From: Sedimentibacter hydroxybenzoicus DSM 7310
GTDB taxonomy: Bacteria > Bacillota > Clostridia > Tissierellales > Sedimentibacteraceae
Length of the DNA: 64,000 nucleotides
Assembly: GCF_013403245.1 (NCBI RefSeq)
Contig: NZ_JACBNQ010000002.1
Coordinates: forward strand, 186,001 to 250,000
Direction: 5' to 3'
Shown here in pieces: positions 1 through 64,000 of the stretch. The position numbers and the translations under genes are program-made. How positions within the stretch are numbered: position 1 is the stretch's first letter; each line of letters starts with the position of its first letter. The notes beneath the pieces were generated by a model, which saw only the letters and a program-made list of their open reading frames with translations, was not told where the DNA came from and did not search any database.

Positions 1-2
1 AT

Positions 3-704
3 ATGAAAAACAGATTTAAAAATGCAAGAACAAAAATGAAAAATTTCTTTATTAGATTAAAACACAAGGACACAAGTTTTTTTATCATTGCCCTTTGCAT
101 TGTTTTACTATCAACAGCAATCGTATGGAGATATACTTCAAATTCCGGTAAGGAAAATAACGTGGCAGACAATAGGAACGAAGATGAAAACATCGGAGTT
201 AATCTTGACCCTGTCGAGGAAGAAAATAGAAGTATAATGGAAGGATACGAGAATGCTAAAGATGAAGAAGACGAGAAAGACAGTGAGAATTCTGATAATC
301 TCAATACGATGAAATTGCCGCTGGATGGGGAAATTATCAGAGAGTTTACAATGGATGACCTAATTTATTATGAAGCAATCGGAGAATGGAGAGTACATAG
401 AGGAGTGGATATTAAGCCTAATGATACGTTGATGATTGAATCTGCACTGGCAGGCACCGTAGAATCGGTCAACACATCAGAAATAATGGGCACGGAAATA
501 ATTATAGACCATGGAAACAACATTAAAACAGTTTACAGCAATTTAGTAACAGCTTCTGTAAAAGTGGGAGAGCAGGTGCAGCAGGGACATGTGATAGGAA
601 ATGTAGGTAAAATAGCAAGCATTGAATCAGCAGACGGAGCACACTTGCATTTTGAGTTACTTGTAGACGGTAAAAATGTTAATCCATTGGACTATATTAA
701 ATAG
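3..704 (+). CDS. spoIIQ: SpoIIQ-like M23 metallopeptidase
   Basis: Forespore-membrane protein that, in the SpoIIQ family, pairs with SpoIIIAH across the engulfment septum. The 233-residue product has one N-terminal membrane segment (about 23-42), an acidic linker (about 50-100) and an M23/LytM domain (about 105-232). The zinc-site residues look intact: H132 and D136 in HRGVD, and H214/H216 in HLHFEL. Clostridial SpoIIQ proteins keep these, whereas the B. subtilis protein is degenerate. The ATG lies only two bases inside the window, so the upstream signals cannot be seen. SpoIIID follows after 74 bases, the usual clostridial order, and this supports SpoIIQ over a generic M23 endopeptidase. Confidence 0.85.
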   Translation: MKNRFKNARTKMKNFFIRLKHKDTSFFIIALCIVLLSTAIVWRYTSNSGKENNVADNRNEDENIGVNLDPVEEENRSIMEGYENAKDEEDEKDSENSDNLNTMKLPLDGEIIREFTMDDLIYYEAIGEWRVHRGVDIKPNDTLMIESALAGTVESVNTSEIMGTEIIIDHGNNIKTVYSNLVTASVKVGEQVQQGHVIGNVGKIASIESADGAHLHFELLVDGKNVNPLDYIK

Positions 705-778
705 CACAATAAGGTTCTAATAGGACAAAGAAATGCATAAAAATGTAAATAAGACGGTATAGCCAAAGGGGGTTAATA

Positions 779-1054
779 ATGAAAGATTACATAGAACGGA
801 GAGCCATGGAGATTGCGGAATATATTATAAGTACTGAATCTACCGTGAGGCAGACGGCGAAAAAGTTCGGCGTGAGCAAAAGCACTGTCCATAAGGATGT
901 AACAGAACGTCTTCCCAAACTGAACCCTCCAGCTGCAAGCGAAGTAAAAAAAGTTTTGCTGAAAAACAAGTCTGAAAGGCATATCAGAGGAGGAAAAGCA
1001 ACTCGCTTAAAATATAAAGAAGCACATGAGCACGACAAAGTTAGCAATATGTAA
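779..1054 (+). CDS. spoIIID: Sporulation transcriptional regulator SpoIIID
   Basis: Small DNA-binding protein (91 residues) that modulates mother-cell transcription during sporulation. The family's helix-turn-helix is plain at about residues 22-41 (TVRQTAKKFGVSKSTVHKDV), followed by the basic C-terminal tail typical of SpoIIID. Length matches the family. The ATG is preceded by a strong AGGGGG-type ribosome site. It sits directly after spoIIQ and is followed by an intrinsic terminator. Confidence 0.95.
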   Translation: MKDYIERRAMEIAEYIISTESTVRQTAKKFGVSKSTVHKDVTERLPKLNPPAASEVKKVLLKNKSERHIRGGKATRLKYKEAHEHDKVSNM

Positions 1055-1060
1055 TTAACC

Positions 1061-1100
1061 ACTTGATGAAAGACACTGACTGTAATGGTTGGTGTCTTTT
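1061..1100 (+). terminator. Intrinsic terminator after spoIIID
   Basis: Arms AAAGACACTGAC (1069-1080) and GTTGGTGTCTTT (1088-1099) pair, allowing two G-U pairs, and end in a short T run. A near copy of the whole element lies at 8579-8619 on the far side of the next two genes. Confidence 0.8.
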
Positions 1101-1230
1101 GTGTTTCTTGAGTAAAATATAAAATTGCTTTATACGGCATAAAAAAAATTTGCAGCCCTGCTTGATTCTATTCGTAATTGCGTATAAAATATAGTTGATT
1201 AAATTTATTGCAAAGTCGGTGAAATTATTT

Positions 1231-2412
1231 ATGGAACATATGGAGTATATTACTGTAGGGGAAGCGGCAGCAAAATGGAATATATCCTTGCGAAGGGTAC
1301 AGAAGCTTTGTGAGCAGGAGCGCATTCTCGGAGCCAGGAAGCTTGGAAGAGCCTGGATGCTTCCTGCCGGCACAGAAAAACCCACAGACCCGCGCAGGGG
1401 GAAAAAATGCGCTCAAAATACCCTGTCTTCCGAATTGGCACATGTAGTCTCAATGACCAATGCACCGATGCCTATGCACAACGCAGAAGCGATTCTGGAT
1501 ACTGTAAAGGAGGATTGTGCAAGGCTTCAATACGAGGCGGAGTTTGCCTATTTTCGAGGGGATTTTCAGCAGTCGATGGACTACTTTCATAGTATAAAGG
1601 GCAACGATGCCGTAAAGCTTCGTGCCAGCATCGTAGCAGTTGCTGCCGTTATCAGCTTGGGAGATTATCATACATACATGGAAATAGAAGCGTATCTTAA
1701 GGATAAAATAATAGGTGGCGGTGATGTAGCTGTTTTCGCTGAGCTTTCCCTTGCAGCCGCATCAGTTAGCTGTATAGTACCTAATCTTGCCCCTGAGTGG
1801 CTGAGGGAAGGAAATTTCGACGATGTACCCATGCAGTTTCGTTATTATGCTCTTTATCTCAGGGCAAAATATTTGCAATGTATAGGCAAGTATGAAGCAA
1901 TGCTTTCTGTGGCACAGACTGCATTGACTCTTGATGAGCCTGAGAATACCTTTACGTTCACAGGCATATATCTTCGGTTGTGTTGTGCAACGGCTTGTCA
2001 TGCGCTGGAACAGGAGGACAAGGCAAAGAGATTTTTGCTTGAGGCAATGGGAATAGCTCTGCCTCACGGCTTCATTACACCATTTGCGGAGAACTTGACT
2101 GCTCTCGGAGGTTTGATGGAAAAGTGCATCTTAAAGGAGTTTCCTAATCAGTATGATGTTATAATCAGACAATGGATGCGAACATTTCAAAACTGGATTA
2201 TTTTCCATAACCACTTTACGAAGGATAACCTTACGCTTGTATTATCCTTGAGGGAATACCATATCGCACAGATGGTGGCGCGTCGCATTCCATATGCGAA
2301 GATTGCTGAGCAGCAATGTATTTCAGTGGGGAGGGTTAAGAATATTATGCTTGAGGTGTACGAAAAGCTCTTCATTTCAGGAAGAGAAGAGCTTGTCAAA
2401 TATGTTTTCTGA
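1231..2412 (+). CDS. LuxR-type HTH regulator with N-terminal excisionase-like domain
   Basis: Putative transcriptional regulator of about 393 residues. The N-terminus (YITVGEAAAKWNISLRRVQK) resembles the MerR/excisionase-like winged helix found in many clostridial regulators. The middle is helical and TPR-like. The C-terminus (SLREYHIAQMVARRIPYAKIAEQ..., then SVGRVKNIM) fits a LuxR-type helix-turn-helix. The start at 1231 is chosen because GGTGA lies 8 bases upstream; a TTG at 1195 in the same frame lacks a good site. It sits 120 bases upstream of the giant surface-protein gene and shares its richer GC content, so it probably controls that gene. That regulatory link is inferred. Confidence 0.75.
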   Translation: MEHMEYITVGEAAAKWNISLRRVQKLCEQERILGARKLGRAWMLPAGTEKPTDPRRGKKCAQNTLSSELAHVVSMTNAPMPMHNAEAILDTVKEDCARLQYEAEFAYFRGDFQQSMDYFHSIKGNDAVKLRASIVAVAAVISLGDYHTYMEIEAYLKDKIIGGGDVAVFAELSLAAASVSCIVPNLAPEWLREGNFDDVPMQFRYYALYLRAKYLQCIGKYEAMLSVAQTALTLDEPENTFTFTGIYLRLCCATACHALEQEDKAKRFLLEAMGIALPHGFITPFAENLTALGGLMEKCILKEFPNQYDVIIRQWMRTFQNWIIFHNHFTKDNLTLVLSLREYHIAQMVARRIPYAKIAEQQCISVGRVKNIMLEVYEKLFISGREELVKYVF

Positions 2413-2467
2413 TTAAAAAAAAGTGACTTTTTTAGACCTGTCAGTTACTACCATAAAAAGGAATTTA

Positions 2468-2506
2468 CCCCTATAATAGTATTGAAAACTATAATAGGGG
2501 TTTTTT
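2468..2506 (+). terminator. Terminator or attenuator hairpin before surface protein
   Basis: CCCCTATAATAG (2468-2479) pairs with CTATAATAGGGG (2489-2500) with one internal mismatch, followed directly by six T residues. It ends the regulator transcript or attenuates read-through into the surface-protein gene, whose Shine-Dalgarno (AAGGAG at 2521) is only 15 bases further on. Confidence 0.75.
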
Positions 2507-2532
2507 ATGCCCTTTTACGAAAGGAGCAAACA

Positions 2533-5500
2533 ATGAAACAAAAATTTATGTTCAGGAGGGTAATGGCGGCAGTTATGACTGTGGTTATGTTTTTTACCCT
2601 GTTCCCTGCTTCCGCATTTGCCTATGTGGGAGCAATGAGAAGGGATGTAGGCGGAATTGCTGTGGGAAGTAAGGACGGTTATTATTATCTCCAAAATTCT
2701 TACATAGGATTTTATATCAGACTGCAGGACGGTAATATGATTACTGTTCCTTCTCAAAAGACATTGGAGGATGTTAAAAAAATGGGGGCAACGGAAACCT
2801 ACTCCTTTTATGCCCAGACATTTACGGGAGGAGAAATTGATCCGATAAAGACGGATGTGAGCCAACCCATATATCCTCGCAGCAAAGGAGCGACTATCAT
2901 ACAGGATGCAGAAAATCCCAAGCTATCGCAGAATTTTTTGTTTGATAACGGAACAAGGATTGACATCACATATGAGCTTGTAAGGCTTGACAAGGGAGCG
3001 CAGACAGGAAACAACGGGAAGATAATAGAATATGATGACTCTGATTCGGGAAGAACCTGGGGAGTGCTTGCCCAGGTGAAAATCAGCAACGCTCCCAAAA
3101 ACACAAGCATACGCGTGATAACCCGTCATAACGGCTTTGGCAGTGTCGGACACAATATTGCGGGAAGCCCCCGTATGGGCTTCTATACGCATACCTATGA
3201 CTATCCTAGTGATAAAACTACCAGAACACATTATTCGTCTTTGTTGTATCCCACAAGCGATGCAATTAAACCTGTTCAGGGTGAGCGCTACATTAGCGAG
3301 GTGTATACGGATTCCTTTTCCTATGCCAATCAGTTTGTAGCTCTCGGAGGTTATGTAAACATTATGGGAGAAGCGTGGGACGGTCATGGAAATTGGATAC
3401 CAACCTTGCATTCCGGCATACGGGGACATTTGCACAGCGGTATCAGAGGATATGCTCATTCGTTTCATTACTCTCCGGTTAATTCCACAGTGAGCGTTAA
3501 TCACGATTTTGGTTTTGATGAATCATCCTGGGCACTCTGGGGCTTCCGCGATTTGTATGAGTTCGGAGCCACAAATATTCCACCGGACCCCGCAACTATT
3601 CCTACCAATGCGGCCTGCCTCGGAATAGTCAAAAACGCAAATGCATTTTCGGCTCAGCCCGGGGAAAATGAGACGGAATTGAAAACTCGTTACGGCAGCA
3701 ATTTGGTTGCGGTTTTCCGGGGTACCTTTGAGCAGTCCTCCGGCAATTTTGTTTTTAAAAATGGTGCGGTTCAGCTGTCACCTTCGCTGACTGCCACATG
3801 GGATGGGAGCGGAGAGTTCATCGTGGCATCAAACGGGTCGGTAACAGCAAAAAATGTTCATCTTTCCACACCTACGTTTAAATGCTACAAGCCTAATACG
3901 GCTCCCGACAGCAGCCTCAAATTTTCATATACTGACGGCAAGCTTAAAATAGAAATGGAGCCGGATAAAAATGCCGCAATTATTCACATCGATATACCCG
4001 GAGCCAGGTGCAGGCTGGAAAGCGTCACGGCAGATATGCTGGGAAATCTGATTTTTACCGGGGATATGGGTATATCCACACCGTTTATTGACGCTGCCAA
4101 AATAGAAATGAAGCGTTTAGGCATGGGAACAAAAAACAGTGCCTTCGTGATTAACGGGGTGGAAGCATCCGGCAGCATTGACACGGAAAAGCTCATGGGG
4201 CTTGAGATAGGCAGTGCTTCCGCTGAAATCAACACCTTTGAAGGTGAGGAACGTTATGCATTTGAGCTTGAGGTAAATGTGTTTGATTTGTTTGAGGCGG
4301 AGGGTGAGCTGGAGCTTACACGCATTTATACGGGAGCACTTATTCCAAACACACTAATACTTGGTGCGTCATCCGAGGTGGGTGTACCCCTTGTACCTCC
4401 GATTGTGGTCGGAGAGTTCAACGGTTTAAGGGGAGGCTTCAAGGACCTGGCAAAGACAATAAACGGTGATTATTCGGCAATTCCGCCCTTGAGACTTACG
4501 GTGGGGGCAAAAGGGAGCGTGCTGGAAATTATCGAGGGTTGGTATGACATCACCGTGGGAGCAGGATATTACGAGGCAAAGCTTTCGGATGGGAAAATTT
4601 TTGAAATGGAAATTATTGATGAATACAGCTGGTACGTGGGTCTCGGAGGGGATGTTCGCAAATACAGTAATAAAGAGTACAAAGGTCTTTCGGTAAACGG
4701 AGGCATGAAGCTGGATGTTGCGATTACCAAGGATAAGCCCTTCATTAGGGCCGGTGGTGCGATTAATGCATCGGCATTTTCAGGTATAAGCAATGACGGT
4801 AAAAATATGTATGTAATGCTCGGTGCGGACGGTAAAATTTATGGAATGGTGCAGATTCCGGAAGAAGCATGGGCTTTGGGAGATATGACTCTTATGAGCG
4901 CGCAAATAGACCTTGCCTTGGGAGGGCAGACTGAATTTTCAATTGCCAACACGACCGTAGAGGAAGCGGCTAAAAATGCATTCCGCAATATTTCGGGATA
5001 TGGCGGGGTTGCGTATACAGGAACTTTCGTGGGGCTTCCTTTCCGTATTTATTATATATTCCAGGATAAAAATGTGGGAATTAAGGTGGGAGCATGGTGG
5101 GAAAAATTTGAACCCTTTAATCCCGGTCCTTACAAACAAGCGCTGCTGAATGAAAGCACCGGAGAGCAGACGGGAATTCTTGTAATGAATGACAACTTTG
5201 TTCTGCTTGCTTCAAGCCGTCCGGATATCATGGGAATTTCCGGCAGCACAACTCCTTCGGGTATAACTGCCAAAAGTGCATATGCTTCGGGAATTACGGG
5301 TGTTGATATAAATGAGATAGGCACAACGGGTAAAAAGTATGAGGTTGAAATCTCGGACAGCGTTGACCCTAATCTGCTTGCGGTTTCCTTGATATTGAAG
5401 AATGGTTCGGGTGCAACTTCCGAGGAGCTTTTTGAAGATATAAAAAATAAAATAACGAATCCCGATTACACAACATTTTCTGCAATCCGTGCAAAATTTA

Positions 5501-8500
5501 ACAGCGACGGTGAGATAACCAATGAGGGTACGGCAAATACCTTCTTAGGAGAAAATTATGTAACGGTCAAGCTGCCGGTGGGAGGAACATGGACTTTTGA
5601 TTCATCGGGAGAGCCCTTTGATATTGTCTGCTATTATGCGAGCCCTTACGCATCTCTTGACAACATGAGTATCAACGCTGACGGGAAAATGACCGGGCAG
5701 GTAGAGGATATGGACAGCAGCGCATCATACATTCTCAGAACATATTTAGGAGATGAAAAGGGTGCTACGGATTATCTGTTATCTCAGAGTGATGTTCCGG
5801 TAAATGGCGAAATAAACGAAAGTATTCCGCTTATCGGTGGTGCGGTTCCGACGGGAAGCTACTATGTAACCACGGTGCTGCTGGAGGAAATTAATGATGA
5901 CTTTGACGGGAACAAAGCTGTTGATGAGGATGAAATTGCTTTCATCAGGACACATGCTTATGAATTTGATAATATGGTTGACTATAACAACGACATTCAG
6001 CCAAAGAAGCCCTTAAATGTAGGACTCAAATCCATAGGCAGCGAGGTAATGCGCGCAAGCTGGAAGAAGCCTGCAGGTGATCCAGTGGACGGCTACTACA
6101 TCAGGCTGTATCAGAAAGACGGAAGCAAATGGATTTCAACAGGAGCAAATTATCTGCTGAAGTCAGATGATCTTGATGAAAATGCAGGCGGTGAATACAC
6201 CCTTGATATGGCTGTCACCGCAGGCAACGGCGATGATACCTTATCTCCTCTCGAAGCGGATAAGGACTATAAAATCGGTATAACGGCCTTCAAATACATT
6301 GACGGCAATTTCCCTGTGGAAAGTGAGGAAGCAGAAAGCTTTGAATGTCGTCTTCCCAAGGCTGTTTTCCCAAAGCTTACTTACCTGCCTGAACCCTTCG
6401 TGGAAAGTGAAAACTCTATGAAGCTCTTTTATATTAACGGCAGCAGCTTATTACAAATAAACTCCTTTGTAAACGGAAACTGGACTCCGACGCGTATGGT
6501 TGTTGCACGCATGGATACGGATGCTGTCATAGCCGAAACGGATGGTGTGGATGATATGAGCCCGATGCTTTCCTTCTATACTCCAGAAGACTTTGAAGGT
6601 GCACTCAATCTTATGGTTACGGCGACAAGCGCACAGGGAGATATTACGGTGGATTATATCGGACTGAGGCTCGACGATGTACCGCCGATGATTACGCTGG
6701 ACAGTGATTCCTTTGTTGCAAACTATAATACAGGTGAGTTCAGTATTACGGGAGCAACAGAATCAAATGCCGCAGTGGTACTGGCAACACCGGTTATCAC
6801 TGCGGACGGAACAAACGGTGTAAGTATCGACAACCTCAGCAATGATCAGATAAAAGCAGATGAGAATGGAGCATTTACTCTGAAGGGGCATCTGAATCCG
6901 GCATCAAACAACTTTACGGCGGCAGACAGTGGGGTTATTATACTTCAGGCAAAGGATGCCGCAGGCAATGCTTCCGAAGCAGCTTCCGCACAGATAGTGC
7001 GGGGAGGAAAATCACAGGGTTCCGGACCGACGGGAGCGGCAGCACCTGCTGTATCAGGCATTGTAATTGCACCTGAGGAAAGTCCGGTACATCCCGTGAC
7101 TGTAGTTATTCCTGTTGAAAATAAAAATATAGAGGATAAGGATATCTCGGATGCAATTGCAAAGGCACAGTTATATGCAAAAGAGCATGGCAAGACCGCA
7201 AACGGTATTTCTGTGGTACTGGATATGGGAGATTTAATGTCGGTGACATTGAGCAGAACAGCTTTAAACAGTCTTGTCAGTGCGGGAGTAACCGAGCTTG
7301 CAATAAACGGCACGAATGTTTCTCTCGGACTTGACCTGAAAGCACTGAAGGAAATTCTGAATCAGAGCTCGGGAGATGTAACTATAACAATTGCTCCGGC
7401 TACAGGGCTTTCCGAACAGGCACAGTCACTTATTGGTAATCGACCTGTGTACAATGTAACCATAAGCTATTTCAGTGACCGAAAAATTGTAAATGTCAGT
7501 AGTCTTGGCAACGGAACAGCCACTCTTTCCATACATTATACACCAGGCGAAAATGAAGCTGTGGGTTATCTGTTCGGCGTATATGTGGATGAAGAGGGTA
7601 ATGTAAGCCGCATACCCGGTTCAACTTATGATAACGACAGCAGGTGCCTGATTATTACTACAGACCACTTATCATTATACGGTGTGGGCTATACAAAGCC
7701 AAGTGCAAAATTTACTGACATCGGCAGTCATTGGGCTGAGGAATATATTGATTATGCAGTCGGGCGCGGACTTCTCTCCGGCACTTCGGATACTTTTTTT
7801 GCACCGGAAACCGCAATGACGCGTGGAATGCTGGTTACTGTACTCGGAAGGACGGTCAGCGTTGATGACGATGAATACACTGCAAGCAGCTTCACCGATG
7901 TGCCGGCGGACAAATATTATATGCCGTATGTGGAATGGGCATATAAAAATGACATTGTCAGGGGTACAGGTAATCAGCAATTTGCACCGGACAGGGCCGT
8001 TACGCGTGAGGAAATAGCGGTCATATTTGCAAACTATGCCAAAGCTGTAGGCTACAGGCTGCCGATGGTACGCGAAGTTATTGCATATGCGGATGACAGC
8101 AGCATAGGCATTGTCTATAAAGACGCTATTACAGAAATGCAGCAATCGGGTGTTATGACGGGAGATAACAGAAATATGTTTAACCCCAAGTCAAGCGCAA
8201 CACGTGCTGAAGTTTCTGTCATGCTTTACCGATATATCAAGCTGACCATTAATCCTGCAACAGCACAGGGTTGGACACTGAATGATGCCGGACAGTATTA
8301 CTACTACAGAGATGGAAAGGCTTTATCCGGCTGGCATGACATTGATGGTGCGAGGTATTTCTTCAATGATGATTATACCTTAAAAACCGGCTGGGTTAAG
8401 GACGGAGAAGTCTGGAGATATTATTTCGACAATCAGATACTCACGGGCTGGCAGGATATCGGAGATAAATGGTATTATTTTTATGATGATGGTTCCCTTG

Positions 8501-8562
8501 CAAGAAATGCCACCATCGATGGCTACAATTTGGACGAAAACGGTGTGAGAAAAACAAAGTAA
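2533..8562 (+). CDS. Giant SLH and choline-binding-repeat surface protein
   Basis: Secreted cell-surface protein of about 2,009 residues. The start at 2533 has AAGGAG 6 bases upstream and begins a clear signal peptide (MKQKFMFRRVMAAVMTVVMF, ending near ASAFA); the in-frame ATG at 2482 is rejected because it overlaps the upstream hairpin. Residues about 30-1150 form a long region without a domain I recognise. A fibronectin-III-like segment follows (about 1157-1260), then an Ig-like segment and a glycine/proline linker. Three SLH motifs (about 1725-1900: FTDIGSHWAEEYIDYAV, FTDVPADKYYMPYVEWAY and a diverged third) precede aromatic choline/glucan-binding-type repeats (about 1912-2009: GQYYYYRDGKALSGW, DKWYYFYDDGSLA). 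SLH domains bind pyruvylated wall polymers. Two wall-binding systems on one protein is unusual. Ligand and function are unknown. Confidence 0.88.
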   Translation: MKQKFMFRRVMAAVMTVVMFFTLFPASAFAYVGAMRRDVGGIAVGSKDGYYYLQNSYIGFYIRLQDGNMITVPSQKTLEDVKKMGATETYSFYAQTFTGGEIDPIKTDVSQPIYPRSKGATIIQDAENPKLSQNFLFDNGTRIDITYELVRLDKGAQTGNNGKIIEYDDSDSGRTWGVLAQVKISNAPKNTSIRVITRHNGFGSVGHNIAGSPRMGFYTHTYDYPSDKTTRTHYSSLLYPTSDAIKPVQGERYISEVYTDSFSYANQFVALGGYVNIMGEAWDGHGNWIPTLHSGIRGHLHSGIRGYAHSFHYSPVNSTVSVNHDFGFDESSWALWGFRDLYEFGATNIPPDPATIPTNAACLGIVKNANAFSAQPGENETELKTRYGSNLVAVFRGTFEQSSGNFVFKNGAVQLSPSLTATWDGSGEFIVASNGSVTAKNVHLSTPTFKCYKPNTAPDSSLKFSYTDGKLKIEMEPDKNAAIIHIDIPGARCRLESVTADMLGNLIFTGDMGISTPFIDAAKIEMKRLGMGTKNSAFVINGVEASGSIDTEKLMGLEIGSASAEINTFEGEERYAFELEVNVFDLFEAEGELELTRIYTGALIPNTLILGASSEVGVPLVPPIVVGEFNGLRGGFKDLAKTINGDYSAIPPLRLTVGAKGSVLEIIEGWYDITVGAGYYEAKLSDGKIFEMEIIDEYSWYVGLGGDVRKYSNKEYKGLSVNGGMKLDVAITKDKPFIRAGGAINASAFSGISNDGKNMYVMLGADGKIYGMVQIPEEAWALGDMTLMSAQIDLALGGQTEFSIANTTVEEAAKNAFRNISGYGGVAYTGTFVGLPFRIYYIFQDKNVGIKVGAWWEKFEPFNPGPYKQALLNESTGEQTGILVMNDNFVLLASSRPDIMGISGSTTPSGITAKSAYASGITGVDINEIGTTGKKYEVEISDSVDPNLLAVSLILKNGSGATSEELFEDIKNKITNPDYTTFSAIRAKFNSDGEITNEGTANTFLGENYVTVKLPVGGTWTFDSSGEPFDIVCYYASPYASLDNMSINADGKMTGQVEDMDSSASYILRTYLGDEKGATDYLLSQSDVPVNGEINESIPLIGGAVPTGSYYVTTVLLEEINDDFDGNKAVDEDEIAFIRTHAYEFDNMVDYNNDIQPKKPLNVGLKSIGSEVMRASWKKPAGDPVDGYYIRLYQKDGSKWISTGANYLLKSDDLDENAGGEYTLDMAVTAGNGDDTLSPLEADKDYKIGITAFKYIDGNFPVESEEAESFECRLPKAVFPKLTYLPEPFVESENSMKLFYINGSSLLQINSFVNGNWTPTRMVVARMDTDAVIAETDGVDDMSPMLSFYTPEDFEGALNLMVTATSAQGDITVDYIGLRLDDVPPMITLDSDSFVANYNTGEFSITGATESNAAVVLATPVITADGTNGVSIDNLSNDQIKADENGAFTLKGHLNPASNNFTAADSGVIILQAKDAAGNASEAASAQIVRGGKSQGSGPTGAAAPAVSGIVIAPEESPVHPVTVVIPVENKNIEDKDISDAIAKAQLYAKEHGKTANGISVVLDMGDLMSVTLSRTALNSLVSAGVTELAINGTNVSLGLDLKALKEILNQSSGDVTITIAPATGLSEQAQSLIGNRPVYNVTISYFSDRKIVNVSSLGNGTATLSIHYTPGENEAVGYLFGVYVDEEGNVSRIPGSTYDNDSRCLIITTDHLSLYGVGYTKPSAKFTDIGSHWAEEYIDYAVGRGLLSGTSDTFFAPETAMTRGMLVTVLGRTVSVDDDEYTASSFTDVPADKYYMPYVEWAYKNDIVRGTGNQQFAPDRAVTREEIAVIFANYAKAVGYRLPMVREVIAYADDSSIGIVYKDAITEMQQSGVMTGDNRNMFNPKSSATRAEVSVMLYRYIKLTINPATAQGWTLNDAGQYYYYRDGKALSGWHDIDGARYFFNDDYTLKTGWVKDGEVWRYYFDNQILTGWQDIGDKWYYFYDDGSLARNATIDGYNLDENGVRKTK

Positions 8563-8578
8563 GATTTTAAAATTAGAT

Positions 8579-8619
8579 ACTTAATGAAAGACATCAACAG
8601 TAACGGGTTGGTGTCTTTT
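8579..8619 (+). terminator. Intrinsic terminator after surface protein (near copy of 1061-1100)
   Basis: AAAGACATCAAC pairs with GTTGGTGTCTTT and runs into six T residues. The sequence, including the unpaired flank ACTTNATGAAAGACA, is nearly the same as the spoIIID terminator. Confidence 0.85.
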
Positions 8620-8688
8620 TTGATATTTTAACCAATGGGGGGCAGGGTAATAATTTTATTGAAAAGCATATGAATTTATGGTAATTAG

Positions 8689-8697
8689 TGGTATAAT
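8689..8697 (+). promoter_or_regulatory. Extended -10 promoter
   Basis: TGgTATAAT, an extended -10 element, lies 35 bases before the TTG start at 8732. It makes the in-frame ATG at 8678 unlikely, because that codon lies upstream of the promoter's start point. The -35 match is weak. Confidence 0.5.
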
Positions 8698-8731
8698 AAA
8701 TCAACTTAGAAACGACATAAGGAGAATAACA

Positions 8732-9097
8732 TTGAATTTACCAAGAAGTATAAATGAAATAATTTTGAAAAGGAGAAATAGGTTGTCTAGAGATGTAGCA
8801 AATATTATTAAAATTACTGATGCAGCAAAGAATTATTTACATAAGAAAAACAAATTAAATGTATGTATTGAATATCCGGAGTACAGGACCGGTAATGATT
8901 GTGCTTTCGTGCAGGTACCTGAGATATTTGCCAAAAAACCAAAAAAGGAAGAAGATTATAATATAATATCTTTAGATGAAATTAATATTTTTTTATCCAA
9001 GCTTGTTAATTTGCCGGACAATGATGTTATAATAGACGTAGCTTCCTTTTTAGGAATAAAAATATTAACGGTTTCAGGATTTAATTCAAAAGATTAA
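8732..9097 (+). CDS. Small protein, possibly HesB/IscA-like (CC/Se-motif family)
   Basis: Protein of 121 residues from a TTG start chosen because AAGGAG lies 7 bases upstream. The pattern KITDAAKNYL near the start, a mid-protein Cys pair separated by hydrophobic strands, and the ending VASFLGIKILTVSGF recall the HesB-like CC/Se-motif small (seleno)protein family. The adjacent Cys pair of that family is not evident here, and no TGA codon occurs in the frame. It is followed 3-12 bases later by the hydroxyacid dehydrogenase gene, so the two are probably co-transcribed. Function unknown; the family link is tentative. Confidence 0.55.
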   Translation: MNLPRSINEIILKRRNRLSRDVANIIKITDAAKNYLHKKNKLNVCIEYPEYRTGNDCAFVQVPEIFAKKPKKEEDYNIISLDEINIFLSKLVNLPDNDVIIDVASFLGIKILTVSGFNSKD

Positions 9098-9109
9098 GAG
9101 GTGACCAAT

Positions 9110-10039
9110 TTGAAAATAGTTATATTAGATGGATACACATTGAATCCCGGAGATTTAAGCTGGGAAGGATTAAAGAAGCTTGGAGATGTCACTGTCCATG
9201 ACAGAACATCGGTAGAATTAGTTTATGAGAGAATTAAAAATGCAGATGTGGTATTTACAAACAAAACACCGTTAAGTGCAGAAGTTATTTCAAAGTGTCC
9301 CAATTTAAAATATATCGGAGTGCTTGCGACCGGTTACAATATTGTAGATGTAAAGGCAGCAAGGGAAAGAAACATACCGGTGTCCAACATTCCCGTATAT
9401 GGAACGACGGCTGTGGCACAAATGGCAATTGCGTTACTTTTGGAAATTTGTCATCATGCAGGTGCTCATTCGAATTCTGTGCATAGTGGAGATTGGACGA
9501 ACAATGCGGATTGGTGCTATTGGAATTACCCTCTCATAGAGCTTGCAGACAAGACCATGGGAATTATCGGATATGGTCGTATAGGTCAGAATACTGCTAA
9601 GATTGCCGAAGCCTTAGGAATGAATATAGTAGCATATGACGGAAGCTCAAAATATGCCTCCTTGGATGAGCTTCTTGCCAAATCAGATGTAATTTCTCTT
9701 CACTGCCCATTGTTTCCGTCTACAGAGGGGATAATAAATAGAGATACTATAGGGAAAATGAAAGACGGGGTAATAATTATAAATAATTCCCGGGGACAGC
9801 TTATTGTGGAGCAGGATCTTGCAGATGCGCTGAATTCAGGAAAGGTGTATGCAGCAGGACTTGATGTAGTGTCCTCAGAGCCGATTAAAGCTGACAATCC
9901 TCTGCTTAAAGCAAAAAATTGCATAATAACACCGCATATTTCATGGGCTCCAAAGGAAAGCCGATTGCGTCTAATGGATTTTGCCATAGAGAATCTTGAA
10001 ACATTTTTAAAAGGGGAACCGATTAATATAATTAACTAG
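9110..10039 (+). CDS. D-2-hydroxyacid dehydrogenase (glycerate/hydroxypyruvate type)
   Basis: NAD(P)-dependent reductase of 2-keto acids, about 309 residues. The nucleotide fold has GxGxxG as GIIGYGRIGQNTA. The family's catalytic Arg is in NNSRGQLI, the Glu in VVSSEP and the His in ITPHISWAP. The sequence is closest in character to glycerate dehydrogenase/hydroxypyruvate reductase, but substrate cannot be fixed from motifs. I favour the TTG at 9110, since AGAGGTGA lies 5 bases upstream; a GTG at 9101 would overlap that site and add three residues. A terminator follows at 10047. Confidence 0.85.
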   Translation: MKIVILDGYTLNPGDLSWEGLKKLGDVTVHDRTSVELVYERIKNADVVFTNKTPLSAEVISKCPNLKYIGVLATGYNIVDVKAARERNIPVSNIPVYGTTAVAQMAIALLLEICHHAGAHSNSVHSGDWTNNADWCYWNYPLIELADKTMGIIGYGRIGQNTAKIAEALGMNIVAYDGSSKYASLDELLAKSDVISLHCPLFPSTEGIINRDTIGKMKDGVIIINNSRGQLIVEQDLADALNSGKVYAAGLDVVSSEPIKADNPLLKAKNCIITPHISWAPKESRLRLMDFAIENLETFLKGEPINIIN

Positions 10040-10046
10040 TATATTT

Positions 10047-10086
10047 AGTGACAATAAAGATTATGATTCTTTATTTGTCACTTTTT
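10047..10086 (+). terminator. Intrinsic terminator
   Basis: AGTGACAATAAAGA pairs with TCTTTATTTGTCACT around a short loop, followed by a T run. It ends the hydroxyacid dehydrogenase transcript. Confidence 0.85.
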
Positions 10087-10156
10087 CTTTTTATTTTATC
10101 TCACTTTATCCATTCGTTTTCATAGTATATAGTATTACTTATTGACGGAGGCAAAT

Positions 10157-10852
10157 ATGGGTATAGATAATCATAATAATATAGATACCGGTTGTATTAC
10201 TATCGGAAGGATGGCTCCTGATTTTACTACCTTATCAACCGAAGGAGTTATAACATTGTCGCAATTCAGGGGTAAATGGGTGGTTCTGGTAGATGAACCG
10301 GGAAACTTTGCTTCTACTTCAACTTCATCTCTTTTAGCACTGGCTAATCATTATGAAGAATTTGTAAAGAGAAATGTACAGATTTTATGCTTAACAATAG
10401 ATAACAATTTTGCAAACATAGAGTGGTTGGTAGATATATACAGAACTTATGGGGTTTTTGTACCATTCCCGCTTTTGGAGGATAGGAATGCAGATATTGC
10501 AAAGAGATATAATATTGTAAATCCTGACAGAATTTATGAGCAAAGTGTCAGAGATGTGTTTATAATCGGCCCCGACGGAAGGATACGCTGCATATTGACA
10601 TATCCTAATTCATGTGGCAGAAATACTTATGAAATGTTAAGAATTATAGATTCTCTCCAAGTAACGGATGCTTATAATGCTTATACCCCCGCAAACTGGA
10701 TGCCCGGAGATCCTGTTATGATGCCAACAACTCATTCGTTCAGGGAAGCTTTATTAAAAGCGACAGGGCAGTCGGGTACCGGTTTAGTTTGTAACAACTG
10801 GTACAGTTGCTATACGGATTATAATACTCTTGGGACTTCTACATTAATTTAA
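10157..10852 (+). CDS. Peroxiredoxin-fold protein lacking the peroxidatic cysteine
   Basis: AhpC/TSA-type thioredoxin-fold protein of 231 residues. The start has GGAGG 5 bases upstream. The fold signature is good: MAPDFTTLSTEG, LSQFRGKWVVLV near the start, and VRDVFIIGPDGRIR later, including the conserved Arg. The peroxidatic motif PxxxTxxC aligns with PGNFASTSTSS, so the catalytic Cys position is Ser55 (codon TCA, not TGA). Peroxidase chemistry by the usual route is therefore not expected. The last ~55 residues carry CNNWYSCY, two cysteines with no family counterpart I know. A structural or regulatory role is possible; spore-coat proteins with peroxiredoxin domains are known (C. difficile CotE), but that analogy is speculative. 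Confidence 0.75.
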   Translation: MGIDNHNNIDTGCITIGRMAPDFTTLSTEGVITLSQFRGKWVVLVDEPGNFASTSTSSLLALANHYEEFVKRNVQILCLTIDNNFANIEWLVDIYRTYGVFVPFPLLEDRNADIAKRYNIVNPDRIYEQSVRDVFIIGPDGRIRCILTYPNSCGRNTYEMLRIIDSLQVTDAYNAYTPANWMPGDPVMMPTTHSFREALLKATGQSGTGLVCNNWYSCYTDYNTLGTSTLI

Positions 10853-10890
10853 CCTTGCAATATATCCGTAACAAAAGATGTCGATTTATA

Positions 10891-10899
10891 TGATATAAT
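10891..10899 (+). promoter_or_regulatory. Extended -10 promoter for the glucosaminidase gene
   Basis: TGaTATAAT, with a poor -35. The 8-bp inverted repeat CAAAGGTG/CACCTTTG (2-base centre) at 10916-10933 begins about 17 bases downstream, near the transcript start, and could be an operator or 5' stem. Confidence 0.45.
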
Positions 10900-11020
10900 G
10901 TATCCATCAATGATGCAAAGGTGTGCACCTTTGTTGGACAAGTATTTATTTAATCAGAAGCAAGACAATGAGCGTTTGATTGATAACTGAATGCAGAAAA
11001 GTAATAAAAGAGGTGAAAAT

Positions 11021-13099
11021 ATGAGAAAAAAAGTATTTAGTGGTATTCTGATTGCTATATTTTTAGTGATAGCATTGTTTAATGTTGTGCCAAGGGCATA
11101 TGCAGACGGGCCTATCAGAATTATAATTGACGGAAAGAGGGTTACTTCAGATCCGGAGCCATTTATTAAAAATGACAGAACTTTTGTTCCGATTAGAATA
11201 ATAGCTGAAGAATTGGATGCGGAAGTGAGTTGGGATAATGAAAAAAGAATAGTACATATCTCCAAGGATGATATGCAAGTATCTCTTGTAATTGACAGCC
11301 ATTTAATAGAATATACGATAGACAATGAAACGATTTACAACTTAAGTGATGTGGCGCCTTTAATTCAAGATGACCGTACCTTCGTTCCGATCAGATTGGT
11401 CAGTAATGCCTTAGGAGTAGGAATTGATTGGGATAATGATAAAAGAGCGGTTGTAATTAATCCAAAAGAAAAGTCAAGTGTAGAGCCGTTTTTTGATGTC
11501 AGCATTTCATCTGTTAAACCGGGACAAGTTATAACAGGCACATCAAACTTAAGTATAACAACGAAAAGTGAAATTAAAGGTGCGGCTGAAATAAAATACC
11601 TGCTTCTTAACCCGGATACCAAAAAAGGATTTGTTATAGCAAAAGGAGCTAATTTAACAGGTTCATATAAATGGATTCCGGCTATGGAGGATAGTGGATC
11701 TAAGGTTCTTGTTGCCGCAATATATGATAAAAACGGCAAATTTTTGGCAGGAGATTCGATTCCCGTTAAGGTCAATATTATACCCGATATTAAGCTTAAG
11801 GGATTGACGGAAGGTCAACTGGTAACAATTGATAGCGTCCCATTAACTGCAGAATTGAATTTTGCAGCATTATATGTCAAATACGAAATAATAAACCCTG
11901 ATACCGGAGCATACTATATATCTTCAGAGCAAGATCCGTTAGGGTCATTTACCATGGTTCCTGAAATGGAGGATAACGGTAATATGTCTTTGCGCGTAAT
12001 TGCATATGACACTAAGGGAAACCCCTATTACGGCCCGTACACAAAGGTGAAAGTTGAAGCAAACAGAATATTCTCACTTGGAGGTGTTTCACAAAATCAA
12101 ACAATTGACGGCTCCGTGACGCTTCGAACTGTCAGAAATTTCAGAGTGTCGGAAACCGAATACGTTGTTGTCGATGCTAATACAGGATCCGAAACTGTTT
12201 TATACAAAGCAGGATACGGAAATTATACATGGTTCCCCGGTCCTGATATGGCGGGAAGCAAACAGCTTTACGTAAGAGTTAAGGATGCGGCAGGGAATAC
12301 TTTTGTGAGCAATAAAATAAATGTTAATGTTGCTGGAAATCCTAAGGTATCGTTACAAAGCGTTGCCCCGGGGCAAGTGGTCACAGATACGGTAAATTTA
12401 AAGGTAGGAAGCAATGTAACATTAGATAGTGTAAAATATATTTTAACTAATACAGACACGGGAGAGCAGAAAGTTTTAACAGGACAAACATTCACTCCTG
12501 CTGCAGGCGACGGAGGGTCATGGAGTCTGAGAGCGGAGTCATCATATGCAGGAAAGGTTATTAAGACGGAAGATGTTAAATTTACAATTTATACAGGTAA
12601 GCTCTATCCAGCCCAGGCTATAATTGAAAAAGATAAATTTTTAGATTTTGCTTCTAAGCTTGCGGTAGACGCTCAGAAGAAGTCAGGAATGTCTGCGGCG
12701 TTGCAGACAGCTCAGGCAATTCTTGAAACAGGATGGGGTCAAAGTGTTCCGGTTGATAAATATAACGGAAAGTTCTCATACAATATGTTTGGTATTAAGG
12801 GTTCGTCAACAAACGGTTCTGTAACGTCTAACACGTGGGAGGTATACAACGGCGTTTCTTTCAGAGTGGATGATAGTTTTAGAGCATACAACAATGTTAA
12901 TGAAGCGTGGGATGATCACAAGGATCTTTTGCTTACACGAGACAGATATCAACCGTTCAGAGAGGTTATGTATAACAGTATGCAGGGTGCATGGGCACTT
13001 AAGAGATGCGGCTATGCAACAGATCCTGTTTATGCTATAAAGCTTGTGAATTTAATAAACAGTTACGATTTAAATAAGCTTGACGAAACAGGAATTTAA
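11021..13099 (+). CDS. Secreted GH73-type N-acetylglucosaminidase with stalk and Ig-like repeats
   Basis: Wall hydrolase of about 692 residues. The start has AGAGGTGA 4 bases upstream and opens a signal peptide (ending near PRAYA). Residues about 30-150 are a copper-amine-oxidase N-terminal-like stalk, with two copies of the pattern DRTFVPIR. Then come about four Ig-like repeats (160-500) sharing motifs such as VxPGQVVT and NPDTG. The C-terminal glucosaminidase domain (about 540-685) has the catalytic Glu at residue 569 in AILETGWGQS, plus YNMFGIKG and the later WDDHKDLL helix typical of FlgJ/AcmA-type enzymes. The family cleaves GlcNAc-MurNAc bonds in peptidoglycan. It is probably monocistronic. 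Confidence 0.88.
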   Translation: MRKKVFSGILIAIFLVIALFNVVPRAYADGPIRIIIDGKRVTSDPEPFIKNDRTFVPIRIIAEELDAEVSWDNEKRIVHISKDDMQVSLVIDSHLIEYTIDNETIYNLSDVAPLIQDDRTFVPIRLVSNALGVGIDWDNDKRAVVINPKEKSSVEPFFDVSISSVKPGQVITGTSNLSITTKSEIKGAAEIKYLLLNPDTKKGFVIAKGANLTGSYKWIPAMEDSGSKVLVAAIYDKNGKFLAGDSIPVKVNIIPDIKLKGLTEGQLVTIDSVPLTAELNFAALYVKYEIINPDTGAYYISSEQDPLGSFTMVPEMEDNGNMSLRVIAYDTKGNPYYGPYTKVKVEANRIFSLGGVSQNQTIDGSVTLRTVRNFRVSETEYVVVDANTGSETVLYKAGYGNYTWFPGPDMAGSKQLYVRVKDAAGNTFVSNKINVNVAGNPKVSLQSVAPGQVVTDTVNLKVGSNVTLDSVKYILTNTDTGEQKVLTGQTFTPAAGDGGSWSLRAESSYAGKVIKTEDVKFTIYTGKLYPAQAIIEKDKFLDFASKLAVDAQKKSGMSAALQTAQAILETGWGQSVPVDKYNGKFSYNMFGIKGSSTNGSVTSNTWEVYNGVSFRVDDSFRAYNNVNEAWDDHKDLLLTRDRYQPFREVMYNSMQGAWALKRCGYATDPVYAIKLVNLINSYDLNKLDETGI

Positions 13100-13112
13100 A
13101 AGGATAAAAGGT

Positions 13113-13168
13113 GGGACACACCTCTAAAGTGGAGATAGCCTATGGGGATAGCTTTAGAGGAATGTCCC
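13113..13168. repeat. REP/MITE-like hairpin
   Basis: GGGACACACCTCTAAAG (13113-13129) pairs with CTTTAGAGGAATGTCCC (13152-13168) with two mismatches around a 22-base loop. A degenerate direct copy of the right arm (GTTTTAGAGGAAATGTC) follows at 13184-13200. It resembles the palindromic repeats mobilised by IS200-like Y1 (RAYT) transposases, but none is encoded nearby. Confidence 0.55.
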
Positions 13169-13213
13169 CGTAAATTTAATATAGTTTTAGAGGAAATGTC
13201 ATCAAACAAATGC

Positions 13214-13247
13214 GAATCCGGCAGAGGGGAAATGTTCTGCCGGATTC
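13214..13247 (+). terminator. Terminator-like hairpin
   Basis: A perfect 12-bp stem GAATCCGGCAGA/TCTGCCGGATTC with a 10-base loop. It probably ends the glucosaminidase transcript, although a T run appears only about 15 bases later. Confidence 0.55.
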
Positions 13248-13320
13248 TTATATGGCATAAAACTTCTTTTTTAATCATATAGCTTTAGTACTTAATATTA
13301 TTTCAGTAGCGGAGGATATA

Positions 13321-14382
13321 TTGATTAATAATGACGTAAAACAAGTATATTCCATTGCAGGCGCGTTTATTGCTTTTTTAATAGGCTCGGGATTTGCCAC
13401 AGGTCAGGAAATAATGCAATATTTTGCCGCATATGGATTCATGGGTTTAATAAGTGCCGCAATTGTGCTTTTTCTATTTATGTATGCAGGGGTCAGCTTT
13501 GTTACGGCAGGGCATATACATAAATTTAACAAAGGAAATGACATATTTTTATATTATTGCGGCAAAAATATCGGTCGGATATATGATTATTTTTCCGTAA
13601 TATTCGCCTATATGTCCTTCTTTGTTATGATTGCAGGAGCAGGTGCGACATTAAGTCAGCAGTTTGGATTGGATGTATCCTTCGGTTGCATTGCAATGGC
13701 AGCGCTTTCAATCGTTACGGTGATATTCGGCTTAGACAACATAGTCAATATAATCAGCAAGATAGGTCCGGTAATAGCAACCATGGCTATTTTATTGGGC
13801 TTGACAGCCATATTTCAAAATATTGACGGCTTAAGAAATGCAAATGTAATACCTGAGCTGGATATTATGAAGGCATCGGGTAATTGGTTGTTTTCAGCAT
13901 TTTTATACGTCGGATTCAATATACTTTTGCTCTCGGTTTTTATGTCATCCATAGGAGCGAGAACAAAGAGTATTAAGGTTGCTTCCACAGGAGCAATTTT
14001 TGGAGCAGCAGGATACTCCTTAGCCATAGCGGTTATAGCTGTAGGTTTAATGGCCAACATAGAAAAAACTGCATATTCTCAAATACCTTCACTTATGCTG
14101 GCTTCAGGAATTAGTTCTTCTGTTGCAATAATATTTTCTTTAAGCATTTTTGCTGAAATATTTACTACCGCTGTTCCCCTGTTGTGGATAGTTTCCTCGA
14201 GAATTGCCCACGAAGACACGTATAAATTTAAAGCAGCAACAATTATATTGGCTGTTTCAGGTGCGGCAATCGGATTAAAGGTTCCCTTCAATCGGCTCGT
14301 TAATATTATTTACGTTATTAACGGATATGCAGGAATTATATTTTTGTTTTTCATGATAAAAAAATCAATATTAGAAAAATAA
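13321..14382 (+). CDS. YkvI-family membrane protein (APC-superfamily permease-like)
   Basis: Integral membrane protein of 353 residues with about ten hydrophobic segments. The opening AGAFIAFLIGSGFATGQEIM is the hallmark of the YkvI family, which has an APC/LeuT-like layout; the substrate is not established. The TTG start is chosen because GGAGG lies 5 bases upstream and no ATG occurs before the first membrane segment. It stands alone between a hairpin region and the rph promoter. Confidence 0.8.
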   Translation: MINNDVKQVYSIAGAFIAFLIGSGFATGQEIMQYFAAYGFMGLISAAIVLFLFMYAGVSFVTAGHIHKFNKGNDIFLYYCGKNIGRIYDYFSVIFAYMSFFVMIAGAGATLSQQFGLDVSFGCIAMAALSIVTVIFGLDNIVNIISKIGPVIATMAILLGLTAIFQNIDGLRNANVIPELDIMKASGNWLFSAFLYVGFNILLLSVFMSSIGARTKSIKVASTGAIFGAAGYSLAIAVIAVGLMANIEKTAYSQIPSLMLASGISSSVAIIFSLSIFAEIFTTAVPLLWIVSSRIAHEDTYKFKAATIILAVSGAAIGLKVPFNRLVNIIYVINGYAGIIFLFFMIKKSILEK

Positions 14383-14418
14383 AAAATGCCTGCTGTAAGG
14401 GGGAGCATATTTTTTTAA

Positions 14419-14447
14419 TTGTTAATACAGTGCTAATCGGGTATAAT
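14419..14447 (+). promoter_or_regulatory. Sigma-A-type promoter upstream of rph
   Basis: TTGTTA, 17 bases, TATAAT. A second, extended -10 (TGaTATAAT) lies at 14509-14517 inside the inverted repeat downstream, so either could serve the operon. Confidence 0.6.
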
Positions 14448-14451
14448 ACAT

Positions 14452-14514
14452 ATATCATACCATCGCCTCGGCAATGCAAGCGAGCTTGCGCTGCACTCGG
14501 CTCAGATATGATAT
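14452..14514. repeat. Nested palindromic element in the rph leader
   Basis: Outer arms ATATCATA and TATGATAT enclose a GC-rich core with the perfect inner stem GCAAGC-ga-GCTTGC. The GC content is strikingly higher than the flanks. The right edge overlaps a -10 element. Confidence 0.6.
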
Positions 14515-14544
14515 AATAATTCCATAAAATGCTTAGGAGTTAAC

Positions 14545-15288
14545 ATGAAAAGAGAAAACAACAGAACGAAAGAAGAATTAAGACCGGTTAAAATTACAAG
14601 AAATTACATAATACATCCGGATGGCTCGGTATTAATAGAGGTAGGAAATACAAAGGTTATATGCACAGCGGTAGTTGAGGATAAGGTTCCTCCTTTTTTA
14701 AAGGGAACAGGTAAAGGATGGATATCCGCAGAGTACTCGATGATACCCGGTTCGACTAAAACAAGAAAGACAAGAGATATAAACAAATTAAAAATTGACG
14801 GAAGAACACAGGAAATTCAAAGATTAATAGGAAGAAGCTTAAGATCTGTAGTTGATTTGGAAAGCATAGGCGAAAGAACAGTTTGGATTGACTGCGACGT
14901 TATACAGGCTGACGGAGGAACAAGGACGGCTTCCATTACAGGAAGCTTTGTTGCAATGGCGGAAGCAATCTATAAATTATATAAAAACAATGAAATTGAA
15001 AATATGCCTGTAAAAAGCTTTGTATCTGCAGTAAGTGTGGGAATGATAAGCGGAGAAGCCATAATAGATCTGAACTATGAGGAAGACAGCAGTGCCGATG
15101 TTGATATGAATATAGTTATGACTGATAAAGGTGAATTTATAGAGGTTCAGGGAACCGGTGAGGAAGCAACATTTACTCATAATGATTTAATGAGCTTAAT
15201 TTCTTTGGCAACGAAGGGATGCAGAGAATTAAATGGTCTGCAGCGTACAGTCTTAGGAGAAGAAATCAGTGGAGAAATAGGAAAATGA
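14545..15288 (+). CDS. rph: Ribonuclease PH
   Basis: Phosphorolytic 3'-to-5' exoribonuclease that trims tRNA 3' ends. The 247-residue product matches family length. Signature stretches include [27 protein letters not shown], the RNA-binding [15 protein letters not shown] region and the phosphate-site stretch [13 protein letters not shown]. It is the first gene of an overlapping three-gene operon: its last four bases overlap the ATG of rdgB. Confidence 0.96.
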
Positions 15289-15884
15289 ACAGAAGAATAA
15301 TATTGTCAAGCGGAAATAAACATAAGGTAAGTGAAATAAAGGGCATTTTAAAAGACATGCCCTTTGAGGTAATATCGAAGGATGACTTAGGATACAATGA
15401 CTTTGATGTAGAAGAAAATGGGACTACCCTTGAAGAAAATGCGTTAAAAAAAGCAACAGAGCTGCATAATCTGACAAAAGGAATAGTAATTGCAGATGAT
15501 ACGGGGTTATTCGTAGATGAATTGAACGGAGACCCAGGGGTATACTCGGCAAGATATGCAGGTGAACCTACATCAGACAAAAATAATAGGGAGCTTCTTC
15601 TTAAAAATTTAGAGAATGTTGCTTTTGAAAAGAGAACAGCATACTTTAAAACGGTCATAGCAATTGTCCTTGAAGATGGCAGCAAAATGACGGCCGAAGG
15701 AAAGGTTGACGGAACAATTGGCTTTAAAGAAAAGGGAAAAAACGGATTTGGTTATGATTCTTTATTCATAGCTGAAGATACAGGCAGGACATTTGCAGAA
15801 ATGACAGATTATGAAAAAAATAAAATCAGTCATAGGGCAAGAGCACTGCAAAATTTAAAGAAAAGCTTAGAGGAATATATATGA
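15285..15884 (+). CDS. rdgB: XTP/dITP diphosphatase (Ham1/RdgB)
   Basis: House-cleaning pyrophosphatase that hydrolyses non-canonical purine triphosphates (XTP, dITP, ITP). The 199-residue product has the family landmarks [13 protein letters not shown], the catalytic stretch [26 protein letters not shown], and GFGYDSLF near the end. Its start overlaps the rph stop by ATGA, and its own stop overlaps the next ATG the same way, so the three genes are translationally coupled. The rph-rdgB-phosphodiesterase order is common in clostridia. Confidence 0.95.
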
Positions 15885-16366
15885 GAATATTAGTGGTAAG
15901 CGACAGTCATAACATGGTGTTGAATTCGCAGCTGGAAACAATTTCAGGTTACGGCAGCTTTGATATGCTAGTTCATTGCGGTGACAAATATAAAGATGCT
16001 GATAAGTTTGCAAGCAAGCTGAATATTAAAAAAGTATACCGCGTTCCCGGAAATTGTGATATTGCTCCAAATAATTTGCCGTTAATATTGACTGAAATAA
16101 TTGAAGGCAAAAAAATAATAATAACACACGGTCATCTTCATGGTGTTAAGTCGGGAATAGATAATATAAAGGATTATGCTGAAGAAGCAAATGCAGACAT
16201 TGTTTTGTACGGTCATACACATTGTGCACATAATGAAATTATAGATGACATATTATTTTTTAATCCCGGCAGCACCATATCTCCGAAGTGCGGTGATGAA
16301 AGCTTTGGAATAATTGAAATAAAATCAGATAATATTAGGAGTTCAATAATTTCATTAAAAAATTAG
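15881..16366 (+). CDS. YfcE/MJ0936-type metallophosphodiesterase
   Basis: Small calcineurin-like phosphoesterase (161 residues). The metal-binding motifs are in order: DSH near residue 8, GDK (HCGDKY) near 35, GNCD near 58, the histidines of THGHLHG near 86, and GHTH near 117. Members of this family act on phosphodiesters in vitro; the cellular substrate is unclear. It overlaps rdgB by four bases. Confidence 0.9.
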   Translation: MRILVVSDSHNMVLNSQLETISGYGSFDMLVHCGDKYKDADKFASKLNIKKVYRVPGNCDIAPNNLPLILTEIIEGKKIIITHGHLHGVKSGIDNIKDYAEEANADIVLYGHTHCAHNEIIDDILFFNPGSTISPKCGDESFGIIEIKSDNIRSSIISLKN

Positions 16367-16397
16367 TTAAACATGAAGAAGAGATAGGGTGAAATAA

Positions 16398-16853
16398 ATG
16401 CTAAACATTAACGGTTTTAAAGTAAATAGCGTTGATTATATTTTAATTGTGGATAAGGAATTTACTGTTACTTACAATACTCGTTTTGATAAAAGAGTTA
16501 ATACTGACTTTAGCTTAATTGAAAGTGAAGAATATCTAAATAAAAATTTATTTGAAATTTATCCATCTATTGAAAAAGATGCTAATACGTCCTCTATTGT
16601 TAGATGTATTACTACAGGGGAGATTGTAGTTAAAAAGTTTCAGAATTTCAAGGACTTTAATGGAAATAAGTACTGCACACATAATATAACTATTCCTCTG
16701 ATTCGTAATGGTAAGATAATAGGGGCTGTTGAGTTAATTAAAGATATAAAAACTATTGAGAATTTAACTGATGATAATTACAAATTGAAATATTCGGAAG
16801 ATTTTGTAATAAACAATGCAAGCAAGTCTACATTTAATTCTATTATAATTTAA
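16398..16853 (+). pseudogene. Truncated RocR-like sigma-54 activator (PAS domain only)
   Basis: The 151-residue product matches the N-terminal sensory PAS part of RocR-type activators: VDYILIVDKEFTVTYNTRF, LNKNLFEIYPSI, then IPLIRNGKIIGAVELIKDI. It ends at STFNSIII, which aligns with the FDSIIG segment just before the AAA+ domain in full-length proteins. No AAA+ or Fis-type HTH follows in any frame before the next gene. RocR activates arginine/ornithine catabolism, and the next gene is ornithine aminotransferase, so it is probably a remnant of its former local regulator. A functional stand-alone PAS protein is the alternative. An AGGGTGA-type ribosome site is intact. Confidence 0.65.
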
Positions 16854-16992
16854 TTGCTCTTTTTGATTAAAAGCAATATAATTTCGCTAAGTAAATAGTT
16901 TGGTAATTATAACCTATTCATTTTATGATTAGTTTGATTACTTATTGGTTTTATTACCATAAGTTGCATTATTTTGTATTGTGTATTACGTA

Positions 16993-17021
16993 TTGACATT
17001 GATATTAAGATTATATATAAT
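16993..17021 (+). promoter_or_regulatory. Consensus sigma-A promoter for ornithine aminotransferase
   Basis: TTGACA, 17 bases, TATAAT: a perfect match, 69 bases before the gene start. I found no GG-N10-GC sigma-54 element in the 237-base gap, so the gene appears free of RocR-type control. Confidence 0.8.
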
Positions 17022-17090
17022 TAACTTAATAATAACGTATAAACATTCTGGAAAAGAAATAAATATAAATTTAAATCAGGAGGTCATTAA

Positions 17091-18284
17091 ATGGGTAAAT
17101 CAAAAGAAGTAATACAAAAGACGGAAAAATACGGTGCTCACAATTACAAACCAAAGGAAGTAGTATTTGATGCAGCGGCAAATGTTAATGTAACAAATCC
17201 GGAAGGTGAAAAGTTCTATGATATGCTCAGTGCATATTCTGCTTTGAATTTTGGGCATAATCATCCTGAATTAATACAAGCTGCCAAAGATCAATTAGAC
17301 AAACTAACTTTGTCATCAAGAGCTTTTTATAACAGTGTATTGGGCGATTGGATGGAAAAACTGTGTGAACTTACAGGCAAAGAAATGGTATTACCTATGA
17401 ACACCGGTGCCGAAGCTGTTGAGACCGCTTTAAAGACAGCAAGAAAGTGGGGCAACTTCGTTAAAGGTGTAGAGGATGGAAAACAAGAGATAATTGTATG
17501 CTCAGAAAATTTCCACGGCAGAACAATTACAATAGTTTCAATGAGTACTGATGAAGAAGCAAGAAAAGGATATGGTCCATTTACTCCCGGATTTAAGGTT
17601 ATAGAATACGGAAATGTTGAACAGCTTAAAGAAGCAATTAATGAAAATACGGTTGCTTTTATAGCCGAACCAATACAAGGTGAAGCAGGAGTTATAATTC
17701 CTCCGGCAGGATTCTTCAAAAAAGCATATGAAGTTTGTAAAGAAAACAATGTATTATTCATAGCTGATGAGGTTCAGACAGGTTTTGCAAGAACAGGTAA
17801 TATGTTTGCTTGTGAATATGAAGGTGTTGTACCTGATATATATGTTCTTGGCAAGGCATTAGGAGGCGGAATAATTGCGGTATCAGCAATAGCAGCAAAC
17901 GAGGATATTCTTGGAGTGTTTAAGCCCGGAACACATGGTTCTACTTTTGGCGGCAATCCTTTAGGAGCAGCCGTTTCGATAAAGGCTATGGAAATATTGG
18001 TAAGAGATAATTATCCTAAGATGGCTAAAGATAAAGGCGATTATTTCATGTCTAAAATAAGAGAAATTAAAAATGATGATATTGTTGATATACGAGGAAG
18101 AGGACTTTTAGTTGGCGTTGAATTTAAGATGGATGCTGCACCATATGTTAAGAAGCTTATGGCAAACGGGGTTCTTGCTAAAGAAACTCATGAAAGAACG
18201 ATTCGCTTTGCGCCACCTATTACAATAGCCTACGAAGAAATGGACGATGCAATAGAAAGAATTAAAAAGGCTTTAACTAAATAA
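17091..18284 (+). CDS. rocD: Ornithine aminotransferase
   Basis: PLP enzyme (397 residues) converting ornithine and 2-oxoglutarate to glutamate semialdehyde and glutamate. Family landmarks are EKYGAHNYKPKEVVF at the start, MNTGAEAVETALK, the EPIQGEAGVIIPP stretch, and the PLP lysine K255 in VLGKALGGG. AGGAGG precedes the ATG. The nearby truncated RocR-like protein supports the ornithine assignment over acetylornithine aminotransferase. In an amino-acid fermenter it would link arginine/ornithine to proline and glutamate. A terminator follows. Confidence 0.93.
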   Translation: MGKSKEVIQKTEKYGAHNYKPKEVVFDAAANVNVTNPEGEKFYDMLSAYSALNFGHNHPELIQAAKDQLDKLTLSSRAFYNSVLGDWMEKLCELTGKEMVLPMNTGAEAVETALKTARKWGNFVKGVEDGKQEIIVCSENFHGRTITIVSMSTDEEARKGYGPFTPGFKVIEYGNVEQLKEAINENTVAFIAEPIQGEAGVIIPPAGFFKKAYEVCKENNVLFIADEVQTGFARTGNMFACEYEGVVPDIYVLGKALGGGIIAVSAIAANEDILGVFKPGTHGSTFGGNPLGAAVSIKAMEILVRDNYPKMAKDKGDYFMSKIREIKNDDIVDIRGRGLLVGVEFKMDAAPYVKKLMANGVLAKETHERTIRFAPPITIAYEEMDDAIERIKKALTK

Positions 18285-18303
18285 GTTTCAATTAAGATTA
18301 AAA

Positions 18304-18338
18304 GAGAACTGACAGGAACATATCCTGTCGGTTCTTTA
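18304..18338 (+). terminator. Intrinsic terminator after rocD
   Basis: GAGAACTGACAGGA pairs with TCCTGTCGGTTCTT (one G-U pair, one mismatch) around a short loop, followed by a T-rich stretch. Confidence 0.75.
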
Positions 18339-18381
18339 AGTTTTAATACCATTTTTTGAAATTCTTGCGAAAGTTTTTTTA

Positions 18382-18410
18382 TTGACTTATATATTCAAAA
18401 GATATATAAT
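18382..18410 (+). promoter_or_regulatory. Promoter of uvrBA
   Basis: TTGACT, 17 bases, TATAAT. The LexA-type box begins two bases after the -10 element. Confidence 0.8.
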
Positions 18411-18411
18411 A

Positions 18412-18425
18412 CGAACATACGTTTA
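18412..18425. promoter_or_regulatory. LexA (DinR) SOS box
   Basis: CGAACATACGTTTA fits the Gram-positive SOS consensus CGAACRNRYGTTYC at all but the last position. Its place right after the -10 would block initiation at the uvrB promoter until DNA damage. Confidence 0.8.
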
Positions 18426-18442
18426 GAGAGATGAGGTGAACT

Positions 18443-20407
18443 ATGGGTCAATTCAAAATAAAATCAGATTTCAGACCAACCGGAGACCAGCCTGAGGCGA
18501 TAAAAAGTATTGCTGCAGGATTAAATAATAATTTAAAATATCAGACTCTTTTAGGTGTAACCGGATCAGGTAAGACATTCACGATGGCTAATATAATTGA
18601 AAAAGTACAAAAACCCACCCTTGTCTTGGCTCACAATAAAACATTGGCTGCTCAGCTATGCTCAGAGTTTAAGGAATTTTTCCCTGACAATGCGGTTGAA
18701 TATTTTGTCAGCTATTATGACTATTATCAACCGGAAGCATACGTGCCCAGCAGCGATACATTTATAGAAAAAGATGCATCAATCAATGACGAAATAGATA
18801 AGCTAAGACACTCTGCTACAGCATCTCTTTTTGAAAGGAGAGACGTTATAATTGTAGCAAGTGTTTCCTGTATATATGGATTGGGAAGCCCGGTTGATTA
18901 CGAAAATCTGGTTATTTCCCTCAGGCCTGGAATGCAGAAGGACAGAGATGAAACAATGAGAAAGCTCATTGAAATCCAATACAAAAGAAACGATATAAGC
19001 TTTACCAGAGGAACCTTCAGAGTGAGGGGAGACACATTGGAAATATTCCCTGCATCCTCATCGGAAAATGCCATAAGAATTGAGTTTTTTGGAGATGAAA
19101 TAGACAGGATAACGGAAATAAACACGGTTACGGGAGAAATATTAGGTAGAAGAAATCATATTTCAATTTTTCCTGCAACTCATTATGCAACGACAGAAGA
19201 AAATGTAAAAAGAGCCGTTGTAAGCATCAGAGAAGAATTAGAAGAAAGATTAAAGACTTTTGAACGTGAAAATAAGCTTTTGGAAATGCAAAGATTAGAG
19301 CAAAGGACAAACTATGACTTGGAAATGCTCACGGAAATGGGATATTGCAACGGTATAGAAAATTATTCGAGACATATCAATAATTTAAAACCCGGAACAA
19401 GACCATTTACCTTATTGGATTATTTTCCAAAAGATTTCTTAATGATAATAGATGAATCACACGTATCCATTCCACAGGTAAGAGGAATGTATAACGGAGA
19501 CAGAGCGAGGAAAACAACTCTGGTCGATTATGGCTTCAGATTGCCGTCGGCACTTGATAACAGACCTTTGAAATTTGACGAATTTGAAAAAATCATAAAT
19601 CAGGTTGTATTCGTAAGTGCAACACCGGGGCCATACGAAGGAGAACATTCACAAAACGTAACGGAGCAAATTATACGACCTACCGGTTTGCTTGACCCTC
19701 CTATTCATGTGAGACCTGTTGAAAACCAAATAGATGATTTAATTAATGAAATACGAATTTCAACAGATAAAAAACAAAGAGTATTGGTAACTACGCTCAC
19801 AAAGAAAATGGCGGAGGATTTGACATTTTACTTTAAAAATACAGGCATAAAAGTAAGATATCTGCATTCCGATATAGATACGTTGGAAAGAATGGAAATA
19901 ATAAGAGACCTGCGGTTGGGCGAATTCGATGTATTGGTTGGAATCAACCTGTTAAGAGAAGGATTGGACTTACCCGAGGTATCACTTGTTGCAATACTTG
20001 ATGCCGATAAGGAAGGCTTCCTGCGTTCAGAGACATCTCTTATACAGACTGTAGGCAGAGCTGCCCGTAATGTAGACGGCAGAGTTATAATGTATGCAGA
20101 TAAAATTACCGGCTCCATGGACAGAGCAATCAGGGAAACGAACAGAAGAAGGGAAATACAGGATAAATATAACGAGGAGCACAATATAACTCCTACGTCG
20201 GTTATTAAGAGTGTACGTGATGTAATTGAAGCAACCAAGGTTGCGGAAGATGAAGAAAAGTATGCTGTAAAGGGCGAAGCAATCAAGGATTTGTCTGCTT
20301 ATATCATAGAACTTGAGAAAGAAATGAGAATTGCGGCTGAGAACTTAGAGTTTGAAAAGGCTGCAAAGCTTAGAGACGAAATAAAAGAGTTGAAGCTATT
20401 AGCTTAA
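18443..20407 (+). CDS. uvrB: Excinuclease ABC subunit B
   Basis: Damage-verifying helicase of nucleotide-excision repair, 654 residues. Walker A is LGVTGSGKT (about 38-46). The beta-hairpin region [18 protein letters not shown], the DESH Walker B box, helicase motif [14 protein letters not shown], the late QTVGRAARN motif and a C-terminal UVR motif ([20 protein letters not shown]) are all present. The ATG has GAGGTGA upstream. It is followed by uvrA after 52 bases and is transcribed from a promoter carrying an SOS box. Confidence 0.98.
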
Positions 20408-20413
20408 ATACAG

Positions 20414-20440
20414 TGTCATCCTGAGCGTAGCGAAGGATCT
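20414..20440. repeat. Dispersed TGTCATCCTGAGCG repeat
   Basis: Short repeat starting TGTCATCCTGAGCGTAGCG and ending GAAGGATCT, squeezed between uvrB and uvrA. Related copies with the same opening lie at 25782-25809 and 32554-32581, and the hairpin arms at 41783-41813 share it. Confidence 0.7.
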
Positions 20441-20459
20441 CATAACGAAAGGATAACAA

Positions 20460-23273
20460 ATGGATAAAATTATAATTAGGGGAGCGAAGGAGAACAATCT
20501 TAAGAACATTAATGTTGAGCTTCCAAGAGACAAATTAATTGTTTTTACGGGAGTCAGCGGTTCGGGAAAAACATCCCTTGCTTTTGATACCATATATGCA
20601 GAAGGGCAAAGACGCTACGTTGAGAGCTTATCCTCTTATGCACGCATGTTTTTAGGACAAATGGATAAACCGGACGTAGAATTCATCGAAGGATTGTCAC
20701 CGGCAATTTCCATAGACCAAAAAACAACAAGTAAAAATCCCCGTTCAACAGTAGGTACGGTTACCGAAATTTATGATTATTACAGATTGCTGTTTGCAAG
20801 AGTGGGAACACCTCACTGCCCGAATTGCGGGAAGCCCATAACAACACAAACAGTGGACCAGATAACAGATAAGGTTTTGGAATACGAGGAAAAAACAAGA
20901 ATACAAATCTTGGCTCCCATGGTTAAGGGGGCTAAGGGTACACATAAAAAGCTTCTTGAGAACATCAAAAAAGACGGATACGTTAGAGTAAGAATTGACG
21001 GCGAGCTATATGAATTAGAAGAAGAAATAGAGTTAGAAAAAAATAAAAAGCATACAATAGAAGTAATTATAGACAGATTAATAATTAAAGAAGGAATACA
21101 AAAACGCCTTGTTGACTCGGTGGAAACCGCACTTGAGCTTTCAAACGGTATGGTTCTCATTGATGTTATGGGTCAGGAAGAGCTGTTAATGAGTACAAAA
21201 TTTGCATGCACGGATTGCGGTATAGGTTTTGGGGAAATATCTCCAAGGATGTTTTCTTTCAATAATCCTATTGGTGCATGCAAGGTTTGCAACGGCTTGG
21301 GAGTAAACAGAGAAATCGACCCAAGCTTAGTTATTCCGGATTACACAAAGACAATAGCAGAAAGAGCGATAGCGCCTTTCGGTTCTGAAGAGGACGGCTA
21401 TTACTATCAGATATTTAAGGCCATAGCAGATTATCACAGATTTGATATCGATAAGCCACTATCCGAAGCTCCGCAAGCATTTATTGATGAAATTTTATTC
21501 GGTACAAACGGCAGAGAAATGACTGTTGAGTTTGTAAGTAAATTTCAGGGACCAAGAACATATGTCAGAGAATTTGAAGGAGTTGTTAACAACCTCCAAA
21601 GACGATACATGGAAACAAGATCTCCCGAAATGAGAGAATGGATAGAGGAATATATGCAGGAAAATCCCTGCCCCGAATGTCACGGAGCAAGGCTAAACCC
21701 TGTAAGCTTAGCCGTAAAGGTTGGAAATAAAAACATATATGAAGTGACAAAGCTTTCAGTCATAAAGAGTTTAAAATTTTTTGACGAATTAGAGCTAAGC
21801 CCGGTAAACAAAATAATAGGAAGCCAGATAATAAAAGAAATTAATTCAAGATTACAATTTTTATCAGATGTTGGGTTGAATTATTTAACACTCGAAAGAA
21901 ACGCAGGTACTTTGTCAGGAGGAGAATCTCAGCGTATAAGATTGGCGACTCAAATAGGGTCAAGCTTGGTGGGAGTATTGTATGTGCTTGACGAGCCGAG
22001 CATCGGACTGCACCAAAGAGATAACAGCATGCTCATTAAAACACTTAGAAATCTCACCGATTTAGGTAATACCCTCATAGTGGTTGAGCATGATGAAGAA
22101 ACCATGGAAAGTTCAGATTACATTCTGGACATCGGCCCCGGAGCAGGAGTACATGGTGGAGAGGTTGTAGCGTTTGGTTCATATGAGGAAATAAAAAACA
22201 ATGAAAATTCTATAACGGGCCAATATTTAAGCGGCAAAAAGAAAATAGATGTACCCAAAATCAGAAGAACAGCAGATAAATTTATTGAAATAAGAGGTGC
22301 AAGAGAAAACAACTTAAAGAATCTTGATGTAAAAATACCGTTAGGGTTGATGTGTGCTGTTACAGGCGTTTCCGGCTCGGGTAAAAGTTCATTGATAAAT
22401 GAAATATTGTCAAAGGGACTTCATCAGAAATTATTCAAAAACAGCAACCGCCCGGGAGCTTATGATGAAATGCTTGGTATTGAAAATATAGACAAGATTA
22501 TTACCATAGATCAATCACCTATCGGAAGAACACCAAGGTCAAATCCTGCAACCTATACAGGGGTATTTGATTATATACGTGATGTATTTTCTATGACACT
22601 TGAAGCAAAGGAAAGAGGATATCAAAAGGGAAGATTCAGCTTTAACGTTAAGGGCGGAAGATGTGAGGCCTGCAGAGGTGACGGTATATTAAAAATAGAA
22701 ATGCACTTTCTGCCTGACGTATATGTACCATGTGAGGTATGCAAGGGTAAAAGATATAACAGAGAAACCCTGGAAGTAAAATATAAGGGAAAAAATATAT
22801 CTGAAGTTCTGGATATGACAATAGATGAAGCCTTGGAATTCTTTGAAAATATCCCTAAGATATACAATAAAATCAAGACGCTTCAAGATGTGGGGCTTGG
22901 TTATATCAAGCTTGGGCAGCCATCTCCCGAGTTATCAGGCGGAGAAGCACAGCGTGTAAAGCTTGCATATGAATTGAGCAAGAGAGGAACGGGCAAGACG
23001 CTGTATGTGCTTGACGAGCCTACAACGGGACTTCACATGGCAGACATACACATGCTTATAGACGTTCTGAACAAGCTTGTGGAGCAAGGAAACTCAATAG
23101 TAGTTATAGAGCATAACTTAGACGTAATTAAGACGGCAGATTATATTATCGATTTAGGTCCCGAAGGCGGAGACGGCGGAGGAACAATCGTTGCAGAAGG
23201 AACTCCTGAAGAAGTAGCCAAAGTAAAAAAATCTTACACGGGACAATATTTGAAGAAGATGTTAAAGAAATAA
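20460..23273 (+). CDS. uvrA: Excinuclease ABC subunit A
   Basis: ATP-binding damage sensor that loads UvrB; 937 residues, family length. Two ABC ATPase halves are visible, with Walker A boxes [13 protein letters not shown] near residue 30 and [13 protein letters not shown] in the second half, signature motifs LSGGESQRI and LSGGEAQRV, and Walker [10 protein letters not shown] and VLDEPTTGL. Zinc-finger CxxC pairs occur in [21 protein letters not shown], and [22 protein letters not shown] precedes the ATG. Co-transcribed with uvrB. Confidence 0.98.
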
Positions 23274-23286
23274 TTATAAATTATAT

Positions 23287-23322
23287 AAGGAACATATTGT
23301 TTTCAAAAACAATATGTTCCTT
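23287..23322. terminator. Bidirectional terminator between uvrA and lysR
   Basis: A perfect 17-bp stem, AAGGAACATATTGTTTT and its complement, with a 2-base centre. It overlaps the stop codon of the convergent lysR-type gene, and A/T tracts make it usable on both strands. Confidence 0.8.
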
Positions 23323-24163
23323 TCAGCCATTTTTGAATAGCATTTGATTTTTCAGCTTCTTTTTTGTATATTATATAATTTTGCACCGGAGGAATCTTAC
23401 CGTCTAAAACAGGTATTTCTATGACAGAGCCGTTATTTATTTCCGGCTCTATAATTTTTCTCGGCAGAAATGTATAGCTTTCTCCGGATTTTAAAAAAGG
23501 TATAATTTTTGAAGCAATATCAATATCGAGACGGAATAATTTATTCTTAGGAAATATCCAGTTATGGGTTGTAGAATACAGAAAATTAGAGTAATATACC
23601 GGAAGCTCCTTAATTTTACTCACAGGAATCCCTTGAGCAAATTGCTTATTCTGACTTCCTGTAACGAAAAGAACATCATCTTCGTTGAAAAGCGTGCAAA
23701 CATAGCCGGGGTTGCGATAAGGATTATGTGAATAACCTATATCTATGCTGCCGTTGCTGAGTCCTGAAATAATTCTCCTTGAATGTCCGAAAACAACTCT
23801 TATGGAAACATCCTCATTTTCTTCCATAAAGCTCTGTATAAAATTACACAGGTGTGAATCATACAGGGAATATACTGCGCCTATTATGAGTCTTTCGGAA
23901 TAATCTCCCGCTAAGTTTGCCTGAGCAATTGCACTGGATTCAAGGCTGATAATTTTTTCGGCATATTCAAATAATGCCTTTCCTGCCAGTGTGAGTTCAG
24001 AATAATTTTTATTACGGACAAAAAGCTTCTGACCTACCTCTCTTTCAAGCTCGCTGATTCGACTGCTGACAGTGGATTGCACCAGAATCTGTTCCTTGGC
24101 TGTCTTGGAGAAGCTGCCGTTTTCAGCTAAAAGCACAAAGGTCTTTAAATATTCAATATTCAT
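23303..24163 (-). CDS. LysR-family transcriptional regulator
   Basis: LysR-type regulator of 286 residues. The N-terminal winged helix is clear (MNIEYLKTFVLLAENGSFSK, then STVSSRISELEREVGQKLF). The C-terminal ligand-binding region is of ordinary length. It lies downstream of, and on the same strand as, the MATE pump gene (83-base gap), so it may regulate or be co-transcribed with it. No effector can be named. Confidence 0.9.
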   Translation of the reverse strand: MNIEYLKTFVLLAENGSFSKTAKEQILVQSTVSSRISELEREVGQKLFVRNKNYSELTLAGKALFEYAEKIISLESSAIAQANLAGDYSERLIIGAVYSLYDSHLCNFIQSFMEENEDVSIRVVFGHSRRIISGLSNGSIDIGYSHNPYRNPGYVCTLFNEDDVLFVTGSQNKQFAQGIPVSKIKELPVYYSNFLYSTTHNWIFPKNKLFRLDIDIASKIIPFLKSGESYTFLPRKIIEPEINNGSVIEIPVLDGKIPPVQNYIIYKKEAEKSNAIQKWLKGTYCF

Positions 24164-24246
24164 TCCGTGCTCCTATCGACAAAATTGATTAATAACTATA
24201 TTATTATTTATTATACAAATATTATATAGGTCAATAACCATGAATG

Positions 24247-25602
24247 TCAATACAATCCTACCGATATTTTTTGCTTCTTATATATCTGATAATACACCGT
24301 AAACATCACGGAGGTTATAAGCCATGAAACAGGATAACTCCACAGCACCATAATAAGTGTGGGATTTAACGGAACTGCAAGCAATATCCATAATACCCTG
24401 CATGCACATGTTCCTATAAGGGTTAAAACCATTGGCTTGAATGTTTCCCCTGTACCGCGTATTGCTCCTGAAAAAACTTCTCCTCCTATGTAAAGAAAAT
24501 ACAAGGGAGATAAAAATCTCATGAGTGCAGTGGTTAATTCAATTACTTCAACATCACTTATAAACAAAAAGCTCAAATCTCTGCACCAGACGTACAAAGC
24601 ACCACTTACAGCAAAAATCAGAGTTAAAAAAATACACATACATATATTTACACCCTTTCTGATTCTTGAATAATTACGGGAACCGTAATTTTGTGCTGTA
24701 AATGTAGAAATTGTAACTCCGGAGGAATCTATAATAAGAAATATAAGTAAATCCAGTTTTCCGCATAATGCCCATGCGGCAATGCTGTTTGTACCGAATT
24801 GATTTATATTTGACTGTATCAGCATATTTGCAAGTGGATACAGAGATGACTGGACACCTATAGGAAGTCCCAGTCTGAAGATGCTTTTCAGTACGGATTT
24901 GTGGAATCGTATTTTTTTAGGTATAATTTTGCAGGGCAGGGCAGTTTTTATAAGAGCAATAATTACTAAGGCGGCACTTAGAATTTGTGCAATTACGGTA
25001 GAAAATGCCGCACCTACTACATGCCAGCGGAATAATCCAACAAACAGTAAATCCAGTACTACATTTACAATGTTTGCCACGAGAAGGAAATAAAAGGTCG
25101 ATTTTGAATTTCCCACAGCCCTGAGAATTCCCGTTCCCACATTATAAACCATGGATGCCGCCATACCTGCAAAAAATATTCGTGCATATGATAAGCTGTA
25201 ATTGAATATATCATCCGGAACCTGCATCAGCTTAAGAAAGTATGGAGATAAAACAATTCCCATTATTGACAAAACGAGCCCGCCGGAGATAGCAAATGCT
25301 ATGGCAGTATGCACCGTCTTGGACAGATCCTCCTGATTTTTTGCTCCAAAGTATTGAGAAACTATAATTGTTGCACCGCTTGAAAGTCCCACAAAGAAAT
25401 TTACAGGAAGCTTCGTCAGGCTGTAAATAGCGTCAATGGATGCTAATGCGTCAACACCTGCAAATCGCCCTAAAATAACCGCATCAGCGGTAGTATAAAG
25501 CTGCTGAAATAAATTTCCCAAAAGAATGGGTATAAAAAATATTACAAGCTTTTTCCATATGACCCCTTCCGTTAAATCGTGTTCCTTTTTTATTAATTCC
25601 AT
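24247..25602 (-). CDS. MATE-family efflux transporter
   Basis: Multidrug/toxin extrusion-type antiporter with 451 residues and about twelve membrane segments. The start EGVIWKKLVIFFIPILLGNLF, then QQLYTTADAVILGRFAGVDA, matches the DinF/NorM-like clostridial MATE group. A second family block follows around NVVLDLLFVGLFRWHVVGAA. The substrate is unknown. Its start lies about 80 bases from the left copy of the long direct repeat that bounds the ECF cassette. Confidence 0.92.
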   Translation of the reverse strand: MELIKKEHDLTEGVIWKKLVIFFIPILLGNLFQQLYTTADAVILGRFAGVDALASIDAIYSLTKLPVNFFVGLSSGATIIVSQYFGAKNQEDLSKTVHTAIAFAISGGLVLSIMGIVLSPYFLKLMQVPDDIFNYSLSYARIFFAGMAASMVYNVGTGILRAVGNSKSTFYFLLVANIVNVVLDLLFVGLFRWHVVGAAFSTVIAQILSAALVIIALIKTALPCKIIPKKIRFHKSVLKSIFRLGLPIGVQSSLYPLANMLIQSNINQFGTNSIAAWALCGKLDLLIFLIIDSSGVTISTFTAQNYGSRNYSRIRKGVNICMCIFLTLIFAVSGALYVWCRDLSFLFISDVEVIELTTALMRFLSPLYFLYIGGEVFSGAIRGTGETFKPMVLTLIGTCACRVLWILLAVPLNPTLIMVLWSYPVSWLITSVMFTVYYQIYKKQKISVGLY

Positions 25603-25681
25603 ATTATTTCTCCATATATTAATTTAATTAAATTTCATTAAGATATGAACATACTACTATGAAATCCTTGTATTTGTAAAA

Positions 25682-25923
25682 CGAAACAATTCGATAAAAA
25701 TGATTTGCATTTTCGATAAGCTAAATAAATAATATAATTTGTTTTTGTATTGCCATAAATATACCAACATCTTACGTTCTCTGTCATTCTGAGCGTCAGC
25801 GAAAAATCTTAACTTTTCAATAGCGTTAATAAATACTTAGAATGACAAATTATCGATTAACTGCAAATAATAACCAAGCACATATATAATTGTAATAATC
25901 TGCAAACAAAAGTATAATTAATA
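25682..25923. repeat. Long direct repeat, copy A (left of ECF cassette)
   Basis: This fills most of the gene-free stretch 25603-25956. Positions 25684-25809 are identical over 126 bases to 32456-32581; the remainder is about 80% similar by eye. It contains the TGTCATTCTGAG hairpin element (25782-25847, arms TGTCATTCTGAG/CTTAGAATGACA) and the promoter of the sigma-factor operon. Confidence 0.9.
25890..25918 (+). promoter_or_regulatory. Promoter of ECF sigma operon (inside repeat copy A)
   Basis: TTGTAA, 17 bases, TATAAT, 39 bases before the sigma-factor start. The same promoter is duplicated in copy B at 32654-32682. Confidence 0.7.
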
Positions 25924-25956
25924 CAAGCTTAAAATTAATTTGCATAGGGAGGGACT

Positions 25957-26511
25957 ATGATATTTTATTTATCACTTATAGATAATCAGGAGGACAAGGA
26001 CAAATTTGAATACATTTATACAAACTTCAGGCACACAATGCTGTACGAAGCAAAGTATATATTAAGAGACGAGGATATGGCTGAGGATGCGGTTCATGAA
26101 GCATTTATAAAAATAATTAAAAATATTTCAAAAATTTCTACAGAAAACCGTAACAGACTAAGAAGTTTACTCGTATTAATAGTGAAGCAAAAATCCATAG
26201 ATATGATCAGGAAGAATGAAAAAGAAGAAACCGATTATGTGGAGAATATAGAAAAGATACAGGATGAAAATGAGGAAATTCATGATGAAGTTTTAGACAA
26301 GGTTTTATCCATTCATGGAGTAAGGCATATGATGGGAATTATCGCAGAACTTGAGGATGCATACAAGATCCCATTGGAATTAAAGCTGTTTCATGAGTAC
26401 AGCAATAAAGAAATTGCAGAAATATTAGACTTGTCTGAAGGTCATGTGAGAATCAGGATTTTCAGAGCACGACAGCAGATTATAAAAAAATATGAGCAGG
26501 AGAATGAATAA
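25957..26511 (+). CDS. ECF-type RNA polymerase sigma factor
   Basis: Sigma-70 family protein of 184 residues with only regions 2 and 4. Region 2 is seen in YEAKYILRDEDMAEDAVHEA, region 4 in PLELKLFHEYSNKEIAEILD followed by LSEGHVRIRIFRARQQI. AGGGAGG precedes the ATG. Its TAA overlaps the ATG of the next gene by one base (TAATG), the usual coupling of ECF sigma to its anti-sigma. Its own promoter looks housekeeping; a candidate ECF promoter lies further down the cassette at 27285. Confidence 0.92.
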   Translation: MIFYLSLIDNQEDKDKFEYIYTNFRHTMLYEAKYILRDEDMAEDAVHEAFIKIIKNISKISTENRNRLRSLLVLIVKQKSIDMIRKNEKEETDYVENIEKIQDENEEIHDEVLDKVLSIHGVRHMMGIIAELEDAYKIPLELKLFHEYSNKEIAEILDLSEGHVRIRIFRARQQIIKKYEQENE

Positions 26512-27236
26512 TGGAGCTTGATAAAAAGCAGAAGGAATCTCTTTTTGATGCATTATTAACCTACGCAGTAAAAGAAAATGCAATAAATGAAATTAATGAA
26601 ATGCCAACCGAAGAACAAATCAAGGAAGATATGAGCTTTTCCGCAGCATTTGAAAGCAAGATGCAAGGCTTGATTAAAAGGAGAAGGAATAAACGAATTT
26701 TAAAAAGTACATACAAGTACGGAAAAAAGGTTGCAGTATTTGTATCCATTATTGTATCTCTGGGCTTTGGAACACTTATGACTGCGGAAGCGGTACAAAA
26801 TGCAGTTATAAGTACGGTTGTTGAATGGTACGAGGATCACAACGGATTTATTTTCAAAAATACAAGCAGCAAATCAGATGAGGAAATACTGAATGAAGCA
26901 AAAATAAAGCTGCCCTCATATATACCCGAAGGCTTTGAGCTATCTGAATCCGAGGATTATGACAGCTTTAAATTGTATCTATACAAGAATAAAGAAGGAA
27001 TAAATCTTGTATTTAATGCAGCGGTTGTTACAGATAAAAATGAAACATTTATAGATAACGAATATACAGATTATGAAATTATTGAAATTAACGGCAATGA
27101 GGTATATTTATTTTCAGGGAAGGGTAGAGATTATGATTATGCTTCAGTAATTTGGACAGAAGGAAATATTAAATATGAAATAGACTCATGGATAGGTGTT
27201 ATTGAGGTCATAAGAATAGCAAAAAGCTTAGACTAA
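26511..27236 (+). CDS. Membrane anti-sigma factor with DUF4367-like domain
   Basis: Probable anti-sigma factor, 241 residues. A cytoplasmic N-terminal part (about 1-70) precedes one membrane segment (about 74-95), then an extracellular domain. The stretch AKIKLPSYIPEGFELSE and the later GNEVYLFSGKGRDYDYASV resemble the DUF4367 domain that accompanies clostridial ECF sigma factors. Translational coupling to the sigma gene supports the role. The signal it senses is unknown; the secreted genes downstream suggest the envelope. Confidence 0.8.
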   Translation: MELDKKQKESLFDALLTYAVKENAINEINEMPTEEQIKEDMSFSAAFESKMQGLIKRRRNKRILKSTYKYGKKVAVFVSIIVSLGFGTLMTAEAVQNAVISTVVEWYEDHNGFIFKNTSSKSDEEILNEAKIKLPSYIPEGFELSESEDYDSFKLYLYKNKEGINLVFNAAVVTDKNETFIDNEYTDYEIIEINGNEVYLFSGKGRDYDYASVIWTEGNIKYEIDSWIGVIEVIRIAKSLD

Positions 27237-27284
27237 AACTTGATAAAATATTACGATTTTTTAATATTTCTTCATAACAAAACT

Positions 27285-27311
27285 TGTAACGATTGTCCAA
27301 TTTTTATCGTA
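27285..27311 (+). promoter_or_regulatory. Candidate ECF-type promoter
   Basis: TGTAAC, 17 bases, CGTA, 43 bases before the next start. This resembles the AAC(-35)/CGT(-10) pattern of ECF sigma factors and has no sigma-A match, so the upstream sigma factor may use it. Assigned by pattern only. Confidence 0.45.
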
Positions 27312-27353
27312 CTAATAGTAGAAAGAAAAAATATAATTGGGAGGCTTTAAAGT

Positions 27354-27779
27354 ATGATTAGAAAAACAGCTATAATAATGATAATTTTAGCCATATTGTT
27401 GGGGGCATCAAATGTTTATGCTGTAGCGGGTAGTGGGAATGTGTCAGATAATAAAGATATGGTTATTGTTCCATTTTGGGAGCATGCACAAAAGGTAACA
27501 CCTACCATGTATTTTAGTAGTGGAATATATTCGGGACAAATAAGCGGTAATTCGGACGTTACCCAAATATCTATGACAGTGGTTCTAAGTGTAAAAAATA
27601 CAAATGGTACGTATTCCGAGGTAAGTAGAACAAGTAAGACTGAAAATTCAAATTTTGTTACAAAATCAAATACATATAGCTTTGTAAAAGGAAAGACATA
27701 CAAAGTTACAGTAACCGGTCAAGTCTATGTTGGTACAACATATGAAAATGTTGAGAATTCAATTACTGCTACATATTAA
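27354..27779 (+). CDS. Small secreted protein of unknown function
   Basis: Protein of 141 residues with a clear signal peptide (MIRKTAIIMIILAILLGASN, cut near VYA). The mature part is about 115 residues of alternating polar/hydrophobic strands (TQISMTVVLSVKNTNGTYSE, YKVTVTGQVYVGTTYENV), suggesting a compact beta-sandwich. GGGAGG precedes the start. I do not recognise the family with confidence; similar short clostridial secreted proteins occur beside ECF sigma genes. A candidate ECF promoter precedes it. Confidence 0.7.
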   Translation: MIRKTAIIMIILAILLGASNVYAVAGSGNVSDNKDMVIVPFWEHAQKVTPTMYFSSGIYSGQISGNSDVTQISMTVVLSVKNTNGTYSEVSRTSKTENSNFVTKSNTYSFVKGKTYKVTVTGQVYVGTTYENVENSITATY

Positions 27780-28126
27780 ATAATGGGAGAATAGCGAGTA
27801 TAAGTTTTTATACCAAAGAAGTAGCAAAGACATGACAGTATGTTTAAATATAGGGGGAGAAATAAGCATACTTTGTTATAGAATTAAACAGAAGGGGGTT
27901 AGGGAAATGTTACATATAAGGTCGCCAAATAAATTGAAAGACCCTATAATATCTTACAACTTGAGAACTTAATACCACAAAAGCCAAATTGAAGAGATTT
28001 GTAGAGTCTTATTATCTGTAGTATATATTATGTAATATATATTTTCAATATTTTTATGTTAATATATACGTTTTTACTAAGCATTGGAGAATTAACTTTT
28101 ATAAAAAAAAGGGAAAGGAGAAAATT
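27780..28126. other. Gene-poor, AT-rich gap
   Basis: 347 bases without a convincing gene. A 21-codon ORF at 27907-27972 has a GGGGGTTAGGGA ribosome-like site but no recognisable product. The last 110 bases are nearly pure A/T. The next gene's site (GGAAAGGAG) lies at the right end. Confidence 0.5.
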
Positions 28127-29635
28127 ATGTTTAAGAGAATGATTTCATTTTTACTAATATTATCAATATTAGTAAGTTATTCAGCTTTTGCATTAAGTAA
28201 TGACAAATATAGTGAATTAAAATATAATTTAGTTGATGAACTTGCAAAAGCAAGTGGAAAAAGTCAAGAATCAATATTAAAAGAGCATAGCCAACTATTA
28301 GAGGACTATGTTAAGGTATCTAAGTGGGAAGAACAAAAAACAAATGAATTTAAAGCAAAACAAATTGAAGATACAAATAAATTAATGAGCCTAGTAAAAC
28401 TATCAACTGAAGATATAAAAAACCTTAATAATAATTTAGGATTGAATCAAGAAAATCATAATCAGATTCAGAATTATATTTATGAGGTTTTAAATTAGTT
28501 GCCCATGTTGGATATTGATGAGTCGAACAAAATTGAAACAGTAATAAATAATTTATTTTGGATTAAAGAATTAAATTATCGAGACAATGATGATTATGAT
28601 TTCGAATTTTTTATGACTAACCCAGGTGATTTAAGTGATAGTCAGCTTTATTTTATTGATAGCATTAAGCTTGAAAAACGCTTAGAAAATGAACGAATGA
28701 AAGAGCCAGAATACATCAATAAAAATGACAAATACAAAATATTTGTCACGATAGATGAAATTAATATAAATGGTAGTAATGCTACTGCAGAAGTAACTGC
28801 TGATAACATAAACTTATATCCTGATGAAACAATTGGTATTTCATTAATTAACCATACAATCAAGTTAACTAATATAGACGGAAAATGGTTGATAGATGAT
28901 ATTAGAGACAATAGCCTTAAAGAAAGCTATTATCTAGACAATAAAATTGAAATAAATGTTGAAGAAACAGTAAATGACTTAAAAAAACCTTTATCCAAAG
29001 AAAAGTTAGATGAAAATCAATCAGCTTTAAAACAACAAAAATTATTAGAACAAACACAAGATGCGTCTATAACAGCTTCCATTCCGTATATTCCTTCATT
29101 TTGTACATCATATGCTAATACATATGCTTTAAGTTATAACAGTAACTTTCCTAGTTATGCTAATGACAGTGACAATGGAGATTGTCAAAATTTTGGAAGC
29201 CAGTGTGTTTGGTATGGATTTGGCGGTGTTAATTCCAGTACATATATTAATAGCCATTCATCACCAATGATTGATGATGGAGTGAATAGTAGTAATTCAT
29301 GGTATCATGGAGGAACAAAATATGACACAGGTAGTAACTGGGCATGGACAGGTGTTACATACTACCGTAATTATGTTAGAATAAATAGTGGTTTAACCGC
29401 TGTGGAATATAATGGTGTTGCCTATGCTAGAGTTGGAGATATTGTTCAAGTGTCTTGGAATGGAAACTCAACCTTTAATCATACTTATGTTGTCACAGCA
29501 GTAACTGGAACATTAGGCAGTAGGACTCCTAGTGATATAACGGTATGCGGGCATACTGCCAACCAGAAAGGTTTTAAATTAAATTTACCAAATTCTTATT
29601 ACAGAACACTTTGCACACAAGGATGGAATTGGTAA
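28127..29635 (+). pseudogene. Secreted amidase-domain protein split by an in-frame TAG
   Basis: One reading frame covers a signal peptide (residues 1-22), a helical N-terminal part, a TAG at 28496-28498 (codon 124), then 378 further codons in the same frame. The second part has no signal peptide. It ends in a Cys-His hydrolase-like domain of the clostridial amidase_6 type: YANTYALSYNSNFPSYAND, then GDCQNFGSQCVWYG with the likely nucleophile Cys, and NHTYVVTAVTG with the His. Together they make one secreted wall-amidase-like protein of about 502 residues. The TAG is therefore probably a nonsense mutation. Reinitiation at TTG 28499 (GAGG 11 bases upstream), read-through, or a sequence error are alternatives. 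Confidence 0.7.
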
Positions 29636-29697
29636 TTTAAGTTATATAATATTAATTGAGTCTGTAAAAAAAAGTCTATAATAACAATTAGGGATAA

Positions 29698-29737
29698 AAA
29701 GGCTTTCTGTGGTAAAATAAAAGTATAGGAAGCCTTT
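29698..29737 (+). terminator. Hairpin after the amidase gene
   Basis: AAAGGCTTTCT pairs with AGGAAGCCTTT (one mismatch) around a 17-base loop and is followed by an AT-rich stretch, not a clean T run. It lies in the 248-base gap before the lipoprotein gene. Confidence 0.5.
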
Positions 29738-29883
29738 AAATTAAATATAAAAAGACAAAGTAAATGAGAGAGTGGGATAGAAAATATCACACGTAAACAT
29801 TTGCGCTTTAATGTGAAAACAATAAAATACTTTTATGGGATAATATAACTACATATTATTAAACAGGAGGTTTAAATAAAAGC

Positions 29884-30483
29884 ATGTATAAATATATTTT
29901 GCTAATTGTATTAATGTTAACAATTTTCAGCGGCTGTAATAATTTAAAATTGGAAGATGAAAGTGAAGCTACATTAAATAACACAAATACAGAAAATGAA
30001 AATACAGATACTTTATTTGATGAAAATTTGGAAGATAATTCTTTAGAGAATAATAATGAGGAATCAAAGTTGTATTCTGATTTAGAAGATGCGATTTCTA
30101 ATGCAATTATTGAAAATAATATTGGGAGATATACTGAGGGTGAATACCAAACGGAATCCCATGTTAATTTATTGATTGATGAAAATGATGACGTAGTGAC
30201 GGTTTATACTATGGCATTATACACTGAATATACGTTTAAAGCCAAATTGCTCAAAAATGTTAGCGAAGGTCATTATCCTGTCGCTATTACTTTTTTAAAA
30301 AAGGATAGTTATTATAGTTTAATTGAATATTGGAGACCTCTTGGGGGTAATGAGTATGCTAATTCAATTCGAGGTAGATTTCCTGAATCAACATGGGATA
30401 AAGCATTAGATACGCAACAGTTTATTGAATCTCAATTAAAAGAAACTGAAAAGAAAGCACTGGACTATTTTACAAAAGAATAA
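29884..30483 (+). CDS. Lipoprotein with domain like the C-terminus of M56/BlaR-type proteins
   Basis: Protein of 199 residues with a lipobox (TIFSGC, Cys18) after a short hydrophobic segment, then a low-complexity Asn/Glu-rich linker (about 25-65). The folded part has a pattern I associate with the extracytoplasmic tail of clostridial M56/BlaR1-like metallopeptidases: VVTVYTMALYTEYTFKA, then HYPVAITFLKK, SLIEYWRPLGG and RGRFPES. Its job here is unknown; in this cassette it may be a sensor or decoy for the envelope signal. AGGAGG lies 13 bases before the ATG, longer than usual. Confidence 0.65.
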   Translation: MYKYILLIVLMLTIFSGCNNLKLEDESEATLNNTNTENENTDTLFDENLEDNSLENNNEESKLYSDLEDAISNAIIENNIGRYTEGEYQTESHVNLLIDENDDVVTVYTMALYTEYTFKAKLLKNVSEGHYPVAITFLKKDSYYSLIEYWRPLGGNEYANSIRGRFPESTWDKALDTQQFIESQLKETEKKALDYFTKE

Positions 30484-30525
30484 TTACTTTCTGATTACTA
30501 AAGAATATTAAACGGGAGGTATCTT

Positions 30526-30930
30526 TTGAAATTAAAATCATTATTATTAATAAGTTTAATACTTGTACTATTTTTTACATCTTGTGAAAATAATTGTGTA
30601 GAATATACGGAAGAAGAAAAAATAGAGATGTATTATAATGAAATTGTTAACAGTTTAGATAAGAATAAATGTATGGGATATAAAACAATAGATGTTGTAA
30701 TTATGGTAAGTATTCAATTATTAATAATAATAGCGGCATCCTTCATAATAGGTAATATTTTATCCATATTTACAATAAATATATTTAATTATTATTTACA
30801 GGAATATATAAACATTTCATTTAACTTTACTACACTTTTAAATCAAATCGTCATTCTCATAATTGAATGTTTTTTTGTATGTTTATTTTGTACAATGAAA
30901 GTAAAAAAAATAAATTTAGCAGAAAATTAA
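30526..30930 (+). CDS. Small lipoprotein with two membrane segments
   Basis: Protein of 134 residues from a TTG start with GGGAGG 7 bases upstream. A lipobox-like FFTSC (Cys20) follows the first hydrophobic stretch. Two further membrane segments lie at about 57-80 and 100-122, separated by an Asn/Phe-rich loop. No family recognised. It lies between the lipoprotein and the VanZ-type gene on the same strand and is likely co-expressed with them. Confidence 0.55.
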   Translation: MKLKSLLLISLILVLFFTSCENNCVEYTEEEKIEMYYNEIVNSLDKNKCMGYKTIDVVIMVSIQLLIIIAASFIIGNILSIFTINIFNYYLQEYINISFNFTTLLNQIVILIIECFFVCLFCTMKVKKINLAEN

Positions 30931-31011
30931 GGTATATTAAAAAAATATTCTTTTCCTGATTTCAAACATAAAACTCATTTGAAATATTCTAAAAGAGAAG
31001 AGGTAAAAACT

Positions 31012-32409
31012 ATGAGGATTAGCGAGATAATAAATATAATAAAAAGGAATTTTTTATTTGGGATCACTGTAGTCTTGGTGTTGTCCATAATAATGTATAT
31101 TGGTTATTTTATTGTTTATAAAAAAAAAATAGGCGGTAGTAAAAAGATTAATAAAAAACAATTAATGGTTGTTGTAATGTTTATCGGATATATAAGTATG
31201 GTTATAGGAGTTACCTTTTTAAATAGGAGTTCTGGTATTTATAGAAGTGTGAATTTACACTTTTTAAGTACATACATGGAAGCTTGGAATTCTTTTAATC
31301 AAAGAAATTGGCAGTTTATTATTTTAAATATATTAATATTTGTACCTATAGGAATTCTTTTGCCCTTAATGAATAAAAGATTTAATAATATGCTGTGCAC
31401 CCTATTTGTGGGTCTTATGATTACCGTAACAATTGAATGCCTGCAGTATTTAACCGGGTTTGGTATTTTCGATTTAGACGATATTTTTAATAACATTTTA
31501 GGAACAGCTATTGGATATAGTATTAAAATGAGTATTTCTGAAATGTTACATAAAAAAAAGAACAATGGGTTAAATATTTTTATGTATCTTTTTCCAACGG
31601 TAGTTACATTAGTTATTTTTATTGGGATTTTTGCTTATTATAATTTGCGTGAGTACGGAAATCTGTCATTTTCATATAATTATAGAGTTAATATGAGAAA
31701 TGCAGAAATTTTTACAGATTTAGAACTTAGCAGTGACAAAGTGAAAGTTCCTATATATAAAGCACCAACGCACAACAGAGAAACAGCAAAAAAATTTGCT
31801 ATAGATTTCTATGAAAATTTAAATATAAAATTAGATAATTTTGAAACAATTGACTATAGTGATACTTCTATTTATTGGATTAGAGGAGAACCGTCATATA
31901 ATATTTGGGTCAATTATTTAGATGGAAGTTATAGATACAGTAAATTTTCTTATTTAGACGAAGAAAAAGCAGCGAATGTTGAAAATGATGTTTTAATAAA
32001 AAAATTAAAACAGTATGGTATAAATGTTCCTGCAAGTGCAACGTTAAGTTCATCAGGGACGGGAACTTATAAATGGACTGTTGATATGAAAAGAAAAGAT
32101 GATTCTTGGGTAAATGGGATTTTGTTATGTACATATTACAGGGATGATGAAATTAAATATATATCGAATAATTTAGTTACCTATAAAAAAGTAAAAGATA
32201 TAGAAATTATTAGCGAAGTAGAGGCTTATGAAAAATTAAAAACCGGGAAATTTAAGTTAAGCAATTTATCAAACAATATTAAGACAATTCATATAACTGA
32301 AGTAGTATTAGATTATATGCTTGATTCCAAAGGATTTCTGCAACCAGTATATTCATTTCATACCTCGCTAAATGATGAGGAAACTATAATAGTTATTCCT
32401 GTAATGTGA
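31012..32409 (+). CDS. VanZ-like membrane protein with extracellular C-terminal domain
   Basis: Protein of about 465 residues; the ATG at 31012 is preferred because AAGAGGT lies just upstream. The first ~205 residues hold five or six membrane segments with VanZ-family features (VNLHFLSTY, NILIFVPIGILLPLM, TIECLQYLTGFGIFDLDDI). Beyond about residue 215 lies a soluble, probably extracytoplasmic domain of 250 residues. Its closing part (EVVLDYMLDSKGFLQPVYSF) recalls PepSY/YycI-like domains. VanZ itself gives teicoplanin resistance by an unknown mechanism. The fusion suggests envelope-stress function, consistent with the ECF cassette. Last gene before repeat copy B. Confidence 0.75.
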   Translation: MRISEIINIIKRNFLFGITVVLVLSIIMYIGYFIVYKKKIGGSKKINKKQLMVVVMFIGYISMVIGVTFLNRSSGIYRSVNLHFLSTYMEAWNSFNQRNWQFIILNILIFVPIGILLPLMNKRFNNMLCTLFVGLMITVTIECLQYLTGFGIFDLDDIFNNILGTAIGYSIKMSISEMLHKKKNNGLNIFMYLFPTVVTLVIFIGIFAYYNLREYGNLSFSYNYRVNMRNAEIFTDLELSSDKVKVPIYKAPTHNRETAKKFAIDFYENLNIKLDNFETIDYSDTSIYWIRGEPSYNIWVNYLDGSYRYSKFSYLDEEKAANVENDVLIKKLKQYGINVPASATLSSSGTGTYKWTVDMKRKDDSWVNGILLCTYYRDDEIKYISNNLVTYKKVKDIEIISEVEAYEKLKTGKFKLSNLSNNIKTIHITEVVLDYMLDSKGFLQPVYSFHTSLNDEETIIVIPVM

Positions 32410-32453
32410 AAAAAGTGCACGAGTCGTAAAAAGCAAATGAAAAGAAATGAAAA

Positions 32454-32690
32454 CAAAACAATTCGATAAAAATGATTTGCATTTTCGATAAGCTAAATAA
32501 ATAATATAATTTGTTTTTGTATTGCCATAAATATACCAACATCTTACGTTCTCTGTCATTCTGAGCGTCAGCGAAAAATCTCAGTTTTTAACGTTAATAA
32601 ACACTTAGGATGAAAAATTACCGATTAACGGCAATAATAAACAAACACATATATTGTAATAATCTATAAATAAAAGTATAATTAAGAAAC
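32454..32690. repeat. Long direct repeat, copy B (right of ECF cassette)
   Basis: This fills most of the gene-free stretch 32410-32787. It is offset by 6,772 bases from copy A, with 126 identical bases (32456-32581) followed by a similar but diverged half. It carries its own copy of the promoter, but no gene follows on this strand. Confidence 0.9.
32654..32682 (+). promoter_or_regulatory. Orphan promoter in repeat copy B
   Basis: TTGTAA, 17 bases, TATAAT, the same as in copy A. Transcription would run about 100 bases to the terminator at 32736 and face the end of the opposite-strand permease gene. Confidence 0.5.
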
Positions 32691-32735
32691 AATTTAAATT
32701 ATTATAATATTTGGATTAAACCGTGTATTACTTAG

Positions 32736-32789
32736 AGAGATTATGCTGTTATCTTTTATGAAGTAATAGCATAACCTCTGTATTTTTTT
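32736..32789 (+). terminator. Strong intrinsic terminator
   Basis: AGAGATTATGCTGTTA pairs with TAATAGCATAACCTCT (two wobble positions), followed by seven T residues. It is oriented for the + strand and also folds in the 3' end of the convergent permease transcript. Confidence 0.85.
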
Positions 32790-34152
32790 ACAATATAAAT
32801 AATGCTACTATTATTGCTGCTGCGATTCCGCAGAGAACCGGAATTAAATTCTTTCTTGCCAACTCCTGTGGGCTTACATTACAAATTGCCGCAACAGGAA
32901 TAACAGCCCAAGGAATTATGGTTCCTCCGTCTACCCACACGGTGATAACCTGACCTAAAGCAGCCAGTCCCGCCATGTTGATGTCAATTATGTTGGAGAA
33001 TGTGTATGCTAAGGTGCCTACAATCGGAAGTCCCGAGAAACCGGAGCCGTCAAGTCCTGTGATTATTGCTACCGTTGTCTGGGTTAAAATTGTCGTCAGC
33101 TTATTCATCTGGATGCTCTGGGATAAGGATATACTGATGTCATTGAGTATTCCGGGAGCACCTTCTCCAAATACAGCGATTGCTCCGCCTTCATTTCCTA
33201 TGAAGAAAAATCCCGCAATAAATATAACAGGTGCAAATACTGTAATTCCAAACTTAAAACCTTCCTTGATATAATCAACAATTTTGTCAAAGCCTACCTT
33301 GATTGGAAAGGAAGTCAAAACGGTTATAAGCATTATCAGAATTGCAGTTCCTCCAACAAGTGCTGTTGCATCTCCGCCTGCCAGATCATACTTCAACATT
33401 GCGGCTATATCGATTAAAAATGCAATAGGAGTTAAGAATGAAATGAATTTTGTACTTTTCATTTTTTTAACTTCAACTGCTTCATTCATTGCTACAGGCT
33501 GGAACAGAGTAGGATTTCTTTTCAAATCCTTTCTCATCATAAAGAATGCAACGGCTATGGTTACTGCCGACATGGCAAACCAAATGGGAACGGATGCAGA
33601 TATTACTTCTGCTGCCTCGATTCCTGCACCTGATGCGGTTATGGTGGGCGCCCCCTGAATAAAGAAGTCACTTGATAATGCAACACCGTGTCCAAACAGG
33701 TTCATGGCAACGGCAACATACAATATGGGCAGGCCGGTAGCAACCGCCGCAGGAAGCAGGACTGCTCCTACTAAAGGAACCGCCGGACTTGGCCATACCA
33801 GCCATGATATAATCATCATGGTCAGACCTACAGCCCAGAATGCCATTGACGGGTTAATCATAACCTTTTTAATCGGTGACATAATTAAAACGTCGGAGCC
33901 GATTTCCTGCAATCCTTTAGACATTGCCACAACCAGTGAAATAATAACAATAATGCCCCAAAATTCGCTGCCGGAATAAATAATGGCATTAAATATGGAT
34001 TGGATGGCAAAAACAGCATTTCCCGAATAAAGATAACCCATTGCAAAAATACCTATAATACATGGGATAACAATATCCTTTTTCATAAGCATAATACCCA
34101 GTATAATCACTACCATAACTATATAAAGATAGTGAAGAGAAGTTAAAATCAT
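32788..34152 (-). CDS. Putative ion-transporter-superfamily permease
   Basis: Very hydrophobic protein of 454 residues with about twelve membrane segments. The layout (LYIVMVVIILGIMLM start, a central charged loop around residues 210-235, and Gly/Pro-rich re-entrant stretches WPSPAVPLVGAVLLPAA and LDGSGFSGLPIVG) resembles CitMHS/NhaD-like carriers that move organic acids or ions. No residue pins the substrate. It is preceded 37 bases upstream by the P-loop protein gene on the same strand, so the two probably form an operon. Confidence 0.7.
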   Translation of the reverse strand: MILTSLHYLYIVMVVIILGIMLMKKDIVIPCIIGIFAMGYLYSGNAVFAIQSIFNAIIYSGSEFWGIIVIISLVVAMSKGLQEIGSDVLIMSPIKKVMINPSMAFWAVGLTMMIISWLVWPSPAVPLVGAVLLPAAVATGLPILYVAVAMNLFGHGVALSSDFFIQGAPTITASGAGIEAAEVISASVPIWFAMSAVTIAVAFFMMRKDLKRNPTLFQPVAMNEAVEVKKMKSTKFISFLTPIAFLIDIAAMLKYDLAGGDATALVGGTAILIMLITVLTSFPIKVGFDKIVDYIKEGFKFGITVFAPVIFIAGFFFIGNEGGAIAVFGEGAPGILNDISISLSQSIQMNKLTTILTQTTVAIITGLDGSGFSGLPIVGTLAYTFSNIIDINMAGLAALGQVITVWVDGGTIIPWAVIPVAAICNVSPQELARKNLIPVLCGIAAAIIVALFIL

Positions 34153-34189
34153 AAATATACCTCCTTGGAATTAAGTACGAGGAAATTCC

Positions 34190-35254
34190 TCATATGTACT
34201 TATTTAAGGTATTATCAAAAACATTGTTAACTCCATCAAAGTCCATGCCGTTAATATAAAATACTTCTAAAAGCTGATGCTGCTTTTTAGCCTCATTTAA
34301 TTTATCAAGTGCCTTGTTAATTAATAAATCATGCAGGTACAGGTTGTTTTCTATTTCAGAAATGTGAGCTTTTAATTTATCCGGATCCATAAATTCATGA
34401 ATATCAAAAATTTCTTCATATCCATTGTGCATTGGATTTTCAGTGCTGATTATCATCAAATTCATTTCAGGAATACAAAGGTGCTGCAATTTTTCTGCTG
34501 CCAATGGTCTGTAACAGCATTCGATATCATATCCTCTTTTTACGGCCTCATCAGCTATTATACTTAATAATTTTGAGGTGTAATTAGTATCCTCGCCGAC
34601 AACAGCCCAAACTTTTTTATTCTGGTAAAGTGTCGGAGTATAGCTTATAAATCCATTTGCCGTATAAGCTTCGGAGAACATATTAACAGTTTTTCCTTTG
34701 TTATCGGACCAAAAATAAACAGGGAATAGTTTATTTATTACTTGATTGCACATTTCATTAAACTTTTTATTATCTATAAATTGGTCGTATAAGGAATTAA
34801 TTTCTTCGGATATAATTGCGGCTGCCTGAAAATACTTGAATGCGCTTTTGTAAAGAAAAGATTTGTTTTGGTTTATCCTGATAATTTGACATTTATGTTT
34901 TTGTAATTGCTCTCCATCGAGGAATTCACCTAAATTAAGGATTTCATCTGCAGCACCGGGAAGAACCGGGTCAATCGTATGAGGTGCTGTTCCGTCAACG
35001 AAAGCAACTTTCAGCTCGTGTATGATTATACCGTCTAAGCTGTCGTTGTCACTGGCGCAATGTATATAATCTACGGAATAATTCTTTTCTTTCATCTTAT
35101 CTGCAAATTTTTTCATAAATGAACTTTTTCCTACTCCCGGTCCTCCCTTGAGGATGTATAGCCGATTTAATTTTTCCGGATTTAAAATTGATTCAAAATA
35201 GCTTGATAATCCTTTAGATGCGTTACTTCCTGCAAAAAAATGTCTCTCTTTCAA
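34190..35254 (-). CDS. P-loop NTPase, PRK06851-like, with degenerate second half
   Basis: Protein of 354 residues from a TTG start chosen because a GGGGGG stretch lies 7 bases upstream; longer in-frame starts lack a site. The first half has the family blocks FFAGSNASKG, Walker A LKGGPGVGKSSFMKK, HCASDNDSLDG and VDGTAPHTIDP. Family members duplicate this module. Here the second module (NMFSEAYTANGFISY onward) has VVGEDTNYTSKLL where the second Walker A should be, so it has lost GKS and probably binds no nucleotide. The family's function is unknown; it is common in clostridia. Probably co-transcribed with the downstream permease. Confidence 0.75.
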   Translation of the reverse strand: MKERHFFAGSNASKGLSSYFESILNPEKLNRLYILKGGPGVGKSSFMKKFADKMKEKNYSVDYIHCASDNDSLDGIIIHELKVAFVDGTAPHTIDPVLPGAADEILNLGEFLDGEQLQKHKCQIIRINQNKSFLYKSAFKYFQAAAIISEEINSLYDQFIDNKKFNEMCNQVINKLFPVYFWSDNKGKTVNMFSEAYTANGFISYTPTLYQNKKVWAVVGEDTNYTSKLLSIIADEAVKRGYDIECCYRPLAAEKLQHLCIPEMNLMIISTENPMHNGYEEIFDIHEFMDPDKLKAHISEIENNLYLHDLLINKALDKLNEAKKQHQLLEVFYINGMDFDGVNNVFDNTLNKYI

Positions 35255-35394
35255 ATAATAACCCCCCAATTTTAATGATGTTTTTATTATATGTGGGTGT
35301 ATAAATCTTGTTAATGAAAAGTTGGGGTTGACATTGAGGTAAGAGTTTGTCAAATGGCATATGCTTTAAGATATGCGTCAATAACTTGAAAAAA

Positions 35395-35423
35395 TGGACA
35401 AATTAATAATCCTATGCTATAAT
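35395..35423 (+). promoter_or_regulatory. Promoter of topB
   Basis: TGGACA, 17 bases, extended TGcTATAAT; the ATG follows 34 bases later. Confidence 0.7.
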
Positions 35424-35456
35424 ATTTTGGCAATAGGTTAAAAAAGGAAGATTTTT

Positions 35457-37589
35457 ATGAAATTAATAGTTACCGAAAAGCCTTCAGTGGCTAAGGATAT
35501 AGCCGGGGTTTTAAACATTAAGCAATCAAGAGACGGATATATACAGGGAGAGGAATACATAATTACATGGTGCGTGGGACATTTAATTCAGCTTTCATAT
35601 CCCGAAGAATATGATTCTAGGTACAAGGCTTGGAACATTAATGATTTGCCAATTTTTCCAAAGCAATTTAAATATTCTGTCAACGAATCTACAAAAAAAC
35701 AGTATGAAATTGTAAAATCTCTCATGAACAGAGATGACGTTGATGAATTAATATGTGCAACGGATGCCGGTCGCGAAGGTCAGCTGATTTTTGGTTATGT
35801 ATATGTAAATGCAGGATGTACAAAGCCTGTAAAAAGATTATGGATAAGCAGTATGACTGATGAAGCAATAGCTGAGGGTTTTAATAACCTTAAGGATAAT
35901 AAGGAATATTTTCCTCTGTATCAATCAGCTAGGGCGCGTTCGGAAGCGGACTGGCTGGTGGGAATTAACGCTACCCGATTGTTTACCGTTAAATACAATC
36001 GTATGCTCACAATAGGCAGGGTTCAGACTCCAACCTTATCACTGATAGTAGCAAGGCAAAAGGAAATAGATAATTTTGTTTCGCAGCCTTTTTATGAAGT
36101 TGCCGCAGACTGTGAAATGTTTACGGCTACCTGGTTCAATAAGAAGGTCACTCGAATTGATGATTTGGAAAAAGCAGAAGCAATAGCCGAAAGATGCAGA
36201 GGCAAGGAAGGAACCATCACAAAATTAAACACTAAGAGAGCAACAACAGAACGTCCATTGCTGTATGACTTGACTGAGCTGCAAAGGGACGGCAATAAAA
36301 GATATGGGTATTCGGCGGAGCAAACCTTGGATGCAGCACAAAATTTATATGAAAAATATAAATTAGCAACTTATCCGAGAACCGATTCAAGATATTTAAC
36401 AAAGGATATGAAGCCAAAATTAGCAGTCTTACTGCAGAATATAAAGGATGGGTGGAAGGATTCTGAAGATGCAAAATATTGTGTGGATAAAATTATCAAA
36501 CAAAAAATAAATGCTGATAAAAGAGTTATTGACGATTCAAAGGTAACTGATCACCATGCCATTATAGTTACGCCTAACATACGAAATGTTTATAATATCA
36601 AACTTCCGGAAAGAGAAGCTAATATTTTAAGACTGATAGTTGCCCGGTTTATAGCTGTATTGGACAGAAAGCAGGAATACGATCAAACTGACATTGAGCT
36701 GAATATAGACAAAGAAAAATTTAAAGCGAGAGGAAAGAAGATTGTAATTCCCGGCTGGAAGGAGGTGGAAGATATAATGCTCGGCAAGGTTAAGGAAGAG
36801 TCGGAGGATGGCGAGATAAATATAAACCTTATGGAGGGAGATAAAATAACGCCTAAGGAAATAAAGGTTTTAACAAAAAAAACATCTCCTCCCAAGCCAT
36901 ATACGGAGGCAACTTTACTCACGGCTATGGAAACAGCAGGAAAACAGATTGAGGATGAAAAATTAAGAGAGGAAATGAAATCAATCGGTTTAGGTACTCC
37001 TGCAACGAGAGCCGGTATCATAGAAAAGCTCATATCTGTCGGTTACATTAAGAGAAATAAGAAAAACTTAATTCCAACGCAAAATGGTATACAGCTTATA
37101 GAAATTGTTCATGACAAGCTTAAAAAACCTGATTTAACAGGTGAATGGGAAAGTGAATTAGGTAAAATAGCCAAGAAGGAAAGTTCGTCCAAGGACTTTA
37201 TTGTGGATATAAAAAAATATGTGGCTGAAATTATAAACGAGGGCAAAATAAGCTCAACCAAAAATGTAAGCTTTGAACAAACAGGAAAGAAAAGTAAAAG
37301 AGAGATTATTGGCACATGTCCAAGATGCGGCAGAGAAATTTTTGAAAGCAAAAAAAGTTTTTTTTGTGCAGGATATAGAAATTTTCCTTCTTGCAGATTC
37401 TCCTTGTGGAAGGAAGATAAATTATTATCTGAAAGAGGAGTTACATTAACGAAGGAAATTGCTGCTTCGCTTTTGAAAAACAAGCAAGCAGAAGTAACAA
37501 TTAAAATAAATGAAAAAGAGCAAAATATTACGATAGGCATGAAAGATAACGGATACAAAACAGAATATGTATTTGCAGAAAAAGGTTGA
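35457..37589 (+). CDS. topB: DNA topoisomerase III
   Basis: Type IA topoisomerase of 710 residues that relaxes and decatenates DNA through a 5'-phosphotyrosine link. The TOPRIM domain opens the protein (LIVTEKPSVAKDIA; acidic residues in CATDAGREGQLIF). The active-site Tyr is residue 306 in LATYPRTDSRYLT. IGRVQTPTL and GLGTPATRAGIIEKL are further family blocks. A C-terminal Cys cluster (CPRCGREIFE, then FFCAGYRNFPSC) looks like the zinc/TopoIII tail. AAGGAAG precedes the start; a terminator follows. Confidence 0.96.
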   Translation: MKLIVTEKPSVAKDIAGVLNIKQSRDGYIQGEEYIITWCVGHLIQLSYPEEYDSRYKAWNINDLPIFPKQFKYSVNESTKKQYEIVKSLMNRDDVDELICATDAGREGQLIFGYVYVNAGCTKPVKRLWISSMTDEAIAEGFNNLKDNKEYFPLYQSARARSEADWLVGINATRLFTVKYNRMLTIGRVQTPTLSLIVARQKEIDNFVSQPFYEVAADCEMFTATWFNKKVTRIDDLEKAEAIAERCRGKEGTITKLNTKRATTERPLLYDLTELQRDGNKRYGYSAEQTLDAAQNLYEKYKLATYPRTDSRYLTKDMKPKLAVLLQNIKDGWKDSEDAKYCVDKIIKQKINADKRVIDDSKVTDHHAIIVTPNIRNVYNIKLPEREANILRLIVARFIAVLDRKQEYDQTDIELNIDKEKFKARGKKIVIPGWKEVEDIMLGKVKEESEDGEININLMEGDKITPKEIKVLTKKTSPPKPYTEATLLTAMETAGKQIEDEKLREEMKSIGLGTPATRAGIIEKLISVGYIKRNKKNLIPTQNGIQLIEIVHDKLKKPDLTGEWESELGKIAKKESSSKDFIVDIKKYVAEIINEGKISSTKNVSFEQTGKKSKREIIGTCPRCGREIFESKKSFFCAGYRNFPSCRFSLWKEDKLLSERGVTLTKEIAASLLKNKQAEVTIKINEKEQNITIGMKDNGYKTEYVFAEKG

Positions 37590-37624
37590 AAAATGCAGGG
37601 ATAAACAATGTCCTTGCATTTTTA
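37589..37624 (+). terminator. Intrinsic terminator after topB
   Basis: AAAAATGCAGGGA pairs with TCCTTGCATTTTT (one G-U) around a 9-base loop, ending in T residues. It begins inside the topB stop codon. Confidence 0.8.
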
Positions 37625-37739
37625 GCGGTCTGATTAGTATTTGTTAGAATACAGGAGTGATTGAGGGATAGAATAACTAAATAGTAGCTAATTAAGCTGA
37701 ATTCGAAAGAAAATGAATAATTCTTCGCATTGTGAATAA

Positions 37740-37768
37740 TTGCTTAGAATTATTTTATGTATTAGAAT
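37740..37768 (+). promoter_or_regulatory. Candidate promoter of the Na+-pump genes
   Basis: TTGCTT, 17 bases, TAGAAT, 29 bases before the ATG at 37798. It lies inside an in-frame upstream extension, which argues against that longer reading. Confidence 0.45.
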
Positions 37769-37797
37769 ACTCAGGAATATACTACAAGGAGCAGAAA

Positions 37798-38934
37798 ATG
37801 GAATTTTTAGTTCAAGGTATTACACAAATTACATGGCAACAAATTTTAATGTGGATAATAGGCGGTATACTGATTTATTTAGCTATAGCTAAAGAGTTGG
37901 AACCGGCACTTTTGCTTCCTATGGGATTTGGAGCAATATTGGTGAATATTCCGATGTCGGGAGTTTTAAATCAGATATTGCCGGGCATAGGGGAGGTTCA
38001 TGGAATTATTGATTGGTTATTTGAGGTTGGTATTGAATCATCAGAAATGATGCCGCTGTTACTTTTTATAGGAATCGGAGCTATGATTGACTTTGGTCCG
38101 CTTTTATCAAATCCAAGATTGTTATTGTTTGGTGCTGCGGCACAATTCGGTATTTTTGCAACAATAACAGTTGCGTCATTGTTAAAGTTTCCTATACATG
38201 ATGCAGCAGCAATCGGTATAATAGGAGCTGCGGACGGACCGACATCTATATTGGTTTCTCAGGTGCTGAAAAGTAATTATATCGGACCCATAGCGGTAGC
38301 AGCGTATTCATATATGGCTCTTGTACCAATAATTCAGCCATTTGCTATAAAAATATGCACTACAGAAAAAGACAGAAAGATAAAAATGAAATATAATCCT
38401 AAAAGTGTATCAAGAATGACAAGGTTGTTATTCCCCATAGTAGTTACAATTATCGCCGGCTTAGTAGCACCTGCATCAATAGCGCTTGTTGGATTTTTGA
38501 TGTTTGGTAATTTAATAAGGGAATGCGGAGTTTTAAGATCTCTGTCGGAAACAGCGCAAAAGGATTTAGTAAACTTAATCACATTACTTCTTGGAATTAC
38601 TATTTCAGCAAGTATGAAAGCAGATGTATTTATATCACTTAACACATTGCTGATTATGGGTCTGGGTTTATTGGCATTTATTTTTGATACAATGGCAGGA
38701 GCATTGTTTGCCAAATTCTTAAATCTGTTCCTTAAAGAAAAAATTAATCCTATGGTTGGAGCAGCAGGTATTTCTGCATTCCCGATGTCTTCAAGAGTAA
38801 TTCAAAAAATGGGACTTGAAGCAGACTCTCAAAATCACTTGTTGATGCATGCTGTCGGAGCCAATGTGTCAGGTCAGATTGCATCGGTTATAGCAGGTGG
38901 TGTAATAATCGGTCTTGTTCCGGGACTAATGTAG
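37798..38934 (+). CDS. oadB: Na+-translocating decarboxylase beta subunit
   Basis: Membrane subunit (378 residues) of the oxaloacetate/methylmalonyl-CoA/glutaconyl-CoA decarboxylase pumps; it couples decarboxylation of carboxybiotin to Na+ export. About nine to ten membrane segments are visible. Family blocks include LLPMGFGAILVNIP, the Asp-containing stretch GIIGAADGPTSI (the Na+-site Asp) and FPMSSRVIQKMG. AAGGAG precedes the ATG. The gamma-type gene follows, but no carboxyltransferase or biotin carrier gene is nearby, so the partner must be encoded elsewhere and the exact decarboxylase is unknown. Confidence 0.9.
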   Translation: MEFLVQGITQITWQQILMWIIGGILIYLAIAKELEPALLLPMGFGAILVNIPMSGVLNQILPGIGEVHGIIDWLFEVGIESSEMMPLLLFIGIGAMIDFGPLLSNPRLLLFGAAAQFGIFATITVASLLKFPIHDAAAIGIIGAADGPTSILVSQVLKSNYIGPIAVAAYSYMALVPIIQPFAIKICTTEKDRKIKMKYNPKSVSRMTRLLFPIVVTIIAGLVAPASIALVGFLMFGNLIRECGVLRSLSETAQKDLVNLITLLLGITISASMKADVFISLNTLLIMGLGLLAFIFDTMAGALFAKFLNLFLKEKINPMVGAAGISAFPMSSRVIQKMGLEADSQNHLLMHAVGANVSGQIASVIAGGVIIGLVPGLM

Positions 38935-38944
38935 GAGGTTAAAT

Positions 38945-39070
38945 ATGAATATAAATGTAATTAATTCCTTAAAGCTTATGGGTATGGGAATGTCCGCCAT
39001 ATTTTTAGTTATAATAGTAATATATTTATCTGTAAATATAATGTTAAGGTTGACAAGTGAAAAAAAGTAA
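38945..39070 (+). CDS. Short gamma-type subunit of Na+-pump decarboxylase (OadG-like)
   Basis: A 41-codon gene with AGGAGG 7 bases upstream, 10 bases after the beta subunit. The product starts MNINVINSLKLMGMGMSAIF and has a single membrane segment followed by a short basic tail, like the N-terminal anchor of OadG/MmdD gamma/delta subunits. In the pump this subunit holds the complex together. It is too short for most gene finders; position and strong ribosome site argue that it is real. Confidence 0.75.
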   Translation: MNINVINSLKLMGMGMSAIFLVIIVIYLSVNIMLRLTSEKK

Positions 39071-39083
39071 AATAAGCTAATAA

Positions 39084-39132
39084 AGAGAATAATGATTTAA
39101 TTTATTATTTATCATTATTCTTTCGATTTTTT
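39084..39132 (+). terminator. Intrinsic terminator after Na+-pump genes
   Basis: GAATAATGAT (39087-39096) pairs with ATCATTATTC (39111-39120), followed by two T tracts. Confidence 0.65.
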
Positions 39133-39146
39133 CAAAGGAGAAAAAA

Positions 39147-40412
39147 ATGAGAATTAATAAACACATGTATATTCCTGTTATGCTTTTTATTATCTGCGTA
39201 GTATTTGTAGCCGTTTTTGGTATACACGCAGGTTCATTTAATGTAAGAGGAATGAAGGATATAAGATTTGGAATTGATATAAGGGGCGGAGTGGAGGCCG
39301 TATTTGAGCCTGCTAATCTTGACAGACCGCCTACTGAAAGCGAGCTTGAATCCGCAAGAATAATAATGGAAACAAGAATGGATGCTCAGAATATTTTAGA
39401 CAGAGAAATAACGGTTGATAAAAACAGCGGTCATATAATAGTCAGATTTCCCTGGAAATCCGGAGAAACCGATTTTAACCCTCAAAAAGCAATAGCAGAG
39501 CTTGGAGAAACTGCTAAGCTTACATTCAGAGATCCTGAAGGAAATATTATGGTTGAAGGTAAAGAGGTTAAGGAAAGTCAGGTACAATTAGACAACAGAA
39601 CAAATCAACCTGTTGTTACTTTAACCTTTACCGATACAGGTGCTAAGCAATTTGCTGATGCCACGGAAAAGCTTATAAATCAACAGATGTCAATTTATAT
39701 GGATGAAACATTAATTTCTGCACCGTATGTTAACAACAAAATAACAGGAGGAAATGCTGTTATTGAGAATATTAGAAGCGTAGAGGAAGCAAAGGCGTTA
39801 TCGGATAAAATTAATTCAGGTGCGCTTCCGTTTTCACTGCTATCAAAAAATCACAGTACCATAACTCCTACGATGGGTTCAGGTGCTTTGAACGTTATGG
39901 TTAAAGCCGGTATTATTGCTTTTATATTTGTGTGTTTGTTTATGATTGTATACTATAGGCTATTAGGTGTAATAGCGTGCTTAGCATTGCTTTTGCAGGT
40001 GTCTGTCCAGATGCTGGCACTTTCAATACCACAGATAACACTTACACTTACGGGTATTGCAGGTATAATTCTATCAATAGGCATGGGTGTTGATGCCAAC
40101 GTTATAATATCAGAGAGAATAAAAGAAGAATTAAACGAAGGCAGGTCTTTAGGATACTCTATTGATACAGGATATAAAAGGGCTTTTTCAGCAGTGTTTG
40201 ACGGTAATATAACAACTATAGCAGCGGCAGTAATAATGATGATTTTTGGAACAGGTTCCATGCTGTCATTTGGTTACACGCTTATGGTAGGTTGTGTATT
40301 AAACTTTTTGTCAGGTGTTTCTGCTTCTAGGCTTATGACAAAATCGCTTTGTATGAATGATGCATTTTCAAAAAAATCCCTTTATGGAATGAAAGTAAAG
40401 GAGGCAAAATAA
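39147..40412 (+). CDS. secD: Protein translocase subunit SecD
   Basis: RND-type accessory of the Sec translocon, using the proton/ion gradient to pull exported proteins through. The 421-residue product has an N-terminal membrane segment, a P1 domain (FGIDIRGGVEAVFEP, then SARIIMETRMDAQNI) and five C-terminal membrane segments. The signature GSGALNVMVKAGIIAF, then GIAGIILSIGMGVDANVIISE, is clear. Shorter than Proteobacterial SecD, as usual in Gram-positives. AAAGGAG precedes the start; secF begins at the next base after its stop. Confidence 0.96.
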   Translation: MRINKHMYIPVMLFIICVVFVAVFGIHAGSFNVRGMKDIRFGIDIRGGVEAVFEPANLDRPPTESELESARIIMETRMDAQNILDREITVDKNSGHIIVRFPWKSGETDFNPQKAIAELGETAKLTFRDPEGNIMVEGKEVKESQVQLDNRTNQPVVTLTFTDTGAKQFADATEKLINQQMSIYMDETLISAPYVNNKITGGNAVIENIRSVEEAKALSDKINSGALPFSLLSKNHSTITPTMGSGALNVMVKAGIIAFIFVCLFMIVYYRLLGVIACLALLLQVSVQMLALSIPQITLTLTGIAGIILSIGMGVDANVIISERIKEELNEGRSLGYSIDTGYKRAFSAVFDGNITTIAAAVIMMIFGTGSMLSFGYTLMVGCVLNFLSGVSASRLMTKSLCMNDAFSKKSLYGMKVKEAK

Positions 40413-41327
40413 ATGATCAAATTTTATGAGAAAAGAAAAATATTCTTTACTATTTCATTGATAATTATGTTGGCAGGTATAATCTCGATATTTGTAAACG
40501 GAGTTAATTTGTCAATTCAATTTAAAGGCGGGGCAATCCTTAAGTATTCTTTCGAAGGTGAAATGGATACAATAAAGGCAGAAAATATATCAACTGAAGT
40601 ATTAAACAGAAATACTGAGGTTCAGATAACTGAAGATTTGGTGACCCAAAGTAAAAAATTAGTGTTGAATCTTTCAGGAAATTCAGGACTTGAAGCAAGC
40701 GAGCAGGGTGAATTAGAAAAAGCTTTAAAGAAGGAATTTCCAAATTCAAATATTACATTGGCTGAATCAAACGTAGTTGAGCCGTTCATAGGTAAAAGAT
40801 TCTTAACCAATGGTATGATAGCAATAGGGCTTACTTCCATATTTATTATACTATATGTAAGGTTCAGATTTCAAAGGCTCTCAGGTTTATCTGCAGGCGT
40901 TATAGGACTTATAGCTATGCTGCATGATGTATTGGTTGTATTCTTTGTATTTACAATTTTAAAAATGCCTATTAATGATTCATTCATAGCTGTAACTTTA
41001 ACTATTATAGGTTATTCAATAAACGATACAATAGTTATTTATGACCGTATAAGAGAAAATCAGCCTTATTATACAAAAAAATCATTTGAGGAATTAGTGG
41101 ATGTAAGTATAAATCAATCATTATCAAGATCAATAAATACAAGTGCTACAACGGCTATAAGTATTTTGATAGTATATTTCCTCGCTTTTCTTTATAATAT
41201 AGAATCAATAAAGACATTTTCTATACCAATGTTCGTAGGGGTTATAAGCGGATGTTATTCAACAGTTTGCTTAGCAGGACCTATGCTTGTAATGTGGCAT
41301 AATAAGAATTTAAGTTCAACGATATAA
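40413..41327 (+). CDS. secF: Protein translocase subunit SecF
   Basis: Partner of SecD, 304 residues with six membrane segments. Landmarks are the N-terminal NLSIQFKGGAILKY, the TM4 block MLHDVLVVFFVFTIL, and GYSINDTIVIYDRIREN followed by SINQSLSRSINTSATTAISI. It starts immediately after the secD stop codon (TAAATG), so the two are translationally coupled. The hotdog thioesterase gene follows 12 bases later in the same operon. Confidence 0.96.
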   Translation: MIKFYEKRKIFFTISLIIMLAGIISIFVNGVNLSIQFKGGAILKYSFEGEMDTIKAENISTEVLNRNTEVQITEDLVTQSKKLVLNLSGNSGLEASEQGELEKALKKEFPNSNITLAESNVVEPFIGKRFLTNGMIAIGLTSIFIILYVRFRFQRLSGLSAGVIGLIAMLHDVLVVFFVFTILKMPINDSFIAVTLTIIGYSINDTIVIYDRIRENQPYYTKKSFEELVDVSINQSLSRSINTSATTAISILIVYFLAFLYNIESIKTFSIPMFVGVISGCYSTVCLAGPMLVMWHNKNLSSTI

Positions 41328-41339
41328 AAAGAGGTATTT

Positions 41340-41765
41340 ATGAAGAAATATATTTGTTCAAGATTAGTTAAATCAGAAGAGTTAAATCATCACGGTACTT
41401 TATTTGCGGGAAGGACAGCAGAGTGGTTTGTAGAATCGGCATTCGTTGCGGCAGCATCAACTTTGGGAGATCCTAAACATGTAGTATGCTTGAACATACA
41501 CGGTTTATTGTTCAGAAGCCCTGTTGATAAAGGCGATATAGTCACATTTACAAGTAAGGTTGTTCATTTAGGGAAATCCAGTATTGTAGTGTATACAAAA
41601 ATGACCACAGAGTTGGCGAAGACAACGCCGGTCGATGGCTTCATTACCTTTATTTCAGTAGATTGCAAAGGAAATAAGGTTGTTCATAGTTTATCTTTGG
41701 ATGAAACAACGGATGAAGAAGAATTAAAATTAAGAGAAACGGCGAAAAATCTGAATAAAAAATAA
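41340..41765 (+). CDS. Hotdog-fold acyl-CoA thioesterase
   Basis: Protein of 141 residues with the acyl-CoA hydrolase hotdog layout: NHHGTLFAGRTAEWFVESAF near the start (catalytic-region Asp/Glu/Gly block) and VDKGDIVTFTSKVVHLGKSS in the second half. It would hydrolyse acyl-CoA to free acid and CoA; chain-length preference is not evident. Last gene of the secDF operon, ended by a terminator. Confidence 0.82.
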   Translation: MKKYICSRLVKSEELNHHGTLFAGRTAEWFVESAFVAAASTLGDPKHVVCLNIHGLLFRSPVDKGDIVTFTSKVVHLGKSSIVVYTKMTTELAKTTPVDGFITFISVDCKGNKVVHSLSLDETTDEEELKLRETAKNLNKK

Positions 41766-41781
41766 TATTATTATAAATATG

Positions 41782-41817
41782 ATGTCATTCTTAGACTAAA
41801 TCTGAGAATGACATTTT
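41782..41817 (+). terminator. Terminator built on the dispersed repeat arms
   Basis: ATGTCATTCTTAGA pairs with TCTGAGAATGACAT (one G-U) around five bases, then five T residues. The arms match the TGTCATTCTGAG repeat family seen at 20414, 25782 and 32554. Confidence 0.85.
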
Positions 41818-41953
41818 TGCACTTGCAGCATAAATGACTGATGCCAAATTTCGCATACAGCATGAGCAACCGACACAAAATCAGGGTTTTTTGCCGTTTG
41901 CTTACAAATTTGGGTCATATACTTGCATATTGCTTGATATTTTTTGACACAAG

Positions 41954-41982
41954 TTGCCAAAAGTCGACCTATGTGATAAAAT
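41954..41982 (+). promoter_or_regulatory. Promoter of recX
   Basis: TTGCCA, 17 bases, TAAAAT. No LexA box was seen. Confidence 0.5.
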
Positions 41983-42008
41983 AAATAATATCTGATTAAG
42001 AGGTATTT

Positions 42009-42635
42009 ATGAAAAAAATTACAAAGATAGAATACCAGAAAAAAAACAAAGACAGAGTAAATGTATACATAGACGACAGTTTTGGCTTTGGTATTGATTT
42101 AAATATTTTAATTAAATATTCATTGACAAAGAATATGGAATTGAGTGATGAATTTATTGAGGACATATTAAAATCAGAGGAAGAAATAAATGTTTATAAT
42201 TATGGTTTAGTCGCTCTATCAAGAAGTTTAAAAAGTGAAAAGCAGCTTAAAGAAAAAATGTTGGACAAGGGCTATGACCTTGAACTTATTGACAGGGCAA
42301 TTGAGAAATTAAAGAACCGCGGATATATAAATGATGAATATTATTGTGATTGCTTGGTTAACTCAAGGATTAACGGTGCTAAATACGGTAAAAGAAGAAT
42401 AGCACAAGAATTATATGATAAAGGGGTAGATAGAGAAATAACCGATGACAAGCTCAAAGAAATTTCCGATGAAGAAGAGTTTGAAAGAGCATATGAATTA
42501 GGATTGAAGAAACTAAAATCAATCAATGAAGAAGATACCCGAAAAAAAAGCGGTAAATTGTCGAATCATCTAATTTATAGAGGTTTTGACTACGACACAG
42601 TAAAAAAGGTTATTGAAAAAATTCTAAAATTATAG
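42009..42635 (+). CDS. recX: RecX regulatory protein
   Basis: Modulator of RecA filaments. The 208-residue, highly charged protein shows the three-helix repeats of the family: LKSEKQLKEKMLDKGYDLEL, RGYINDEYYCDCLVNSRINGA followed by KYGKRRIAQELYDKGVD, and KLSNHLIYRGFDYDTVKKV. AGAGG precedes the start. It is followed 9 bases later by the GGDEF-type gene, so both are on one transcript. recA is not in the window. Confidence 0.9.
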   Translation: MKKITKIEYQKKNKDRVNVYIDDSFGFGIDLNILIKYSLTKNMELSDEFIEDILKSEEEINVYNYGLVALSRSLKSEKQLKEKMLDKGYDLELIDRAIEKLKNRGYINDEYYCDCLVNSRINGAKYGKRRIAQELYDKGVDREITDDKLKEISDEEEFERAYELGLKKLKSINEEDTRKKSGKLSNHLIYRGFDYDTVKKVIEKILKL

Positions 42636-42644
42636 GGGGTTTGT

Positions 42645-43532
42645 ATGAAGGAATTCGCTGAATATATATCAGATGGTATAGTACAGTGTAAAATAGTAAG
42701 AAAAGATTCAGGGAAAATAGACATTGTAGCAATCTATGCAAACAAACAGTCAGAAGCCATAACAGGAAGGCCGGTTGAGGAAATATTAAATAAAGGAATG
42801 ACAGAGGTTTACCCGGTGATTGTGGATTCCATATTTAACTGGCCCCAAATATTAAGTGAAGCTGCAATGACCAGCGATCACAAAATTATCGAGCAATATG
42901 TTACAGGCATCGAAAAATATGTAAGGTTCAGTATATTTGGTTTTAAGGATGATACATTCTATCTTGCAATGCAGGATTTAACCGAGCAAAAGCAAGCAAA
43001 GAAACTACAGCTTGAAAAAAACAGAGAAATCAAATTTTTGGAAAATGAATTAAAATCAAGGGCAAATGTTGATCCGCTGACTAAGCTTTATAATTTTCAA
43101 TTTATTAATGAGTGTATAAAGAGCAGTGTTACAAATTATAAAGAAGAAGGAATAAACTTCTGTCTTATAACAATAGATATAGACGATTTTAAGAAAATAA
43201 ATTTATTATTCGGCATGCAAAAAGCGGATATCATGCTTCAGGATGTTGCTAAAATATTAAGCTCAAATGCACGTAAAATAGATGTGGTCGGAAGGTATGG
43301 AAATGATAAGTTTACTATTATACTAAATAATGTAGACTTAGATATTGCTAAAATTATGATGGAAAGAATTAAGATGGAGATAGAAAATTACAGCTTAAAT
43401 TATGAAAGCAAATTAAGCATATGCTGCTCCATAGTTGAATATGAAGGTGAAACCATAGAGCAATTTATTGAAAGATCAGAATCGCTCTTGAAAAAGGCAC
43501 AATCGATAGGAAAAGGAATAATATTATCATAA
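42645..43532 (+). CDS. PAS plus degenerate GGDEF protein
   Basis: Signalling protein of 295 residues with no membrane segment. A PAS-like domain (about 1-115) precedes a short coiled coil and a diguanylate-cyclase fold (about 135-295) beginning ANVDPLTKLYNFQFINE. The signature that should read GGDEF is GNDKF (YGNDKF near residue 218), so the metal/GTP-binding residues are altered and c-di-GMP synthesis is unlikely. Such proteins may bind nucleotide or act as scaffolds. Cotranscribed with recX. Confidence 0.82.
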   Translation: MKEFAEYISDGIVQCKIVRKDSGKIDIVAIYANKQSEAITGRPVEEILNKGMTEVYPVIVDSIFNWPQILSEAAMTSDHKIIEQYVTGIEKYVRFSIFGFKDDTFYLAMQDLTEQKQAKKLQLEKNREIKFLENELKSRANVDPLTKLYNFQFINECIKSSVTNYKEEGINFCLITIDIDDFKKINLLFGMQKADIMLQDVAKILSSNARKIDVVGRYGNDKFTIILNNVDLDIAKIMMERIKMEIENYSLNYESKLSICCSIVEYEGETIEQFIERSESLLKKAQSIGKGIILS

Positions 43533-43541
43533 CAGCCTTCA

Positions 43542-43560
43542 AGGGAACATTTAGTTCCCT
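43542..43560. terminator. Short hairpin between convergent genes
   Basis: AGGGAAC pairs with GTTCCCT around five bases, between the GGDEF gene and the oppositely oriented MFS gene. There is no strong T run. Confidence 0.45.
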
Positions 43561-43590
43561 GTCAGTTTGTTATATGTCAGTAATATTTAT

Positions 43591-44844
43591 CTATTTGACT
43601 TGCATTTTTGATACTGATATTAAGAAAAAGGCAGAAATTAGCATAGTCAGCAGCGTGGTGAACAGCATCGTCCAATGAACAGCAACCTTTTCAAGAATTA
43701 CTCCGTAAAGTAATGCGCCCAACGGCATCCCGCCTTTGGTAATCATACCTACTATTGAGAATATACGAGACATATATTCATTTGGTGTAGACATTTGAAT
43801 ATATGTTTGCACCGGAATGTGAATAAGCATCAGTACGGCACTTAAAAGACAAAGTGCTCCCGAAAGCAGTAAAAAATATGCTGTCGTATTGTTACCAAAA
43901 AGGCTTATAAAGAATGGGAATATTAGTGTCGTCAATAAAGATAAAACTATTACCATTAATGTGCAGCCGGTGAAAAGCGATTTTTTTACCTGATGTCCTT
44001 TGCCAAATAACACTCCAACAAGGATGCTTCCCAATAACGCACCGGTAATAACAAACATTTGAAGATAACCATATTGTACATCGGAATAGCTCAAGCTGCT
44101 TCTGAAAAAAACTGGCAAAACAACATTAAATATAGGCTGTACTAAGGCATAAGTAATCAAAAAATATACGCACAGCTTTCCAATAATTTTGTTTTGTAAT
44201 ATAAATCTGATTCCATCCATCAAATCAGATAACATACCAAGGCTTTTTCCATCATTATTGCTTCTGATATGCTGATATGAAATAAACATCTCGCTGCATC
44301 CGGACAGAAAGAAGGAAATGCCATTGAGTAAGAATAGCACTGTGACCCCAAGGTTCACATACAGCATGGAGCCGATTGCAGAGCCAAGTAAAACCGATGT
44401 TGTCCTGAGTGCCGAAATTACGGAGTTAGCCTTTGTCAATTGTGAGTGCTCTACAATTTGCGGTACCATCCCTTTTGTAGCAGGATCAAAAATTCCGTTC
44501 AGAGTGGCAATTAATACTTGTGCAATCAGCAATATTGGCAGGCTGATTAATTTGTAATAAGCACAGGCAGACAGCATTAGGACAACACCTGCGCTGGCAA
44601 AATCTGTTGATACCATGATTGTCTTCCGGTTTAATCTATCCCCCAGCACACCGGCCATCGGATAAACAAAAACAGTTGCCAGGGACAGAAAAGAGTACAA
44701 GCCGACAGTAGCAGCCGAACCTCCAATATCAATGATGTATAACGGCATGACAATCATCTGAATGCTCGCGCCCATATCGGACACCCCGCGGCCTAATAAA
44801 AGCAATACGAGGTTATTATTATTTTTTTTATTTAAGTTCTTCAT
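43591..44844 (-). CDS. MFS efflux transporter (macrolide-efflux-like)
   Basis: Major facilitator with 417 residues and about twelve membrane segments. The opening LGRGVSDMGASIQMIVMPLY, then FLSLATVFVYPMAGVLGDRLNRK, matches the MFS_3/MefA-like drug-efflux group. It begins 7 bases after the rifampicin phosphotransferase gene on the same strand with no strong ribosome site of its own, so it is translationally coupled. Context suggests antibiotic export; the substrate is inferred, not shown. Confidence 0.85.
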   Translation of the reverse strand: MKNLNKKNNNNLVLLLLGRGVSDMGASIQMIVMPLYIIDIGGSAATVGLYSFLSLATVFVYPMAGVLGDRLNRKTIMVSTDFASAGVVLMLSACAYYKLISLPILLIAQVLIATLNGIFDPATKGMVPQIVEHSQLTKANSVISALRTTSVLLGSAIGSMLYVNLGVTVLFLLNGISFFLSGCSEMFISYQHIRSNNDGKSLGMLSDLMDGIRFILQNKIIGKLCVYFLITYALVQPIFNVVLPVFFRSSLSYSDVQYGYLQMFVITGALLGSILVGVLFGKGHQVKKSLFTGCTLMVIVLSLLTTLIFPFFISLFGNNTTAYFLLLSGALCLLSAVLMLIHIPVQTYIQMSTPNEYMSRIFSIVGMITKGGMPLGALLYGVILEKVAVHWTMLFTTLLTMLISAFFLISVSKMQVK

Positions 44845-44851
44845 AATGTAC

Positions 44852-47401
44852 CTAATTATCTTCTAAAATCTCGATATATCCTTCCGTTCCGTTCAGACGT
44901 ATTCTCTGTCCGTCTTTAATTTGTTTTGTAGCGCCAACAACTCCAACTACTGCAGGCATACCATATTCGCGCGTAATAACCGCACCATGTGACATCATGC
45001 CTCCGACTTCCGTAACCAGACCGGATAATGATACGAATACCGGAGTCCAGCTTGGATCGGTAAAAATTGTTACAAGAATATCTCCCTTTTCAATATGCGC
45101 GTCAGATAAGCTTTCTACTACGCGAGCGCGTCCTTCTATGATACCGCTTGACACCGCAAGCCCTGCAAGAGCCCTGTCTGGAATATTAGATGAATAAGAA
45201 ACGGGCGGCACCTCTCCGTCAGAAAAAATAATGCGCGGTGGTGTGAGTGCCTGATAAGATTGATAGGCTTTTCTGCGCTCATAAATAATGCTTACATCTG
45301 CTTTTTTGCTTTTTATCACTTCCATCAATTCTTCCAATGAAAGATAATAGGCATCGCTTGCTTCATTCAACACTTTATCATTCACTAAGCGTTGAACCTC
45401 TCGCATAATAGCCTGCTTATATACATCGTAGTGGCACATCCAGAAATACTTGGTGTATTCCCGTACACCGATAAAATTACGGTATATCTCAATTTGTTTA
45501 CGAAGCTTTTGTGCCTTACATCGACCGTGCGCCCCTTCCATTTTTGACACGAGTTCTGCCGCAAGCTGCTCGGCTTCTTCTTTGCCTTGAGAAAAGGCGG
45601 TTATTGCGTGTCCTGTCGGTAGATTTTTGATGTTGTTGATTAACGCGGTGGAAAGCTGCCCCGGACGCTCACGGAATCGCTCCCGGGTAATGTCGATTTC
45701 TCCTGTGCAACGCATACCGTACTCTGACAGAAACTTCTCCAATTTGTCGGCAACTTCTGCACCACCCTCCACTTGACGCAATTTATCAAGGGAAAGGTTT
45801 TCGCCAGCCTTTTCTAAATATGCAACGATCTGTGGATAATTTCTTGTCACATCAGATATCTCGCAGAGTTTTAAACCCATTTCCGATGTCACATTATGTC
45901 TTACGGATTTTGACAATCGGTTTGTTATTGCTTTTTCACCCGTCAGGCGTTCCACTGATTTGTCAACGGAGTGTCCGACCATCATTGCCATGAGCGTAGT
46001 TCCCGCACCCGCAGGGTCATATAAGACCTTTCTGAAATGTTCCTGCTCGTTAATGATGAATTTAATGATATCCGCTCCCGACAATTTTTCCAGTTTACCT
46101 CGGACAGCTTCAATTTCAGCATTTTGCCGCTCTATATAAGAATCAATATCTGATTCATTATTACGATGATATATTTTAAATGCGCCCGTCAAGACACCCC
46201 ATCTGTCAACGACCGTTGTTAAGCCCTTGGGTCCGTCAGGTATACTGCGTAAATATTCTTTCCTGTCAAAAATCTTCTTTAATGCCTCATGCATAAGTGG
46301 ATCCTTTATTCTTGCTTCGGATAAGACCCTCATGCGTCCTCCGGATTTGGCAATGTCGTATGTGATATCCATAAACATGTGTCCACCCAATTCCTTCACC
46401 GAAAAGAAATTGGATTTTTGCAGCATGGAAATTCCAAGAGGCAAGACTGTATCTGTCATCATTTGCAAATGACCGACTGATATGGCGCAATGCTTATATC
46501 CGTCAGGGCTTTGAGGTGGAGGAAATAATGTTGTGATGGGTCGTGCCTGTACAATATAAAATTTTTCATCGGCATAGCACCATTCAATATCCTGCTCACA
46601 ATCAAATGCCGTTTCAATATGCTTGCCTATTGCGGTCAGTTCCAAAAGGCGCGCTTCATTGATCGGTGCTCCTCCTTCTCCGTCGCTTGTTTTTTGCAGC
46701 TTACCATTGCGGAGCTTCCACTCGAAGGGGTTTTTACGACCGGACACCAATTCCTCTCCCAATCCTCTGACTGCTTCAATAACAGTTGTAAAACGGTCGG
46801 ATGTCATTGGGTCAGCTGTAAACATTACTCCTGAAACCTCCGAAATTACCATTTTTTGAACCACAACGGCTATTGTTACCTTGTCATGCTCAAATCCATT
46901 TTTGATACGGTATGCTATAGCTCGCTCGTTGAACAATGAAGCCCAGCATTTTGCTATTGCATTGCAGATATCCACTGTTCCTCTTACATTTAAAAACGTA
47001 TCCTGCTGTCCCGCGAAAGATGCCCCGGGTAAATCCTCAGCTGTAGCGCTTGAACGCACAGCGTACGAAAAGGAAATGCCGTAATCCGAAAGTTTTTTAT
47101 CCAATTTGTTGATAAATGATGAGGGAAAAGTGATATTTTCAATAATTTTTTTTATTTGAATACTCAATTGCTTGATTGTATCCGTCTGTTCTTCAGAGAT
47201 CTCCGATAAAGTGTCCAACAATCTTTGCACCTCAGGAACAGCAGTAACAATTTCTGCATAGCATTGAGCCGTAACAACAAACCCGTCAGGTACAGGAATA
47301 TCATTTATACCATGTAATCTTGCGAGATTTGCTCCTTTGCCGCCTGAAACGGATATGCTTTGTGCCTCTTTATTTTTTAGACCAATCAAATATTTTTCCA
47401 T
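44852..47401 (-). CDS. rph: Rifampicin phosphotransferase
   Basis: Three-domain dikinase-like enzyme of 849 residues that inactivates rifamycins with ATP, giving 21-phosphorifampicin, AMP and phosphate. The N-terminal ATP-grasp part has GGKGANLARLHG, AVRSSATAEDLPGASFAGQ and QDIEWCYADEKFYIVQARPI. The middle region (about 315-750) matches the rifamycin-binding domain of Listeria RPH by eye (ISVGHLQMMTDTVLPLG, KYGMRC-type stretch YGMRCTGEIDITRERFRERP). The swivelling His domain holds the phosphorylated His805 in EVGGMMSHGAVITREYG. A PEP synthase lacks that middle domain, so RPH is preferred. AGGAGG lies upstream. Middle gene of a TetR-led operon; base composition is richer in GC than its neighbours. 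Not to be confused with RNase PH at 14545. Confidence 0.88.
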   Translation of the reverse strand: MEKYLIGLKNKEAQSISVSGGKGANLARLHGINDIPVPDGFVVTAQCYAEIVTAVPEVQRLLDTLSEISEEQTDTIKQLSIQIKKIIENITFPSSFINKLDKKLSDYGISFSYAVRSSATAEDLPGASFAGQQDTFLNVRGTVDICNAIAKCWASLFNERAIAYRIKNGFEHDKVTIAVVVQKMVISEVSGVMFTADPMTSDRFTTVIEAVRGLGEELVSGRKNPFEWKLRNGKLQKTSDGEGGAPINEARLLELTAIGKHIETAFDCEQDIEWCYADEKFYIVQARPITTLFPPPQSPDGYKHCAISVGHLQMMTDTVLPLGISMLQKSNFFSVKELGGHMFMDITYDIAKSGGRMRVLSEARIKDPLMHEALKKIFDRKEYLRSIPDGPKGLTTVVDRWGVLTGAFKIYHRNNESDIDSYIERQNAEIEAVRGKLEKLSGADIIKFIINEQEHFRKVLYDPAGAGTTLMAMMVGHSVDKSVERLTGEKAITNRLSKSVRHNVTSEMGLKLCEISDVTRNYPQIVAYLEKAGENLSLDKLRQVEGGAEVADKLEKFLSEYGMRCTGEIDITRERFRERPGQLSTALINNIKNLPTGHAITAFSQGKEEAEQLAAELVSKMEGAHGRCKAQKLRKQIEIYRNFIGVREYTKYFWMCHYDVYKQAIMREVQRLVNDKVLNEASDAYYLSLEELMEVIKSKKADVSIIYERRKAYQSYQALTPPRIIFSDGEVPPVSYSSNIPDRALAGLAVSSGIIEGRARVVESLSDAHIEKGDILVTIFTDPSWTPVFVSLSGLVTEVGGMMSHGAVITREYGMPAVVGVVGATKQIKDGQRIRLNGTEGYIEILEDN

Positions 47402-47423
47402 TTTATATTATCCTCCTTGTCGG

Positions 47424-48050
47424 TTATAGATAAAAAGCTTTGCAAATAATATCCATATACGAATCATAGTCAGTCATAATTTCCTCTACAGGCAATTGAT
47501 CCAGATTTTCACCATTGTAGCTGCCTTTGATTTCTGAAATATATCCATCAAGAGCCCAGTGAATTAATTTTATTGTTTGTTTTTCCCGGAACTCAGGTTT
47601 TAAAAGTTTCATATCTAAGTTTTTATAAATGATATCCTCTTTTATCTTTACTCCCCGTTCATTCCGTATATTTTGGATATCATCATGGACCTCCGGTGAT
47701 GTTTCACGATTGCATTGTGCTATAAAATCGGTAATGCTCGGATGCCGTTTAAATGTTTCCAGATTATATTTTGCTAATTGTTTTAAAATAATTGGCAGAA
47801 CGCCGCTTTCATAATCAATACGACTATAAATTTCCTTGTCCATAACTTCCCGGACATAGCGATATAGGTAAAGATACAAATTTTTTTTATTACCGAAATA
47901 GTGAAACAACATTCCTTTTCCTATTTGGGCTGCAGATACAATGTTGTTTGTTGATGCATCTTCATATTTTTTATAGGCGAACTCCTTAATAGCTGCGTTC
48001 AGTATTCGTTCTCTTTTTTGTTCATCCAGTTTTTCAAAAAAATCTTTCAA
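47424..48050 (-). CDS. TetR-family repressor
   Basis: Regulator of 208 residues. The N-terminal TetR helix-turn-helix is complete: RERILNAAIKEFAYKKYEDA, STNNIVSAAQIGKGMLFHYF and KKNLYLYLYRYVREV. The C-terminal ligand domain is family-typical in length. It leads the operon into rph and the MFS gene (22-base gap). The intergenic region upstream holds twin palindromes, so it probably represses its own operon. Inducer unknown; a rifamycin or other exported drug is plausible. Confidence 0.9.
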   Translation of the reverse strand: MKDFFEKLDEQKRERILNAAIKEFAYKKYEDASTNNIVSAAQIGKGMLFHYFGNKKNLYLYLYRYVREVMDKEIYSRIDYESGVLPIILKQLAKYNLETFKRHPSITDFIAQCNRETSPEVHDDIQNIRNERGVKIKEDIIYKNLDMKLLKPEFREKQTIKLIHWALDGYISEIKGSYNGENLDQLPVEEIMTDYDSYMDIICKAFYL

Positions 48051-48074
48051 AATAAACCTCCTTGTAAATAAAAC

Positions 48075-48123
48075 AATCGACCATCTTGGTCTATATTATC
48101 AGAATAGACCAAGATGGTCGATT
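48075..48123. promoter_or_regulatory. Twin TetR operators over the tetR promoter
   Basis: Two 13-base palindromes, GACCAtctTGGTC (48079-48091) and GACCAagaTGGTC (48107-48119), lie inside perfect 20-bp arms of a larger inverted repeat. On the minus strand TTGACA (48129-48124), 17 bases, TATTCT spans one palindrome, so a bound repressor would block RNA polymerase. Confidence 0.82.
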
Positions 48124-48138
48124 TGTCAAGCTTTTTTC

Positions 48139-49299
48139 TTATGAAAAAATTTTGCTTATATCCAATACTCCTGCTCCTTGGTCATAAGAGGATGCTTTAA
48201 TTCTTGAACAGGCATTTACCAGCTTTCTTTTTATATCGTAGTGGCTGTAATTAGGGTTTTCATTTAATAACAACGCTGCAGCTCCTGATACCATCGGGGC
48301 CGACATAGATGTGCCGCTTAAGGAGGTATATCCGCTTAAATTTTCATTGGACAGCGATTTGATATTAACTCCCGGTGCAATTAAATCGGGTTTTCTGATT
48401 CTGTCTATTGTGGGTCCTCTGCTTGAAAATTCAGCAATTCTTTCTCTGCCTGATTCTCTGTCATCCAATGCACCTACTGAAATAACATGTCTTCCGGTAG
48501 CGGGTGATAAAATAGTATTTTTCATAGGACCACTGTTGCCTACGGCTGCAACCACTATAAAGCCATTTTCAATAGCATGATTTGCAGCTTTAACGAGAGG
48601 ATCTCTCTTTTCTCTGTATTGAGCAATAGCACCTAATGAAAAATTAATAATTCTTGTATCGTAATCCTCCTTACTGTCAATAATGAATTGGACCGTTTCC
48701 AATATATCTGATGTATTTCCGTTTCCGATTTCATCTAAAACTTTAATAGCTAAAATATTTGCTTCCGGTGCTATACCTCTGTATTTTCCTCTGGATGAGT
48801 ATCCGCTTCCTGCCAGAATTCCGGCGCAATGCGTGCCGTGGCCATTATCATCATATACTTTAGTTTCACCATTTACAAAATCCTTGAAACCAACAATTCT
48901 GTTTGTTGGATAAATTAAATCTGTATGTGGAGATATGCCCGTATCAATAATTGCCACAGTTACTCCTTTTCCGGTATAGTTGGTAGTAGTTATTAATTCG
49001 GCACCTACGGCCTCTCTTGCCAAATCCATAACTGCAAATACCTTGGAATCGTAGCTGATAAATTCTACATCCTCATCAGCGGTAAGCTCTAGTATAGAGC
49101 TCATGCTCATTTCACATGCACATCCGTTAATTATTGGCAGGGTATAATTTAATTTATTTGATAAAGAAGAAATTTTACTTTCTTTGATTTTTTTATTATC
49201 TTTATAACTTATTATTACGGGTATGACATTATTGTCGTTGGAGTAAATTTGTCCTTTAATAGTAGGACACAACTTATTATAGTCAAAATAATTTCTCAT
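48139..49299 (-). CDS. S8 subtilisin-like serine protease
   Basis: Peptidase of 386 residues with the full catalytic triad: Asp in VAIIDTGISPHTD, His in NGHGTHCAGILAG and Ser in LSGTSMSAPMVSGAAAL. The oxyanion Asn lies in VAAVGNSG. The first ~90 residues look like an I9-type propeptide. No signal peptide is evident, so it may be cytoplasmic or spore-associated. It is transcribed away from walR; an extended -10 for walR lies in the shared gap. Confidence 0.9.
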   Translation of the reverse strand: MRNYFDYNKLCPTIKGQIYSNDNNVIPVIISYKDNKKIKESKISSLSNKLNYTLPIINGCACEMSMSSILELTADEDVEFISYDSKVFAVMDLAREAVGAELITTTNYTGKGVTVAIIDTGISPHTDLIYPTNRIVGFKDFVNGETKVYDDNGHGTHCAGILAGSGYSSRGKYRGIAPEANILAIKVLDEIGNGNTSDILETVQFIIDSKEDYDTRIINFSLGAIAQYREKRDPLVKAANHAIENGFIVVAAVGNSGPMKNTILSPATGRHVISVGALDDRESGRERIAEFSSRGPTIDRIRKPDLIAPGVNIKSLSNENLSGYTSLSGTSMSAPMVSGAAALLLNENPNYSHYDIKRKLVNACSRIKASSYDQGAGVLDISKIFS

Positions 49300-49364
49300 T
49301 TAATTCACCTACCTTAAATTAATTTATGCTTTTAATTAAAGATGGTGTTCATTTTTTAAAAACA

Positions 49365-49373
49365 TGGTATAAT
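49365..49373 (+). promoter_or_regulatory. Extended -10 promoter of walR
   Basis: TGgTATAAT; the -35 is weak. The transcript would begin with the heptad repeat at 49394. Confidence 0.55.
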
Positions 49374-49393
49374 AATTTACAATAGTATAAGAA

Positions 49394-49442
49394 TGAACAG
49401 TGAACAGTGAACAATGAACAATGAACAATGAATAGTGAACAG
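49394..49442. repeat. Seven tandem heptads (TGAACAR) in the walR leader
   Basis: Seven uninterrupted 7-base units TGAACAG/TGAACAA (one TGAATAG) run into the Shine-Dalgarno AGGAGG. Slippage here would change the leader length. Confidence 0.9.
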
Positions 49443-49451
49443 GAGGAAAGT

Positions 49452-50135
49452 ATGCCTAAAATATTAGTAGTAGACGATGAAAGACCAATAGCAGAGATAA
49501 TTAAATATAATCTTCAAAAAGAAGGCTACGAAGTTCAAACTGCATATGACGGTGATGAAGCAATTAAGATGGTTCATAAAACGAATCCAGAGTTAGTAAT
49601 ACTCGATATTATGCTTCCAAAGAAAAACGGCTTTGACGTATTAAAGGAAATAAGAATGGAATATGTTATGCCTGTTGTAATGCTTACTGCTAAGGAGGAA
49701 GAAAATGATAAAATTACGGGGCTTGAATTGGGAGCCGACGATTATATCACGAAGCCTTTCAGCAATAAGGAACTGATAGCAAGAGTTAAAGCTAATCTTC
49801 GAAGAGTGAAGCTTTCAAATGTAAATGAAGAAATGAAGTCTAAAATAATTGAAGCAGGTAATTTAACGATAGACATGAATACCTATGAAGTAAGTAAAGA
49901 TAATAAAATAATAGATTTGACAAACAGGGAATTTGACTTATTAAAGTATTTGTTTTTGAATGCCGACAGAGTTTTTAACAGAGAACATTTGTTAAAAGAA
50001 GTCTGGGGATATGAATTCGGTGATTTAAGAACGGTTGATGTTACTGTAAGAAGGTTGAGAGAAAAAATTGAAACAGAAGAAGATAAATATATAATTACAA
50101 AAAGAGGAACGGGATACTATTTTAAAAGCAAATAA
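49452..50135 (+). CDS. walR: Response regulator WalR (YycF)
   Basis: OmpR-family response regulator of 228 residues that governs cell-wall hydrolase genes in the Wal system. The receiver domain has the acidic pair D8/D9, phospho-acceptor D52 in LVILDIMLP and the Lys in YITKPFSNKEL. The C-terminal winged helix carries LTNREFDLLKYL and RTVDVTVRRLREKIE. The start is chosen at the ATG after AGGAGGAAAG. First of four same-strand genes walR-K-H-I. Confidence 0.92.
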   Translation: MPKILVVDDERPIAEIIKYNLQKEGYEVQTAYDGDEAIKMVHKTNPELVILDIMLPKKNGFDVLKEIRMEYVMPVVMLTAKEEENDKITGLELGADDYITKPFSNKELIARVKANLRRVKLSNVNEEMKSKIIEAGNLTIDMNTYEVSKDNKIIDLTNREFDLLKYLFLNADRVFNREHLLKEVWGYEFGDLRTVDVTVRRLREKIETEEDKYIITKRGTGYYFKSK

Positions 50136-50161
50136 GACGTTTTATATTCAGAGGAGCCGTT

Positions 50162-51955
50162 ATGTTTAAAAGTATTAGATGGAGATTAATTTTAATTTAT
50201 TTTTTGCTTGTATTTCTTGCCATGTCAGTGGTGGGAATCTATATTGTAAGCCAGCTTGAACAGATTCAGCTTGATATGAATATAAAAAATATGAGCTCAA
50301 GAATTAAAACTATTATAGAAACATCAAATTCAATAAAAGCAGATAACTGGGATGATAATACAGATAGAATCCAACAGAATATCAACAGTATACAGGTCGG
50401 ATATAATGAATATGTCTATGTTATTATAAATGATGAAAAGAAGACAATTATTGCAAGCAGTGTCCCTGACACTGTCGGACAAAGTGCTTTTAATGCAAAC
50501 CAGATAAACAATTACGTATTGACTAAATCTTTTGACGGAAGTCCTGAACACATAGCACCGCCGGACCAAAATCAATATGAAAACGAAAATGAAAACCCAA
50601 GCTCTTACCACATGTCTTTTCCTGTATATTCTGACGGAAATATAAAGGGATTCATTTATTTAGTAAACAATATAGAGCATATATATGAAACCGTGGACCA
50701 ATCCAAGGAAATAATGACACAAGCAACTATTATTGCATTGGCATTGACCGTATTTCTCGGTTTGATATTGTCATCCGGCATCACAAAGCCAATCAAAGAG
50801 CTTACATTTAAAGCAAAGCAAATGTCCAAAGGAGATTTTGATCAGAAAGTAAGCGTCAAATCAAATGACGAAATCGGGCAGTTAGGTAATATGTTCAACT
50901 TTCTGATTGATGAGCTCAAGCAATCCATGTCCAGCTTAGTGCAGGAAAAAAGCAAATTAGAAACCACATTTAAGTATATGGCAGATGGAATTTTGACGGT
51001 CGGTATTGACGGAAATATAATACATTCAAATCCGGTTGCCAAAAAGCTTTTATCCTTGCATAGCGAAGATGAAAAATATGATGATGTTGTGGAAAGTATA
51101 GATGATAAGTTGCTTCTATCTAAATTAAAAGCAAAAAAATATCACGGCACCGAAATTTTAGAGCAAAACGGAGAAACATATAATATTGACTATGCACCGT
51201 TTATGAATAATCAGAATAAGGTAGGCGGCGTTATTATTGTATTTAAAAATATAACTGAACAGTATAAAATTGATAAGCTTCAAAGAGAATTTGTCGCTAA
51301 CGTTTCGCATGAGCTGAAAACACCTATTACAACCATAAAGAGTTACACAGAAACATTGCTTGAAGGAGCTATAGAGGAAAGACAATTGGCAGAGGACTTT
51401 TTGAATGTTATAAATTCGGAAAGCGATCGTATGTCAAGGCTTGTCAGCGACCTTCTGAAATTATCCAGAATGGATTATGAGCAGACAAAATGGAAAAAAG
51501 ACAAATTAAATGTAACGGAAACGATTAACGAAATAAGTAAGAAGCTTCAGATACAAGCAAAAAACAAAGATATTAAACTTCATGTAGATTTGCCTTATGA
51601 CATGAATATATGTTTTGACAGAGACGGCTTTGAACAAATAATACTCAATATTGCCGGAAACGCTGTGAAATACACTCCCGATGGAGGGAATGTGTGGCTG
51701 AGCGCATCTAAAAATAACGGCAAGATCAGTATCAGCATTAAGGATGACGGAATTGGTATACCTATGGAGGATCAGGCAAGAGTTTTTGAAAGATTCTACC
51801 GAGTAGATAAGGCAAGAAGCCGTGAATTAGGCGGAACAGGTCTTGGGCTGTCAATTGCAAAACAAATAGCGGAAGCTCATGATAGCACCATAACCATTAA
51901 CGGAGAACTAAAGGTAGGAACTGAAATTATCATAACAATTCCTGAGTTAATCTGA
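50162..51955 (+). CDS. walK: Sensor histidine kinase WalK (YycG)
   Basis: Membrane kinase of 597 residues: TM1 (about 8-28), an extracellular sensor loop (about 29-185), TM2 (about 187-207), HAMP (about 208-255), PAS (about 262-370), a HisKA domain with phosphorylated His near 383 (NVSHELKTPITT) and an HATPase domain (IILNIAGNAVKYTPDGG, DDGIGIPMED, GLGLSIAKQIAEAH). The HAMP-PAS order is that of WalK. It follows walR by 26 bases. Confidence 0.92.
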   Translation: MFKSIRWRLILIYFLLVFLAMSVVGIYIVSQLEQIQLDMNIKNMSSRIKTIIETSNSIKADNWDDNTDRIQQNINSIQVGYNEYVYVIINDEKKTIIASSVPDTVGQSAFNANQINNYVLTKSFDGSPEHIAPPDQNQYENENENPSSYHMSFPVYSDGNIKGFIYLVNNIEHIYETVDQSKEIMTQATIIALALTVFLGLILSSGITKPIKELTFKAKQMSKGDFDQKVSVKSNDEIGQLGNMFNFLIDELKQSMSSLVQEKSKLETTFKYMADGILTVGIDGNIIHSNPVAKKLLSLHSEDEKYDDVVESIDDKLLLSKLKAKKYHGTEILEQNGETYNIDYAPFMNNQNKVGGVIIVFKNITEQYKIDKLQREFVANVSHELKTPITTIKSYTETLLEGAIEERQLAEDFLNVINSESDRMSRLVSDLLKLSRMDYEQTKWKKDKLNVTETINEISKKLQIQAKNKDIKLHVDLPYDMNICFDRDGFEQIILNIAGNAVKYTPDGGNVWLSASKNNGKISISIKDDGIGIPMEDQARVFERFYRVDKARSRELGGTGLGLSIAKQIAEAHDSTITINGELKVGTEIIITIPELI

Positions 51956-51971
51956 AAAAAGGGGATAGTTC

Positions 51972-53360
51972 ATGAAGCATGGTAAAATAAAAAATATTAT
52001 ATTAACTGTAATGGTAATATGCTGTGTATATTTAAGCAGTAACGTATGGCTTAAATTACCGGATTTTATAAAATATGAAACATCGGCAGAAGAAAATGAT
52101 GATATCAGTAACGTCATCATCCAAATCTGGAATGTAGTAAAACCCGTTAAGCATGTTATAAATTACAATGAGAATTATACAGTTGATTATTCTGATGAAA
52201 ATAATATGTGGGGCAAGGCAGTACAGGTTTTGAACAATGTATTTGCCGCTTTTAATAATGCAGATATTTCTCTTACACCTGCATTTCCTACTCAATATTT
52301 AAAATTTGATTTTTCTGATAATATTCCTGTCGGAATTTTTACAGGACAAATGCAGATTAACAACAGAAATATTTCAGATACAATTAAATATATAAAAAAT
52401 GTAATTATAGATTTAGATAATGCGAATTCAATATATATATATAACGGTGAAAATACTATTAAAATTACCAGCAGTGCAATAGATACAACAGAATTAGCCG
52501 ATATTATAAAACAGTATAGCTTTGAAAATTCAACACAATTTGCATATTATCAAAAAATAGGCAATGAAACCATCCAGGTACCCATCCCATTGGAAACAGT
52601 AGCCCGAAATCCTATATTTGTAAGGTCGGAGCTTGATGTGTTTGATACAGAAGCAATCAATAGAATTGCCAGGGGATACTTCAAAAAAGATTATGATTAT
52701 GTGAGAAAATCGGTTGAAGTAAACGGTAATGTTTCGTATATGTACCGAACACAAAAGTTATTGCGGATAACAGGAGAAGGGCTGCTGGATTTTTATGATG
52801 CAACAACGGAATTGGAAAATTCCTCGGACGTGTATGAAAGTTTTGTAGCCGCAGTGGGATTTACAGAGGGATTTTTAGGATTTCCAAAGGATGTTTATTT
52901 AAGTGATGTAGAAAGTATAGATCATGACGGAAATCATGGCTACAGATATACATTTTCTTATAAAATTATTGACAGACCAATTTTATTTAGTAGAGTAAGG
53001 GCAAATTCAGCACTGCAAATAGATGTTGTAGGAGACGATGTAGTAGTATATAAGAGATTTATAAGAAATATAAATGAATCACAATCAAGTCAGATGAATG
53101 AAATTGCAATAATTCCCGCTATTGATGTTATTAATAAAAATTTAGATTATGATACATCTGATGAGGGCTCAGATCAGGCACCTGAACTCAGACCTTTAAA
53201 AGAAGAAATGATTAAGGATATAAGCAATATATACTTAGGATACTTTGACTTGTCCAGGGTTTCGGGAGAACAACTGCTGAGAGTGTGCTGGGTAATTGAA
53301 GTTAAGGATAAGACGTTTATATTTAATGCAATAACAGGAAGCCTGATAGAAGAATGGTAG
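51972..53360 (+). CDS. WalH (YycH)-like regulatory protein
   Basis: Protein of 462 residues with a single N-terminal membrane anchor (about 8-25) and a large extracytoplasmic domain. The walRK-adjacent position and the architecture match YycH, which restrains WalK through its membrane anchor. The sequence is diverged from Bacillus YycH; the closing segment LDLSRVSGEQLLRVCWVIEV-type stretch (YFDLSRVSGEQLL, then NAITGSLIEEW) is YycH/YycI-like. Seventeen bases separate it from walK and from walI. Confidence 0.75.
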   Translation: MKHGKIKNIILTVMVICCVYLSSNVWLKLPDFIKYETSAEENDDISNVIIQIWNVVKPVKHVINYNENYTVDYSDENNMWGKAVQVLNNVFAAFNNADISLTPAFPTQYLKFDFSDNIPVGIFTGQMQINNRNISDTIKYIKNVIIDLDNANSIYIYNGENTIKITSSAIDTTELADIIKQYSFENSTQFAYYQKIGNETIQVPIPLETVARNPIFVRSELDVFDTEAINRIARGYFKKDYDYVRKSVEVNGNVSYMYRTQKLLRITGEGLLDFYDATTELENSSDVYESFVAAVGFTEGFLGFPKDVYLSDVESIDHDGNHGYRYTFSYKIIDRPILFSRVRANSALQIDVVGDDVVVYKRFIRNINESQSSQMNEIAIIPAIDVINKNLDYDTSDEGSDQAPELRPLKEEMIKDISNIYLGYFDLSRVSGEQLLRVCWVIEVKDKTFIFNAITGSLIEEW

Positions 53361-53376
53361 CAAGGATGTGATCTGA

Positions 53377-54222
53377 GTGGATTGGAACAAATCAAATATA
53401 ATATTTATAGTTGCGTTTATAATTTTGAATATATTTCTTCTTTCATATTCTTTTAACGATATTTTTTCCGAAGAATATAATATAATGTCCGATAAGGATT
53501 TTATTGAAGATGTTGAAAATATTTTAAAGGAAAAAAACATTGCAATTAATTGTGAAATACCGAAGGAAATATATACTCTTCCTGTATTGGACACAGAATA
53601 TAGAATTATTAATATAGATAAAAAAATGCTGGAGAAATTTTTAGGTGAAGGAATTGATCCGGTTGAAAATGTTTTTTCATATAGCAATCAAAAGGGAGAA
53701 TCAATTGAAATAATCGAAGGTAAAAAATTTATTTACACTCTGAGAGAAAAAGTAAACGGTAATTTAGAAGATAATTTGAAAATTACGGATGAAATAAATA
53801 ATTTCTTAAAAAACAAAAATATTGACGGGTCAGGCTTTAGCGAGAATTACAGAATCATTATAGATGACTCAGGCTTCATAATGTATACAAGATACTATAA
53901 TAACGTAAGCGTTGACAATTCCTACATGAAATTTTACTTTGATAGAAATGGCATCTATAAATTTGAAATGCAAAAAATAATTTCCATAAAAGAAATAGGC
54001 GAAAAAGTAAATACATTCACGGCTGCCGAAAGCTTACTAAAGCTGTTGTCCTATGATGATGTAAACAATAAGGAAATTATAAAAATCGATATGTCATATT
54101 ATAGTATAGAAGATGAGAATTGGCAGGTTATCTCGGGAATAAATTCATACCCTGTGTGGAAAGTTATTTTTAGTGACGGAACACAAAAACATTTAATCAG
54201 CCCCAACATTTATTTTTATTGA
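53377..54222 (+). CDS. WalI (YycI)-like regulatory protein
   Basis: Protein of 281 residues beginning at GTG (MDWNKSNIIFIVAFIILNIF), with the WN-type start and single membrane anchor seen in YycI, then an extracytoplasmic domain. The C-terminal stretch NSYPVWKVIFSDGT suggests a YycI/PepSY-like fold. Together with the preceding gene it would form the inhibitory partner pair of WalK. Last gene of the wal operon. Confidence 0.75.
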   Translation: MDWNKSNIIFIVAFIILNIFLLSYSFNDIFSEEYNIMSDKDFIEDVENILKEKNIAINCEIPKEIYTLPVLDTEYRIINIDKKMLEKFLGEGIDPVENVFSYSNQKGESIEIIEGKKFIYTLREKVNGNLEDNLKITDEINNFLKNKNIDGSGFSENYRIIIDDSGFIMYTRYYNNVSVDNSYMKFYFDRNGIYKFEMQKIISIKEIGEKVNTFTAAESLLKLLSYDDVNNKEIIKIDMSYYSIEDENWQVISGINSYPVWKVIFSDGTQKHLISPNIYFY

Positions 54223-54312
54223 AAAAGTTACAGTTATATTATATCATTATATGATGAAAGATGCCCTAACCCTATTTTTTCGGGTTAAAGTAAAGAAAAA
54301 ATAGCAGTAGGT

Positions 54313-54380
54313 CATTCGCAACGAATTCCCAATGTATACGACCGGAGGGAGTAAATACATTGGTGAATAAGGCTGCGCTT
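54313..54380. repeat. Structured inverted-repeat element after the wal operon
   Basis: CCAATGTAT (54329-54337) and ATACATTGG (54355-54363) form a perfect 9-bp stem around a purine-rich loop, extended by partial pairing of ATTC with GAAT. Another small stem TAACCC/GGGTTA lies at 54267-54287. It looks like a dispersed intergenic repeat or a structured RNA; no T run follows. Confidence 0.5.
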
Positions 54381-54456
54381 TTTAAACTTTTTAAGGAATT
54401 ATTTTAATGTAAACTTAGTTATATTATTTAAATAAACAAGAATTGAGGAATTATAT

Positions 54457-55722
54457 ATGTCAAAATTCGTTATAGAAGGTGGATCAAAGCTAAAGGGAAA
54501 GGTTAATATAGGTGGATTTAAAAATGCTGCCGTTGCAATAATTCCCGCAACATTGCTATGTCCCGGCAAATGCACCATTCAAAACGTACCCAATATAGAA
54601 GATGTTAATGTTTTTTTAGACATTTTGCGAGAATTAGGAGCTGAAGCGAGATACATAGATGATACTACTATTTATGTCGATTCGACAAATGTTGAGGGCT
54701 GCTATTTAAAAAACGGCTTATCCAAAAAAATGAGAGCATCCTATTACTTGCTCGGGGCAGGACTTGGAAGATTTAAAAGCAGTTCGTCATTGCTTCCCGG
54801 TGGATGCGACATTGGTGAGAGACCGATAGACCAGCATATAAAAGGCTTTGAGGCGCTGGGAGCCACTGTTGATATCACTCCTGACGGGAGGGTTAACGTA
54901 CGGGCTGACAAATTAACAGGAAATAAAATATATTTAGATAAGGTAAGCGTTGGAGCTACGATTAACATAATGCTTGCGGCAGTATATGCAGAAGGCAGGA
55001 CTACGATTGAAAATGCTGCAAAAGAGCCGCATATAGTTGATACTGCAAATTTTTTGAATTCTATGGGGGCCGATATAAAGGGTGCGGGAACGGATGTCAT
55101 CAGAATAAACGGTATAAAAGAGCTTACGGGATGCACATACAGAGTTATTCCCGATCAAATTGAAGCAGGAACATACATGATAGCTGCTGCGGCCACAAAG
55201 GGAGATATTATTATAGATGATATTATACCGAAGCACCTTGAACCGATTACAGCTAAGCTGAAAGAAATGGGCTTAGGCATAGAGGAATATGGTGATTCTA
55301 TGAGAGTTTTTTACAACCGTGAGCTAATACCCGTTAATATTCAGACCTTGCCTTATCCGGGTTTTCCAACCGATCTTCAACAACCTATGACAGTGTTGTT
55401 ATCAACATTAATTGGTGAAAGTACAGTTGTTGAAGGGGTATCGGAGGATAGATTTAAGTATGTGAATGAAATCAACAGAATGGGCGCCAACATAGAGTTT
55501 ACCAAGAAGCAGGCAAGGATAATCGGTACTGACAAACTGAAGGGAACGGTGGTACAAGCCACGGATTTAAGAGCAGGAGCTGCTTTGATAATTGCAGGCT
55601 TAGTTGCCGATGGCTTAACAGAAATTATAAATATACACCATATAGACAGAGGATATGAGCACATAGAAAATAAATTTATGAATCTTGGAGCGAAAATTAA
55701 AAGAGTGAAGGACGAAGAATAA
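54457..55722 (+). CDS. murA: UDP-N-acetylglucosamine 1-carboxyvinyltransferase
   Basis: Catalyses the first committed step of peptidoglycan synthesis, adding enolpyruvate from PEP to UDP-GlcNAc. The 421-residue EPT-fold protein has the conserved Lys in [10 protein letters not shown], and the catalytic Cys at residue 117 in [12 protein letters not shown], so fosfomycin sensitivity is expected. Other blocks are [15 protein letters not shown] and [24 protein letters not shown] lies upstream of the ATG. Placement after the wal operon and before a transglutaminase-like gene is consistent with wall functions. Clostridia often have two copies; which paralogue this is cannot be told. Confidence 0.95.
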
Positions 55723-55750
55723 AGGATTATAATTTTTATAGGGGGCAAAA

Positions 55751-57112
55751 ATGTTATTGAAGGATTTAAAGTATTTAAAAGTGAATCTTCCCGAAGATGT
55801 ACTTAAAATGAAAATGAACGGTAATTTTACCGACGCAATTAAGTTAATCAATTTAAGATTAAATAAGCAAATTCCTGTTGCTATGAGAAAGAGATTAGAG
55901 TTAGAAAAAGAAATTATAAATACGATCAAGAATGAATACACATATACATTTGATGAAGCTTTAAAAAAATGTCAGGATAACATAAAGGATTTTACTAAAG
56001 AAGAATTAATATTTTTACAGGAAGACAGTCAGGCAGATTGGATATTGATAGACGGTCAGGTTAAATTTAATGATAGCTTCTACGGTTCCTTGCTCGTTAC
56101 GAGAGCCGATTTAAATGAAAGATTAATTGAACAGAAGGAATCACGCAATGAAAGAGCTGAATATTTAGATGCAAATATTAAAGATATGAAGGAAAACAAA
56201 GAAGCTTCATACTATATACATTTAAAAACATCTCTTAAGATAAAAGGCGAATGCGCAAGGACGGGAGAAAAAATAAAGGTTCACATGCCTCTTCCCGCAA
56301 ATTGTCAGCAGAAAAATATAAAAATAATAAAAACAACACCTGCGGCAAAGTTCATATCCGATGAAGACCACCCAAGCAGGACGGCATATTTTGAAACCGT
56401 ATTACAGGAAAATATGGAGTTTTCAGTGGAATACTCCTACGAAAGTCATTTAAAATACAATGAACCGGACACGGAAAAGGTATCGGTACAGCAGCCGGCA
56501 TTCGATACCAATGAATTTGAACCTCAAATTATGTTTACACCGTATATTAAGGAGCTTGCAAATGAAATAATCGGTGATGAAACGAATCCTTTAATAAAAG
56601 CGAGAAAAATATACGATTATATAACACAAAATATAAAATATTCATACATGAGAACATATTCTACGATCATCAATATTCCTGAATATTGTGCGTTAAATTT
56701 AAAGGGTGATTGCGGAGTTCAGGCGCTTTTATTTATTACATTGTGCAGATATACAGGCATACCTGCTAAGTGGCAGTCAGGTTTGGCTGTAACACCATAC
56801 CATGTAGGACCTCACGACTGGGCTCAATTCTATGTGGAGCCGTATGGATGGCTGTTTGCCGACCCGTCATTTGGGGGAGGCGGCTACAGAAACGGAAATA
56901 CGGATAAATGGGATTTCTATTTTGCAAACTTAGACCCATTCAGAATGGTAGCCAATTCGGAGCTTCAGCATGAATTTGATCCGCCTAAGCAATATTTCAG
57001 ACACGATCCCTACGACAATCAGGTAGGCGAATGTGAGTATGAAGACAGAGCAATAAGAAGAGAAGAATTCAGAGTAAACTTTGAATTGATTGAAATGAAA
57101 AAAATTTCATAA
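55751..57112 (+). CDS. Transglutaminase-like cysteine protease domain protein
   Basis: Protein of 453 residues with a transglutaminase-like core in its second half. The catalytic set is visible: Cys in LKGDCGVQALLFITL, His in GPHDWAQFYVEP and Asp in FADPSFGGGG. The N-terminal 150 residues are helical and charged; a beta-rich region comes between. No signal peptide or membrane segment. Such proteins are often cytoplasmic peptidases; the substrate is unknown. It follows murA by 28 bases and is probably co-transcribed. Confidence 0.82.
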   Translation: MLLKDLKYLKVNLPEDVLKMKMNGNFTDAIKLINLRLNKQIPVAMRKRLELEKEIINTIKNEYTYTFDEALKKCQDNIKDFTKEELIFLQEDSQADWILIDGQVKFNDSFYGSLLVTRADLNERLIEQKESRNERAEYLDANIKDMKENKEASYYIHLKTSLKIKGECARTGEKIKVHMPLPANCQQKNIKIIKTTPAAKFISDEDHPSRTAYFETVLQENMEFSVEYSYESHLKYNEPDTEKVSVQQPAFDTNEFEPQIMFTPYIKELANEIIGDETNPLIKARKIYDYITQNIKYSYMRTYSTIINIPEYCALNLKGDCGVQALLFITLCRYTGIPAKWQSGLAVTPYHVGPHDWAQFYVEPYGWLFADPSFGGGGYRNGNTDKWDFYFANLDPFRMVANSELQHEFDPPKQYFRHDPYDNQVGECEYEDRAIRREEFRVNFELIEMKKIS

Positions 57113-57270
57113 TAGAATGATAAACAGGATAAGAGAAAAAATTAATTCTAAAAGATCTGTCAGAAGCTTTAGAATCAGGGCAAAAATAAAAAGGGCAGGA
57201 TTACAACGATGAAGATGTAAGATCTGTTCTTTTTAGTATTAAGGCTAATGTTGTTTAGGAGATATAAGAA

Positions 57271-59112
57271 ATGATAGAAAATTTTCAGTTGCTTCAACTT
57301 ATTACAGATTGTCTGGAAGACGGAATTATATTTGTAGATAAAGATTACAAGGTGAAGCTTTTTAATCAAAATGCAAAGAGAATTACCGGGATTATCTTTG
57401 ATAAATATGCCTCACATGATGCAGGAAAAATTGAAGAAGGAGATATTGTTATTCTTGCAGATAGCGCAATTGGAGAAGACGATGGGTGTTTGTCACCAAA
57501 AGATTTGTCGTTGATTAATATTAAGGATTCTGATATTCGGGCAAATGATTGTATTTTAGGAATAGGTGTTTATGGAAATGCGGAAATATTGCCTGTTTAT
57601 AAATATCTTCGTGGTGCAAACCTCAATGAAGATTTTGTGTTAGAAGCAAATTATCTGGGTTTTCAAATTCAGATATGCATTGAGACAATGAAGAAAAAAA
57701 TACATATCAGGGTGAATGGAGATTCATATAGTGTATCTTTTTTAGGATCTTTCGGTCATATGGTCATCATTGACGGTAAAAGTGGAGTAATAAAATTTTT
57801 TCAGGCAAAGGGTTATACCATACGAAAAGAATCGATTAAAGAAATTTTACATGGGCGTAAATTTTTTTCAAAGGACAGTAAAGAAGATCCTAACGTCATA
57901 GGAGAGAAAATTGATGATCTTTTTATGGGGGATAAGCTGCTGCAGAGTATAAACTCAGTACTATCAGGGAATGAACCTTTTATTCCGAATGATTTTTTTG
58001 AGATTAATAAGCGTCTGGTGCTGTGCTCAATGAGAGCCATTGAAGATAAGCAAGGCGTGCAGGGCGTATTACTTAACATACAGGATGTGTCTGAGCTGGA
58101 AAAATTGTTGGATTACCGTAATCAGATTTTAATGGAGGTTGAGAAAAGCTACACGAACCGAACGCCGATATACGGAGACATTTCGAAAGATGCTTTTGCA
58201 GAGTTTATAGGGAATAGTCATTCAATGGTCCAATTGAAGTATCTTGCATATAAAGCTTCGAAAACAAAATTTAACGTAATTATAACAGGAGAAAGCGGAA
58301 CAGGAAAGTCGCTTTTAGCCCGATTGATTCACGAAGAATATAATAAATCGTCTCCCTTTATAGAGGTAAATTGTAATGCTATTGCGCCTACACTTTTTGA
58401 AAGCGAACTGTTTGGATATGTAGGGGGTGCTTTTACAGGAGCTCTTTCTTCCGGACGCTCCGGTTATTTTGAAAATGCAAATGGAGGCACGATTTTTTTA
58501 GATGAAATTGGAGACCTTCCTTTAGAAATTCAGGTAAAATTACTGTATGTTTTGCAAAATAAAATAATTTACAGGGTTGGATCATCAAAGCCAATTCCAA
58601 TTGATGTCAGGGTAATTGCCGCAACAAATAAAAATCTTGAAGAAGAAGTGATGAACGGAAGGTTTAGACAGGATCTTTATTTTCGTATTAATGTATTTCC
58701 AATTACGATTCCTCCTCTTCGTGAGCGTAAATCAGATCTGTACATGTTGATTAACAAAATTTTGAATAAAATTTGTACTCGTTATGATTTTCCACAAAAG
58801 CAATTATCCGGCGAAGCCTTAGACAAACTTCTCCGATATAACTGGCCGGGAAATGTTCGTGAGTTGGAGAACATCATTGAGCGGGCGATTACACTATGCG
58901 AAACTAATTGGATTTATCCGGAACAGATTAATATTAATGATTTCAGCCAAGCCGCAACTTCTATGCAGGAGCAGATGCAAGAAGCGGAGAAAAAATTTTT
59001 GAAGGATGCATTGATTAGGGCAAATGGAAATAAGGCTCAGGCAATGAAGGATTTAGGCATGTCAAAATCTGTTTTTTATGAGAAATTGAAGAAACACGCT
59101 ATATCAAATTAG
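57271..59112 (+). CDS. Sigma-54-dependent transcriptional activator
   Basis: Enhancer-binding protein of 613 residues. An N-terminal PAS-like sensory region (about 1-300, including LITDCLEDGIIFVDKDYKVK) precedes the AAA+ domain: Walker A GESGTGKS near 341, the sigma-54-contact loop GGAFTGA near 385, Walker B GTIFLDEIGDLP, and the arginine-finger region RFRQDLYFRINVF. A Fis-type helix-turn-helix ends it (KAQAMKDLGMSKSVFYEKLK). Two sigma-54 promoters lie downstream at 59133 and 61018, its likely targets. The ligand is unknown; context suggests a peptide or amino acid. Confidence 0.93.
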   Translation: MIENFQLLQLITDCLEDGIIFVDKDYKVKLFNQNAKRITGIIFDKYASHDAGKIEEGDIVILADSAIGEDDGCLSPKDLSLINIKDSDIRANDCILGIGVYGNAEILPVYKYLRGANLNEDFVLEANYLGFQIQICIETMKKKIHIRVNGDSYSVSFLGSFGHMVIIDGKSGVIKFFQAKGYTIRKESIKEILHGRKFFSKDSKEDPNVIGEKIDDLFMGDKLLQSINSVLSGNEPFIPNDFFEINKRLVLCSMRAIEDKQGVQGVLLNIQDVSELEKLLDYRNQILMEVEKSYTNRTPIYGDISKDAFAEFIGNSHSMVQLKYLAYKASKTKFNVIITGESGTGKSLLARLIHEEYNKSSPFIEVNCNAIAPTLFESELFGYVGGAFTGALSSGRSGYFENANGGTIFLDEIGDLPLEIQVKLLYVLQNKIIYRVGSSKPIPIDVRVIAATNKNLEEEVMNGRFRQDLYFRINVFPITIPPLRERKSDLYMLINKILNKICTRYDFPQKQLSGEALDKLLRYNWPGNVRELENIIERAITLCETNWIYPEQININDFSQAATSMQEQMQEAEKKFLKDALIRANGNKAQAMKDLGMSKSVFYEKLKKHAISN

Positions 59113-59132
59113 AGTATGATGAATGATTCTGT

Positions 59133-59149
59133 TGGCATAATACTTGCAT
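59133..59149 (+). promoter_or_regulatory. Sigma-54 promoter of the dipeptidase gene
   Basis: TGGCAT-N5-TTGCAT, with GG and GC separated by exactly 10 bases. It fits the -24/-12 consensus and lies 21 bases after the activator gene. Confidence 0.88.
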
Positions 59150-59195
59150 AAAATTATGTTATATAAATTAAGTTGAAAGGAAATAGGTGTATTAT

Positions 59196-60140
59196 ATGAG
59201 ATTGATTGATTTACACTGTGACACTTTATTAAACTTATACCGTGACAATAACTGCGGACTTTTCGATAATTCAGGTCATATCAGTTTAAAGAAAATGCAA
59301 CAGGGAGGAGCACTTGCGCAATTTTTTGCTGTTTACATATCCAGAAATGAAATGAAGACAATGGATCCTTATGAAATTTTCCAAGGAGTTTACGAGGTTT
59401 ACCAAAAAGAGATGAAAAAGAATAAGGATGTGATTCTTCCGGCTTATTGTGCAGATGATGTTGAAAAAAATCAAAGTTCAGGGAAGATGTCCGCATTCCT
59501 TTCCATTGAAGATGGCGTTGCTGTAAGCAATAAAACAGAACGCTTGGTAGAATTTTATGAAAAAGGTGTACGTCTTATAACCCTTACATGGAATTTTGAA
59601 AATGAAATAGGGTTTCCATGCAGTAAGGATGAAAAAGCACACCGGTTAGGGTTAAAGCCATTTGGGTTTGATGTACTTGACGAAATGAATCGGTTAGGTA
59701 TGCTGGTTGATGTGTCACATCTTTCAGAAGGTGGATTTTACGATGTGGCTAAGTATTCAAAAAAGCCGTTTGTTGCTTCGCATTCCTGTGCTCGAGCTTT
59801 ATGCAATCACCAAAGGAATCTGTCAGATGAACAGCTGAAGGTTATTGGTGATAAAGGCGGTTTAGTCGGTGTAAATTTCTGCGCCGGATTTTTAAGAGAA
59901 GGTGCTGAATATTCCGCAATTGAAGACATAGTTTCCCATACAGTATATATGGCAGATAAAGCCGGTGTGGAAAGCATCGGATTTGGTTCTGATTTTGATG
60001 GTATTGAGGACGAGCTTGAAATGAAGGATTATGCAGGGTATCCTATACTGCTAGATGCTTTGAGCAAGCATTTCAGCCAGGCACAGCTAGATAAAATATG
60101 TAAAGATAACGCCATGCGTATTATTAAGGATTGTTTATAA
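59196..60140 (+). CDS. Membrane dipeptidase (M19 family)
   Basis: Zinc dipeptidase of about 314 residues. The metal ligands are in place: DLHCDT at the start, Glu in FLSIEDGVAV, His in VDVSHLSEGG, His in FVASHSCARA and Asp in GSDFDGIED. M19 enzymes cleave dipeptides, often with a D-residue at the C-terminal side. I use the ATG at 59196 (RLIDLHCDT is the usual M19 start); GTG at 59187 is also possible. A sigma-54 promoter lies upstream and a terminator downstream. Confidence 0.92.
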   Translation: MRLIDLHCDTLLNLYRDNNCGLFDNSGHISLKKMQQGGALAQFFAVYISRNEMKTMDPYEIFQGVYEVYQKEMKKNKDVILPAYCADDVEKNQSSGKMSAFLSIEDGVAVSNKTERLVEFYEKGVRLITLTWNFENEIGFPCSKDEKAHRLGLKPFGFDVLDEMNRLGMLVDVSHLSEGGFYDVAKYSKKPFVASHSCARALCNHQRNLSDEQLKVIGDKGGLVGVNFCAGFLREGAEYSAIEDIVSHTVYMADKAGVESIGFGSDFDGIEDELEMKDYAGYPILLDALSKHFSQAQLDKICKDNAMRIIKDCL

Positions 60141-60150
60141 AAGAAAGTTA

Positions 60151-60192
60151 AAAGAAATTCGGACAGGAATCATTCCTGTCCGAATTTCTTTT
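60151..60192 (+). terminator. Intrinsic terminator after the dipeptidase
   Basis: A near-perfect 20-bp inverted repeat (AAAGAAATTCGGACAGGAAT and complement) around one base, then T residues. Confidence 0.85.
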
Positions 60193-60222
60193 CGCTCTGA
60201 TAAGTGTATTAAAATTTTGTGT

Positions 60223-60816
60223 TTATGGATGACTCATGAAAATAGCACGTGCCAAGGCAATAGATTGTGTAAGGGAAGCTAAGATTAAAAGTGCCAGGCA
60301 GGAGTAAATTAGGGAAAAAGCTTTTCTTGAAGAACCGTGCCCAGGAAGTTTTGTAAATTTCTTTTCTATGGAGATGTTTTTTGTTTTTAACAGTTTGTAA
60401 AATTCGTCAACTCCAACAGGAGAAACTATGCCCAGTCGAAAAAAAGGAATAAATAAGGAAGCGTTTTCGTTATTTGCAGCATATAATGAAATTCCTCGTT
60501 TACCCAAAATAGCTTTTGAAATTTCTTCAATCCTCATTATATTTTTTTTTCTTAAAATCCGGTTATAATAAATAATTTCGGTTTCGTTATAATCTGTATA
60601 AAATAATTTGTGCCCGAAAAAAAAGAAAAGGCATGTTCCCAAATATACAGTATAGAGAAGAATAGATGCACCTATATTGTAAGAATCGGCATAATTATTT
60701 ATGTCGAATACAATAACTTCATAAAATATGACAAAACGTGCCAAAACGAGAAACATAAGAAGTATCAGGAAGACCTGTCTTGACATGGTGGAATAATAGT
60801 ATTTGATTCGTTTCAT
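60223..60816 (-). CDS. Membrane protein with a PH-like loop, unknown function
   Basis: Protein of 197 residues with two N-terminal membrane segments (about 12-32 and 48-68), a soluble middle with a PH/bPH-like feel (LFYTDYNETEIIYYNRILRK and the next strands), and a C-terminal membrane segment (about 167-188). I do not recognise the family. It runs opposite to, and is flanked by, the two sigma-54-controlled units; its own start is preceded by AAGGAG. Confidence 0.65.
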   Translation of the reverse strand: MKRIKYYYSTMSRQVFLILLMFLVLARFVIFYEVIVFDINNYADSYNIGASILLYTVYLGTCLFFFFGHKLFYTDYNETEIIYYNRILRKKNIMRIEEISKAILGKRGISLYAANNENASLFIPFFRLGIVSPVGVDEFYKLLKTKNISIEKKFTKLPGHGSSRKAFSLIYSCLALLILASLTQSIALARAIFMSHP

Positions 60817-60895
60817 TTTGTTCTCCTTTTTTATGCTTTATCCTATTCTACATATCCGTCTAAAAAAAGTAAAGCGGAAATATTATTTTACATTG

Positions 60896-60913
60896 ATTCC
60901 TAAAATCAGGAAT
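60896..60913. promoter_or_regulatory. Candidate activator-binding dyad
   Basis: ATTCCT-N6-AGGAAT, centred about 113 bases upstream of the sigma-54 promoter at 61018, within the usual range for an upstream activator site. No copy was found near the 59133 promoter, so the assignment is weak. Confidence 0.3.
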
Positions 60914-61017
60914 TGGAGTGCGTAATTCAGTACTAAAATAACTTCCTAAGAATAATGTCTTAATGTGAAGGCTTGAAAAAACATAAAAAGTGCAAGGGAA
61001 AAGCAAAAATACAGATG

Positions 61018-61034
61018 TGGCAAGAAAATTGCAT
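61018..61034 (+). promoter_or_regulatory. Sigma-54 promoter of the spmAB-like genes
   Basis: TGGCAAGAAAATTGCAT: GG and GC separated by 10 bases, same pattern as at 59133. Fifty bases before the ATG. Confidence 0.85.
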
Positions 61035-61083
61035 ATTGTTATTTGTATCTAAAGACAAACCATTTTAAGGAGGAATTATTACT

Positions 61084-61752
61084 ATGATGAATTTTATTTG
61101 GGTAGGACTTGTAGCTATTGCTGTAATTGCCGGAACTGTAACAGGAAATATAGCTGCAGTTCAGGAAGCTTTATTTAGTTTTGCAGGCACAGCAGTTGAA
61201 ATTGTAATTGGACTAGTAGGTGTCATGGTCTTTTTTACAGGGCTTATGTCCGTTATGGAAAAAGCAGGACTTTGTGAGAAATTAGGAAAGGCTATCAGCC
61301 CGGTTATGCGCTTATTGTTTCCTGATGTGCCGAAAGACCATCCTGCAATGAGTTCTATGGCTTTGTATTTTGCAGCAAACATTTTAGGTATTGGTAATGC
61401 GGCAACACCTTTTGGTTTAAAGGCGATGGCAGATTTGCAGACACTGAACAAAACGAAACACATTGCTACGGATGCACAATGTATGATACTTGCAATCAGT
61501 ACTACTTCAATTACATTGATTCCGGTTACGGTATTGGCATTGCGTTCTGCAGTCCAGGTAGAAGGAGCAGCGGAAGTTGTAGGACCGGTTATTTTAGCTA
61601 CAACTATTTCTACAGTTGTCGGAGTTGGAGTTACATTGCTCTTAAACAAATCAAAGAAATATAAACTGGAAAATGTCATTGAAAGAGAAAGAGCAGCCGG
61701 TACTTTGACAATTAATGAAGATTACATCGGAAATGACCCAATTAAGTTATAA
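61084..61752 (+). CDS. SpmA-like nucleoside-recognition (Gate) membrane protein
   Basis: Membrane protein of 222 residues with about five hydrophobic segments. The signature blocks are LMSVMEKAGLCEKLGKAISP, then FPDVPKDHPAMSSMALYFAANILGIGNAATPFGLKAM, which identify the SpmA/Gate-domain family. SpmA and SpmB are needed for B. subtilis spore dehydration. AAGGAGG precedes the start. Sigma-54 control and the nearby dipeptidase suggest a transport role here instead of, or beside, sporulation. Confidence 0.88.
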   Translation: MMNFIWVGLVAIAVIAGTVTGNIAAVQEALFSFAGTAVEIVIGLVGVMVFFTGLMSVMEKAGLCEKLGKAISPVMRLLFPDVPKDHPAMSSMALYFAANILGIGNAATPFGLKAMADLQTLNKTKHIATDAQCMILAISTTSITLIPVTVLALRSAVQVEGAAEVVGPVILATTISTVVGVGVTLLLNKSKKYKLENVIERERAAGTLTINEDYIGNDPIKL

Positions 61753-61778
61753 GTGAAGAGATTAAGGAGGATATATTC

Positions 61779-62312
61779 ATGACAGAAGTTTTAAATATTA
61801 TTTCCAAATATGCAATACCATTGATATTGCTAGTTATACCTGTATATGCATTGGCAAAAGGTGTTAAGGTTTATTCCGTATTTACAGAAGGTGCAAAAGA
61901 AGGCTTAAAGGTTTCTGCAATGATTGTACCATATTTAGTATGTATGCTTTGTGCAATCGGAATGTTTCGTGCTTCAGGGGCTATGGACTGGCTGACTAAT
62001 ATCATCAATCCGATTACAAGCTTGATTGGCCTTCCGGGCGAAATTCTTCCTATGGGAATTATGCGTTCCTTCTCAGGAGGTGGTGCAGAGGGTATGATGA
62101 GTGATCTTTTAACCATGTATGGTACACAAAGTCAGATTGGTAGAATTGCATCCGTTGCTTTGGGTTCCACAGAAACAACATTTTATGTTATCGCAGTTTA
62201 TTTTGGAGCTGTAGGTATTACAAACGTAAGACATTCTGTTATCGCCGGGTTGTTAGGAGATTTAGCATCTTTGATTGCTTCAGCCGTTATTGTAAATGCT
62301 ATGTGGTTTTAA
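61779..62312 (+). CDS. SpmB-like nucleoside-recognition (Gate) membrane protein
   Basis: Partner of the preceding gene; 177 residues with about five membrane segments. SpmB blocks are PLILLVIPVYALAKGVKVY, then FTEGAKEGLKVSAMIVPYLV, EILPMGIMRSFSGGGAEGMM and VALGSTETTFYVIAVYFG. AAGGAGG precedes the start, 26 bases after spmA-like. A comparable pair, YjiG/YjiH, sits in one cluster with the isoaspartyl dipeptidase IadA in E. coli. Confidence 0.88.
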   Translation: MTEVLNIISKYAIPLILLVIPVYALAKGVKVYSVFTEGAKEGLKVSAMIVPYLVCMLCAIGMFRASGAMDWLTNIINPITSLIGLPGEILPMGIMRSFSGGGAEGMMSDLLTMYGTQSQIGRIASVALGSTETTFYVIAVYFGAVGITNVRHSVIAGLLGDLASLIASAVIVNAMWF

Positions 62313-62343
62313 ACAGTATTTAGTGATATAATAATAACAGTTA

Positions 62344-62371
62344 TTGACGGTGGACAGCAACATAATACAAT
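62344..62371 (+). promoter_or_regulatory. Promoter of lysA with leader hairpin
   Basis: TTGACG, 16 bases, TACAAT. A small stem ATCCTTA/TAAGGAT (62373-62391) lies at the transcript start. No lysine-riboswitch-sized leader is present. Confidence 0.5.
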
Positions 62372-62425
62372 AATCCTTAATGCATAAGGATAAAATGTTA
62401 GTATCTATTTTTAAGGAGACCAACT

Positions 62426-63724
62426 ATGATTAAAGAAATTAAAAATAATATCTTGTATTTTGACGGATGTAATACTGTAGAATTGGCTGAGAAATACGGA
62501 ACACCTTTATATGTAATGAGTGAAACGGCTATTGTGGAAAAATGCAAAGAAATAAGAGATACATTTCTAAACAAATATGAAAGAACGAGAGCAGCATATG
62601 CTGCAAAAGCATTTTTAACCCTTTCAATGTGCAGGATAATTGAAAGAGAAGGACTTTGCCTGGATGTTGTCTCAGGAGGAGAGTTATATACAGCTATTAA
62701 AGCGAATTTTCCTGCAGAAAAAATTGAGTTTAACGGCAACAACAAATCAATCGGAGAATTAGAGCTTGCGATTGATTACAACATTGGACGAATAATAGTG
62801 GATGGTCTCGATGAGTTAGATATTATAGAAGGCATTTGTAAGAAAAAAGGGAAGAAAACCAATATACTGTACAGAATAACGCCGGGAGTTAAAAGTGATT
62901 CTCATGATTATATAGTTACAGGAAAAAAAGATTCTAAGTTTGGTATTCCTTTAGATGATGAAGTTATATTTCCTGCAATCGAAAAAGCAATAAATTCACC
63001 GCATATAAATTTCATGGGCTTTCATTTTCATGTGGGTTCGCAGCTTCTTAACAATGAATCACATTTAAAAGCATTGGGAACTGCATTAAAACTAATAAAG
63101 GATATAATTGACAAATATAATTACGTAACACCGGAATTAAATATAGGCGGCGGATTCGGAATCAAGTATACGGATGATGATGATAAAAAGTCATATGCGT
63201 ATTTCTTAGATCCGATGATGGAAAGAATTGAAGAGTTTTCAAAGGAAATGAATATCACGAGACCGGAAATTGTTATTGAACCGGGCAGAAGCATAGTTGG
63301 TGAATCAGGAATAACACTTTATACAATCGGTACTATAAAGGACATAAAAGGGATAAGAAAATATGTGTCTGTTGACGGCGGTATGACTGATAATATAAGA
63401 CCTGCATTGTATCAAGCCAAATATGAAGGTATTGTTGCTAATAAAGCGGATATGGCTAAGACGGATTTAGTTACAATAAGCGGAAAATGCTGTGAATCGG
63501 GAGATATATTAATTAAGGATGCACATATTGCTATCGCTGAAAGAGGAGATATATTTGCAGTTTTTTCAACAGGAGCATATGGTTATTCCATGGCAAGTAA
63601 CTATAATAAAAACCCTGTACCTGCAACTGTGTTGGTTAAGGACGGCAAATCAGAAATTATAGTAAAAAGACAGACATATGATCACATGATAGCAAATGAA
63701 GTTATACCTGAATCATTGAAATAA
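62426..63724 (+). CDS. lysA: Diaminopimelate decarboxylase
   Basis: PLP enzyme (432 residues) making L-lysine from meso-diaminopimelate. The PLP Lys is residue 61 in AAYAAKAFLTL; the His of the barrel is in FHFHVGSQL, followed by GGGFGI and EPGRSIVGE. The second-domain Cys is in ISGKCCESGDIL and the Tyr in TGAYGYSMAS. AAGGAG precedes the ATG. dapF follows 21 bases later, so both lysine/DAP genes form an operon separate from the sigma-54 unit. Confidence 0.96.
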   Translation: MIKEIKNNILYFDGCNTVELAEKYGTPLYVMSETAIVEKCKEIRDTFLNKYERTRAAYAAKAFLTLSMCRIIEREGLCLDVVSGGELYTAIKANFPAEKIEFNGNNKSIGELELAIDYNIGRIIVDGLDELDIIEGICKKKGKKTNILYRITPGVKSDSHDYIVTGKKDSKFGIPLDDEVIFPAIEKAINSPHINFMGFHFHVGSQLLNNESHLKALGTALKLIKDIIDKYNYVTPELNIGGGFGIKYTDDDDKKSYAYFLDPMMERIEEFSKEMNITRPEIVIEPGRSIVGESGITLYTIGTIKDIKGIRKYVSVDGGMTDNIRPALYQAKYEGIVANKADMAKTDLVTISGKCCESGDILIKDAHIAIAERGDIFAVFSTGAYGYSMASNYNKNPVPATVLVKDGKSEIIVKRQTYDHMIANEVIPESLK

Positions 63725-63745
63725 AAAATGCGAGGAAGTGATATT

Positions 63746-64000
63746 ATGGATTTTTATAAAATGCAGGGTGCAGGAAATGATTTTATAATTATTAATAACA
63801 TGAAATTAAATATTCCTGTATATAAATTACCTTCAATCGCAAAGAAGCTTTGCCAGAGAAAACTATCAATCGGTGCTGACGGCTTTATGGTGGTCGATTA
63901 CCCTGAGGGAGATGCAGATTTCAAAATGCGTTTTTTTAACCGTGACGGCAGTGAAGGTGAAATGTGCGGCAACGGAGCAAGGTGCATTTCCCGATATGCA
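63746..64000 (+). CDS. dapF: Diaminopimelate epimerase (partial, runs off window)
   Basis: First 85 codons of the cofactor-independent epimerase that interconverts LL- and meso-diaminopimelate. The start MDFYKMQGAGNDFIIINN and the catalytic Cys at residue 74 in EMCGNGARC are plain. GAGGAAG precedes the ATG. The 3' end, with the second catalytic Cys, lies beyond the window. Confidence 0.95.
   Translation, partial: MDFYKMQGAGNDFIIINNMKLNIPVYKLPSIAKKLCQRKLSIGADGFMVVDYPEGDADFKMRFFNRDGSEGEMCGNGARCISRYA

Follow-up and report, generated by a model that had tools for sequence, protein, structure and literature searches.

SpmA and SpmB are named from the spore formers. PMC13188902 places both genes 3′ of dacB and reports more core water when they are lost; PMC3533761 counts them among conserved spore-former genes without activity data. 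In B. subtilis, the murein-peptide permease is called unidentified in a passage of PMC2954226. Clostridiales sigma-54 regulons serve amino acid or peptide catabolism according to Table 1 of PMC6615313; SpmAB, M19 and S66 are absent from that table, as are the words ‘peptidase’ and ‘Spm’ from the main text of the paper (‘memP’ entries occur). Within the openly licensed literature, no paper joining a spore maturation protein with an LD-carboxypeptidase was found, the combination of muropeptide, LD-carboxypeptidase and sigma-54 led to Campylobacter shape papers only, and no paper mentioning YjiH or YjiG had either name in its title. A yjiH-yjiG-iadA cluster exists in E. coli.

The window analysed here, a stretch of 64 kb from a Sedimentibacter genome, contains a SpmA/SpmB-like pair in a different setting. 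Judged from sequence, the locus is rather better explained than not as a sigma-54 unit that serves the use of cell-wall peptides, in which the pair would form a two-subunit transporter of a cell-wall-derived substrate. Its features are as follows.

57271–59112, plus strand: sigma-54 activator (EBP) gene; its PAS-like N-domain is interrupted by ∼165 inserted aa and accompanied by a GAFTGA-bearing AAA+ domain and a Fis-type HTH
59133–59148, plus strand: predicted −24/−12 sigma-54 promoter 5′ of the M19 gene, TGGCATAATACTTGCA; top-scoring site of the window
59196–60140, plus strand: gene of an M19 membrane-dipeptidase family enzyme (PF01244); no signal peptide on inspection by eye
60150–60192, no strand assigned: 20-pair inverted repeat separating the M19 gene from the minus-strand gene; resembles a terminator when read on the minus strand
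60223–60816, minus strand: encodes a small, hydrophobic 197-aa protein without a Pfam family
60898–60911, no strand assigned: candidate activator-binding palindrome TCCTAAAATCAGGA, 119 bp 5′ of the 61018 promoter
61018–61033, plus strand: predicted −24/−12 sigma-54 promoter 5′ of the SpmA/SpmB-like pair, TGGCAAGAAAATTGCA; equivalents in relatives
61084–61752, plus strand: gene of a SpmA-like Gate protein, 222 aa (PF07670)
61779–62312, plus strand: gene of a SpmB-like Gate protein, 177 aa (PF07670)
62426–63724, plus strand: lysA-type gene (diaminopimelate decarboxylase), named from domain and context; putative member of the unit
63728–64000, plus strand: dapF-type gene (diaminopimelate epimerase), assigned by visual inspection; continues past the window end

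The preliminary description had reported an M19 dipeptidase gene and a SpmA/SpmB-like pair close to a sigma-54 activator gene with an intact GAFTGA loop. Open reading frames and Pfam confirm the first two, and translation and Pfam confirm the third, with matches to Sigma54_activat (217 bits), an AAA lid and a Fis-type HTH and with GGAFTGA intact. The M19 enzyme is assigned to its family by a PF01244 match of 305 bits, over the cut-off, and by conserved metal-ligand motifs; from family knowledge, the ligands are presumably H7, D9, E105, H175 and H196, with D266 also present. Its start is taken as ATG 59196 (alternative GTG 59187), and 16 distinct sequences of solved structures, almost all of them dipeptidases by name, match it at E ≤ 0.001. 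Both proteins of the pair exceed the cut-off of the PF07670 ‘Gate’ family and follow each other in the order SpmA then SpmB, which identifies a SpmA/SpmB pair. Relatives of the minus-strand 197-aa protein (28–35% identity; L075, L077, L106, L107, L108) adjoin the pair or stand one gene off in the five nearest loci.

The two sigma-54 promoters claimed at 59133 and 61018 are present and are the two best sites of the 64 kb on both strands, scoring 24.0 and 22.0 against 21.5 for each of the three next-best, in a hand-made matrix with mandatory GG and GC and a threshold of 21.5 chosen after the scores were known. Genome-wide, the strict pattern TGGCAN6TTGCW has 47 matches and its reversed control one; a loose pattern allowing two mismatches was uninformative (70 matches in the window, 68.6 expected) and gave way to the scored matrix and the strict pattern. 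With rpoN present in the genome, the GG-N10-GC elements, the sigma factor gene and a GAFTGA activator are found together. Strong sites lie 5′ of SpmA in 10 of the 17 loci, window counted, that have an activator gene near, meaning any gene matching the activator profile within 6 kb (the one at L209 is unrelated). The corresponding counts are 3/18 where only S66 is near, 0/25 for S11-adjacent genes, 0/32 where neither is near, and 0/39 for fused SpmAB (L124 and L166 make the difference from the 41 of the neighbour count); before unlabelled genes the count is 10/1828. This conservation of the arrangement in relatives supports the predicted control by sigma-54 and the activator.

The N-domain of the activator has matches in 22 of the 61 genomes searched, its own included, the weakest at about E 1e-3. 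In a structure model of mean pLDDT 75.6, the PAS domain of CitA aligns across a large gap, and structure comparison gave the sensor insert no confident fold besides PAS. Members of this activator family also adjoin Opp transporters and MR_MLE and NlpC/P60 genes in the loci of relatives, where genes resembling the dpp/ykf murein-peptide set occur as well.

A candidate binding site for the activator is the palindrome at 60898–60911, which is the window's best match (16.1; next 13.3) to a matrix built from the relatives' sites and its own. Palindrome and sigma-54 site co-occur in 10/13 against 17/120 cases (Fisher 5e-6, among relatives that are not independent), and in 5/7 once six loci are removed, those whose alignment first drew attention to the palindrome; it was noticed in the same loci that then served for testing. 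Requiring the three inner pairs leaves 3 of the 13 palindrome sites, the window's not among them. In the genome itself, the palindrome accompanies 2 of the 30 sigma-54 sites examined (of 47), one before the SpmAB-like pair and one before a thiolase-like gene. As a stand-alone signal, TCC-N8-GGA was rejected and was retained only jointly with a sigma-54 site, because it also stands upstream of 7/25 S11-type SpmA genes, perhaps inside the upstream gene. Before the M19 promoter the best score is 2.2 against 16.1 in the same matrix, and this absence counts against claiming common control of both predicted units. A terminator scan flags the 60150–60192 repeat on the minus strand only; from the two promoters it is likely, short of proof, that the M19 gene and the pair are transcribed separately.

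The genomic neighbourhood of SpmAB provides the main argument for a cell-wall substrate. Similarity to the window SpmA decided which loci entered the counts (best 80 of 581 SpmA matches; all SpmA of the relatives above about E 1e-48; 18 usable among the matches listed), so that the proportions do not hold for genomes at large. Duplicates or same-species copies were dropped (L109, L110, L130, L128, L080; L104, without SpmA, was also listed), and L127, L189 and L209, neither split nor fused, stand outside the 89 split and 41 fused loci. Within 2.5 kb of the 89 non-duplicate split pairs, an S66 murein LD-carboxypeptidase occurs at 30 and an S11 DD-carboxypeptidase at 25, never both at one locus, and nearly always on the same strand and less than 200 bp from the pair (S66 29/30, S11 23/25). 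Beyond 4 kb at the same loci, taken as a control, S66 was met once and S11 never; with duplicates kept (94 loci), near and far densities per 100 kb are 7.42 vs 0.13 for S66 and 5.85 vs 0 for S11, by profiles built from genes mostly beside SpmAB, which distant members may escape. S66 accompanies SpmAB in Bacillota, Fidelibacterota, Pseudomonadota (Kangiella) and Acidobacteriota, and some units outside Bacillota also carry an S13 DD-carboxypeptidase, an M15 D-Ala-D-Ala dipeptidase or NlpC/P60. In the Sedimentibacter genome, an S66-alanine racemase-M20 cluster lies elsewhere, outside the window.

Several counts weigh against the cell-wall reading. At 33/89 split loci, among them that of this genome's second pair, no enzyme that releases D-Ala is in reach; fused SpmAB has S66 or S11 in 0/41 loci and S13 in 3/41; and the window's own enzyme is M19, not S66. 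With the neighbour profiles used here, fused pairs in Pseudomonadota showed no recurrent neighbour (20 of 75 matched genomes). Proximity can arise from conserved order alone: an RsuA-type gene without obvious connection to the pair turns up near it in 22/94 loci and far from it 3 times, and in spore formers the S11 association may thus be a matter of inherited gene order. LysA lies within 2.5 kb at 14/94 split loci and is a weak marker of the unit, its far density nearly equalling the near one (2.39 vs 3.37 per 100 kb); the DapF profile was found near the pair 5 times and far once.

Taken together, the frequent location of SpmAB pairs beside enzymes that trim cell-wall peptides suggests that the family transports cell-wall building blocks. 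In the window, the activator would sense a signal through its PAS-type sensor domain and bind the 60898 palindrome, thereby switching on the pair from 61018, and the M19 gene would be driven by its own promoter at 59133. Each protein of the pair would supply half of a single secondary transporter, perhaps elevator-type, for a small substrate derived from the cell wall. The preferred candidate is D-alanine or a short murein peptide ending in D-Ala, with diaminopimelate or lysine as second choice. In the cytoplasm, M19 would cleave a dipeptide whose C-terminal residue is D, and LysA and DapF would use diaminopimelate. For an elevator transporter, with its scaffold and re-entrant hairpins, the evidence consists of weak fold matches of a modelled natural SpmAB fusion from another phylum: its nine best Foldseek matches have TM-scores of 0.28–0.47 (one is an integrative model), the best matches include DASS, AbgT and TRAP transporters, and no match reaches E ≤ 0.001. 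Against sequences of solved structures, SpmA had no match and SpmB a single weak one (E 0.26).

A broader proposal, tentative and on the doubtful side, is that all SpmAB, the sporulation pair included, are two-subunit elevator transporters of D-alanine or small murein peptides. The wet core of spmAB spores would then stem from DacB products left uncleared between the membranes of the forespore. The branch without a sporulation role would serve the use of cell-wall peptides, controlled by sigma-54 in these anaerobes and by other means elsewhere. S11 enzymes work outside the cell and S66 enzymes are thought to work inside, which makes a single substrate for all SpmAB an assumption. The recurrence of such enzymes beside SpmAB, also outside Bacillota, offers one testable function, which would bear on the activity of SpmA/SpmB and on the murein-peptide permease of B. 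subtilis, and the sigma-54 link provides an inducible member of the family testable outside sporulation.

General dipeptide catabolism, in which the pair would import dipeptides or their amino acids for M19 to cut with no link to the cell wall, is unlikely, since M19 occurs within 2.5 kb of split SpmAB at 1/89 non-duplicate loci, the window itself, whereas the recurrent partners act on peptidoglycan. In its favour are the dipeptidase family of M19, the AbgT-like fold match, the presence of M20 with YjiHG in two loci examined, E. coli yjiHG-iadA and the sigma-54 control of amino acid and peptide catabolism in Clostridiales (PMC6615313, Table 1). At L106, the nearest relative, a 59%-identical M19 of 148 residues, ended by the contig edge, lies ∼3.2 kb from SpmAB. 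The preliminary description had suggested, from two unrelated dipeptidases paired with Gate-domain proteins, that such pairs transport dipeptides or amino acids derived from them: a transporter-like pair is supported, but the generalisation to dipeptidases is not supported by the counts of M19 (1/89), S66 (30/89) and S11 (25/89). Its appeal to related YjiG/YjiH proteins beside IadA holds for the E. coli cluster; the kinship itself is distant, YjiH giving a probability of 0.6% against the SpmA profile in hhalign, which for SpmA against SpmB returns only 20.8%. The window SpmB scores 41.7 bits, with a cut-off of 111, on PRK10519, which we take to be the YjiG model, and the window pair thus falls outside YjiH/YjiG on both proteins. 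YjiG relatives match the SpmB profile at 28–40 bits (E down to 1.5e-12), which leaves SpmB and YjiG as distant homologues; YjiHG is, by these comparisons, a distant Gate pair. BLASTP detected no IadA in the ∼1.5-kb flanks of 14 loci with YjiH (11 strong), and an M20 peptidase lies 3′ of YjiHG in both loci examined with Pfam (n = 2).

Export by the pair of a product of murein-peptide breakdown (lysine or D-alanine), rather than import of a substrate, is quite improbable: LysA adjoins the pair in some relatives and Opp systems of the same activator family could bring the peptides in, but S11, which frees D-Ala outside the cell, partners 25/89 pairs.

The genome carries a second SpmA/SpmB pair on another contig, without an S11 neighbour; the window pair is therefore not its only one, the sporulation role of the second pair staying putative. 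In a quick tree with SH-aLRT support only (14 fused rows kept, other fused rows excluded), the window SpmA nests among pairs that have an S66 gene no more than 2.5 kb away (sets of 4, 6 and 11 rows, starred). That the window pair is a duplicated sporulation SpmAB acting in spore maturation is very improbable, even though it belongs to the same family and the sporulation gene SpoIVA is present in the genome, given the second pair, the absence of an adjacent S11 dacB, the grouping with S66-type and not S11-type pairs, and the predicted sigma-54 promoter and palindrome; the earlier preference for a catabolic over a sporulation setting is supported.

Compared with known systems, the cell-wall reading places the locus among several partial likenesses. 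E. coli YjiH/YjiG-IadA also has a Gate pair followed by a peptidase, with YjiG kin weakly matching the SpmB profile, but no sigma-54 activator is annotated in the 10-kb stretch. In dacB-spmA-spmB of B. subtilis, the adjacent Gate proteins are of similar size (∼200 and 178 aa) and a peptidoglycan carboxypeptidase again neighbours the SpmAB family; unlike in the window, the neighbour is S11 DacB and not M19, the pair lies in another part of the tree, and S11-adjacent SpmA genes have no strong sigma-54 site (0/25). AbgT/DASS/TRAP/CNT elevator transporters are among the best, weak, fold matches of the fused model. The dpp/ykf set of B. subtilis, presumably under CodY control, resembles the activator-linked loci of relatives in S66 (YkfA-type), MR_MLE (YkfB-type), NlpC/P60 with SH3 (YkfC-type), M55 and an Opp/Dpp-type solute-binding protein. 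It differs in that those loci have a SpmAB pair and a sigma-54 activator, and the window has only M19, LysA and DapF, without S66, epimerase, NlpC/P60 and peptide transporter in one ykf/dpp-like unit. As in the Clostridiales sigma-54 regulons of PMC6615313, so far as its Table 1 describes them, the activator gene of the window adjoins its predicted target.

The sigma-54 unit that the preliminary description reported here, comprising an activator and two promoters, is present in the sequence; it is real and conserved. Its genes are arranged as follows.

57271-59112, plus strand: sigma-54 activator gene
59196-60140, plus strand: M19 dipeptidase gene
60223-60816, minus strand: gene of a small hydrophobic protein that matches no Pfam family
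61084-61752, plus strand: SpmA-like Gate protein gene (PF07670)
61779-62312, plus strand: SpmB-like Gate protein gene (PF07670)

Behind the Gate pair, in the same direction, come a lysA-type gene and the first part of a dapF-type gene, and a transglutaminase-type protein gene and murA (by eye) are co-directional with this activator-to-dapF row. A YycI gene (Pfam) lies upstream, surrounded by what looks by eye like a WalK-YycH-YycI group, which suggests that the stretch as a whole may concern the cell wall. The interval 51972-57112, upstream of the activator, with YycI (Pfam), YycH and murA (by eye) and transglutaminase, is kept in several relatives. Relatives of the hydrophobic protein, 28-35% identical, adjoin the pair or lie one gene from it in the comparison loci L075, L077, L106, L107 and L108.

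Dipeptidases had been expected to be the common partner of such pairs, an expectation that is not borne out. Among 89 non-duplicate split loci (SpmA and SpmB as adjacent genes), picked by similarity to the window SpmA, M19 lies within 2.5 kb in one, compared with 30 for S66 (murein LD-carboxypeptidase) and 25 for S11 (DD-carboxypeptidase), the latter two never together. Lesser neighbours are M55 (4), NlpC/P60 (4), S13 (3), M15 (1) and M14 (1), and in 33 of the 89 no enzyme that releases D-Ala is in reach. In the 41 loci where SpmA and SpmB are fused, S13 is near in three, S66 and S11 in none. Beyond 4 kb, in the outer parts of these loci, S66 occurs once and S11 never. An RsuA-type gene without evident link to the pair, taken as control, turns up close to it in 22 of 94 loci and at a distance three times, so part of the neighbour figures is conserved order in spore formers. 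LysA is hardly enriched beside the pair (15 near vs 18 far; 3.37 vs 2.39 per 100 kb). A stronger argument than near and far counts is the recurrence of S66 across groups: it adjoins the pair in Bacillota, Fidelibacterota, Kangiella and one acidobacterium, some rows running GATase-S13-S66-SpmA-SpmB. Eight changes of the S66 label are needed on a quick tree built from 106 SpmA sequences, at least five of them forced by starred branches, which indicates that this neighbour was gained or lost several times.

On this tree the starred sets that contain the window SpmA have 4, 6 and 11 rows, and all their other members have S66 within 2.5 kb; the S66 gene at the window locus was lost, or never there. 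The nearest relative (L106, 71% identical) carries SpmA, SpmB, S66 and M55 in that order and, some 3.2 kb upstream, an M19 gene truncated at the contig end, which shares 59% identity with the window M19 over 148 residues. Three S66 genes lie elsewhere in the window genome, one with alanine racemase and M20 genes, which also adjoin the pair in some relatives. The genome encodes the sporulation protein SpoIVA. It also has another SpmA/SpmB pair, of 202 and 171 aa, whose members share 41% and 44% identity with those in the window; lacking an S11 neighbour, it is not assignable as the sporulation pair. A hisS-like gene (by eye) of this genome is followed by a further pair of small Gate proteins (153 and 148 aa; L015:5469-6369, minus strand).

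SpmA-like genes are widespread: within the phylum, 330 of 398 sampled genomes have one, as do 75 of 348 from the phylum of a Kangiella genome, where they are mostly frames long enough for fusions. Natural fusions of roughly 410-500 aa (L120, L129, L143, L178, most of L206-L225 and others) are found in cyanobacteria, myxobacteria, Verrucomicrobiota and Pseudomonadota, with neither S66 nor S11 found near. E. coli YjiHG, previously proposed as close kin, is a distant Gate pair, its YjiG relatives matching the SpmB profile weakly; strong YjiH matches occur in 10 of 349 sampled genomes. YjiHG is followed by IadA in E. coli and, in the two loci on which Pfam was run, by M20, and that Gate pairs in general accompany peptide-acting enzymes is a fair idea.

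The sigma-54 sites at 59133 and 61018 score 24.0 and 22.0 with a hand-made matrix, the top two values in 64 kb (next 21.5). Together with rpoN, found in the genome, and 47 genomic occurrences of the strict pattern TGGCAN6TTGCW vs one in a reversed control, these scores make sigma-54 control of the unit plausible by sequence. The same pattern count points to a large sigma-54 regulon; among 30 sites read, thiolase-like and permease-like genes (by eye) lie downstream. Elsewhere in the genome, a strong site (23.7) stands 49 bp before a gene adjoining likely oxidoreductase genes (by eye; L234:10857-11165, minus strand), in a stretch that also carries the second M19.

Strong sites (score at least 21.5, at most 220 bp upstream, a threshold chosen once scores were known) precede SpmA in 10 of 17 loci (window counted) where an activator gene lies no more than 6 kb away and in 3 of 18 where S66 is present without an activator within that distance, and in none of 25 S11 loci, 32 loci with neither or 39 fused genes, related loci not being independent of one another. 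The background is 10 of 1828 unlabelled genes and 8 of 4400 shuffled upstream sequences; in the fetched loci, strong sites also precede LysA (6/37) and OppA (4/13). Nutrient-type control is upheld as the likelier setting.

Aligning upstream stretches of six loci yielded a TCC-N8-GGA palindrome as candidate activator-binding site, whose window copy, TCCTAAAATCAGGA, lies 119 bp upstream of the 61018 site. At least one copy occurs 20-320 bp upstream of 18 of 50 strong sites (related loci, duplicates kept; base rate 0.06 per 300 bp), eight of the 18 having two copies 19-21 bp apart. Across 133 SpmA genes, palindrome and sigma-54 site co-occur (10/13 vs 17/120, Fisher 5e-6), also when two or more further inner pairs are demanded (7/13 vs 7/120, 3e-5) or three (3/13 vs 1/120, 0.003), when the window copy drops out. 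Leaving out the six aligned loci keeps the palindrome at 5 of 7 sites. By itself the palindrome is unspecific, since it is present upstream of 7 of 25 S11-type SpmA genes. None was found upstream of the M19 promoter (59133), so that it is position only which suggests that this activator also acts on M19.

Of 61 genomes searched, 22 (its own counted) gave a match to the activator N-domain. Surroundings were read for the 20 matches at E 1e-36 or better: eight adjoin an SpmAB pair (the window among them), seven lie by Opp or YkfB/YkfC-type genes but no pair, two by LysA and S66, again with no pair, and one by transglutaminase, LysA and DapF; the other two stand at contig ends, their surroundings unclear. 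Pfam assigned one representative each of S66, MR_MLE, NlpC/P60 with SH3, M55, alanine racemase, M20 and a family-5 solute-binding protein. The domain (57271-58200) resembles PAS in two parts, with a conserved insert of some 165 residues between them: PAS falls on residues 7-41 and 208-275, below the Pfam cut-off in the window protein, and Foldseek matched a PAS domain across the gap. The insert, with conserved GD(I/L)VIxAD and GHM motifs, gave no match to a known family at the thresholds applied and may be the ligand-binding part.

From these elements we infer a mechanism in which the activator would induce the import and degradation of cell-wall peptides, SpmA and SpmB together forming one carrier. 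D-Ala or a D-Ala-ended peptide would be its first-choice substrate, because D-alanine is the product common to S66, S11, S13, M15 and M55 enzymes; diaminopimelate or lysine would come second, since LysA and DapF adjoin the window pair. M19 enzymes are known to act on L-X-D-Y dipeptides. For an AlphaFold model of the natural fused SpmAB of L143 (17 sequences, mean pLDDT 83), the best Foldseek matches include several elevator-type carriers (DASS, AbgT, TRAP; CNT lower), none at E <= 0.001 and all with low TM-scores, and the two halves appear by eye to share a similar helix order. A sigma-54 unit for cell-wall peptide use, with the pair as transporter, is somewhat favoured, a shade less than it would otherwise be in view of the LysA and RsuA controls, which take weight from two of the points in its favour.

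The new point is that SpmAB pairs are associated with enzymes trimming cell-wall peptides, together with a sigma-54 SpmAB member testable outside sporulation. In Bacillus, the importing permease for murein peptides was called unidentified in PMC2954226, and it is the Bacillus murein-peptide gene set described there that the activator-linked genes of the relatives closely resemble.
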